Below, piece by piece: positions 1 to 34,207 of a stretch of DNA of 34,207 nt. A program made the position numbers and the translations under genes. The stretch comes from a virus. Location of the stretch: IMG/VR virus record IMGVR_UViG_3300011116_000171, positions 1-34,207 of that record; one strand, written 5' to 3'. How positions within the stretch are numbered: position 1 is the first letter of the stretch; each line of letters starts with the position of its first letter. The notes under the pieces were generated by a model, which did not search any database, was not told where the DNA came from, and saw only the letters and a list, made by a program, of their open reading frames with translations.

Positions 1-127
1 AGGATGAGAGAAATATGGAAAAGTACGACCCACACGAAGCAATAAATTACATTTACACAAACTCTGATGCATACGCATTAGCCAAGGGCCATTTGGCAGA
101 ACTTGAGGTTTGGAAGTCCAGCCTCAA
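1..127. repeat. Terminal direct repeat, left copy
   Basis: These 127 bases are identical to the last 127 bases of the window (34081-34207). Joining the copies gives continuous open frames: the 57-aa gene beginning at 33952 runs through the join and overlaps the gene that starts at 15. A length of exactly 127 equals a commonly used assembly k-mer, so the simplest reading is an assembler overlap on a circular or circularly permuted genome. It is then not a physical terminal repeat. Confidence 0.95.
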
Positions 128-344
128 GGCTATCAAGATGGCAGAGTCTAACGAGCAGACGGTGACCGCGCAAGAGCGTGAGGCATACCGGTCAGAAGAC
201 TATCAGAACCTTTCCAAAGCAATTGGTGAAGCAACCCGCCAAGTAGAAGCCCTGCGTTGGAAGTTGGAAGCCGCCAAGATGCGTTTTCAGGCATGGCAAA
301 CAGAATCCGCAAACAACCGTCAATTAGAAAGGCTAACCGTATGA
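15..344 (+). CDS. Hypothetical phage protein, helical (109 aa)
   Basis: The family is not recognised. The 109 aa product is charged and rich in Ala, Glu, Lys and Gln, with long heptad-like helices over about residues 20-100, so a mostly helical, perhaps coiled-coil protein is likely. There is no signal peptide or membrane segment. It overlaps the 57-aa gene that crosses the genome join. Its TGA stop overlaps the next ATG (ATGA at 341-344), so it is translationally coupled to the nuclease cluster downstream. That context suggests a role in phage DNA metabolism, but this is inference only. The first 113 bases of the gene appear again at the right end of the window. Confidence 0.8.
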   Translation: MEKYDPHEAINYIYTNSDAYALAKGHLAELEVWKSSLKAIKMAESNEQTVTAQEREAYRSEDYQNLSKAIGEATRQVEALRWKLEAAKMRFQAWQTESANNRQLERLTV

Positions 345-511
345 ACCTCGCAGAAGAACTCCTAATCCTAAAGATGAACGTTAAATTTTTTGAGACTGCA
401 CTTGCAAGTAATGACATTGAACTGTTGCTTGACATCGCTGTTGACGTAAGCGAATCCGCTGAAAAACTAGAGAAACTGACCTTTGACCATGCAAACAAAG
501 CTAATGCGTAA
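341..511 (+). CDS. Small hypothetical protein (56 aa)
   Basis: I chose the ATG at 341, which overlaps the upstream stop as ATGA. The frame stays open further upstream to 257, but that would overlap the previous gene by 88 bases. The product is an acidic amphipathic helical protein with a DIELLLDIAVDVSESAEKLE stretch in the middle. No conserved motif is recognised and there is no membrane segment. It lies between an unknown helical gene and a PD-(D/E)XK nuclease-like gene, overlapping the latter by 23 bases. Function unknown. Confidence 0.7.
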   Translation: MNLAEELLILKMNVKFFETALASNDIELLLDIAVDVSESAEKLEKLTFDHANKANA

Positions 512-863
512 TGCGTATGCCACGCATACAGATTATTCAGATTTCAAAGGGCTAATCGAAGAAAACCCAAACTTTGTACCTAGCAACGTTGATGGCATTG
601 CCGAGCGCAAAGGCAAGTTCTTGGTGATGGAGTGGAAACGCGACGGTGAGAAGGTCAGCAAAGGTCAGCAAATACTGCTACAGTCATTAGCCTCACTTCA
701 TAACTTTATGGTTGTGATTATTTACGGGGACACCGACAACGAAACGCGGATTGGCAAGTTTTATATTGTCCAGCCGACGGGCAGTTGTATATTGGCCGGC
801 AACGGTATTAAGATGTTTAAAGAATATTACAGAACATGGTACGACTGGGCAGATGGCAAGTAA
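489..863 (+). CDS. PD-(D/E)XK nuclease-like protein (VRR-NUC-like)
   Basis: The 124 aa product shows the core of a PD-(D/E)XK nuclease. Asp35 lies in a NVDGIAE segment, and E48-W-K50 follows after a short beta strand (KFLVMEWK). A GQQ (59-61) comes next, as in VRR-NUC and Holliday-junction-resolvase-like folds. In this superfamily the Asp, Glu and Lys bind metal and cut DNA. The ATG at 489 was preferred over an in-frame TTG at 483, and the ATG at 504 is a third option. It overlaps both neighbours and is followed by an HNH nuclease and RusA, so a recombination or DNA-processing role is likely. Assignment is by motif only. Confidence 0.65.
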   Translation: MQTKLMRNAYATHTDYSDFKGLIEENPNFVPSNVDGIAERKGKFLVMEWKRDGEKVSKGQQILLQSLASLHNFMVVIIYGDTDNETRIGKFYIVQPTGSCILAGNGIKMFKEYYRTWYDWADGK

Positions 864-1128
864 ACAGGAACGGGAACATAATCAAAAAATGGCATCCATC
901 GGGTGCATTCTTTGTACGCATCTCGGCTACAGCGAAACCCCTGCGGAACTCCACCATATACGAAATGGAAGTACTCGAAGAGGCGACGCGCCTGTTATCC
1001 CCCTCTGTCCCAATCACCACCGCTTTGGCCCCGATGGATTTCACTTCTTGGGTCGCAGGGCATTTGAGCGTAAGTTTGGACTCACCCAAGAGCATCTATT
1101 ACAAATGGCACTGGCGAAACTATGCTGA
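853..1128 (+). CDS. Ref-like HNH nuclease
   Basis: The 91 aa product matches the layout of the Ref (recombination enhancement function) nuclease family known from phage P1, where Ref is a RecA-dependent HNH enzyme. Visible residues are the C18-x2-C21 zinc pair, an HHIR box at 34-37, PLCP at 50-53, and HHR at 55-57 followed by GPDGFH. The start at 853 (ATGGCAAGTAAACAG) gives the N-terminus expected for the family and overlaps the upstream stop by 11 bases. The open frame itself extends to 751 but would lie over the previous gene. It stands between a PD-(D/E)XK protein and RusA. The family assignment is firm. RecA dependence here is inferred. Confidence 0.8.
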   Translation: MASKQEREHNQKMASIGCILCTHLGYSETPAELHHIRNGSTRRGDAPVIPLCPNHHRFGPDGFHFLGRRAFERKFGLTQEHLLQMALAKLC

Positions 1129-1481
1129 TATTGTCACTCCCACTGCCGCCATCTGTGAATCACTATTGGGGGAGCCAAGGAAACAGAAGGTTCGTAAGCA
1201 AAGCCGGCAAAGAGTTCAAGCTAAAAGTGCAGGAGTATGTGCTGGAATATCGAGTACCGAAGTTGGGAACCGCCCGCCTGCAAATGACAGTGACGTTGCA
1301 CCCCCGCGACAAGCGTAAGCAGGACATCGACAACCGAATCAAAGCTTTATGGGATGCGTTGGCTGATGCCGGTGTATTTGATGACGACGAGCAGATTGAC
1401 GTTTTGATGGTGCAACGCGGCGAAATCGTTAAAGGTGGCGCCTGCCGCGTAGAGATTGAGGTGCTTGATGATAGTAAATAA
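1122..1481 (+). CDS. rusA: RusA-type Holliday junction resolvase
   Basis: RusA enzymes are small dimeric endonucleases that cut four-way junctions, and in phages they clear branched DNA before packaging. The 119 aa length is typical. The N-terminus has the LPLPPSVNHYW signature (6-16). The catalytic region reads K66-Q-D68-I-D70-N-R-I-K74, with further acidic residues at D87-D89, matching the three conserved Asp and one Lys of the family. The ATG at 1122 overlaps the end of the Ref-like gene, and the methyltransferase ATG lies 14 bases before this stop. The tight overlaps indicate a co-translated nuclease operon. Confidence 0.92.
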   Translation: MLILSLPLPPSVNHYWGSQGNRRFVSKAGKEFKLKVQEYVLEYRVPKLGTARLQMTVTLHPRDKRKQDIDNRIKALWDALADAGVFDDDEQIDVLMVQRGEIVKGGACRVEIEVLDDSK

Positions 1482-2148
1482 CTTGACCGTCACCGAGTAC
1501 ACCGAGGCTTACTACGACGAACACAAAGAACAGGGGCTGGATTACCTTGGTCATGGGTATTGGCAGGAAGAATACGCAAAGATGGTTACAGAAGCCTGCA
1601 AAACCCCCGCAGAGGGCTTGGTTGTAGATGCTGGCTGTGCGTGTGGGTCAATTCTAAAAGGCTTTCACAAACTCGGTTATCGCGTATTTGGCGCCGATTT
1701 AAACGAACACATGATTCAGATTGGTCGGAAGCACTTTGGCTTTTATGCCAATGAACTGGTTTGTGGCTCAATATCTGACCTACCGGTGCTGACCGAAAGC
1801 GTTGACTTAGTTCACACCGCGCAAGTTTTAGAGCATATTCCGCAGGAACACATGGACGACATATTGCAAGAGTTCAACCGAATCCTAAAACCAAATGGGC
1901 GCGTGTTTATCTGTTTAGATGCGGTAAAAGACGGTGAAACGGTGGAAATGTACATGGGCGACCCGACGCACGTAAACATTCAGCCCATCAATTATTGGTA
2001 CAGACTATTCCAAAAACATGGTTTTATGTTTGACGTTGAGGCATACAACCGATTCGTGCGGTCTGAATACAAACCCACAGAAGGACAAAAAAACAATTTT
2101 TTTGACGAATATCCGTATTGGAGTGTGTGGATTTTGCAAAAAACCTAA
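1468..2148 (+). CDS. Class I SAM-dependent methyltransferase
   Basis: The 226 aa product has a Rossmann methyltransferase fold (Methyltransf_11-like). Motif I is V52-V-D54-A-G-C-A-C-G60, a variant in which Cys replaces one glycine of the usual DxGxGxG. Motif II ends in the acidic D of FGADLNEH, and a post-I segment reads DLVHTAQVLEHI. This class usually methylates small molecules or proteins, and no DNA-methyltransferase (N/D)PP(Y/W) motif is present, so the substrate is unknown. I chose the ATG at 1468, inside the end of rusA. It is the last gene of the early arm and ends exactly at a -10-like TATAAT. Possible roles are nucleotide or surface modification. Confidence 0.8.
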   Translation: MIVNNLTVTEYTEAYYDEHKEQGLDYLGHGYWQEEYAKMVTEACKTPAEGLVVDAGCACGSILKGFHKLGYRVFGADLNEHMIQIGRKHFGFYANELVCGSISDLPVLTESVDLVHTAQVLEHIPQEHMDDILQEFNRILKPNGRVFICLDAVKDGETVEMYMGDPTHVNIQPINYWYRLFQKHGFMFDVEAYNRFVRSEYKPTEGQKNNFFDEYPYWSVWILQKT

Positions 2149-2154
2149 TATAAT
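2149..2154 (+). promoter_or_regulatory. -10-like element before the Dps-like gene
   Basis: A perfect TATAAT begins right after the methyltransferase stop codon, 21 bases before the AGGAG and next ATG. No convincing -35 hexamer is found 16-18 bases upstream, so this is either a weak or activator-dependent promoter, or chance. Confidence 0.35.
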
Positions 2155-2175
2155 TGGGTAACTACAGGAGTTCTT

Positions 2176-2535
2176 ATGCAAGAAAACTGCTCACTCTTCT
2201 TGGCAACGTTGCTACACTCCGCAACGAACACCCATTTTTTTCACTGGAGTACGGACTCCTACTCTAAGCACGTGGCGCTCGCTGAGTACTACGACGAGAT
2301 TGTTGACCTGACCGACCAGTTGGCTGAGGCTTTTATGGGCAAATATGGCAAGCTAACCAGCTTTCCGAGCGCATATCACCAGCCAAAAGACCCTGTTAAA
2401 TACCTAGAATCACTGCAAACCTTTGTGGCTGAAGCCCGCCAAGATTTGCCGCAGGACTCAGAACTGCAAAACCTGATTGATGAGATTGCAGACCTTATCA
2501 ACACAACCACCTATAAACTCAAATTCCTAAAGTAA
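2176..2535 (+). CDS. Dps/ferritin-like protein
   Basis: The 119 aa product resembles the ferritin-like Dps fold found in several phages. The N-terminal helix carries a T-x-H-F-F-H-W pattern around residues 18-24. It is followed by a KHxALAEYYDEIVDLTDQLAE helix, where the His, Asp and Glu residues match those that form Dps metal sites. In bacteria Dps proteins oxidise and store iron and protect DNA. It is shorter than a typical Dps (about 160 aa), so cage formation cannot be assumed. A good AGGAG precedes the ATG. It starts the unit leading to the four small basic proteins. The role in infection is unknown, with DNA protection or oxidative defence as candidates. Confidence 0.7.
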   Translation: MQENCSLFLATLLHSATNTHFFHWSTDSYSKHVALAEYYDEIVDLTDQLAEAFMGKYGKLTSFPSAYHQPKDPVKYLESLQTFVAEARQDLPQDSELQNLIDEIADLINTTTYKLKFLK

Positions 2536-2544
2536 GGAGCAATC

Positions 2545-2745
2545 ATGCCTTTAGACAAGTCAGGCAGTAAAAAGTCCGTTGGTATCAACATCAAAAAAGA
2601 AATGAAGGCTGGCAAGCCAAAGAAGCAGGCTGTTGCCATCGCTTTGAACGTTGAACGCGACAACGCTAGAGGTAAGCGCAAGGCCGCCTTGGAAGAGGCT
2701 TACGGTCGCTTTCTAGGTAAGCGCGACGAAAAAGAGAAGATGTAA
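2545..2745 (+). CDS. Small basic protein, DUF6496-like
   Basis: This 66 aa, strongly basic protein begins MPLDKSGSKKSVGINI and carries the KPKKQAVAIALN motif. That combination is familiar from many phage genomes as a small family of unknown function (I recall it as DUF6496). AAGGAG precedes the start. Its stop overlaps the next ATG as TAATG. The composition and clustering with three other Lys/Arg-rich peptides suggest nucleic-acid binding, but no function is established. Confidence 0.75.
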   Translation: MPLDKSGSKKSVGINIKKEMKAGKPKKQAVAIALNVERDNARGKRKAALEEAYGRFLGKRDEKEKM

Positions 2746-3011
2746 TGAGCAGGCGCGACCAAATACGTGCGGCGATGGATAAGCACGAAAAGCCCATCGC
2801 TAAAACGACCAAAGGTAAGGGTCGGCACTATTTGACCGCAGAAGAGGGCGCCGGTATGACGGAAGCCGGCAGAAAAGCCTACAACAGGGCAAACAACGCA
2901 AACTTAAAGGCTCCAACCGCCAGTGGCCCAAGACACGACAGTTTCTGTGCAAGGTCTAAAGGCTGGACGGGTGAGCGTGGTAAAGCCGCAAGAGCAAGGT
3001 GGAAATGCTAA
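2745..3011 (+). CDS. Small basic protein, DUF6321-like
   Basis: The 88 aa product contains the signature MTEAGRKAYNRANNANLKAP, then SGPRHDSFCARSKGW and a C-terminal ARARWKC. This is a recurring phage protein of unknown function (I recall it as DUF6321). Two cysteines flank a basic C-terminal half. It is coupled to both neighbours by TAATG overlaps. A DNA- or RNA-binding role is plausible from composition only. Confidence 0.78.
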   Translation: MSRRDQIRAAMDKHEKPIAKTTKGKGRHYLTAEEGAGMTEAGRKAYNRANNANLKAPTASGPRHDSFCARSKGWTGERGKAARARWKC

Positions 3012-3199
3012 TGAAAGACGGACTTTATGCCAATATTCACCGCAAACGCGCTCGTATCAAGGCGGGGTCGGGTGAACGTATGAAACGCGCTGGGGAGGAA
3101 GGGCGCCCAACCGCGCAGGACTTCAAAGAATCTGCTAAGACTGCTAAAAAGCCACGCAGACAGCATATTGCCGAAGCTATGGCAAAGAAGGGAATGTAA
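3011..3199 (+). CDS. Small basic phage protein (62 aa)
   Basis: I chose the ATG at 3011, which overlaps the previous stop as TAATG. The frame is open to a GTG at 2999. The product begins MKDGLYANIHRKRARIKAGS and continues GERMKRAGEEGRPTAQDF, a recurrent phage peptide. It is extremely rich in Lys and Arg, with no membrane segment. Function unknown. It is third in a chain of four TAATG-coupled basic proteins. Confidence 0.72.
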   Translation: MKDGLYANIHRKRARIKAGSGERMKRAGEEGRPTAQDFKESAKTAKKPRRQHIAEAMAKKGM

Positions 3200-3348
3200 T
3201 GGAACACATGAACAAGAAGTTCAAGCCTGAGAACGCTTTGCTTAGACCGCACAAAGAGACCACGCTTGAAAAGAACCAAAAGGCACGTGAGAAGCGTAAA
3301 GCCGCATTGCTTGCTCACTTTAATAAGTTTGCGAAGGACATCGCTTAA
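3199..3348 (+). CDS. Very small basic protein (49 aa)
   Basis: The ATG at 3199 overlaps the preceding stop (TAATG), and the reading frame ends at TAA 3346-3348. The 49 aa product (MEHMNKKFKPENALLRPHKE, then a KNQKAREKRKAALLAHFNKF segment) is helical and basic, like its three upstream neighbours. The exact coupling of four genes by the same overlap supports translation. No family is recognised. Confidence 0.65.
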   Translation: MEHMNKKFKPENALLRPHKETTLEKNQKAREKRKAALLAHFNKFAKDIA

Positions 3349-3357
3349 CTGTACAAT
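3329..3357 (+). promoter_or_regulatory. Sigma70-like promoter before the ParB/methyltransferase gene
   Basis: TTGCGA (3329-3334) and TACAAT (3352-3357) are separated by 17 bases, scoring 4/6 and 5/6 against the consensus. Transcription would begin near 3364, about 26 bases before the ATG at 3390. The following gene lacks a clear Shine-Dalgarno. Confidence 0.5.
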
Positions 3358-3389
3358 TTAAGCATCATTAACTAATCACTTGGTTAACC

Positions 3390-4577
3390 ATGCAAATACA
3401 AGAAGTCGCTGTAGAAGCGTTAATTCCTTACGCTAAAAATTCAAGAACCCACTCCGATGCACAAGTGGCACAAATCGCCGCAAGCATTAAAGAGTTCGGG
3501 TGGACTAACCCAATACTAGTTGACGGAACCAAAGGCATCATCGCCGGACATGGCAGATTGATGGCCGCCCGCAAGTTGGGTCTAGTCAAAGTACCGGTCA
3601 TTGAACTTAAAGATATGACTGAAAGCCAAAAGAAGGCTTATGTCATCGCTGATAACCAGTTAGCCATGAACGCTGGATGGGATATTGAGTTGCTCAAAAT
3701 AGAGGTTGCCGACTTAAACGAGGACGGTTTTGACCTTGAACTGCTAGGTTTTGACAATAAGATGCTGGATTCCCTGCTGGAGCCGGAGGTCAAAGAAGGC
3801 TTGACCGATGAAGAGCAAGTGCCGGAAGTGCCAAAAGAACCCAAAACAAAGTTGGGCGACGTGTATATCATGGGCGAACACCGCCTTATGTGTGGGGATA
3901 GCACCAGCATAGAATCGGTAGAAAAGCTGACCGATGGCTTGGTGGACATCCTAGTAACCGACCCACCGTACAACGTAGCGTATGAGGGCAAAACTAAAGA
4001 AGCCTTAACTATTCAAAACGACTCTATGGGGGACGACCAATTCCGTCAGTTCCTACGCGATGCCTTTGTAGCGGCAGACGCAGTAATGAAACAGGGCGCG
4101 GTATTCTACATTTGGCACGCAGATTCTGAGGGATATAACTTTCGGGGCGCGTGCAAGGATGCTGGCTGGAAGGTGCGTCAATGCCTAATATGGGCTAAAG
4201 ATACTATGGTTATGGGACGTCAGGACTATCACTGGAAGCATGAACCCTGCCTGTATGGCTGGAAAGAGGGCGCCTCTCACCTTTGGGCGGCAGACCGTAA
4301 GCAAACGACTATTATCGAATGCAAGCGACCTAGGGTTAACGATATACACCCTACCATGAAGCCTGTGGAACTGATGGAATACCAAATACTGAACAACACC
4401 AAAGGACAGGACGTTGTGTTGGACTTGTTTGGGGGTTCCGGCTCAACCCTTATTGCTTGCGAGAAAACAGGCAGGAAGGCCCGTTTAATGGAACTAGACC
4501 CCAAGTATTGCGACGTTATCGTCAAACGTTGGGAAGATTTCACTGGTAAGAAAGCTGAACTACTTTCGGAGTTATAA
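3390..4577 (+). CDS. ParB/Srx-domain DNA methyltransferase (orphan, beta-class)
   Basis: The 395 aa fusion protein has two parts. The N-terminal domain is a ParB/sulfiredoxin-like fold, with LIPYAKNSRTHSDAQVAQIA, an AGHGRLMAAR box at 52-61, and KAYVIADNQLA. The C-terminal domain is a DNA amino-methyltransferase with DPPY at 191-194 (catalytic) and the SAM-binding DLFGGSGS at 345-352. DPPY preceding the SAM motif is the beta-class order of N6-adenine/N4-cytosine enzymes. No restriction partner lies nearby, so it is an orphan methylase that may protect phage DNA or mark packaging or replication sites. It lies just before the terminase genes. The start lacks a good ribosome-binding site, but the protein N-terminus fits the family. 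Confidence 0.92.
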   Translation: MQIQEVAVEALIPYAKNSRTHSDAQVAQIAASIKEFGWTNPILVDGTKGIIAGHGRLMAARKLGLVKVPVIELKDMTESQKKAYVIADNQLAMNAGWDIELLKIEVADLNEDGFDLELLGFDNKMLDSLLEPEVKEGLTDEEQVPEVPKEPKTKLGDVYIMGEHRLMCGDSTSIESVEKLTDGLVDILVTDPPYNVAYEGKTKEALTIQNDSMGDDQFRQFLRDAFVAADAVMKQGAVFYIWHADSEGYNFRGACKDAGWKVRQCLIWAKDTMVMGRQDYHWKHEPCLYGWKEGASHLWAADRKQTTIIECKRPRVNDIHPTMKPVELMEYQILNNTKGQDVVLDLFGGSGSTLIACEKTGRKARLMELDPKYCDVIVKRWEDFTGKKAELLSEL

Positions 4578-4907
4578 ATGGCACAAGGTAAAGAACACAA
4601 GCCAACCCAAGAGAACAGGGACTTAGTGCGTCGTTACTCTGCGTTAGGGGTAACGTATGAAGACATTGCACTTAAGCTAAAAATCAACGACGACACTCTC
4701 AAGAAGTATTACCAAGAGGAACTAGACGACGGTCGTATTGATGCCAACGCGGTTATTGCTGGCACTTTGTTTAATCAAGCAAAGAAGGGCAACACTGCGG
4801 CGGCTATCTTTTGGCTCAAAACCCGCGCCCGCTGGAAAGAGACTCAGGTCAACGAGGTATCCGGCAAAGACGGTGGCGACATCAGCATAACTTGGGCTGA
4901 TGCCTAA
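4578..4907 (+). CDS. Terminase small subunit (probable)
   Basis: The 109 aa product has an HTH-like N-terminal half, with the YSALGVTYEDIALKLKINDD and TLKKYYQEEL segments. After it comes a helical section ANAVIAGTLFNQAKKGNTAA and then AIFWLKTRARWKE. This architecture is typical of small DNA-binding proteins encoded directly before TerL, which recognise the packaging site and recruit the large subunit. It begins the codon after the methyltransferase stop and overlaps terL by 8 bases. The assignment rests on HTH and position. Confidence 0.75.
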   Translation: MAQGKEHKPTQENRDLVRRYSALGVTYEDIALKLKINDDTLKKYYQEELDDGRIDANAVIAGTLFNQAKKGNTAAAIFWLKTRARWKETQVNEVSGKDGGDISITWADA

Positions 4908-6243
4908 AAAAATAAAGCTAAAGTACCGCCCGCGCCCAATCTTTGAGGACTTCCATAAAAGAAAACAGCGCTGGGCAGTCATAGTCGCGCACCGACGTGC
5001 GGGAAAGACGGTTGCTTGCATCAATGAGCTGGTTGTAAAAGCACTGCTGGAAAAGAAGCCAAGCGCCCGATACGCATATATTGCACCGTACTACGCACAG
5101 GCTAAAAGCATCGCTTTTGACTATCTAATGCAGTTTTCCGAGCCTTTTAGGGCAAAACATAACGTTTCCGAGCTTTGGGTTGAGCTTTTTAATGGGGCGC
5201 GAATCAGGCTGTTTGGTGCTGACAATCCTGATGCACTTAGGGGTTTATACCTTGATGGCCTTATTTTGGACGAATACGCAGATATGAAGCCCAGCGTGTG
5301 GGGTAGCGTCCTGCGCCCACTCCTGTCCGACCGTATGGGTTGGGCTGTGTTTATCGGTACACCAAAGGGCCACAACGCGTTCTATGACATATACCAATAT
5401 GCCAACCTAAATCAGGACAGTTGGTACTGCAAAACCTTGCGTGCCAGCCAAACCAACATCATTAGCCAGCCCGAACTAGACGATGCCCTGCGCTCTATGA
5501 CGGTTGACCAATATCAGCAGGAGTTTGAATGCTCGTTTGAAGCCGCTATCTTGGGCGCGATATACGGAACGGAACTCAGACTCATCACCGATGCCGGCAG
5601 GATTACCAAGGTTGAGGCTGACCCAATGTATCCGGTTCATACTGCTTGGGACTTAGGGTTCAACGATGCCACAGCTATTTGGTGGTATCAGGTGGTTATG
5701 GGTGAAATACGAGTGCTTGATTACCATGAGGCGCATGGTCAACCCATCGTCTACTATGCGAACCAAATCAAAGAGCGACCATACGAATATGGCACGCATT
5801 GGTTGCCCCACGATGCACGAGCCAAAACTTTGGCAAGCGGTGGAAAGTCAATAATTGAACAATTAATTGACAAATTACCCCAAAAAAGTGGAAATTTGTT
5901 TAAAATAGTTCCTAATTTGTCGTTGCAAGACGGTATTCAAGCAACAAGGCTGGCTTTAGCCCGCACTTGGTTTGATGGATTCAAATGCAACGAGGGAATT
6001 GAGTGTTTGCGGCAATACCAAAGGGAATACGATGAAGATAAGAAAGTATTTCGAGACAAGCCTCGGCATGACTGGACGAGCCATGGAGCGGATGCTTTTA
6101 GGATGCTTGCTGTGGCTTGGCGAGATGAATCTGAAATTGAAAAGCAAAATCAGCCGCTTAAGGGCTTATTTGTTGGACAGACTGACGTAACCCTTGAAGA
6201 AATGTGGCGAAGCACACCTAAGACTACTCACCAAAGGTATTAA
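4900..6243 (+). CDS. terL: Terminase large subunit
   Basis: The 447 aa packaging motor has an ATPase with Walker A AHRRAGKT (30-37) and Walker B LILDE (121-125, catalytic Glu125). The C-terminal RNase H-like nuclease has the first metal-binding Asp in WDLGFND (D251, D256) and a later one in HGADAF (D398). It pumps DNA into the procapsid through the portal and cuts concatemers. The length is typical. It overlaps the small subunit gene by 8 bases, and the portal gene begins 2 bases after its stop. The nuclease family cannot be used here to decide between headful and cos packaging. Confidence 0.95.
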   Translation: MPKKIKLKYRPRPIFEDFHKRKQRWAVIVAHRRAGKTVACINELVVKALLEKKPSARYAYIAPYYAQAKSIAFDYLMQFSEPFRAKHNVSELWVELFNGARIRLFGADNPDALRGLYLDGLILDEYADMKPSVWGSVLRPLLSDRMGWAVFIGTPKGHNAFYDIYQYANLNQDSWYCKTLRASQTNIISQPELDDALRSMTVDQYQQEFECSFEAAILGAIYGTELRLITDAGRITKVEADPMYPVHTAWDLGFNDATAIWWYQVVMGEIRVLDYHEAHGQPIVYYANQIKERPYEYGTHWLPHDARAKTLASGGKSIIEQLIDKLPQKSGNLFKIVPNLSLQDGIQATRLALARTWFDGFKCNEGIECLRQYQREYDEDKKVFRDKPRHDWTSHGADAFRMLAVAWRDESEIEKQNQPLKGLFVGQTDVTLEEMWRSTPKTTHQRY

Positions 6244-6245
6244 AC

Positions 6246-8546
6246 ATGAATGACACCCTGAATAAGACGTACGAGGATTGGTACAACACCATCGCCCAAT
6301 ATGACAAGTCTTTCAGGGAGTGGGAAGCACGAGTTCCCCGAATCATCAAACGGTATCGGGATGACAGCCGAACCCGCAACAATCCCAACGCACGCTTTAA
6401 CATCCTGTGGTCAAACGTTCAGGTCATTAAGCCTGCTATCTTTGCCCGCTTGCCACGTCCGGACGTAAGTCGCCGCTTTAGAGATAACGACCCTGTTGCC
6501 CGCGTAGCATCTATGATGCTTGAGCGCGCCTTGGAATATGAGATTGAGCATTACAGCGACTACAAATCTGCTATGGATAACGCTGTATTTGACCGTCTGT
6601 TGGGTGGGCGCGGCACTGCTTGGGTTCGTTACGAGCCACATATTGTTGCTGAAGAAAGCGATTTAAACACTGGACTTGCTGGCGAAGACGTTGGTAATGG
6701 TGTGCAAATTACAGAGGATGCCGATGAAGCAGAAACAGAAGACGCTGAATTATTGGAATCGCCGGAGCGCATCGAATATGAATGTGCGCCAGTGGATTAC
6801 GTTCATTGGAGGGACTTTGGCCATACTGTTGCTCGTACTTGGGAAGAAGTAACCGCAGTTTGGCGCAAGGTTTACATGAGCCGCCAAGCCTTGATTGACC
6901 GTTTCGGTGAAGAAGTCGGTAGCAAGATTCCGTTAGACACTAAGCCTGAGTCCGACAAATGGGCTGTTAAACAGATGGTGAATGAACACTATCAAGCCTG
7001 TATTTATGAGATTTGGGATAAAGAACAAGGTAAGGTATTTTGGATTAGCAAGTCGATGGGTGAGATTCTTGACGAAAAAGACGACCCGCTACAGCTTGAG
7101 GGATTCTTCCCATGCCCGAAACCTTTGTATGCCACGCTGACAACAGACAGCCTTGAGCCGGTTCCTGACTTTGTTTTATACCAAGACCAAGCCAAGCAGT
7201 TGGATACGCTGGCTGACCGCATTGATGGCCTTGTAAACGCACTCAAGGTTCGCGGTGTGTACGATGCATCTGAGTCTAGCCTTGCCCGCCTGTTTTCTGA
7301 GGGTGAGAACAACACCCTGATACCGGTCAAGAACTGGCAAGCCTTTGCTGAAAAGCAGGGTATGCGGGGCGCGATTGACCTTGTTGACCTTGCACCGTTT
7401 GCCCAAGCCTTACAGATGGCTTATCAAGCGATGGAGCAAATCAAAGGTCAAATCTATGAAATTATTGGTATTGCGGACATTCAGCGCGGACAGACCGACC
7501 CGAACGAGACTTTGGGCGCACAAATCATCAAGTCCAATAATGCGGCTGGACGTCTAAAAACCATGCAACACGCTGTGGTGGACTTTGCAACCGAGTTGTT
7601 GCGTATCAAGTCACAGATTATTTGCAATCATTTCACCGAAGATACCATCGTCAAGATTAGCGGCGCAATGCAGTTAAGCCCGCAAGACCAAGCGCTTATT
7701 CCACAAGCCTTGGAATTATTAAAGAACGAGCCAGCTAAGAACTTCCGCGTTGAAGTAACTAGCGACTCGATGATTTATCAAGATGAGCAACAGGAGAAGG
7801 CAGACCGGATTGAGTTTTTGAGCGCTATGAGTCAGTTCATGAACCAAGCCTTGCCTGTTGCCACCACCGCGCCCGAACTCACCCCACTTTTGATGGAAAT
7901 GCTCAAGTTTGGTGTGACAGCGTTTAAGGCTGGTAAAGGTATGGAAGGTTTGATTGACGAGACAGCCGACCAATTTAGAAACCAAGCCAAGGCTATGCAG
8001 AACCAACCCAAACCACCTCCTGTTGAAGTTCAAAAGATTCAGGCACAGGCACAAGCCAAGATGCAGGAATTACAGGCGGCCGCTCAGATTGAGATGCAGA
8101 AGTTGCAAGCCCAAACTGAAAACGAGAAGGCTAAACAGGAATACCAAGCCCAAGAGAATCAGCTTAAGTTCCAGCTTGAAGACCAGCGTAATCAGCGTGA
8201 GATTGCAATGCAAGCCGAGCTTGAAAAGATGAAGGCTGAAATGGATAGCAACAAAGCCATCCTGTTGGCTTATCTTGATAACAGCACTAAAATTGAAACT
8301 GCTCGTATTACTCAGGGGCTTACTGATGGTTCTGAAGCGTTTATGGAAGCTGTCAGCCAAGCTAAGATTATGCAAGACCAAATGGGGTATCCAAATATGG
8401 CAAATCATCCATTACAGCCTGTCATTGAAAATATGCAGAACAGCAACAATCAAATGGCTCAAGTGTTAGCCGCCTTGATTGACAAACTGAACCAACCAAA
8501 ACAAGTAATCCGCGACGAAAACGGTAAGATTGTTGGAGTTCAGTAA
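6246..8546 (+). CDS. Portal protein (P22-type/podovirus-like)
   Basis: The 766 aa product follows terL directly and has the features of large podovirus portals. The N-terminal part reads YDKSFREWEARVPRIIKRYR. A domain around residues 400-440 contains IIGIADIQRGQTDPNETLGA, typical of P22-like portals. The C-terminal region, about residues 580-680, is very rich in Gln, Ala, Glu and Lys and predicted to be a long coiled coil (barrel-like in P22). The dodecameric portal sits at one capsid vertex, where it conducts DNA and docks TerL and then the connector. The stop overlaps the next start as TAATG. Confidence 0.88.
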   Translation: MNDTLNKTYEDWYNTIAQYDKSFREWEARVPRIIKRYRDDSRTRNNPNARFNILWSNVQVIKPAIFARLPRPDVSRRFRDNDPVARVASMMLERALEYEIEHYSDYKSAMDNAVFDRLLGGRGTAWVRYEPHIVAEESDLNTGLAGEDVGNGVQITEDADEAETEDAELLESPERIEYECAPVDYVHWRDFGHTVARTWEEVTAVWRKVYMSRQALIDRFGEEVGSKIPLDTKPESDKWAVKQMVNEHYQACIYEIWDKEQGKVFWISKSMGEILDEKDDPLQLEGFFPCPKPLYATLTTDSLEPVPDFVLYQDQAKQLDTLADRIDGLVNALKVRGVYDASESSLARLFSEGENNTLIPVKNWQAFAEKQGMRGAIDLVDLAPFAQALQMAYQAMEQIKGQIYEIIGIADIQRGQTDPNETLGAQIIKSNNAAGRLKTMQHAVVDFATELLRIKSQIICNHFTEDTIVKISGAMQLSPQDQALIPQALELLKNEPAKNFRVEVTSDSMIYQDEQQEKADRIEFLSAMSQFMNQALPVATTAPELTPLLMEMLKFGVTAFKAGKGMEGLIDETADQFRNQAKAMQNQPKPPPVEVQKIQAQAQAKMQELQAAAQIEMQKLQAQTENEKAKQEYQAQENQLKFQLEDQRNQREIAMQAELEKMKAEMDSNKAILLAYLDNSTKIETARITQGLTDGSEAFMEAVSQAKIMQDQMGYPNMANHPLQPVIENMQNSNNQMAQVLAALIDKLNQPKQVIRDENGKIVGVQ

Positions 8547-8944
8547 TGGCTCTGACGTACTCAAATGCAACGCGGCACGCTCAAAATGAGGGGTTGATTG
8601 CTTTTGCTGGAACCAACGCAATGATTAATTTGTATGCGGGTACACCTCCAGCCAACGCTAATACTGCAATTACCACTCAAACTTTGCTTGTAAGCCTGCC
8701 GATTGTGGGGGCATTTGGTACGGATACCAACGGTGTATTAACACTAAACCCTGTAACCGCACAAACAGCCACAAATGGCGGTGTAGCGACCTTTTTCCGC
8801 ATCTTTAAGTCAGATGGCACAACCGTTGTCATGGATGGTAGCGTAGGCACATCAAACGCTAACTTGATTCTTAACACGACAACGATTGTTGCTCTGCAAA
8901 CTGTTGCTATCACCTCAGGCACGATTATTAGGAATAACGAATAA
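8546..8944 (+). CDS. Putative structural protein, beta-rich (132 aa)
   Basis: The family is known from phage genomes without a defined role. The start MALTYSNATRHAQNEGLIAF is followed by a MINLYAGTPPANANTAI box. The remainder is Thr/Ala/Val-rich beta strands with no charged clusters and no membrane segment. It is linked by TAATG overlaps to both portal and the large fibre gene, so it is probably a minor virion protein, perhaps a fibre adaptor or decoration protein. This is inference from position. Confidence 0.6.
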   Translation: MALTYSNATRHAQNEGLIAFAGTNAMINLYAGTPPANANTAITTQTLLVSLPIVGAFGTDTNGVLTLNPVTAQTATNGGVATFFRIFKSDGTTVVMDGSVGTSNANLILNTTTIVALQTVAITSGTIIRNNE

Positions 8945-11310
8945 TGGCTATAACCGTCAAACACAATAAAGTAAGCACCGTACCTGACAGCGCAGACACA
9001 AGCCTTGTTAGGCCATCGGACTGGAATGCTGACCATACCTTGACCGGTGTGGGGACTATGGCCGAGCAAAATGCCAATAACGTCAACATTTCGGGCGGCT
9101 CAATTAGTGGAACGACGGTTTCAGGCTACATTCCCACCACAGAAAAGGGTGCAAATAACGGTGTAGCCACGCTGGATGCTGGTGGAAAGGTGCCAACCAG
9201 CCAAATTCCATTGCAAGGTGACCTAAATTATCAGGGAACTTGGAATGCAAGCACAAATACACCCACTTTAACGTCAAGCGTAGGCACAAAAGGCTACTAT
9301 TACGTCGTTGATGTGGCTGGAACCACCAACCTAAACGGTATAACCGACTGGCAAATTGGTGATTGGGCTATTTTTAACGGTTCTGTGTGGCAAAAAGTCG
9401 ATAATACCGACGCAGTAACTAGCGTAAACGGTCAAGTTGGCACAGTTGTATTGACTGCCGCCGATGTTGGGGCGCAACCAGCCGGAACTTACGTCACATC
9501 GGTATCCGCAACCAGCCCTGTAACAAGCACTGGTGGCACAACACCAACAATCGCGATGCCTGCGGCAAATAGCACGACAAATGGCTATTTGACCAGCACA
9601 GATTGGAACACTTTTAACAATATTTCCACCGGTGGTGTGGTTGGCCCTGCATCTGCGACCGATAACGCTATTGCTCGGTTTGATACTACTACAGGCAAAC
9701 TGATTCAAAACAGCGTAGTGACAGTTAGCGACACAGGCGGAATAGCGGGTGCCACGACTATTACCGACATTAATTATGTGGACTTTAATACCGCATACGC
9801 TACGACTTTAGGTGCGGGTCAGCTTGGTTGGGATGGCAATAATACGCTTGGAATAGGAATGTCAGGCGGTAACATCGTTCAAGAAATTGGCTTGCAAACC
9901 TTTATTTACGGTAAGGCTACTTCTGCTATTACCAAAGGTCAGTTAATCAAAAAGACGGGTGCTAATGGTTCGTCAGGGGTTGTTACATTTGCCCCAACCA
10001 CCGCCAATATGACTAACTCAGGCGATGTAATTGGTATTGCCGCAGAGGATATTGCTCTTAATGGCTTTGGTTACATTATGTCAACGGGCAATCTGCGTGG
10101 GTTTAACACCACAGGTTCTAGTTCAGGCGAAACATGGGCAGACGGTGATACTCTGTATTACAACCCTGCTGGCAATGGATTGATGACCAAAGTCAAGCCA
10201 TCCGCACCCAATATTAAAACGGAAGTCGGTATTGTTACCAATGCAGGTTCAGGCGGTTCAGGCTCAGTCGTAGTTGAGATTATTCATGGCAGTCAGCTTG
10301 GCGGCACAGATTCTAATGTGCAGATTACAAGTGTTACAGGCGGTCAGTTACTTAGCTATGACCAAACTAACGGATATTGGAAAAACACCAATCTATCGGC
10401 TGGTACAGGCATTACGGTTAACTCAGCGACAGGCGGTACGATTACTGTAACCAACGCTGGTGTTACTCAAGCCACAGCAGGAACAGGCATATCTGTATCG
10501 GCTGGAACCGGTAACGTTACTATTACAAATACCGCGCCCGACCAAACTGTTGCTATTTCTGCTGGTACGGGAATCAGCGTAAGCGGTACATATCCAAACT
10601 TTACGGTAACTAACACTAGCCCAAGTTCAGGCGGTACAGTCACAAGCGTTGGTGGAACAGGAACCGTCAATGGCATCACTTTGTCAGGAACCGTTACATC
10701 TAGCGGTAATTTGACCCTTGGCGGCACTTTATCCGGTGTAAGCCTGTCAACCCAAGTCACAGGAACCCTGCCAATTGCCAACGGTGGAACCGGCGCTACA
10801 ACCCGCCAAGACGCAATGGATGCTTTGGCTGGTGCTGTTACTAGCGGTCAATATTTGCGTGGTAACGGTACAGACGTGGTTATGTCGGCTATTCAAGCGG
10901 CAGATGTACCAACGCTCAACCAAAACACTACCGGAACAGCCGCAAACGTAACCGGTGTTGTCGCTATTGCTAATGGCGGTACAGGCCAAACTACTGCAAC
11001 AGCCGCATTTAATGCTTTAAATCCAATGACGACAACAGGGGACATCATTTATGAAGCCTCCCCAACGACTGCGGCAAGATTGCCAATTGGCTCGTCAGGT
11101 CAAGTTTTAACGGTTAGTGGCGGTATTCCAGCATGGGCAAACGCATCTAGTAGCAACATTACTGCGCTTGGTTTGTACGAAAACTCGGCAACAATTTCGG
11201 CTAACTACACGATTGGCTCAGGTAATAACGCTATGAGTGCAGGCCCAATTACCATTAACACCGGTGTAACCGTAACTGTTCCGACCGGTTCTTCTTGGAC
11301 TATTGTGTGA
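8944..11310 (+). CDS. Large tail fibre / receptor-binding protein
   Basis: The 788 aa Gly/Thr/Ser/Asn-rich protein has a fibre composition. Near the N-terminus is an SDWNADHTLTG box, common at the beginning of phage fibres. In the middle there are repeated T-G-I-x-V strands (GTGISVSAGTG, GTGISVSG, GTGITVNSATG). Later come two IANGGTG repeats (at GATTRQDAMDALAGA and QTTATAAFNALN), and a TGDIIYE box. The last roughly 43 residues resemble those of the fibre at 23835-24554 (shared NAM-x-AGPITI and TGS-x-WT-x-V), suggesting a common C-terminal folding or attachment module. Unusually, it lies between portal and scaffold genes. The next gene overlaps as GTGA. Confidence 0.85.
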   Translation: MAITVKHNKVSTVPDSADTSLVRPSDWNADHTLTGVGTMAEQNANNVNISGGSISGTTVSGYIPTTEKGANNGVATLDAGGKVPTSQIPLQGDLNYQGTWNASTNTPTLTSSVGTKGYYYVVDVAGTTNLNGITDWQIGDWAIFNGSVWQKVDNTDAVTSVNGQVGTVVLTAADVGAQPAGTYVTSVSATSPVTSTGGTTPTIAMPAANSTTNGYLTSTDWNTFNNISTGGVVGPASATDNAIARFDTTTGKLIQNSVVTVSDTGGIAGATTITDINYVDFNTAYATTLGAGQLGWDGNNTLGIGMSGGNIVQEIGLQTFIYGKATSAITKGQLIKKTGANGSSGVVTFAPTTANMTNSGDVIGIAAEDIALNGFGYIMSTGNLRGFNTTGSSSGETWADGDTLYYNPAGNGLMTKVKPSAPNIKTEVGIVTNAGSGGSGSVVVEIIHGSQLGGTDSNVQITSVTGGQLLSYDQTNGYWKNTNLSAGTGITVNSATGGTITVTNAGVTQATAGTGISVSAGTGNVTITNTAPDQTVAISAGTGISVSGTYPNFTVTNTSPSSGGTVTSVGGTGTVNGITLSGTVTSSGNLTLGGTLSGVSLSTQVTGTLPIANGGTGATTRQDAMDALAGAVTSGQYLRGNGTDVVMSAIQAADVPTLNQNTTGTAANVTGVVAIANGGTGQTTATAAFNALNPMTTTGDIIYEASPTTAARLPIGSSGQVLTVSGGIPAWANASSSNITALGLYENSATISANYTIGSGNNAMSAGPITINTGVTVTVPTGSSWTIV

Positions 11311-11837
11311 CGACACCAGCTTTTCAGCTAAACGCGTTTCAACCAAATGCCTTTCAAACGCTTGTCGTTGAAGGAATAATCGATGCCACCGATAACAACG
11401 ACATTGGCATATTTGTTGGCGAGGTGTCAGGTGGCGAGGGTATGGATACCCATGACGGTTTCACACCGGAAGAAATCCGTCGCGCTAGAAAGCTAGACGC
11501 AAAGATTCGCGCCAAGCAATTAGCACTTTACAAAGCACAGCAAGAAGCCAAGCAACGCAGAAAACAACAGATTCGTGATTTGGTTGACCCACAGCCTGTT
11601 GCAAAAGTTAAGAAAAATAAACTACAATCAGGTCAAGAGGTTAAGGCTGATAAACCGTCAGTCGACACTACAGAACTTGAGCAGTCTATCGCCTACCTTG
11701 AGAACCAACGAAGCAAGTTGATGCGGGCGGTAGATTTAAGAAGGCAACAAGCTGATATACAAGCACAGTTAGCGATTCTTGAAGCCCAGCGCAAAGCAGA
11801 GTTGGACGATGAGGAATCCTTACTGATGCTTTTATGA
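11307..11837 (+). CDS. Hypothetical protein with NAFQ repeats and coiled coil (176 aa)
   Basis: I chose the GTG at 11307, which overlaps the fibre stop as GTGA. A TTG at 11295 is in frame. The N-terminus repeats F-Q-x-N-A-F-Q (FQLNAFQPNAFQTL), a pattern I associate with proteins encoded beside phage fibres. The remainder is a highly charged helical protein with two predicted coiled coils around residues 55-100 and 120-165, rich in Lys, Gln, Glu and Arg. It could be a fibre-associated or assembly protein. No catalytic motif is seen. The GT9-like gene starts inside its last codons. Confidence 0.6.
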   Translation: MTTPAFQLNAFQPNAFQTLVVEGIIDATDNNDIGIFVGEVSGGEGMDTHDGFTPEEIRRARKLDAKIRAKQLALYKAQQEAKQRRKQQIRDLVDPQPVAKVKKNKLQSGQEVKADKPSVDTTELEQSIAYLENQRSKLMRAVDLRRQQADIQAQLAILEAQRKAELDDEESLLMLL

Positions 11838-12727
11838 CACCTTACGGACAGTATAAAAAAGGTCTAGACTTGCTCCATATGGGGCATTACCAATCAGGCT
11901 TTCGCCTGTATGAGTTCCGTTGGCATCCCGAAACACGTCAAGCAACCGGTGAAAAGTGGGAAAAATGGATTAAAGCACCCAAATGGAGCGGTGAGCGCCT
12001 GTACGACAAACACATCACCGTACAGATGGAGCAAGGGTTTGGCGACATTATTCAGTTTGCAAGATTCCTGCCAATGCTCAAGGCATGGGGCGCGAGAGAA
12101 GTCTCAGTCATGTGCCACAAATCCCTGATGCAGTTGCTTGGTCAGATGGATTGCATTGACACTATATCCTGCATACGTGATGAGGGTAAACCCTTAGAGG
12201 CAGACTACTGGATTGGTAGCATGAGCCTGCCCTTTTTTGCTATGCACGCGCCTTTTTACGTCCGGCAGTCATTCCCTATTAGCAAAGCCAAAATAGTCGG
12301 CTCAGAGGGCTATTTAAACGCAACACCAAGCGATATTGAACGCAAGGTGGGGGTTAACTGGCACGCAAGCACAGGGCCACTACATTACGTTAAATCTATT
12401 GACGTCAAGATTCTGCGGGAAATGCTGGGTAACGACCTTTATTCCCTGAATTTGGCTACAGACGACATATTCCAACCCCTGCCGCCCGATGGTTGGAAAG
12501 AGAACTTTTACCGCACAGCCTGTCATATGAGGGCTATGAAAGCGGTGATTGCCCCTGACACAGCTACAGCACATCTAGCCGGAGCCTTAGGGGTCAAATG
12601 CTTTTTGCTGTTGCCGGAAGACGCATACATCTGCTGGCGATGGAAAAACGGGGTGTGGTACGACTCAGTTGTACCGCTAAGACAACACGACTGGCACAAG
12701 TTGCCGCATTTATTGGAGTCCTTATGA
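11834..12727 (+). CDS. GT9-like glycosyltransferase (TPR-GT family)
   Basis: The 297 aa product resembles the family-9/heptosyltransferase-like domain of TPR glycosyltransferases. It begins with a single TPR-like helix pair (YKKGLDLLHMGHYQSGFRLY). The N-terminal Rossmann element QGFGDIIQFARFLPML lies at about 67-82. The C-terminal donor-site motif APDTATAHLAGALG lies at about 240-253, and is the family hallmark. GT9 enzymes transfer heptose-type sugars to lipopolysaccharide. A phage copy could modify the receptor, a virion protein or DNA. It lies between a fibre-associated protein and the scaffold/capsid genes, overlapping both neighbours (ATGA), so it is expressed with virion genes. The substrate is unknown. 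Confidence 0.7.
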   Translation: MTPYGQYKKGLDLLHMGHYQSGFRLYEFRWHPETRQATGEKWEKWIKAPKWSGERLYDKHITVQMEQGFGDIIQFARFLPMLKAWGAREVSVMCHKSLMQLLGQMDCIDTISCIRDEGKPLEADYWIGSMSLPFFAMHAPFYVRQSFPISKAKIVGSEGYLNATPSDIERKVGVNWHASTGPLHYVKSIDVKILREMLGNDLYSLNLATDDIFQPLPPDGWKENFYRTACHMRAMKAVIAPDTATAHLAGALGVKCFLLLPEDAYICWRWKNGVWYDSVVPLRQHDWHKLPHLLESL

Positions 12728-13098
12728 TTTGCCCAAAATGTGGATACACCGAATCCAACCACGTTGAAACCAAGACCGACAAAGAAAAATACCTCGACTT
12801 TTGGGGTTACACCCTTGGCACACCGGAAGCCGAAGAAGCATGGCGGCAAAAGCAAGAAATGACCGCCCGCGAAGCTCCGATGGTCATGCCGGACATTGAA
12901 GGTTATGTATCTCAGGTCGATGGCACATGGATTAAGTCCCGAAGCCACCACCGCGAACACCTCAAACAGCACCGAATGATTGAGTTGGGTAATGATGTAC
13001 CAACCCAGCATAAGCCTGTAGAACTTAGCAGAAAAGACCAAGAAGCACGTAAACGCAAGATTGCCGAGCTTGCTTACGCAAAACTTAATTACCGTTGA
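12724..13098 (+). CDS. Zinc-ribbon phage protein upstream of scaffold (124 aa)
   Basis: I chose the ATG at 12724, which overlaps the upstream stop as ATGA and gives the N-terminus MICPKCGY, the first half of a zinc ribbon. No second Cys pair follows, so the metal site is incomplete or shared in a multimer. Residues 72-93 carry DGTWIKSRSHHREHLKQH, a motif I recognise from phage proteins encoded before scaffold/capsid genes. The C-terminus is basic and helical. It probably has a virion or assembly role, of unknown kind. Confidence 0.65.
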   Translation: MICPKCGYTESNHVETKTDKEKYLDFWGYTLGTPEAEEAWRQKQEMTAREAPMVMPDIEGYVSQVDGTWIKSRSHHREHLKQHRMIELGNDVPTQHKPVELSRKDQEARKRKIAELAYAKLNYR

Positions 13099-13109
13099 AA
13101 GGAGCAATC

Positions 13110-14174
13110 ATGGCAGACCGCAGAGAAATGTTAGAGGCCGCATTAGATGAGGCATTGGAGCCTGAAGTTGATGAACAGGAAGTTCAGGAAGCTGAACCTG
13201 AAGTTGAAGCGGAGCCTGCCCGCAACGAAAAAGGACAGTTTGTAAGCAAGGAGGAGACACCGGCAGAAGAGCAAGAAGAAGAGCCGAAGGTTGAAGCAAG
13301 TGCAGAAGAAGAGCCGGAACAGACCGAAGAACAAGAAGTAACTACTGAGGACATTCCAAAGCCAACCACATGGAAAAAAGACCTTTTGCCCTTATGGGAT
13401 AAGATAGCCAAGGGCGAGACGCTGACCAAAGAAGAAAGCCGCAAGCACCTTGAATATTTGAACCAGCGTGAAAATGAGTTCAAAAAAGGTGTATCGGTCT
13501 ACAAGGCAGAAGCAGAGCGTGCCAAGGCGCTGGAAGAAGCAATCAGCCCGTTTATTCCTGAACTACAGCAACAAGGAATCCACCCGACTGCATGGATTAA
13601 TAACCTTGGCCGCGCCCACATGATTTTGACAAAAGCATCATACGAGCAGAAGGTGCAGATGTTTCATAGACTTGCGCAAGATTATGGAGTAAACTTAAAT
13701 CAAGTTAACGAACCAGTTGCACCGACTGATGCATACACTCAACAGTTAATGCAACAGCTTTATCAGGTTAACCAAGAAGTTAGCACGATTAAGTCAAGGT
13801 TTGAGCAGGAAGAACAAACGCGTTTGATGTCAGAAATCGAGCGCGTAAGAAGTAACAAAGAGCGGTTTCCGCACTTTGACATGGTAAGGGAAGAGATGGC
13901 TCAATTACTTGAGCTAGGTAAGGCCCAAGACCTTGAAACGGCTTATGCCAAAGCTGTGCGTTTGAATGACGAAGTTTGGGCAAAGGAACAGGAACGACTC
14001 CTGACCGATGCTAAGAAACAAGCGTCTAAAGCCCAGCAAGTAGCGCGAGCCAAAGCGACGGCTGTTAGCCCAAAATCCGTTACTCCTAACGGAACACAAG
14101 CGAAAGTCGAAGCAAAGGACAGACGTTCATTGTTGATGGCCCAATTGGCCGATGCAGAGAACGGTAGGCTTTAA
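13110..14174 (+). CDS. Scaffolding protein
   Basis: The 354 aa product is strongly acidic at the N-terminus (about residues 8-90 are dominated by Glu). It has an ARNEKGQFVSKEE motif, a helical middle, and a basic Lys/Ala-rich C-terminus. This acid-to-base polarity, the lack of a catalytic motif and the position immediately before the major capsid gene are the usual marks of a podovirus scaffold, which guides procapsid assembly through its basic tail and then leaves. The ATG at 13110 follows an excellent AAAGGAG. An in-frame TTG at 13095 would precede this ribosome-binding site and is rejected. Confidence 0.82.
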   Translation: MADRREMLEAALDEALEPEVDEQEVQEAEPEVEAEPARNEKGQFVSKEETPAEEQEEEPKVEASAEEEPEQTEEQEVTTEDIPKPTTWKKDLLPLWDKIAKGETLTKEESRKHLEYLNQRENEFKKGVSVYKAEAERAKALEEAISPFIPELQQQGIHPTAWINNLGRAHMILTKASYEQKVQMFHRLAQDYGVNLNQVNEPVAPTDAYTQQLMQQLYQVNQEVSTIKSRFEQEEQTRLMSEIERVRSNKERFPHFDMVREEMAQLLELGKAQDLETAYAKAVRLNDEVWAKEQERLLTDAKKQASKAQQVARAKATAVSPKSVTPNGTQAKVEAKDRRSLLMAQLADAENGRL

Positions 14175-14195
14175 TTAACTTAAAAAGGATATATC

Positions 14196-15170
14196 ATGGC
14201 ATTTGCTAACTCAGCAATCACCGATATTATCGCTACCACCATTCAAAGTCGTAGCGGTGAATTGGCTGATAACTTGACGCAGAACAATGCGATTCTGCAA
14301 CGACTCAATTCCAAAGGTAACGTGCGCCCATTCTCAGGCGGTAACGTAATCTTGGAAGAGATTATGTACAACGACCCCAATACCAACAACGCTAATTCTT
14401 ATAGCGGATACGAAGTATTGAACATTGCTCCTGATAGCCCAATCTCTGCGGCTCAGTACAAGATTGCTCAATATGCCGCCGCTGTAACCATGAGCGGATT
14501 GGAAATGTTACAAAACTCGTCCAAAGAAGCAATCATCGACCTTTTAGACGGTCGTATGCAAGTTTCTGAGGCACGTTTGTTAAACCGTATTTCCGGCGAC
14601 CTTTATGGAGATGGAACTGGCAATGGAGGCAAAAATATTGATGGACTTGCCGCCGCTGTTTCGACATCCCCAACAACCGGCACATACGGTGGTATCAACC
14701 GCGCTAACTGGTCTTTCTGGCAAAACCAAGTGACCACTGGTTTGACCAGCACCAACACCTTGGCAAAGATGACCGAAGCCGCTATCAAGCAGGTTCGTGG
14801 CACAGACAAGGCTGATTTGTATATCGCCGGTAATACTGCATATCAGTATTTCGTAGGCGCTCTGCAAGCAATTCAGCGTATTACTACCGAAGAAAGCGGT
14901 GCGGCTGGTTTCGCATCATTGAAGTTCTACGGTGGCGGTACGTCAGCTGACGTCGTATTGGGAGGCGGTATTGGCAATCAAGAGAATGCAAACTATATGT
15001 ACCTCTTGAACACCAATTACATTTTCTTCCGTCCACACAAAGAGCGTAATTTCGTACCTATCGGTGGTGAGCGTCAAGCCATCAACCAAGATGCGATTGT
15101 TAAGCTCTACGGTTGGGCAGGCAATCTAACCACCAGCAACGCTCAGTTGCAGGGTATTTTGACCACCTAA
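14196..15170 (+). CDS. Major capsid protein
   Basis: The 324 aa product follows the scaffold and precedes a small decoration-like protein. It begins MAFANSAITDIIATTIQSRS and has GGNVILEEIMY, a long central helix (SKEAIIDLLDGRMQVSEARL) and a GLAAAVSTSPTTGTYGGINR loop typical of HK97-fold capsid proteins of small podoviruses. The C-terminal segment RPHKERNFVPIGGERQAIN also fits. AAAGGAT before the start gives strong translation. A rho-independent terminator closes the capsid unit 350 bases later, suggesting high-level independent transcription. Confidence 0.88.
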   Translation: MAFANSAITDIIATTIQSRSGELADNLTQNNAILQRLNSKGNVRPFSGGNVILEEIMYNDPNTNNANSYSGYEVLNIAPDSPISAAQYKIAQYAAAVTMSGLEMLQNSSKEAIIDLLDGRMQVSEARLLNRISGDLYGDGTGNGGKNIDGLAAAVSTSPTTGTYGGINRANWSFWQNQVTTGLTSTNTLAKMTEAAIKQVRGTDKADLYIAGNTAYQYFVGALQAIQRITTEESGAAGFASLKFYGGGTSADVVLGGGIGNQENANYMYLLNTNYIFFRPHKERNFVPIGGERQAINQDAIVKLYGWAGNLTTSNAQLQGILTT

Positions 15171-15189
15171 TTAGTAAAGGAAAATTATC

Positions 15190-15498
15190 ATGCCTTATTC
15201 AGTACTTCCCATTTCAGGTGTTGACCTGAACGGTATTACCCCTGAGAGTTTTGAGTACACCAACGGTACTACCCTCATCGGAATCCCAAGTTTTGGCCCT
15301 CTCGGTGCTGAGACTTTTGGTTCTGACGGTAAGCGTTATGTATTCGCTCGCGCCGCCGCAACGATTCCAGCTGGCACCACTGCCTGCACAATCAATGCGA
15401 CAACCTTTGCTGTGACCGCATCAGGTGGAAGCTATGTTTCCCCTGCTGAGTCCATGGTATCGGGTGACTATGGCTGGTTCGGTGCTACTAGCGTCTAA
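15190..15498 (+). CDS. Probable head decoration protein
   Basis: The 102 aa product is Gly/Thr/Ala-rich, beta-strand in character, with almost no charge (MPYSVLPISGVDLNGITP, then AAATIPAGTTACTINATT). It is preceded by AAAGGA 19 bases after the capsid stop and is followed directly by the terminator, so it is made together with the capsid protein. Size, composition and position suit a decoration or cement protein. No specific family is recognised. Confidence 0.6.
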   Translation: MPYSVLPISGVDLNGITPESFEYTNGTTLIGIPSFGPLGAETFGSDGKRYVFARAAATIPAGTTACTINATTFAVTASGGSYVSPAESMVSGDYGWFGATSV

Positions 15499-15519
15499 CC
15501 AAAAATTGTAGTAAAACCA

Positions 15520-15554
15520 AGGGGCTACCTCGAAAGGGGTGGCCTCTTTTTCTT
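15520..15554 (+). terminator. Rho-independent terminator after the capsid genes
   Basis: A 12-base stem (15520-15531 with 15536-15547, including three G-U pairs) encloses a GAAA tetraloop and is followed by TTTTTCTTT. It lies 22 bases after the decoration gene and 37 bases before the next ATG. Confidence 0.9.
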
Positions 15555-15590
15555 TAACAGTTTTACCTTAACCACTTAAGGAGTTTTAAC

Positions 15591-16238
15591 ATGGCAATTG
15601 AAAGCGACGTTCAAGACGCAGATTCACGCTTGGCGGTCAAGTTTTATAAGCGTGCAGTCAAACTAGAGCATGAATCCAACGAGGCAGGGCGCCCTATATT
15701 TAAAGATTTTGACTTTGTCAGAATCATGGTTGCCGGCGACAATTTAACCGAAATTGACACCTACGCGCAGGAAAGCCACAAACAGCGTTTTCCACGTCAA
15801 TGGCTACAGTATCAGGCGACCCAAGATTCCAGCAGTGAAATCATTGGGACACCGGTTGAGCAATGGCCACTGATTAGTCAAAGCCAAGCGCAAGAACTGC
15901 GCGGTGTGAAGTTTATGACGGTGGAATCCATCGCCAACGCATCCGACTTACAGTTGCAACGTATCGGCATGATTGCTGGTATGTCGCCCCATGCATTTAG
16001 AGACAAGGCTCGGACGTTTCTCAATTTAGCCACTGAAACAGCAGAGGCAACAAAGCGCGCTGAAGAAATTAACGCTTTAAAGCAAGAACTTGCCAAAAAG
16101 GATGAAGAAACTGCTAAAATTAAGGCTGAAACTGATGCGAAGCTAGCCTTAATGCAAGAACAAATGGCGGCGATACTTGCGGCAGTTGGTGAAAAGAAAA
16201 CACGAACTCGTAAACCAAAAGTCCAAGAGGAAGCATAA
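15591..16238 (+). CDS. Hypothetical virion-region protein (215 aa)
   Basis: AAGGAG precedes the ATG. The N-terminal half contains GTPVEQWPLISQSQAQELRG followed by VKFMTVESIANASDLQLQRI, a helix-hairpin-helix-like pattern that recurs in phage proteins encoded after the capsid gene. Residues about 140-190 form a Lys/Glu/Ala-rich coiled coil, and the C-terminus is basic (KKTRTRKPKV). It lies between the capsid terminator and the connector, so a head-completion or DNA-binding role is possible. No function is established for the family. Confidence 0.62.
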   Translation: MAIESDVQDADSRLAVKFYKRAVKLEHESNEAGRPIFKDFDFVRIMVAGDNLTEIDTYAQESHKQRFPRQWLQYQATQDSSSEIIGTPVEQWPLISQSQAQELRGVKFMTVESIANASDLQLQRIGMIAGMSPHAFRDKARTFLNLATETAEATKRAEEINALKQELAKKDEETAKIKAETDAKLALMQEQMAAILAAVGEKKTRTRKPKVQEEA

Positions 16239-16239
16239 T

Positions 16240-17163
16240 ATGAGCCAAACGATGCTCCAGCTAGTTCAGCAAGTAACTGCTGAATTGAACCTAGCAGTCC
16301 CCACCTATGTGACCGGTAACACCAGTCAAGACGTGCAACAAGTCCTAGCGCTCATGAACGCGGCAGGATATGAACTCGTTAAAGAGACAGACTGGCAGGG
16401 TTTAGAGGTGGAGTATCGTTTCTATACCGATGCAGTGACCTTTGTAGGCGACACAATTAGCGACAACAGCTATAACATTATTGTTACTGGTAACGCTACC
16501 GCCTTAAATGGCAATTATTCCATTACCGGCACAGGCATCAACCAAGATACTTATGTGCAAAGCGTGACTTACAACAGTGGCACAGGACTATCCACCATCG
16601 TTATGAATCAGCTTGCAAGCGGCACTTATACCGGTGTGACTTTTACATTCTCGCAGACCAAATACGATTTGCCGGCTGATTTTGAGACCATTACCGACAA
16701 TACCCACTGGGATAAGACAAAACACTGGCAAATGCTTGGGCCTGAAGACGCTCAACAGTGGCAATGGCTCAAGTCCGGTTATATCTCAACAGGCCCCCGT
16801 ATCCGTTGGAGGATTTTGGGTCAACAGTTCCAAATTTGGCCACCATACAACACCAAAGAATACCTAGGCTTTGAATATCGCTCTAAAGGCTGGGCGCGTA
16901 GTGCAACCGGTGCAATAAAGAACAGCTTTACGGCTGATACCGACACGACCATTTATGATGACCGCCTGTTGGTGCTTGGCACAAAGCTAAAGTATTTCCA
17001 AATTAAGTCGTTTGACACAACCGCGCTACAACAGGACTATTTCAGAGTTCTGAACGTGGTCAAAGCCAACGACAAAGGTTCTGCCAATCTATCCTTTGCA
17101 CCATACCCAACCAAAGTGCTTATTGGTTACGCAAACATTCCTGATACTGGCTACGGAACCTAA
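16240..17163 (+). CDS. Head-to-tail connector/adaptor protein
   Basis: I chose the ATG at 16240. The frame is open to 16177 but that would lie in the previous gene. The 307 aa product starts with helices (MSQTMLQLVQQVTAELNL and MNAAGYELVKETDWQ) and later has YDLPADFETITDNTHWDKTK and the LGPEDAQQWQWLKSG boxes, a pattern of podovirus adaptor/tail-tube A proteins that dock under the portal. Residues about 65-137 look like an inserted beta-sandwich domain (Gly, Asn and Thr-rich strands) between the helical start and the LPADF box. It is followed 2 bases later by the nozzle gene. The name is by pattern and position. Confidence 0.72.
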   Translation: MSQTMLQLVQQVTAELNLAVPTYVTGNTSQDVQQVLALMNAAGYELVKETDWQGLEVEYRFYTDAVTFVGDTISDNSYNIIVTGNATALNGNYSITGTGINQDTYVQSVTYNSGTGLSTIVMNQLASGTYTGVTFTFSQTKYDLPADFETITDNTHWDKTKHWQMLGPEDAQQWQWLKSGYISTGPRIRWRILGQQFQIWPPYNTKEYLGFEYRSKGWARSATGAIKNSFTADTDTTIYDDRLLVLGTKLKYFQIKSFDTTALQQDYFRVLNVVKANDKGSANLSFAPYPTKVLIGYANIPDTGYGT

Positions 17164-17165
17164 TT

Positions 17166-18938
17166 ATGGCAGTTCCACAGCAAAGGCGGGCTACAACAGC
17201 ATCTTTACCGTCACCAATTGGTGGCTGGAATGCGCGTGATTCATTAGCGGAAATGAACGTATTAGATGCTGTTCAAATGGTTAATTTCTTTCCAACACCA
17301 ACGGACGTCACGTTGCGTAGGGGTTACACCAAATCCAGCACAGGCATATCCGGTCAAGTCTTATCTTTGATGAATTACAGTAGCCCAACGGTTAATAAGC
17401 TATTTGCGGCAACCTCATCAACCATTTGGGATGCCAGCACATCAACAGCAACCCAAAGCCTAACTGGAAATGCCGATGGTAAATGGGTTCATGCCATTAT
17501 TACAACCGCAGGCGGGACGTTTTTATCTGCTGTAAATGGCGATGACCCGATGACTGTTTATGACGGTACACGTTGGTCAAGAAGCGCAACCACAAGCACT
17601 GCTCAAACTATATCAACAATTACACGTGGTGGTGCTGGAAACTTAACAGCTACAGTAACGACTGCATCTGCCCATAATTTAGTGACCGGAAACCTGATAA
17701 CTGTAACTGGTGCAAGCCCCACAGAATATAACGGAACGTATCGAATTACTGTTACAGGCGCGACCACATTTACTTATACGATGGCCACCGCGCCCGCTAC
17801 AAATGCCACAACCGTTGGCTCTTACTCAATTAATTACTACATAACTGGTGCAAATTCAAATACTTTTGCAACCGTCAATTTGTTTAAAGAGCGCCTGTAT
17901 TTTGTGCAAAAAAACACCCTAGACTTTTGGTACTTGCCTGTTGATTCTATTAACGGTGCAGTAACTAAATTTCCGCTTGGTGGCATCTTTAAAAAGGGTG
18001 GCTATCTGCAAACCATGGGAACGTGGACTATTGATGCAGGATATGGTGTTGACGACCTTGCAGTATTTGTCACTAGCAACGGTGAAGTAGCGGTTTACAA
18101 GGGTTCTGACCCATCTGACCCAGCAGATTGGTCTTTGGTTGGGCTTTGGAATATTGGACAAACCTTTGCCCGCAAGTGCGTATTTAAATACGGTGGCGAT
18201 ATGCTGATTTTGACTGAGGACGGTCTTGTACCGCTTTCAGCAGGCTTGCAATCGACCCGTTTAGACCCGCGCGTCAACATTACCGACAAGATTTTCTACG
18301 CTATCAGCCAAGCCGCTGACCTTTACGCTAACAATTATGGCTGGCAAATCAATTATTTCGCTAAATACAATATGCTCATCGTGAACATTCCTGTTGGTAC
18401 AGGGTCGCAAGAGCAGTTTGTTATGCACACTATTACCAAATCATGGGGTCGTTTCACTAATGTTGCCGCAAATTGCTGGGAACTAAGTGGCGACAATATG
18501 TATTTTGGCGGCAACGGCTTTGTTGGCAAGTTTTATGACGGTTTTAGCGATGCCGGAACAAACATTAAAGGCTTTGTACAGCAGGCTTACAGCTATTTTG
18601 AGAGCCGAGGACAGCTAAAACGGTTCACCTTGGTTCGCCCCATCTTGCAAACCGACAATGGACTGCCAAACGTACTGTGTGGCATATCGGTGGACTTTCA
18701 AACCACCGACCTTTCTAACCAAATATCGTTCAACCCAGCTATTTTGCAGACTGGTGAGTGGGATTTAGACACTTGGGACAATGCAAATTGGGGCGGCGGC
18801 TTGACAACGACCAAAATATGGCAGGGAGTGACCGGTTTAGGGTATGCCGGCTCTATTAGCCTGAACGTTGCAAGCGAAAATATTGAGTTTCATTGGGCAT
18901 CAACCGATTTTGTCATGGAGCGTGGCGGGGTCTTGTGA
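17166..18938 (+). CDS. Tail nozzle/stabilisation protein with FCCH-like insert
   Basis: The 590 aa product begins with SLPSPIGGWNARDSLAEMNV and VTLRRGY, a pattern I associate with tail tubular B/nozzle-type proteins (T7 gp12, P22 gp10 role) that complete the short tail after the adaptor. Residues about 148-225 (TATVTTASAHNLVTGNLITV then YNGTYRITVTGATTFTYTMA) look like the beta domain that databases often label FCCH in phage proteins, inserted into the nozzle. The rest is beta-propeller-like, with Trp and Gly-rich repeats. It overlaps the GNAT gene by GTGA. Confidence 0.72.
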   Translation: MAVPQQRRATTASLPSPIGGWNARDSLAEMNVLDAVQMVNFFPTPTDVTLRRGYTKSSTGISGQVLSLMNYSSPTVNKLFAATSSTIWDASTSTATQSLTGNADGKWVHAIITTAGGTFLSAVNGDDPMTVYDGTRWSRSATTSTAQTISTITRGGAGNLTATVTTASAHNLVTGNLITVTGASPTEYNGTYRITVTGATTFTYTMATAPATNATTVGSYSINYYITGANSNTFATVNLFKERLYFVQKNTLDFWYLPVDSINGAVTKFPLGGIFKKGGYLQTMGTWTIDAGYGVDDLAVFVTSNGEVAVYKGSDPSDPADWSLVGLWNIGQTFARKCVFKYGGDMLILTEDGLVPLSAGLQSTRLDPRVNITDKIFYAISQAADLYANNYGWQINYFAKYNMLIVNIPVGTGSQEQFVMHTITKSWGRFTNVAANCWELSGDNMYFGGNGFVGKFYDGFSDAGTNIKGFVQQAYSYFESRGQLKRFTLVRPILQTDNGLPNVLCGISVDFQTTDLSNQISFNPAILQTGEWDLDTWDNANWGGGLTTTKIWQGVTGLGYAGSISLNVASENIEFHWASTDFVMERGGVL

Positions 18939-19375
18939 GGACTGTTACTACTGAGAATCAACGTTACATGGGCGAATGGTTAGTTAGAATTCTTAACTTT
19001 CCGTTGCCTGAAACTACCCAGTGCATTGGGCAAATGAAAGACGGTAATTTGATAGCAGTAGCCGGTTACACAAACTTTATGCCAAAAGCCTGCGAAATGC
19101 ATATTGGCAGTGTCGGTGAAAACTGGATAAGTAAAGATTTTTTATGGGCAACGTTTGACTACCCCTTTAATAAACTTGGTGTTAGCGTTATACTAGGACA
19201 AATTTGTAAGGATAATGAAGATGCCTTACGATTAAACCGACACCTTGGTTTTAAAGTTGTAGCCGATATACCGGATGCCCATATGAATGGCGATTTGGTA
19301 ATTATGGCGATGCGTAAAGAGGACTGTCGGTGGCTCAATATCCGATGCCCTCTAAAGACAAAGATGGAGGCTTGA
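18935..19375 (+). CDS. GNAT-family acetyltransferase
   Basis: I chose the GTG at 18935, overlapping the nozzle stop as GTGA. The frame opens at 18893 but would overlap more. The 146 aa product has the GNAT order: a central strand/beta bulge (NLIAVAGYTNF), then LGVSVILGQICKDNEDALRL, then NRHLGFKVVADIPDAHMNGD and LVIMAMRKEDCRWL. The NEDALRLNRHLGF segment is motif B. The acetyl-CoA pyrophosphate loop (Q/RxxGxG/A) is weak here, as in several phage GNAT proteins found in structural clusters. The substrate is unknown. Its place between tail nozzle and ejection proteins suggests it acts on a virion or host surface target. Confidence 0.75.
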   Translation: MRTVTTENQRYMGEWLVRILNFPLPETTQCIGQMKDGNLIAVAGYTNFMPKACEMHIGSVGENWISKDFLWATFDYPFNKLGVSVILGQICKDNEDALRLNRHLGFKVVADIPDAHMNGDLVIMAMRKEDCRWLNIRCPLKTKMEA

Positions 19376-19376
19376 T

Positions 19377-20435
19377 ATGGGTGGTGGTGGATTTTTAGGA
19401 TTAGGGCCTGCGCCAAGTGCGCCAGCGCCTCCTGATTACAGAGCGGCGGCTCAAGAAACCGCCCAAGGTAATATTGATGCGGCACGCGTTGCTACTGCGG
19501 CAAATCGCGTTAATCAAGTCACCCCTTACGGAACGCTTACATATGCTGTAACCGGTCAAGACCCTTATGGCAACCCCACATGGACAGCCACACAGGCTTT
19601 AAGTCCCGCACAGCAACAATTACTAGACTTACAAAACCAAGCAAGTATTGGACTTGGGCAATTGGCAGGCAAAGGCTTGGGCTATGTAGAAAATATGCTT
19701 TCTACTCCGTTTGATGTCAGCAAACTGCCATCGACAGGGTTTAATCCAAGCCAAACATACCAAGAAGCCTATATGCAAAGGCTTCAACCCCAAATTCAGC
19801 AAAGTCGTGAGCAATTACAGCAACAATTAGCCAATAAAGGCATTGATATTGGCTCTGAGGCTTACGACCGCGCTATGCGTAACCAAGCCCAGCGTGAGAA
19901 CGACTTGCTTGCCGCCGCAACCACACAAGGTTTTGGTGTTGGCCAACAAGCCCGCCAATCTGCCCTGCAAGAGCAAGCTTATTTGCGTAATGAGCCACTA
20001 AACACTCTGTCTGCGGTTCGTACCGGCGCTCAAGTTCAAGGCCCACAGTTTGTTAATTCAGCCCAACAAGCCACCACAGCAGGCCCTGATTTGCTGGGCG
20101 CGGCACAGATGGGATACAACGCTCAAATGGGTAACTTTAACGCACAGCAGGCCGCGCAAGCTAACCTAAATCAAGGTTTGATGGGTCTTGGCAGTGCTGG
20201 AATCATGGCTTTCTCAGACCGACGTCTAAAAGAAAACATTGAGCCAATTGGAGTGCTTGAAAACGGACTAACGCTTTACAGCTTTGAATACAAAGATGAA
20301 GTTAAGCGCCATCCGTTGGCTGGTGAGGGTGTTCATGTTGGTGTTATGGCAGACGAAGTTGAAAAAGTATTCCCACACGCTGTTACCACCCTGAACGACG
20401 GTTACAAAGTAGTTAACTACGGACTAATTCTATGA
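19377..20435 (+). CDS. Ejection/internal virion protein with S74-like C-terminus
   Basis: The 352 aa product begins MGGGGFLGLGPAPSAPAPPD, then has a Gln/Ala-rich helical body with YGTLTYAVTGQDPYGNPTWT. This composition is typical of DNA-ejection proteins in small podoviruses. From Ser280 on, FSDRRLKENIEPIG and GVMADEVEKVFPHAV followed by GYKVVNYGLIL match the intramolecular-chaperone (peptidase S74) domain, in which the Ser and Lys (S280, K285) would form the self-cleavage dyad. The domain is only about 73 residues, shorter than in tail spikes, and lacks the long C-terminal helix. GATATGG with no strong ribosome-binding site precedes it. The next gene overlaps as ATGATGA. Confidence 0.75.
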   Translation: MGGGGFLGLGPAPSAPAPPDYRAAAQETAQGNIDAARVATAANRVNQVTPYGTLTYAVTGQDPYGNPTWTATQALSPAQQQLLDLQNQASIGLGQLAGKGLGYVENMLSTPFDVSKLPSTGFNPSQTYQEAYMQRLQPQIQQSREQLQQQLANKGIDIGSEAYDRAMRNQAQRENDLLAAATTQGFGVGQQARQSALQEQAYLRNEPLNTLSAVRTGAQVQGPQFVNSAQQATTAGPDLLGAAQMGYNAQMGNFNAQQAAQANLNQGLMGLGSAGIMAFSDRRLKENIEPIGVLENGLTLYSFEYKDEVKRHPLAGEGVHVGVMADEVEKVFPHAVTTLNDGYKVVNYGLIL

Positions 20436-20875
20436 TGACACCATACGGAAACCCCTATATTGCTCAATTAAATCCCCAGCAACAACAGGAATTAGGTGGT
20501 TTGATGCCTGTTTTTCAAAACATTGGCAATCAGCAAGCTATGCAAAATGCGGCACTTGCCCAGCAAAATCAATTAGTTAGCCAAGCCGGTCAAACCGCAC
20601 AAGGTGGCGGCATGAACCCAATGGCTTTAGCGCAGGCTTTGCGTAAAGACAAGATGACGCAAGACCAAATTAATGCTCGTGATGTTCAAATGGGTGGTGC
20701 TGGTAGTTATAACCCATTTTCACAGTACGACGTGACAAGCAATTATGGCACTGACCCTTATTCGCAACAAAGCAGAATGTTAGCGGCACAAGAAGCTGGT
20801 ATGGGATTTAATACATCACCAGTAAGCAATATGCCTGTGGTCGGTGCTTATGGCCAATTACTTCCAAATAACTAG
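20432..20875 (+). CDS. Gln-rich virion-associated protein (147 aa)
   Basis: The ATG at 20432 overlaps the upstream stop, and a second ATG follows directly. The product is rich in Gln, Asn, Gly, Met and Ala, with a MTPYGNPYIAQLNPQQQQEL start and a QALRKDKMTQDQINARDVQM helix. There is no signal peptide or TM segment. It lies between two ejection-type proteins with similar composition and is best read as a small internal virion or ejection protein. No homologous family is recognised. Confidence 0.6.
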   Translation: MMTPYGNPYIAQLNPQQQQELGGLMPVFQNIGNQQAMQNAALAQQNQLVSQAGQTAQGGGMNPMALAQALRKDKMTQDQINARDVQMGGAGSYNPFSQYDVTSNYGTDPYSQQSRMLAAQEAGMGFNTSPVSNMPVVGAYGQLLPNN

Positions 20876-20883
20876 GAATTAAT

Positions 20884-22200
20884 ATGTCGACATTACCAAC
20901 CAACGCTGGCATGGGAACATTACCGCCGGAATTGTTTGCTCAACAGCAAGCGCTAAACCGCCAACAGCAAATGGCTCAGTTGCTTATGCAACAGGGTCAA
21001 CAAATGCCTCAAGGTCAAATGGTTAGCGGACGTTATGTTGCGCCCAGCTTTTTCCAATATGCCGCGCCATTGGCACAGACTTTTGCGGCTACCCGTTTAC
21101 AAGAACGTGGTGACAAACAAGCCACAGAATTAGCCCAAGCCTTGCGTAAACGTTATGCAGACGAGGTCACTGAGTTCTTGGCTAAACCTGAAGGTCAGGA
21201 ACGCTATTTGTTTGGTTCTACTGCTTACAACCCTGCTTTGCAGACAGTTTCTATGAAGAAGCTGACAGAAGGGCCAAAGTGGGAACGCGCAGAAATGCCA
21301 CAACCCGACGGAAGCGTTAAAATGGGCTGGGTTAACTACAATTCGCCTGACCCTAAATCAACGTTTGTTGAGGGTGGCACTAAGCCTGCGTTTACTCCTT
21401 TGGAAGCCGCCCGATTTACATATGACACTGGCATGGCTCCACCAACCGGTGGCACAAGAATGCCATCAGGGGGCGCTGTACCAGCAGGAATGACAATGAA
21501 CGCACCCGCCGGCGGGACAGTTACTGTTGGAGCCGCACCAGCAACAGGAGGCGCTATGCCAACAACCGTTGGCGCACCAATGGTTACTGCCGCAGGAATG
21601 TCGCCAAGAGACCTTTCAGAAGCCAACAAACAAGTATTTGCAGACGTTCAAAAGCGTCGTGCTGAGAATCTTGAAAAGACTCCTCAAGTTATCGCAACTA
21701 TTGAGGATACGCTTAGAAACGTCAGCGATTTGATTGGTGATGCCCGCGTCATTAAAGACCCCAAAACCGGTAAAGAGCGTATTGATTACACCGTTACTGT
21801 TGATGGTAAACAAATGCAAGGTCGCAAACCACAAGCTGGCTTTGAATATGCTGTTGGTATGGGTATTCCAAGCTGGGCTGTCATGGGCGGTTCAGATACA
21901 GCAGGATTCCTTGGTCGCTTGGAGCAAATTAAAGGCAAGACATTCTTGCAGGCATTTGAAAGCCTCAAGGGCGCCGGTCAGATTACCGAGAAAGAGGGCG
22001 AGAAAGCGACTTCTGCATTAAACCGCATGAACACCGCTCAGTCCGAGGTTGAATTTATTAAAGCCGCACGCGAGTTTGAAGAAAACCTCAATCGCGGTAT
22101 GGCACTTGCAAAGCAAAAGGCTGGCATGACTGGTGGAGCAACGTCTGCACCGCCATCTGCCACCTTACGTTGGAACCCTACTTTAAAACGCTGGGAATAA
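20884..22200 (+). CDS. Putative internal virion/DNA-ejection protein (438 aa)
   Basis: The N-terminal 60 residues are Gln/Met-rich helix. Residues about 180-240 form a Pro/Gly/Ala/Thr-rich linker (GGTRMPSGGAVPAGMTMNAP region), and the C-terminal domain reads FLQAFESLKGAGQITEKEGE followed by KATSALNRMNTAQSEVEFIK, a helical block that recurs in phage ejection proteins. No membrane helix is evident. It is followed 1 base later by another large virion protein. Ejection proteins leave the capsid and help DNA cross the envelope. The role is inferred from position and composition. Confidence 0.65.
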   Translation: MSTLPTNAGMGTLPPELFAQQQALNRQQQMAQLLMQQGQQMPQGQMVSGRYVAPSFFQYAAPLAQTFAATRLQERGDKQATELAQALRKRYADEVTEFLAKPEGQERYLFGSTAYNPALQTVSMKKLTEGPKWERAEMPQPDGSVKMGWVNYNSPDPKSTFVEGGTKPAFTPLEAARFTYDTGMAPPTGGTRMPSGGAVPAGMTMNAPAGGTVTVGAAPATGGAMPTTVGAPMVTAAGMSPRDLSEANKQVFADVQKRRAENLEKTPQVIATIEDTLRNVSDLIGDARVIKDPKTGKERIDYTVTVDGKQMQGRKPQAGFEYAVGMGIPSWAVMGGSDTAGFLGRLEQIKGKTFLQAFESLKGAGQITEKEGEKATSALNRMNTAQSEVEFIKAAREFEENLNRGMALAKQKAGMTGGATSAPPSATLRWNPTLKRWE

Positions 22201-22201
22201 T

Positions 22202-23842
22202 ATGCCGCAAATTGTAGACGTCGTTGGTGTAGGCAAGGTCGAGTTTCCTGATGGAATGTCTAAAGAGGACATGGCGGCGGCTTTGTCGCAATTACCACAA
22301 GGACAGCCAACCGAGCCACCAAAGCCTGTCGGCGCTTATGACCGTTTTTTAGAAAGCCTGCGTAACCCACAAACCGGTGGTAAAAGTGGGGTTGTTGGCC
22401 CTATGTTGGTTGGTGGAACAGGCGAACTTATCCGAGGCGCTGGTGCTTTGACTCAAATGGCTGGATTTCCGAACGCTGGCAACCGTATGGTTGAGGTGGG
22501 CGAGGCTATGACTCAAGGCGCTAAAAGCGTTGCTCCGGTATCCGGAACAGTAGGGCAAATTGGTTCTTATGTTTTGCCATTTGGTGCGGCGCAACGTGCA
22601 ACAACCGCTGTTGCCCAAGTTCCGCAAGTTGCACGAGCAGTTGGTATGTTGCCAAGCTATGCCCGCGCTATGGGCCAACAGGCGGCTATTGGTGGCGCGA
22701 CAGGCTATGCCTTGACCCCTGACCAGCAAGGACGTGGTGAAGCCGCCGCATTTGGCGCTTTAGGGGGCGCAGGCGGGGAGTTAGTTGCCCCAGCCGCACG
22801 AGCAACCGGCAAAATGATGGCAGAAGCGCTGGGTTTATCCACAGGAGTTGGTGGAGAGCCAATTCGTCAGGCTTTTAGAGCAGGACAGACCGGCAACCAG
22901 CAATTTGTGCAGAATATGCGCGGTCAAGTACCGGTAACCGACCTTTTAGAGCAAGCCCAAGGCGCTATGCAAACCTTGAAACAAAACCGCATGGCGGCTT
23001 ATCAACAAGGCTTTCAAAGCACGCAAAAGAACCCTGTTTTCTTAGACTTTAAGCCAATTGAGGACAAGTTTAATACCGCAATTCAAAGCCTGACCGTGAA
23101 AGGTGTGGGCGGTGTTTCTGCCTCTAAGGTTGGTCAAAAGACTCTTGATGAGGTTGCCCAAATCAAGTCTGTAATTGACGAATGGAAAGCCAAGCCTGAG
23201 TTGCATACGACTGAAGGTTTGGATGCATTAAAGCGCAGAATTGACGACGTATATAGCAACGATATGAGTAAAGAAGCAAAAAGCATTCTCACTCAAACGC
23301 GCGGAACCGTTAAGCAAACTATTACCAAGCAAGACCCAAATTATGCAAAAACTATGCGTGATTATGAGGACGCACTTAGTTTGGAGCGCGAACTAGAAAA
23401 AGCCTTAAATTTAGGCGATAAGTCTTCAGTAGACAGCGCCTTGCGTAAATTACAGTCTTTGGGGCGCGATAACGTCAACACAAGTTATGCATACCGTAAA
23501 GATTTAGCTGACATTTTGCGCCAAGAAACTGGTGTGGATTTAATGCCAGCAGTCGCTGGGCAGGCTTTAAATACTCTTACACCACGTGGTATTCAAAGAG
23601 TAATTCCAAGCCTGACCGCAGGAAGCGGTTTAACTGGTGCGGCTTTGGCAGGCCCAGCAGGAGCAATTCCACTTGTTACTTTGCCATTACAAAGCCCACG
23701 TTTGGTTGGCGAGGCTGTTTATGGTGCCGGACGTGCATCTAGACCAGTTTTAGATTTGGCAAATAGCGGAACACCGGAACAGCGACAAATTGCTAAATTA
23801 TTAATTATGAAAGCGGCAGAACGAGGAGCATCAAATGAGTAG
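22202..23842 (+). CDS. Putative internal virion/ejection protein (546 aa)
   Basis: The N-terminus MPQIVDVVGVGKVEFPDGMS followed by KEDMAAALSQLPQG resembles short N-terminal segments found in large phage internal proteins. Residues about 75-205 are Gly/Ala-rich and hydrophobic (for example GGTGELIRGAGALTQMAGFP and PFGAAQRATTAVAQ), suggesting membrane-interacting helices. A charged helical domain follows (about 230-450), and the C-terminus again has a Gly/Ala-rich segment (AGSGLTGAALAGPAGAIPLV). This suits a protein that inserts into the host membrane during DNA entry. There is no catalytic motif for peptidoglycan cutting that I can see. It overlaps the next fibre gene by 8 bases. Confidence 0.65.
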   Translation: MPQIVDVVGVGKVEFPDGMSKEDMAAALSQLPQGQPTEPPKPVGAYDRFLESLRNPQTGGKSGVVGPMLVGGTGELIRGAGALTQMAGFPNAGNRMVEVGEAMTQGAKSVAPVSGTVGQIGSYVLPFGAAQRATTAVAQVPQVARAVGMLPSYARAMGQQAAIGGATGYALTPDQQGRGEAAAFGALGGAGGELVAPAARATGKMMAEALGLSTGVGGEPIRQAFRAGQTGNQQFVQNMRGQVPVTDLLEQAQGAMQTLKQNRMAAYQQGFQSTQKNPVFLDFKPIEDKFNTAIQSLTVKGVGGVSASKVGQKTLDEVAQIKSVIDEWKAKPELHTTEGLDALKRRIDDVYSNDMSKEAKSILTQTRGTVKQTITKQDPNYAKTMRDYEDALSLERELEKALNLGDKSSVDSALRKLQSLGRDNVNTSYAYRKDLADILRQETGVDLMPAVAGQALNTLTPRGIQRVIPSLTAGSGLTGAALAGPAGAIPLVTLPLQSPRLVGEAVYGAGRASRPVLDLANSGTPEQRQIAKLLIMKAAERGASNE

Positions 23843-24554
23843 AAACGGTTCAGGGGTCTACAATCTTCCGGCAGGCAATCCAGTCGTAACCGGCACTACG
23901 ATTGCATCGTCATGGGCTAATAACACCATGAACGATATTGCGGCCGCGCTTACTGATTCAGTAGCCGCAGACGGTCAAACTCCAATGACCGGTAATTTAG
24001 ACTTAAACAGCAACAAAATTGTAAATTTAGCGGCTGGTAACGTTGCCGGTGATGCGGTTGAATATGCTCAGTTAGTATCTGCAACAACCGTTGTCGCTAT
24101 TACGGGTGGCACGATTAACGGTGCTACGATTGGCGCAACAACCCCTGCAAGCGGTCGTTTTACTACTTTAGAATCTACCGGCAACACAACGGTAGGCAGT
24201 AATTTATCTGTTACTGGAACATCTACATTTACCGGTTTAGGCTCATTTAACGGAACCGGCGCGCTAAAAATACCAGCAGGAACGACTGGACAACAACCAA
24301 GCCCTGTAACGGGCATGATTCGTTTTAATAGTTCTACCAATTTATTTGAGGGTTATGGTGCTAGTTCGTGGGGTTCTTTGGGTGGTGGAGCAACTGGCGG
24401 TGGTGGTAATCAAGTCTTTTTTGAGAATGACCAAACCGTAACTGTTGACTATACAATTCCATCAACAAAGAATGCGATGACAGCAGGGCCAATTACTATT
24501 GATACCGGCATCACTGTAACGGTTTCAACCGGCTCGACATGGACTGTGGTGTAG
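23835..24554 (+). CDS. Tail fibre with conserved phage N-terminal adaptor
   Basis: The 239 aa product starts MSRNGSGVYNLPAGNPVVTG then TTIASSWANNTMNDIAAAL and GQTPMTGNLDLN, a well-known N-terminal attachment segment of podovirus fibres. The body is short and beta-rich. The C-terminal 43 residues match those of the 788-aa fibre at 8944-11310 (YTI, NAM-x-AGPITI, TGS-x-WT-x-V), so two otherwise different fibres end in the same module. AGGAG precedes the ATG. It opens a run of four fibre-like genes. Confidence 0.8.
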   Translation: MSRNGSGVYNLPAGNPVVTGTTIASSWANNTMNDIAAALTDSVAADGQTPMTGNLDLNSNKIVNLAAGNVAGDAVEYAQLVSATTVVAITGGTINGATIGATTPASGRFTTLESTGNTTVGSNLSVTGTSTFTGLGSFNGTGALKIPAGTTGQQPSPVTGMIRFNSSTNLFEGYGASSWGSLGGGATGGGGNQVFFENDQTVTVDYTIPSTKNAMTAGPITIDTGITVTVSTGSTWTVV

Positions 24555-24583
24555 TCTAAAATACTGAGAACAAAGGATAAATT

Positions 24584-24979
24584 ATGGCAGGCAGAGTAGT
24601 CGTAAGCACACTAAACAACGATACAGGCGTTCTTGCAACACAGAACGGAATGACAGGTATTGCTAAAGCGTGGGTAAATTTTAACGGCACAGGCACAGTA
24701 GCTATTCGTGATTCTTTTAATGTGTCAAGTATTACTGACAACGGAACTGGTGATTACACAGTAAATTTTACAACTGCAATGCCAAATATTAATTATTCGG
24801 TTGCTGGTTCAGCAATGTTTTCTTCTAATGTAAACGCTCATGTGGTTTGTTATGGCGATGTAAATGGAGCATCAGGAACATTACCAACGACTTCTGCTTT
24901 TAGATTTCGAACAATGTATTTATCAGGGCCAGTGGCACAAGATTGCACATATGTAAATATTGCAGTTTTCAGTTCATAA
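24584..24979 (+). CDS. Fibre tip/receptor-binding-like protein, paralogue 1
   Basis: The 131 aa product contains the recurrent phage fibre block AKAWVNFNGTGTVAIRDSFN followed by VSSITDNGTGDYTVNFTTAM at residues about 27-67. The following gene encodes a clear paralogue with the same block. This domain is usually found at the C-terminus of long fibres. Here it stands as an independent small protein, preceded by AAAGGAT. It is likely a detachable receptor-binding tip or an alternative fibre end. It is mostly beta strand, with no coiled coil. Confidence 0.75.
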   Translation: MAGRVVVSTLNNDTGVLATQNGMTGIAKAWVNFNGTGTVAIRDSFNVSSITDNGTGDYTVNFTTAMPNINYSVAGSAMFSSNVNAHVVCYGDVNGASGTLPTTSAFRFRTMYLSGPVAQDCTYVNIAVFSS

Positions 24980-24989
24980 GGAATAAATC

Positions 24990-25367
24990 ATGTCAACTTT
25001 AGTAGCACAAACAATTTCAAACGGAACTGTAAGCACAAGTTCGGCAAATGTGATTCAAGGCTCTGCTAAGGCTTGGGTGAACTTTAATGGAACAAGCACA
25101 GTAGCAATTCGGGCTTCTTACAATGTAAGTTCTATTACCGATAATGGAACTGGCGATTACACAATAAATTTTACTAATGCTTTTACTGATGCTAATTATG
25201 CTATTACAGCAAGTGCAAAATATAACAGTAGTACAAACTATCACACAGTTACTCTTGGTGATATTAATGGCGGTAGTAACCCAACCACTACAACTTGTAG
25301 GCTTATGACTATGGCAAATACCGTTAATCAAGACTGTGATTATGTAACAGTCGCTTTTTTCCGCTAA
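24990..25367 (+). CDS. Fibre tip/receptor-binding-like protein, paralogue 2
   Basis: The 125 aa product parallels its upstream neighbour across the AKAWVNFNGTSTVAIRASYN and VSSITDNGTGDYTINFTNAF blocks and ends with a similar CDYVTVAFF/CTYVNIAVF strand. The differences are concentrated after the shared block, as expected for host-range variation. The gap between the two genes is only 10 bases. The pair looks like a tandem duplication. It probably has a receptor-contact role. Confidence 0.75.
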   Translation: MSTLVAQTISNGTVSTSSANVIQGSAKAWVNFNGTSTVAIRASYNVSSITDNGTGDYTINFTNAFTDANYAITASAKYNSSTNYHTVTLGDINGGSNPTTTTCRLMTMANTVNQDCDYVTVAFFR

Positions 25368-25383
25368 TTAAGGAGTTATACAA

Positions 25384-25794
25384 ATGCAAGTAATTATTTT
25401 CAAAAACGATAACGGTGGGGTTGCAACTTGTATTCCTACTGGCGAACTATCCATTGAAGCCGTCTTAGAAAAAGATGTGCCTAAAGGTAAAGGCGCACGG
25501 ATTGTTGACCAAAACTCCCTGCCCCGTGATAACGATTTTTATGACGCTTGGGAAATGGATGACACGACCGTTACCGTAAACCTTGCTAAAGCTAAAGAGA
25601 TTACTAAGAATCGTCTGCGTGCAGAGCGTGCGCCATTGTTAGCCGCACAAGATGTAGCGTTTCAGCGTGCCTTAGAAACTGGCGCAGATACCACAGCAAT
25701 CGTAGCTGAAAAGCAAAGACTGCGTGACATTACTTTGTTAGCTGATAGTGCAACTACCCTAGATGAGTTACGGGGATTGAAAGCAGGAGCGTAA
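25384..25794 (+). CDS. Fibre-associated/assembly-type protein (136 aa)
   Basis: AAGGAG precedes the ATG. The N-terminal half (MQVIIFKNDNGGVATCIPTG) is a small beta domain. The C-terminal half is helical, with NLAKAKEITKNRLRAERAPL, LAAQDVAFQRALETGADTTA and VAEKQRLRDIT. The combination, placed directly after fibre genes, is a common phage arrangement with tail-fibre assembly or chaperone-like proteins. No experimental function is recalled. It could equally be a virion component. Confidence 0.65.
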   Translation: MQVIIFKNDNGGVATCIPTGELSIEAVLEKDVPKGKGARIVDQNSLPRDNDFYDAWEMDDTTVTVNLAKAKEITKNRLRAERAPLLAAQDVAFQRALETGADTTAIVAEKQRLRDITLLADSATTLDELRGLKAGA

Positions 25795-25795
25795 T

Positions 25796-26302
25796 ATGCC
25801 ATTAGTTCTGAACGGGACAACGGGTGTCCAAGACAATTCGGGTGCTTTTGTAGCTGGTACAGCCGTAAACTCTACAAGCGGAACAAGCATTGACTTTACT
25901 AGTATTCCAAGCTGGGTAAAGCGGATTACTGTAATGTTTAACGGGGTGAGTACGAATGGGACTAGCAATTATCAAGTACAACTAGGTGCTACAACTTTTA
26001 CCACATCTGGGTATTCAGGCTCATCCGTTGCATCTAGTGGTGGCACTGGTACATTTTCATCTGGATTTGTTGTATTTCAATCTCCGGGAACAAGTTCAAC
26101 GCTATTTGGACCTTTATTTCTGACTTTGCTTACAGGCAATACTTGGGTTGCCGCTGTTTGCACCTCTCGTGGAGATGTGGCGCAGTCCATGACAGGTGCT
26201 GGTTCTGTTGCTCTTAGTGGAACACTAGACAGAGTACGAATCACCACAGTCAACGGCACAGACGCATTTGACGCTGGTTCAATTAACATTCTTTACGAGT
26301 AA
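25796..26302 (+). CDS. Fibre/receptor-binding-like protein (168 aa)
   Basis: The product begins MPLVLNGTTGVQDNSGAFVA and has IPSWVKRITVMFNGVSTNGT and a Gly/Ser-rich beta segment, a pattern widespread in phage tail fibres and tail-tip proteins. It is only distantly like the two paralogues upstream. GGAG stands before its start. As the last of the fibre cassette it is followed by small genes leading to lysis. No coiled coil or membrane segment is present. Confidence 0.7.
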   Translation: MPLVLNGTTGVQDNSGAFVAGTAVNSTSGTSIDFTSIPSWVKRITVMFNGVSTNGTSNYQVQLGATTFTTSGYSGSSVASSGGTGTFSSGFVVFQSPGTSSTLFGPLFLTLLTGNTWVAAVCTSRGDVAQSMTGAGSVALSGTLDRVRITTVNGTDAFDAGSINILYE

Positions 26303-26305
26303 ATC

Positions 26306-26476
26306 ATGGAACGAATTGAAATTGATGTCATTACTGGTGAGCGTAAGGTTATTCCATTAACCGAACAAGAGATTGCACAAGCCCAACAACAGTATCAAGA
26401 ATGGCTTGCTAGTCAGCCCACCAAAGAAGAACAAATCGCCAAACTACAGGCGCAAATTGATGCGTTGAAAGGCTAA
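26306..26476 (+). CDS. Small fibre-cassette protein (56 aa)
   Basis: The 56 aa product MERIEIDVITGERKVIPLTE then QEIAQAQQQYQEWLASQPTK is an amphipathic helix with a short beta start. It resembles short phage proteins, often located after fibre genes, that carry an L(T/S)xxEI segment. The ATG lies 3 bases after the upstream stop and no good ribosome-binding site is visible, so it may be translated by re-initiation. The function is unknown, possibly a fibre assembly accessory. Confidence 0.6.
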   Translation: MERIEIDVITGERKVIPLTEQEIAQAQQQYQEWLASQPTKEEQIAKLQAQIDALKG

Positions 26477-26478
26477 TC

Positions 26479-26655
26479 ATGTTCGTAATTGAGTGGTTAT
26501 TCGATAAGATGGGCTATCAGAAGAAGATTCAATGGACTAGCTCGGCTCTGCTTTGGGAAGATATTGAGAAATCATGCCCAAAACCCGTTAAAAAAGTCGC
26601 AACTAAACGGAAAACCGTTACAAAAAAGTCGGTAGTCAGGAAGAAAAATGGCTAA
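26479..26655 (+). CDS. Small basic-tailed protein (58 aa)
   Basis: The 58 aa product starts with a hydrophobic amphipathic segment (MFVIEWLFDKMGYQKKIQW) and ends in a Lys/Arg/Val-rich tail (VKKVATKRKTVTKKSVVRKK). The start follows the upstream stop by 2 bases. The next gene overlaps by 8. Such a tail suggests binding to nucleic acid or to acidic lipid. The family is not recognised, and the protein may belong to the lysis block. Confidence 0.55.
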   Translation: MFVIEWLFDKMGYQKKIQWTSSALLWEDIEKSCPKPVKKVATKRKTVTKKSVVRKKNG

Positions 26656-26815
26656 CGAGATTGAAAAAGAAATCGTAAAACAAGCGATTAAAGAATGGCT
26701 AAATGACAAAGTGGCCCAGTTTGGTTGGTTCTCAATCCGCACCATTTTTTATGTGTTTGTCGCTGGTCTTGCTTACGCCTACCTAGTAACTCACGGTTGG
26801 TCTATTCCTAAATGA
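26648..26815 (+). CDS. Small single-TM protein (55 aa), possible lysis accessory
   Basis: The 55 aa product has a charged helical N-terminus (MANEIEKEIVKQAIKEWLND) and one membrane segment at about residues 32-48 (TIFYVFVAGLAYAYLV). It stands directly before a second membrane protein, a holin-like gene and the endolysin, with ATGA overlap to the next. A holin accessory, antiholin or pinholin role is possible, but this is inferred from position. Confidence 0.55.
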   Translation: MANEIEKEIVKQAIKEWLNDKVAQFGWFSIRTIFYVFVAGLAYAYLVTHGWSIPK

Positions 26816-27072
26816 ATATGCAAGACTTGTTAAAGGCGGTGATTCCAATCATCGTTGCTTGCATAGCTTGGCTACTCGGTCAGGTATCGTCATTCCAAAC
26901 CCGTTTAACACAGATTGAAAGCAAAATGCCAGCGTTAATTACGGCTGATGGCACACCTACTGATAGTCCTTTATCTGCCGAAAAGCGTCATGCCCTAAAA
27001 GCTGAATTACACCGAGAAATTCAAGACCTTCATGTACGGGTAAAACTCCTTGAAGAAAGGGCTAAAAAGTAA
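26812..27072 (+). CDS. TM plus coiled-coil lysis protein (possible i-spanin or holin)
   Basis: The 86 aa product has an N-terminal membrane segment at residues 9-25 (AVIPIIVACIAWLLGQV), then SSFQTRLTQIESKMPAL, a polar linker and a C-terminal charged coiled coil (ELHREIQDLHVRVKLLEERA). N-in, C-out topology with a periplasmic coiled coil is that of an inner-membrane spanin, although the size is small. A holin is the alternative. It overlaps its neighbours as ATGA and by a single base. It is part of the lysis block. Confidence 0.6.
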   Translation: MNMQDLLKAVIPIIVACIAWLLGQVSSFQTRLTQIESKMPALITADGTPTDSPLSAEKRHALKAELHREIQDLHVRVKLLEERAKK

Positions 27073-27476
27073 TGTTTCCAATAACTGCCCTGTTTGAAAT
27101 TGGGACTAAATTAATTGACAAATTAATCCCCGACCCTGAATCTAAAGCAAAAGCCCAAGCTGAATTAATCAAGCTACAACAAGAAGGCAGATTAGCCGAG
27201 CTAAATGCCGACAATATTGAAGCCCAAGAGCTTACTAAACGCCAACAATCCGATATGGCTAGTGATTCTTGGCTATCCAAAAATATACGCCCTATGACCC
27301 TTATAGCCATCCTAGCGGGGTATTTTATCTTTGCTGGTATGTCAACCTTTGGCATGAACGCCAACGAGAAGTATGTAGAACTACTGGGCCAATGGGGTAT
27401 GCTGATTATGTCGTTCTACTTTGGCGGCAGAACTCTAGAAAAAATCATTGATATGAAGGCTAAAAAGGATGCTTGA
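27072..27476 (+). CDS. Holin (3TM/GTA-holin-like)
   Basis: The 134 aa product has a helical N-terminus with a KLIDKLIPDPESKAKAQAEL motif and KLQQEGRLAEL, followed by two clear membrane segments (about 76-95 TLIAILAGYFIFAGMSTFGM and about 106-122). The N-terminal motif is that of holins related to the gene-transfer-agent 3TM family (PF11351 as I recall it). Holins set the time of lysis by opening the inner membrane to the endolysin. It overlaps the endolysin by 8 bases. Confidence 0.75.
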   Translation: MFPITALFEIGTKLIDKLIPDPESKAKAQAELIKLQQEGRLAELNADNIEAQELTKRQQSDMASDSWLSKNIRPMTLIAILAGYFIFAGMSTFGMNANEKYVELLGQWGMLIMSFYFGGRTLEKIIDMKAKKDA

Positions 27477-28086
27477 AAGCCAGCTTTTAGCGTTGGGCAT
27501 TGACCCGAAGTGGACAGAAGCCCTTAATAACACCTTTACCAAGTACCAAATCAACACTCCAAGGCGCCAAGCCTGCTTTTTAGGTCAATGTATGCATGAG
27601 TCCGGTGGATTCCGGTTCCTGCGCGAAAACCTCAATTATTCAGCCAAAGCCCTGATGGCAACGTGGCCCTCACGATTTCCCGACATGGATGTTGCGGAAA
27701 AGTACGAGCGCCAGCCTGAAAAGATAGCCAACAAGGTTTATGGCGGCAGGATGGGCAATACCGAGGACGGTGACGGGGCTAAATACATTGGGCGCGGGTT
27801 AATCCAATTAACCGGCAAAGATAACTATGCGGCCGCCAGTGAGGCTTTAGGCGAGGACTTGGTATCTAACCCTCACCTTGTGGAAGAACCGCGCGTAGCG
27901 GCTCTTACAGCGGGCTGGTTTTGGAATAAACGCGGATTGAATGAATTAGCTGACCAAATGGACATTACCACCATGACTAAACGCATCAATGGTGGTAACT
28001 TGGGTATTGCTGACAGGCAAGAAAAGATTAGAAAAGTCCTGACTGTACTAAGTTCTGAGCCAAATAATCAGAAAGACGAATACTAA
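27469..28086 (+). CDS. Endolysin, GH19 chitinase-like muramidase
   Basis: The 205 aa glycoside hydrolase family 19 enzyme cuts the glycan chains of peptidoglycan. The catalytic Glu44 lies in HESGGF (43-48), the second acid Glu53 in RENLNY, and the family motif YIGRGLIQLTGKDNY follows at about 105-119. The length and absence of a cell-wall-binding domain fit endolysins from Gram-negative hosts. No signal peptide is present, so it depends on the holin. Its last 39 bases are overlapped by the convergent minus-strand gene at 28048-28251. Confidence 0.9.
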   Translation: MLESQLLALGIDPKWTEALNNTFTKYQINTPRRQACFLGQCMHESGGFRFLRENLNYSAKALMATWPSRFPDMDVAEKYERQPEKIANKVYGGRMGNTEDGDGAKYIGRGLIQLTGKDNYAAASEALGEDLVSNPHLVEEPRVAALTAGWFWNKRGLNELADQMDITTMTKRINGGNLGIADRQEKIRKVLTVLSSEPNNQKDEY

Positions 28087-28251
28087 AAGCGCGATGTAAG
28101 CCTTTCGCGCCCAATATTGCTTGCGTAAGCGAACTGGGTCATCAATTAACCAAGTCTGCAAGTTCAGCATATCGGGGTCGTTTTCTACATATCGCTTGGG
28201 GACGTAATTAGCCCCGATTTTTACCTTACCGGTGTTGTATGGAACAGTCAT
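28048..28251 (-). CDS. Small membrane protein, convergent with endolysin (67 aa)
   Basis: The 67 aa product starts MTVPYNTGKVKIGANYVPKR and YVENDPDMLNLQTWLIDDP, and ends with a membrane helix (IALLVFVFLIIWL). The N-terminal part is one I recall from other phages, with no known role. It is thus a C-terminally anchored cytoplasmic protein. It overlaps the end of the endolysin gene on the other strand by 39 bases, and its ATG overlaps the stop of the 35-aa membrane gene (ATGA). It may be a lysis regulator or a membrane-located early protein. Confidence 0.7.
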   Translation of the reverse strand: MTVPYNTGKVKIGANYVPKRYVENDPDMLNLQTWLIDDPVRLRKQYWARKAYIALLVFVFLIIWLRT

Positions 28252-28355
28252 TTCCAGCCCGTCCTTTCAATAAAAACCCACATTAAAAAGCCTGCTAACA
28301 AACCGCCCATGACGGCGGCCCCCAAAATATCCCAAACCGATGGTTCTTTTTTCAT
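28248..28355 (-). CDS. 35-aa single-TM peptide
   Basis: The product reads MKKEPSVWDILGAAVMGGLL then AGFLMWVFIERTGWK. It has a single membrane span with a short charged end on each side. AAGGAG lies 7 bases before the ATG, and the stop overlaps the next start as ATGA, both good support for real translation despite the size. Small membrane peptides of this type in phages often act in lysis control or exclusion. The function here is unknown. Confidence 0.65.
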   Translation of the reverse strand: MKKEPSVWDILGAAVMGGLLAGFLMWVFIERTGWK

Positions 28356-28365
28356 GACCGGCTCC

Positions 28366-28644
28366 TTATCGTGCGGTTACTTTTAAGGTGATAACTGCGG
28401 TGGTCTTTGTATGCTTGGCAATCAATTCTGCTGGAACGTTAGCCTCGGCAAATACCGCCTTGTTATCCACTACGTTGCGTTGAGAAAGCGTAACACAGGC
28501 TTTGTAGAGGTTGCCCTCAATATGACCCTCGTTTTGCTTGAGTTCGGCTTTTAGCGCCTCTGCTTGTGCCTCTAAATCGGCGATTTGAGCCAACAACATA
28601 CCTAATTGGTCAACTTTGGTAACTGCGATGTCTAAAACTTGCAT
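28366..28644 (-). CDS. Hypothetical early protein, coiled coil (92 aa)
   Basis: The 92 aa product has an N-terminal coiled coil (LGMLLAQIADLEAQAEALKA) and a C-terminal domain, NLYKACVTLSQRNVVDNKAV then IAKHTKTTAVITLKVTAR. The ending resembles a widespread phage early protein of unknown role. AAAGGA precedes the start. The gene is driven by the operator-containing module at 28652-28738, so it should be controlled by the same regulator as the rightward gene at 31728. It leads a three-gene leftward unit. Confidence 0.72.
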   Translation of the reverse strand: MQVLDIAVTKVDQLGMLLAQIADLEAQAEALKAELKQNEGHIEGNLYKACVTLSQRNVVDNKAVFAEANVPAELIAKHTKTTAVITLKVTAR

Positions 28645-28651
28645 TTTGGTG

Positions 28652-28738
28652 TCCTTTCTATCTCACTCCCCAATGGAGTAAGGACAGATTAAGACTTCTT
28701 AACACCCAAGTCAAGCAATATTTATAGGGATAAACCCT
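28652..28738 (-). promoter_or_regulatory. Operator/promoter module A (leftward)
   Basis: The promoter on the minus strand has TTGACT (28709-28714), a 17-base spacer and TAATCT (28686-28691). A perfect 14-bp palindrome TTAAGACTTCTTAA (28689-28702) covers the spacer and -10. Upstream is a 22-bp block (28717-28738) with an AGGG-N5-CCCT inverted repeat and an AT-rich, UP-element-like end. The leader has an AGTGAGATAGAAAGGA block containing the Shine-Dalgarno (28652-28667). All three blocks recur in inverted orientation at 31633-31719. Confidence 0.75.
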
Positions 28739-28740
28739 AG

Positions 28741-28879
28741 GGTGGGGTCAAGATTTGGCTTTTTAGTGCAAATAGGCGAGAAAGCCACAAAACCGCCTAA
28801 TTTCGGCATCCTCTTGAGGTGGCTTAACGACCCCAATGCTCTGCCTACTCGGTACGTGAAGGGGGCTTTTGGCCCCACC
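28741..28879. other. Structured intergenic region with alternative pairings
   Basis: No credible gene is seen between the exonuclease stop (28892) and module A. Nested complementary arms are present: GGGGTC 28744-28749 with GACCCC 28829-28834, and AGCCAC 28783-28788 with GTGGCT 28819-28824, enclosing a GCC/GGC pair. The first arm can instead pair as GGTGGGG 28741-28747 with CCCCACC 28873-28879. That pairing competes with a local GGGGC/GCCCC hairpin at 28862-28876. It could be a leftward terminator zone or a regulatory RNA. The strand is not decided and a long T run is lacking. Confidence 0.45.
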
Positions 28880-28891
28880 TTTCGGCATTGC

Positions 28892-29659
28892 TTATATGTT
28901 ATTACGAATCTTGTAAAACTTAAGCAAACACGAGAAACATTCCCACCCCTTTTGAAGGTCTTCTTCCGATACACCCACGACTTTGACCTCGTTGGTTGTA
29001 CCGTTCACAAAGCAGATGGCCGCTTTAGCCTTGGGAACCTCTAAACCTTGGCGATACGCGGCCAATTGCATGATATGCTCAAAGTACACCTCGGCCTTGT
29101 CGAGAGGGGTATCTTTTGTCTTGAAATCGACGACTGCCCCATCCCAGTGGCTTGCGTAATCTGACCGGCTCATCAAATCGCACTTGCCACCATACCCATC
29201 CGGATGCGCGAACGAGCGCTCTGAGAGCCACAAACGCGGCCCAAAATGCTCGTTTATCGCGGCCTCAACGATTTTGACGTATGGCGGCAATTCAGGCATA
29301 TAAACGTTCTCATAAAACGACTGGATGATTGCATGAATGGCCTCGCCACGTTCTGCCGCCTTGCGACCGGTCTCTTTGGAGTCCTGCATGACCCGCGCAA
29401 GCCAGTCCTGCTCCGGCTCACCATCAAGCCTTGGTAAGGTCAATGCGGCTAAGAGGACTTGTTGCTGTTTCCATGTATCAAGGCCGCCTTTTGATAGCAG
29501 TCCGTTAATTGTTGTAACACTTGGCAAAAGTCCGAGTTTCCGCGCGTCCCGTAACGTTGTTGCACGTTCGTTCCCGTTAGCCCCAATCGTTGTATAGGCT
29601 GGACTGCCATCTTTGGTGTACCAGTGACCGGATTCACTTGTTTTCTCCTTAACTATCAT
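28892..29659 (-). CDS. RecB-like PD-(D/E)XK exonuclease
   Basis: The 255 aa product has the complete nuclease motif set: His109 in RGEAIHAII, Asp161 in GYGGKCDLMS, D178-F-K180 in VVDFKTK, and Q198-x3-Y202 in MQLAAYRQG. This is the RecB/Cas4-like arrangement. Such phage nucleases often pair with a single-strand DNA-binding or annealing protein, and the gene just upstream is SSB-like. Together they could make 3' overhangs for recombination-dependent replication. The Shine-Dalgarno GAGGTGA overlaps the stop of the SSB-like gene. It is the last gene of the leftward operon. Confidence 0.88.
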   Translation of the reverse strand: MIVKEKTSESGHWYTKDGSPAYTTIGANGNERATTLRDARKLGLLPSVTTINGLLSKGGLDTWKQQQVLLAALTLPRLDGEPEQDWLARVMQDSKETGRKAAERGEAIHAIIQSFYENVYMPELPPYVKIVEAAINEHFGPRLWLSERSFAHPDGYGGKCDLMSRSDYASHWDGAVVDFKTKDTPLDKAEVYFEHIMQLAAYRQGLEVPKAKAAICFVNGTTNEVKVVGVSEEDLQKGWECFSCLLKFYKIRNNI

Positions 29660-29667
29660 TATTCACC

Positions 29668-30294
29668 TCAAAATGGGATGTCGCTATCTGCTGGGCCAAA
29701 ACCGCTATCGTCTTGGATTGGATTTGTTTCTTCACGCTTTTGCTTGCCGCGCCACTCAGATGATTCTGTAATCTTCTCTTTGTAGTATTTTGGCAACGCA
29801 TCGTACTTGGCTTGGTCAAACTCCTGCAACCAAAAATGTACGGGCGCGTTAATACCGTCAGGCAGGCTATTACGCAGTGCTGTTGGCACAGCGCTAATAC
29901 CCGACACGTTCGCGTATTTACCGTCCTCAGAGTGTACGACCGACAACATACAGAATTTACCTAATAAGTTCTTCATATCGAAGTTCTTACGGTCTTCTGC
30001 GGTCATTTTCTTACCTGACCAGCTTTCCAAGTCTTTACGCAGGGTGGATTGGTCGCCAAGGCTTACGGTGTAACGCTTGGAAACAATCAAAGGCTTACCG
30101 TCCTCGGTTTGTAACTTCTCACCGTTGTCGTCCTCGCCATGCAATTCCCATGTCAATACAACCTTGTGCATGATTTTGGTGTCGCCATTCCAAATAACGG
30201 ACTGGTGGCCTAGGTCAATGCAGGAATACAGCCTTGCCAAATGGTTACCGGCGGGCGCGATTTTAAATTCTTTAGTTGTGTCTGAAATAATCAT
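29668..30294 (-). CDS. Single-stranded-DNA-binding-like protein
   Basis: I chose the ATG at 30294, preceded by GAGGACACC. A TTG at 30315 would overlap the preceding gene. The 208 aa product begins MIISDTTKEFKIAPAGNHLA then RLYSCIDLG and has the VLTWELHGEDDNGEKL and RYTVSLGDQSTLRKDLESW blocks, a recurrent phage family that accompanies RecB-like exonucleases. The C-terminus is acidic and ends DSDIPF, like the interaction tip of SSB proteins. I read it as a functional SSB/annealing partner of the exonuclease. The fold itself is not confirmed from sequence. Confidence 0.72.
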   Translation of the reverse strand: MIISDTTKEFKIAPAGNHLARLYSCIDLGHQSVIWNGDTKIMHKVVLTWELHGEDDNGEKLQTEDGKPLIVSKRYTVSLGDQSTLRKDLESWSGKKMTAEDRKNFDMKNLLGKFCMLSVVHSEDGKYANVSGISAVPTALRNSLPDGINAPVHFWLQEFDQAKYDALPKYYKEKITESSEWRGKQKREETNPIQDDSGFGPADSDIPF

Positions 30295-30301
30295 GGTGTC
30301 C

Positions 30302-30685
30302 TCAAAATGGTTCAAATTCTGCTTGTTTGCTGTAACGGTGAACGATTATGCTGTTGTTTTCGCGGTCAATCGTGGTTGAATAACTGCCTTTGCCCCAGTT
30401 GGTGGACATATAGGCACACAACGAACTGCGGAGCGTTTCCATATCAAAGTCCTCAATTGGCACCTCGCCCACGCTGTCATCAGTCATATGCTTGATAAAA
30501 GGCAAGTAATGGTTGCGTAGCGTACCCATCGGATACACCAGTGGCCCACGCTTTTTGCGGCTCTTATGAACCACCTCTAGGTCGCCATGCTTGTTTCCGT
30601 CGCTATCAACGATGGCATACAAAAAGTTACAGGACTTAAGCATACTGATGGCTCGTTGCAGGGTTATCTTTTCAACGTTATTCAT
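30302..30685 (-). CDS. Conserved phage protein of unknown function (127 aa)
   Basis: The product starts with MNNVEKITLQRAISMLKSCN, has a KKRGPLVYPMGTLRNHYLPF box in the middle, and ends with TIDRENNSIIVHRYSKQAEF. The N-terminal helical segment followed by a small alpha/beta body recurs in phages next to SSB/exonuclease genes. It has a strong GGAGGA ribosome-binding site, and its ATG overlaps the preceding stop (ATGA). Co-transcription with the recombination pair suggests a part in replication. No catalytic residues are recognised. Confidence 0.68.
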   Translation of the reverse strand: MNNVEKITLQRAISMLKSCNFLYAIVDSDGNKHGDLEVVHKSRKKRGPLVYPMGTLRNHYLPFIKHMTDDSVGEVPIEDFDMETLRSSLCAYMSTNWGKGSYSTTIDRENNSIIVHRYSKQAEFEPF

Positions 30686-30891
30686 TTGAGTCCTCCATAA
30701 GGATTGAGGTCAGCAAACACTTCACGCAGGAAGTTACGTTGACGGTCTATAGGCTCAAAGCCGCAACCGTAGCGCAGGAGGTCAATTTGCTCTTTGGATA
30801 AGTCTGTGCCGCCTTCTAGCACAGTAAAGATACGTTCAAGCTCACCTTGGAGTTGAAGTAAGTCGTTAGTTTGTGATTCTATTTCACTCAT
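30682..30891 (-). CDS. Small early protein, first gene of leftward operon (69 aa)
   Basis: I chose the ATG at 30891, which has AAAGGA 7 bases upstream, the same signal used at 28644. The frame is open to 30921. The product reads MSEIESQTNDLLQLQGELER then IFTVLEGGTDLSKEQIDLLR. It is acidic and helical, with no known family. It sits directly behind the operator-containing promoter at 30934-30974 and opens the SSB-like/exonuclease operon. Confidence 0.65.
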   Translation of the reverse strand: MSEIESQTNDLLQLQGELERIFTVLEGGTDLSKEQIDLLRYGCGFEPIDRQRNFLREVFADLNPYGGLK

Positions 30892-30933
30892 ACGAGTCCT
30901 TTCAAAATATTCACCGGCCAATCCGGTAACACC

Positions 30934-30974
30934 ATGTTAAACTATCTTAATTCCAAAAGCAAACTTTATTTATA
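30934..30974 (-). promoter_or_regulatory. Operator/promoter B for the leftward operon
   Basis: On the minus strand the order is TATAAATA (30967-30974), TTGCTT (30957-30962), a 17-base spacer and TAACAT (30934-30939). A degenerate operator, TTAAACTATCTTAA (30937-30950, as read on the plus strand), lies over spacer and -10, at the same distance from the -35 as in module A. One half site (TCTTAA) is exact. It lies 43 bases before the first leftward ATG. Confidence 0.6.
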
Positions 30975-31000
30975 AACATTGCGTTGATTGGTATTCCTTG

Positions 31001-31014
31001 TTAAGATACCCTAA
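31001..31014 (+). promoter_or_regulatory. Operator-like site C on the repressor start codon
   Basis: TTAAGATACCCTAA keeps one exact half site (TTAAGA) and 4 of 6 bases of the other. It ends on the A of the repressor ATG. A weak TTGATT lies at 30984-30989, but with a 17-base spacer the -10 would be a poor TACCCT. TATAAA at 30971-30976 is an alternative -10. Binding here would block the gene's own expression. Confidence 0.45.
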
Positions 31015-31244
31015 TGAATCCAACAGCTATTATTAATATCTTGGGCGGTGCAACAAAGGTGGCCAAACTCTGTGGAGTTTCTGTGCCAGCGGTATCTATG
31101 TGGCAAAAAAGCGACATTCCCCGCGATAAATTGATATTTTTAGCCGCAACGCTAGAACGCGAAACCAACGGGCTAATTACCCGAAAAACGCTATTTCCCA
31201 CGACTTACGGGATTATTTGGCCTGAGTTGCACAACCGGCAATAG
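31014..31244 (+). CDS. Cro/YdaS-like HTH repressor
   Basis: The 76 aa product has a helix-turn-helix from about residue 9 to 40 (GGATKVAKLCGVSVPAVSMW then QKSDIPRDKLIFLAATLE). This is the layout of the Cro/YdaS family of small phage regulators, in which the KVAKL-G-VS-AVSMW section is the DNA-reading unit. It is divergent from the SSB/exonuclease operon, and operator-like palindromes lie on both sides and on its start codon. It is the only transcription regulator I find. With no CI-size partner and no integrase, it more likely times early gene expression than maintains a prophage. No clear ribosome-binding site precedes the ATG. Confidence 0.82.
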   Translation: MNPTAIINILGGATKVAKLCGVSVPAVSMWQKSDIPRDKLIFLAATLERETNGLITRKTLFPTTYGIIWPELHNRQ

Positions 31245-31256
31245 TCAGGTTATACT
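31228..31256 (+). promoter_or_regulatory. Promoter-like sequence before the structured RNA
   Basis: TGCACA (31228-31233) and TATACT (31251-31256) are spaced by 17 bases, 4/6 and 5/6 matches. The -10 lies just after the repressor stop codon, so transcription would start near 31263, where there is no gene but there is strong RNA structure. Confidence 0.45.
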
Positions 31257-31262
31257 GTGCTG

Positions 31263-31386
31263 GCAGAGTGATGTCTGTTCAGTTTTGCCTACCACAGACC
31301 CTTTCGGGTTGCTTTGAGTGTTTACTAAATGGTTGGTAGGCTATTTATTAAACAACATCACCTTAGAGCAACCCCAAAGGGTTTTT
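31263..31386 (+). ncRNA. Candidate structured RNA with pseudoknot, ending in a terminator
   Basis: Arms 31299-31318 and 31362-31381 pair over 20 positions (17 Watson-Crick, 2 G-U, 1 mismatch), followed at once by TTTTT. Inside them, 31319-31330 pairs with 31343-31354 (11 of 12), with a 7-base bulge on one side. The apical loop TGGTAGGC (31334-31341) is fully complementary to GCCTACCA (31287-31294), 5' of the stem, giving an 8-bp pseudoknot. The G-U pairs favour selection as RNA over a DNA cruciform. It could be a separate small RNA or the 3' end of the repressor messenger. No Rfam family is recognised by eye. Confidence 0.6.
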
Positions 31387-31392
31387 CTATTT

Positions 31393-31570
31393 CTGCGGTC
31401 ACAGTTGGACGGGAACCGACACCAGCGACTGCGATACAAGTGCTACTGGGGGATAGTTGTTGCAACAGCACATAAACCGGTGGCGAAGTTAGTGCCGGTA
31501 CAACGAAAGACTGACGGGTTCTGTTGGCTCCATGAGGCAGATGAAGGCGAACCTAGGAAGGCTGGGTTCG
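31393..31570 (+). ncRNA. Second block of hairpins, possible non-coding RNA
   Basis: The elements are: GCGGTC 31395-31400 with GACTGC 31427-31432 around GTTGG 31404-31408 with CCGAC 31416-31420; GTGCT 31440-31444 with AGCAC 31467-31471 stacked on GTTG/CAAC 31456-31466; ACCGGT 31476-31481 with GCCGGT 31494-31499; and CGAACC 31548-31553 with GGTTCG 31565-31570. A 91-codon frame crosses the area (31318-31593), but it has no ATG, no ribosome-binding site and many codons rare in this genome. No end signal is seen. The sense strand is assumed from the first block. Confidence 0.4.
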
Positions 31571-31632
31571 TTCCACCAAAAGGCAGAAGTTAATCATTAC
31601 TAACATATAATATATAAAATACTGCAAAATCA

Positions 31633-31719
31633 AGGGTTTATCCCTATAAATATTCTTTGCATAATTAAGACTTCTTAACTATACTGACGTTACTTAATAA
31701 CGAGTGAGATAGAAAAGGA
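31633..31719 (+). promoter_or_regulatory. Operator/promoter module D (rightward)
   Basis: The blocks appear in the same order as in module A: a 22-bp block (31633-31654) identical to 28717-28738, TTGCAT (31657-31662), the palindrome TTAAGACTTCTTAA (31665-31678) filling the 17-base spacer, TATACT (31680-31685), and the leader block AGTGAGATAGAAAAGGA (31703-31719). The total length is 87 bases, as in module A. It would drive the gene at 31728 and probably the rightward early arm. Confidence 0.8.
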
Positions 31720-31727
31720 GCCGCAAA

Positions 31728-31985
31728 ATGTACGACAAAACAGCAGAAAAAGCCGCGATTGCAATTAGAAATGCAATGTATGAAAACCCAGCTTGGCACG
31801 TTGGACGCCATAACGATGGCACACCAGCCCTTGATATTGACGCAATGAACCGCGAACTTGAGGATGGTTTGATTGAAGGCTGGCTTGGCATTAAAGAAGT
31901 TGAGGCCTGCACCCTTTCACAGTGGTCTTGCGCGATGGATTGGTTGATTGCTCAAGAACGCGATGCTAACCTCGCTGACCAATAA
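31728..31985 (+). CDS. Hypothetical early protein (85 aa)
   Basis: AAGGAG precedes the ATG. The acidic product has a helix-rich N-terminus (MYDKTAEKAAIAIRNAMYEN), then HVGRHNDGTPALDIDAMNRE and LEDGLIEGWLGIKEVEACTL. The family is unknown. It is the first gene behind module D and so probably the earliest rightward product. Possible roles include host takeover, but there is no motif evidence. Confidence 0.65.
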   Translation: MYDKTAEKAAIAIRNAMYENPAWHVGRHNDGTPALDIDAMNRELEDGLIEGWLGIKEVEACTLSQWSCAMDWLIAQERDANLADQ

Positions 31986-31996
31986 GGAGGTTCCAC

Positions 31997-32287
31997 GTGA
32001 AACATATAGAATTCTTTGCAATCAGCTTTTTTATAATCTTCTGCGCTGGTATTCAGACCACCAAAGCCCAAACCTACGTTATTACCAACCCGCAAGGCTT
32101 TGTGACAGGCACAGTGCAGATACAAGGCACACAAGGCCAAGTCGTAAATAACGCGGGCGCGACGGTGCAGAACTTCACCATATATTCAAACCAAGTCGTG
32201 ACCCCGCAGGGCTACGCTATCGGCACACCCAGCTACACTGTGCCGCCAAGCCCACCCTCACCACCCAGCCCAAGGGTGTTGCAATGA
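31997..32287 (+). CDS. Secreted protein with signal peptide and proline-rich tail (96 aa)
   Basis: The GTG start has an excellent AAGGAGG 7 bases upstream. Residues 1-24 are a Sec signal peptide: basic start, hydrophobic IEFFAISFFIIFCAGI, and cleavage likely after TKA. The mature part is a beta-rich, Gln/Thr/Val-rich domain, with a proline-rich ending (VPPSPPSPPSP). It would be exported to the periplasm. A phage protein exported early could act at the envelope, for example to block superinfection or protect the host, but nothing in the sequence proves this. Its stop overlaps the next start as ATGA. Confidence 0.7.
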   Translation: MKHIEFFAISFFIIFCAGIQTTKAQTYVITNPQGFVTGTVQIQGTQGQVVNNAGATVQNFTIYSNQVVTPQGYAIGTPSYTVPPSPPSPPSPRVLQ

Positions 32288-32481
32288 CTACCTTTACAAC
32301 CGAAGACAGAATCCACGCGTATAGCCATTACGTCTTGCTGGATGAGCATGGTCAGGCTATGCGCACAGTCAAATCAAAGCATGAGGCCGAAAACTTGATT
32401 AAAACCTATACAGATTGGTCATACAAATTTGTCAAAGCTGAAAAAATTGACCTTTCAAACCTTGGTGAGGCTCCATTTTGA
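32284..32481 (+). CDS. Small hypothetical protein (65 aa)
   Basis: The ATG at 32284 overlaps the secreted protein's stop (ATGA). The product reads MTTFTTEDRIHAYSHYVLLD then EHGQAMRTVKSKHEAENLIK. It is a small alpha/beta domain without a signal or membrane helix. The pattern is that of many phage accessory proteins of unknown role. It is coupled to the following small TM gene. Confidence 0.62.
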   Translation: MTTFTTEDRIHAYSHYVLLDEHGQAMRTVKSKHEAENLIKTYTDWSYKFVKAEKIDLSNLGEAPF

Positions 32482-32576
32482 TTGAAACTGTCATGACCTT
32501 TTTTGCAATCAGCGTGTTTATCCTGTTTGCAACCTTTATGATTTTGGCCGCATTTCTTTACTATTGGATGGATTAA
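32478..32576 (+). CDS. 32-aa single-TM peptide (TTG start)
   Basis: A TTG at 32478, with GAGG at about 8 bases upstream and overlapping the previous stop, gives MIETVMTFFAISVFILFATF then MILAAFLYYWMD. An ATG at 32493 would give 27 aa. Nearly the whole product is a membrane helix. The stop (TAA) is followed at once by the next ATG. Existence is supported by the exact packing between genes. The function is unknown. Confidence 0.5.
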   Translation: MIETVMTFFAISVFILFATFMILAAFLYYWMD

Positions 32577-32597
32577 ATGAACGCATACGAATTAGCA
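32577..32597 (+). repeat. 21-base direct repeat at gene starts (with 33124-33144)
   Basis: The first 21 bases of the genes at 32577 and 33124 are identical, and the gene at 33396 differs by one base over the same stretch. This marks duplicated gene heads. Confidence 0.85.
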
Positions 32598-32909
32598 GAT
32601 TATGTTGCTGATAATGGATATATTGGAACTGGCACAACGCATGAAGTAGCCAATATGCTTCGCCAACAAGCAGACCGCATAGCGCATTTAGAAATGTTAC
32701 TTGCAAATAGAAATGAAATTATTGATAAATTGGACTTAACCACACCGCAAATAAAAGAGTTAAGTGATGAGGAACTCAATAAAGCGTTTGATTACTACTG
32801 CGAAACAGATGAAGGCGTATTGCGGTTTAACTATGAACTTCGTGACGAGTGGAAGAAAGAACAGTTAATCCGTTGGAAAGAAGCATTTAAGAAAGCGAGT
32901 GAAAAATGA
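32577..32909 (+). CDS. Early modular protein, MNAYELA family (110 aa)
   Basis: It starts MNAYELADYVADNGYIGTGT and has VANMLRQQADRIAHLEMLLA (coiled coil), then an LSDEELNKAF module and a C-terminal FKKASEK. It shares its N-terminal block with the genes at 33124 and 33396, and its LSDEE and KKASEK blocks with the gene at 32906. It starts right after the upstream TAA, and its stop overlaps the next ATG (ATGA). The mix-and-match pattern suggests duplication and recombination among small phage accessory genes. The function is unknown. Confidence 0.68.
   Translation: MNAYELADYVADNGYIGTGTTHEVANMLRQQADRIAHLEMLLANRNEIIDKLDLTTPQIKELSDEELNKAFDYYCETDEGVLRFNYELRDEWKKEQLIRWKEAFKKASEK
32654..32677 (+). repeat. 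24-base direct repeat (with 33467-33490)
   Basis: An identical 24-base stretch encodes MLRQQADR in the genes at 32577 and 33396. Together with the shared gene heads it indicates recent duplication or recombination. Confidence 0.85.
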
Positions 32910-33127
32910 AGCCTGTTGCATGGATGATTATAGATGTGGATAACGGAAAATCACTTCAGTCTAAAGAAAGCAAATTTTCGGAAATAAATATTCCACTTTA
33001 CACCTCACCAAGAGAGTTAAGTGATGAGGAAATAAAAGCAATAGCCAATAATTTAACTTGCACCCCAGATAAGAATTGGAATGTTTTATTTGCTAAAGCA
33101 ATACTAAAGAAAGCGAGTGAGAAATGA
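32906..33127 (+). CDS. Early modular protein (73 aa)
   Basis: The product MKPVAWMIIDVDNGKSLQSK followed by PLYTSPRELSDEEIKAIANN has a small beta start, the shared LSDEEI helix, and the same KKASEK ending as its upstream neighbour. Its stop overlaps the next ATG (ATGA). In phages the KPVAWM...PLYTSP combination recurs in small accessory proteins without known role. Confidence 0.65.
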   Translation: MKPVAWMIIDVDNGKSLQSKESKFSEINIPLYTSPRELSDEEIKAIANNLTCTPDKNWNVLFAKAILKKASEK

Positions 33128-33399
33128 ACGCATACGAATTAGCAAAATATATTGAAGATGACCTTCAAATTCAAGAAGGCATTGCTGATATGCTTCGTGA
33201 GCAAGCAGAACTAATACGAAATTTGCAAAAGTCGCTTGGTTTTAAAAATAGTGGATATGAAACTATTAATTTAACACCACAAACAAAGCCATTAACTGAT
33301 GAGGAAATATGGAATTGGTTTAAAGAAAATACTGCTTTGACAAAAGAATCCGCATTGAGAATTGCTAGAGCAATAGAAGAAAGGCATGGGATTAAATGA
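33124..33399 (+). CDS. Early modular protein, MNAYELA family (91 aa)
   Basis: The N-terminal MNAYELAKYIEDDLQIQEGI and IADMLREQAELIRNLQKSLG repeat the pattern of the gene at 32577. The first 21 bases of the two genes are identical. The C-terminal half has an LTDEEIWNWFKENTALTKES module. It is ATGA-coupled on both sides. It is a helical protein of unknown role. Confidence 0.66.
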   Translation: MNAYELAKYIEDDLQIQEGIADMLREQAELIRNLQKSLGFKNSGYETINLTPQTKPLTDEEIWNWFKENTALTKESALRIARAIEERHGIK

Positions 33400-33575
33400 A
33401 CGCATACGACTTAGCAAATGCTTTAAAAGATGATTGGGCTGATAAATTTAGATTTGATGCCGCAGATATGCTTCGCCAACAAGCAGACCGAATCACCATG
33501 CTGGAAAAAGAAACTAACGCATTACGCAAGCAATTAATTGCCGCCTGTAATGAGTTGATGGAGTTAAAGCGATGA
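33396..33575 (+). CDS. Early modular protein, MNAYDLA family (59 aa)
   Basis: The 59 aa product MNAYDLANALKDDWADKFRF then AADMLRQQADRITMLEKETN is the shortest member of the local family: N-terminal block plus coiled coil only, with a basic end (ALRKQLIAACNELMELKR). It carries a 24-base stretch identical to the gene at 32577. It overlaps the next gene by 4 bases (ATGA). Confidence 0.66.
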   Translation: MNAYDLANALKDDWADKFRFDAADMLRQQADRITMLEKETNALRKQLIAACNELMELKR

Positions 33576-33955
33576 CATTCCAAACCTTTTATGCCCTCTA
33601 TCCTCGCAAAATGGGCCGCAAAGAGGCTGAAAAAAGCTGGAAGAGGCTTACCCCTATTCAGCAATCAGAATGCCTTGAGGCCCTGCCAAATTATTTGAAA
33701 TACTGGAAGTTAAAAGAGACGGCAAAAGACTTCATTCCATACCCCGCCACGTTTTTAAACCAAGAGCGTTGGACGGATGAGTTAGACCTTGAGCCATTGG
33801 TCAGCAAAAAGCCTGAACTGCCTTGGTATAGCACTAACGAACTGACCCTCAAAAAGGCCGCAGAAGTTGGTGTTACCCCATACGCTGGTGAGGACTGGCC
33901 ACAGCTACGCTCACGCATTAGCGCACAAATTAAGCGGCTGGAAGAGCAGTTGTGA
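33572..33955 (+). CDS. Replication-protein C-terminal-like protein (127 aa)
   Basis: The product contains FYALYPRKMGRKEAEKSWKR, then a helix and PYPATFLNQERWTDELD. This pairing (YPRK...PATxLNQxRW) is usually the C-terminal domain of phage replication-initiation (O/DnaD/DnaT-like) proteins, where it contacts the helicase or loader. Here it stands alone without the N-terminal DNA-binding domain, so it is either a separate subunit or a reduced form. A GTG-started gene overlaps its end. As no helicase or polymerase is encoded, it may be the adaptor that recruits host replication proteins. Confidence 0.65.
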   Translation: MTFQTFYALYPRKMGRKEAEKSWKRLTPIQQSECLEALPNYLKYWKLKETAKDFIPYPATFLNQERWTDELDLEPLVSKKPELPWYSTNELTLKKAAEVGVTPYAGEDWPQLRSRISAQIKRLEEQL

Positions 33956-34125
33956 ACAACGAGAAACAGCGGATTGAATACCTTGCAAACTGGTACATTG
34001 GTGTTGGCCAGCGACGCGGGTGGGATGAAGTAAAACGATTAATAGCGCAGTACCCTGATGATGCCGAAAAGGTGAGAGAAAGGATGAGAGAAATATGGAA
34101 AAGTACGACCCACACGAAGCAATAA
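33952..34125 (+). CDS. Small protein crossing the genome join (57 aa)
   Basis: The GTG at 33952 overlaps the preceding stop (GTGA). The frame ends at TAA 34123-34125, which equals 43-45 in the left copy of the terminal repeat. The product reads MNNEKQRIEYLANWYIGVGQ then RRGWDEVKRLIAQYPDDAEK. It is a helical, charged protein of a kind common in phage early regions, with unknown function. It overlaps the gene starting at 15 (34095) by 31 bases. Its continuity across the join supports circular closure. Confidence 0.68.
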   Translation: MNNEKQRIEYLANWYIGVGQRRGWDEVKRLIAQYPDDAEKVRERMREIWKSTTHTKQ

Positions 34126-34207
34126 ATTACATTTACACAAACTCTGATGCATACGCATTAGCCAAGGGCCATTTGGCAGAACTTGAGGTTTGGAAGTCCA
34201 GCCTCAA
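34081..34207. repeat. Terminal direct repeat, right copy
   Basis: Exact duplicate of bases 1-127. Positions 34095-34207 are therefore the truncated second copy of the gene starting at 15 and should not be counted as a separate gene. Confidence 0.95.
34095..34207 (+). CDS. Duplicate 5' fragment of the 109-aa gene
   Basis: Identical to 15-127. It is truncated only by the end of the window, and in the closed circle it continues at base 128. It is listed to make clear that it is the same gene as at 15-344. Confidence 0.9.
   Translation, partial: MEKYDPHEAINYIYTNSDAYALAKGHLAELEVWKSSL

What the first reader, a model, noticed from the sequence alone, without database searches (positions are those of the whole stretch)
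31263..31386. Pseudoknotted hairpin RNA candidate with terminator directly after the repressor gene
Seen: a 20-position stem with only one mismatch, a further 12-position inner stem with one mismatch, an 8-base perfect loop-to-upstream complement, and TTTTT directly at the stem end. Two G-U pairs preserve the stem. A promoter-like pair sits just upstream at 31228-31256. Inference: a roughly 125-nt phage small RNA, possibly acting on early messengers or as a decoy or replication element. I know no phage RNA of this form.
Basis: partly seen in the sequence, partly recalled or inferred. Interest (0 to 1): 0.75.

Follow-up and report, generated by a model that had tools for sequence, protein, structure and literature searches.

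The report
Phage pseudoknot terminator RNA module
Many freshwater phages carry, just after a promoter, a strongly conserved double-pseudoknot RNA that ends in a transcription terminator and is followed at once by another RNA of one of at least five different kinds, so it looks like an exchangeable gate or leader for phage RNAs that I found no description of.

Summary
At 31263-31386 lies a terminator hairpin (P1, P2, U5) preceded by a 5' hairpin P0. In 38 representatives, 98.8% of pair cells form and 19 of 43 pairs show double compensatory changes; b matches only its own loop (0 of 10,000 shuffles). Rfam has no such family.

In IMG/VR phages the same module precedes RF02932 or one of at least four other RNA-like classes with no Rfam match. 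It fills a slot where module-less relatives have a promoter, and is swapped independently of the downstream RNA.

Best reading: a promoter-proximal, pseudoknotted intrinsic terminator that yields a ~125-nt sRNA and limits read-through into the downstream RNA. Termination, read-through and any regulator are inferred; no transcript data exist, and no classical antiterminator alternative was found. A new RNA family in an unusual modular architecture, purpose unknown.

The parts
31014..31244 (+). Cro/YdaS-like gene just upstream of the module
   Evidence: Pfam P22_Cro 3.6e-9 and YdaS 1.3e-7; PHROG transcriptional repressor 7.5e-13; 98 of 168 unique modules have a protein ending in a W/F-P-E motif just upstream
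31228..31256 (+). sigma-70-like promoter (TGCACA-17-TATACT); -10 hexamer ends 6 nt before P0
   Evidence: a TATAAT-like hexamer lies about 6-10 nt before P0 in most representatives (read by eye)
31263..31386 (+). double-pseudoknot terminator module (predicted ~125-nt RNA)
   Evidence: covariation; model R1 128 bits
31263..31278 (+). P0 hairpin, 31263-31267 with 31274-31278, loop contains strand a
   Evidence: 100% of cells paired in 38 representatives; pair types GU/GC, AU/GU/GC
31268..31274 (+). pseudoknot strand a, pairs with a' 31355-31361
   Evidence: 6 of 7 pairs with changes on both sides
31287..31294 (+). pseudoknot strand b, pairs with b' 31334-31341 in the P2 loop
   Evidence: own 9.18 against 5.06 for foreign loops, 0 of 10,000 permutations
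31298..31382 (+). P1 stem, 31298-31304 with 31376-31382 and 31306-31318 with 31362-31374
   Evidence: 99.1% of cells paired, 5 pairs with double changes
31320..31353 (+). P2 stem, 31320-31331 with 31342-31353
   Evidence: 98.0% of cells paired, 7 pairs with double changes
31382..31386 (+). U-tract of the intrinsic terminator
   Evidence: run of 5 or more T in 76 of 76 unique modules found by their stems
31392..31396 (+). post-terminator tail TCTGC, complementary to the RNA 5' end GCAGA 31263-31267 (helix PZ, excludes P0)
   Evidence: own against swapped partners 2 of 5000; extension 103 of 10,000
31398..31519 (+). RF02932 Betaproteobacteria-1 RNA (downstream RNA)
   Evidence: 101.4 bits, gathering 49.4
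31520..31588 (+). 3' extension of RF02932, conserved in relatives but not in the Rfam model, with two covarying direct repeats (window AGGCAGA)

Best explanation
The element is the promoter-proximal leader of a phage non-coding RNA. Host RNA polymerase starts at about 31263. The nascent RNA folds into P0 plus a compact double pseudoknot (a/a', b/b') closed by P1, and most transcripts end at the U-tract as a ~125-nt RNA. The minority that reads through makes the downstream RNA (RF02932 here, other classes elsewhere). In that longer RNA the first nucleotides can re-pair from P0 to the tail after the terminator (PZ), so the leader becomes a closed 5' domain beside the downstream RNA. The module thus sets the amount, timing or condition of the downstream RNA. 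Shown: the structure, its conservation, its position, the conserved U-tract, the exchange between RNA classes. Inferred: start site, termination, read-through and the gating role. Unknown: the signal or protein, if any, and what the downstream RNAs do.
For: Covariation of all helices. Conserved U-tract. The module lies directly before RF02932 or class ii, iii, iv or v sequences in 163 of the 164 hits with enough sequence downstream (the last precedes another unassigned sequence). About half of RF02932 loci, 11 of 97 class iii loci and 0 of 37 class ii loci lack it, and many of these have a promoter-like sequence at that place instead, so the module sits between promoter and RNA. A -10-like hexamer lies just before P0. 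The post-terminator tail is complementary to the RNA 5' end beyond chance, which needs read-through RNA. The module is swapped between near-identical loci (module 63.9% identical, downstream RNA 98.4%).
Against: No transcript data. No conserved antiterminator pairing with either P1 arm, so there is no classical switch. No regulator identified. Individual promoter scores are modest. PZ is not visible in every divergent type.
Confidence: 0.45

Rival explanations
1. Stand-alone trans-acting sRNA: the terminated ~125-nt RNA is the product and binds a protein or RNA; the RNA downstream is a separate gene expressed by some other route.
For: Promoter-like start, compact fold and strong terminator. 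a and b vary while the frame around them is kept.
Against: Fixed position directly before other RNAs with no promoter seen between; a and b are sequestered inside the fold; no pairing to the RF02932 body.
Confidence: 0.25
2. 5' cap or maturation element: the fold protects or processes the 5' end of the downstream RNA (RNase III could cut P1), and termination is incidental.
For: A few loci carry a plain hairpin without T-run in the same slot (L038, L109, L377). PZ would close the 5' end next to the downstream RNA.
Against: The U-tract is universally conserved in the pseudoknotted type.
Confidence: 0.17
3. DNA-level element (replication origin, recombination site or mobile insertion bounded by the GCAGA/TCTGC inverted repeat).
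For: The module is exchanged as a unit and its ends coincide with a short inverted repeat. A replication-initiation gene follows.
Against: Conserved G-U pairs on the + strand (for example columns 64-112, GU in 38 of 38) would be A-C mismatches on the other strand, as expected of an RNA of this strand only. Promoter-like element, U-tract and RF02932 all share the strand.
Confidence: 0.05

Closest known systems
Intrinsic terminator attenuators and riboswitch expression platforms
   Same: Promoter-proximal leader with a stem and U-tract before the expressed sequence.
   Different: No conserved alternative antiterminator helix; two covarying pseudoknots; what is controlled is a non-coding RNA, not a gene.
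Rfam RF02932 Betaproteobacteria-1 RNA
   Same: Adjacent to and most likely co-transcribed with the module in the window.
   Different: The module is a separate structure outside the Rfam model, also occurs before other RNAs, and is absent from half of RF02932 phage loci and nearly all cellular ones.
Type III toxin-antitoxin RNA (ToxI) (own knowledge)
   Same: Pseudoknotted phage or plasmid RNA followed by a terminator that allows limited read-through.
   Different: No tandem repeats, no ToxN-like gene downstream, different topology.
Lambdoid early-operon control: lambda nutR/tR1, HK022 put RNA (own knowledge)
   Same: Same genome position, between cro and the replication genes.
   Different: Different RNA structure, its own promoter-like element, no antiterminator gene recognised; the module also occurs after other upstream genes.

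Membership tests
Intrinsic (Rho-independent) terminator | G+C-containing stem followed directly by a U-tract | tested here: met
   P1 plus T5; 76 of 76 unique modules
Intrinsic (Rho-independent) terminator | Terminates transcription | not testable with these tools
   No RNA data
Classical attenuator or riboswitch | Conserved alternative pairing that disrupts the terminator stem | tested here: not met
   5' region with either P1 arm no better than swapped partners (2066 and 565 of 3000)
RF02932 Betaproteobacteria-1 RNA | Matches the Rfam covariance model | tested here: not met
   The module at 31263-31386 does not match; the neighbour 31398-31519 does
Any described Rfam family | Match above gathering score | tested here: not met
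   Only below-threshold microRNA matches
Type III toxin-antitoxin (ToxIN) | ToxN-family toxin gene downstream | tested here: not met
   No Pfam match for the next gene 31728-31985
HK022 put antiterminator RNA | RNA binds the elongating polymerase and suppresses later terminators | not testable with these tools
   Needs a transcription assay; no sequence comparison was made
Antisense immunity RNA (P4 CI, P1 c4 type) | RNA complementary to its own leader transcript in trans | tested here: inconclusive
   The tail after the terminator is complementary to the RNA 5' end, but this is equally a cis helix; no complementarity to RF02932

The most novel reading that the evidence does not exclude
A previously undescribed phage RNA cassette system: one conserved pseudoknotted terminating leader controls a slot into which unrelated structured RNAs (RF02932 and at least four classes unknown to Rfam) are exchanged, with read-through re-pairing the RNA's own 5' end to the far end of the leader. 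The downstream RNAs would be a set of functionally equivalent phage RNAs of unknown activity.
Probability: 0.35. Interest if true: 0.88.

Novelty: new variant of a known kind. Interest (0 to 1): 0.74.

Why it matters
It adds a strongly supported RNA family with an unusual nested double pseudoknot built onto a terminator. It also shows that RF02932, an orphan Rfam RNA, belongs to a wider set of interchangeable phage RNAs behind one leader, which gives a direct experimental handle on what such orphan RNAs do. If the gate is real, it is a case of transcription termination controlling non-coding RNAs rather than genes.

Tried and rejected
Rfam microRNA matches to the hairpin: chance, far below thresholds. 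Coding explanation: module lengths vary out of frame. Antiterminator helices with either P1 arm: null. Pairing of the module with the RF02932 body: null. Search of 399 bacterial genomes of the family of the one MAG that carries the module: no further match (strict filters, and the MAG contig may itself be viral). The module is absent from 26 of 27 cellular loci from the RF02932 scan that were searched with the model. Direct blastn of the window region against named phages: only chance hits. A strand exchange between the P0-b linker and P2 was considered and dropped, because the linker does not follow P2 changes (by eye). The Weinberg 2017 motif paper is not held, so what it says of RF02932 could not be checked. 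Literature searches found nothing on this element.

Full report
Observation. It folds far better than shuffles (z -6.07). The window is an IMG/VR virus record. Its gene order is lambda-like: holin and endolysin, exonuclease and other early genes on the minus strand, a Cro/YdaS-like gene, then small genes and a replication-initiation gene. The element lies between cro and the replication gene.

Rfam's Betaproteobacteria-1 RNA (RF02932) matches 31398-31519 with 101.4 bits, starting 12 nt after the T-run. The hairpin itself matches no Rfam family.

Relatives. In about half of 105 unique loci a long stem with a T-run ends at a nearly fixed distance upstream of RF02932; many of the rest show a promoter-like sequence there instead (promoters by inspection). 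The counts come from a stem score and include a few doubtful cases; 52 clear ones, one of them the window itself, are listed.

Structure. Comparing the loci shows five helices: P0 (5' hairpin), P1, P2, and two nested pseudoknots. Strand a, the loop of P0, pairs with a', the bulge between P2 and P1. Strand b, in the linker, pairs with b', the P2 loop. On 38 representatives below 90% identity the four columnar helices have 98.8% of cells paired (88.5% in shuffles), and 19 of 43 pairs have changes on both sides; sliding the partners destroys this. In the a/a' pseudoknot 6 of 7 pairs have double changes. Strand b does not align in columns, so it was tested by partner swapping: own score 9.18 against 5.06 for foreign loops, 0 of 10,000 permutations. 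Across 38 more divergent representatives (below 80% identity) the nested double complementarity gives 0 of 5000. A covariance model of the close group alone recovers eleven divergent modules at E below 0.0001, upstream of RF02932.

Modularity. Two scans for the hairpin alone gave 169 module hits in the loci held. Downstream lies RF02932 in 42, class ii in 50, class iii in 40, class iv in 27, class v in 4, one other sequence in 1; 5 were cut off. Classes were assigned by short sequence motifs. The 16 loci sent to Rfam, among them examples of classes ii to v, gave no match other than RF02932 and one tRNA. Class iii is structured: 17 of 36 predicted pairs show double changes. The structured nature of classes ii, iv and v was not tested. 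An independent scan for class iii found the module in 86 of 97 unique loci, and for class ii in 37 of 37. In one contig two copies share an almost identical class iii RNA (98.4%) but carry very different modules (63.9%). The same architecture is seen by eye in the named complete phage genome MW202674.1 (Podoviridae sp. ctn9Y15), before a class iii RNA and after a Cro-like gene (fold z -7.95); that copy is too divergent for the covariance model. Of 27 cellular loci from the RF02932 scan only one, in a MAG, has the module, so the module is essentially viral.

Ends of the RNA. In most representatives a TATAAT-like hexamer lies about 6-10 nt before P0 (read by eye). The individual promoter scores are modest: mean 9.7 against 8.4 in shuffles, 11 of 39 with p below 0.05. 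At the other end, 76 of 76 unique modules of the close type found by their stems have a run of five or more T; part of these loci came from a scan whose pattern required the T-run. Just after the terminator, the tail UCUGC is complementary to the RNA's 5' end GCAGA. Among the divergent representatives this complementarity exceeds partner swapping in all but 2 of 5000 permutations. Extension of that helix beyond the 5-bp core is weaker evidence (103 of 10,000); A or AA before GCAGA goes with T or TT after UCUGC across different downstream classes. This helix (PZ) excludes P0 and can form only in read-through RNA, so read-through RNA is probably functional.

How it works. Inference: transcription starts at P0, the RNA folds, most of it ends at the U-tract, and a minority continues into the downstream RNA. 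No promoter is seen in the roughly 12 nt between. A classical attenuator was tested and not supported: neither P1 arm has a conserved alternative partner. A regulator, if any, must therefore act otherwise (protein, ligand on the pseudoknot, or a phage antiterminator), or the terminator simply sets a fixed ratio. The main rivals are a trans-acting sRNA and a 5' cap. For the latter speaks that a few loci carry a simple hairpin without T-run in the same slot (L038, L109, L377).

Novelty and limits. No Rfam family matches, and the literature I could search has nothing. The kind (structured phage RNA ending in a terminator) is known. The nested double pseudoknot and the exchangeable slot for unrelated downstream RNAs are, to my knowledge, not described. 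Nothing here shows transcription, termination or function. Many loci are fragments from environmental metagenomes and are related to one another, so permutation counts overstate independence.

Noticed in passing
window 31520-31588 and viral RF02932 loci: RF02932 continues about 70-100 nt beyond its Rfam model and carries two short direct repeats that covary between loci (own shared length 6.8 against 5.2 for foreign partners, 0 of 5000), with no complement in the RNA body. This hints at two sites that pair with one outside partner.
   Followed up: partly
L122-L275, downstream of the module: Classes ii to v: RNA-like sequences of about 190-285 nt without Rfam match (for those scanned), class iii with 17 double-change pairs. 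Class iv seems to have covarying direct repeats as well (by eye).
   Followed up: partly
L276-L327 (Burkholderiales genomes): RF02932 is dispersed, often in several copies, as a stand-alone element in Paraburkholderia, Caballeronia and relatives, with some copies truncated at the 5' or 3' side (L290, L325; L283, L309).
   Followed up: partly
L038, L109, L377: A different, simple hairpin without T-run occupies the same slot between promoter and downstream RNA, before RF02932 and before class iii.
   Followed up: no
L329 (MW202674.1 5007-5377): GenBank annotates tiny minus-strand hypothetical genes over the class iii RNA next to the module; they are probably spurious.
   Followed up: no
L457 and L458 (ends of one 35,746-base contig): Both contig ends carry the same locus with different modules, perhaps two strains joined at a circular genome's ends or a true tandem copy.
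   Followed up: partly
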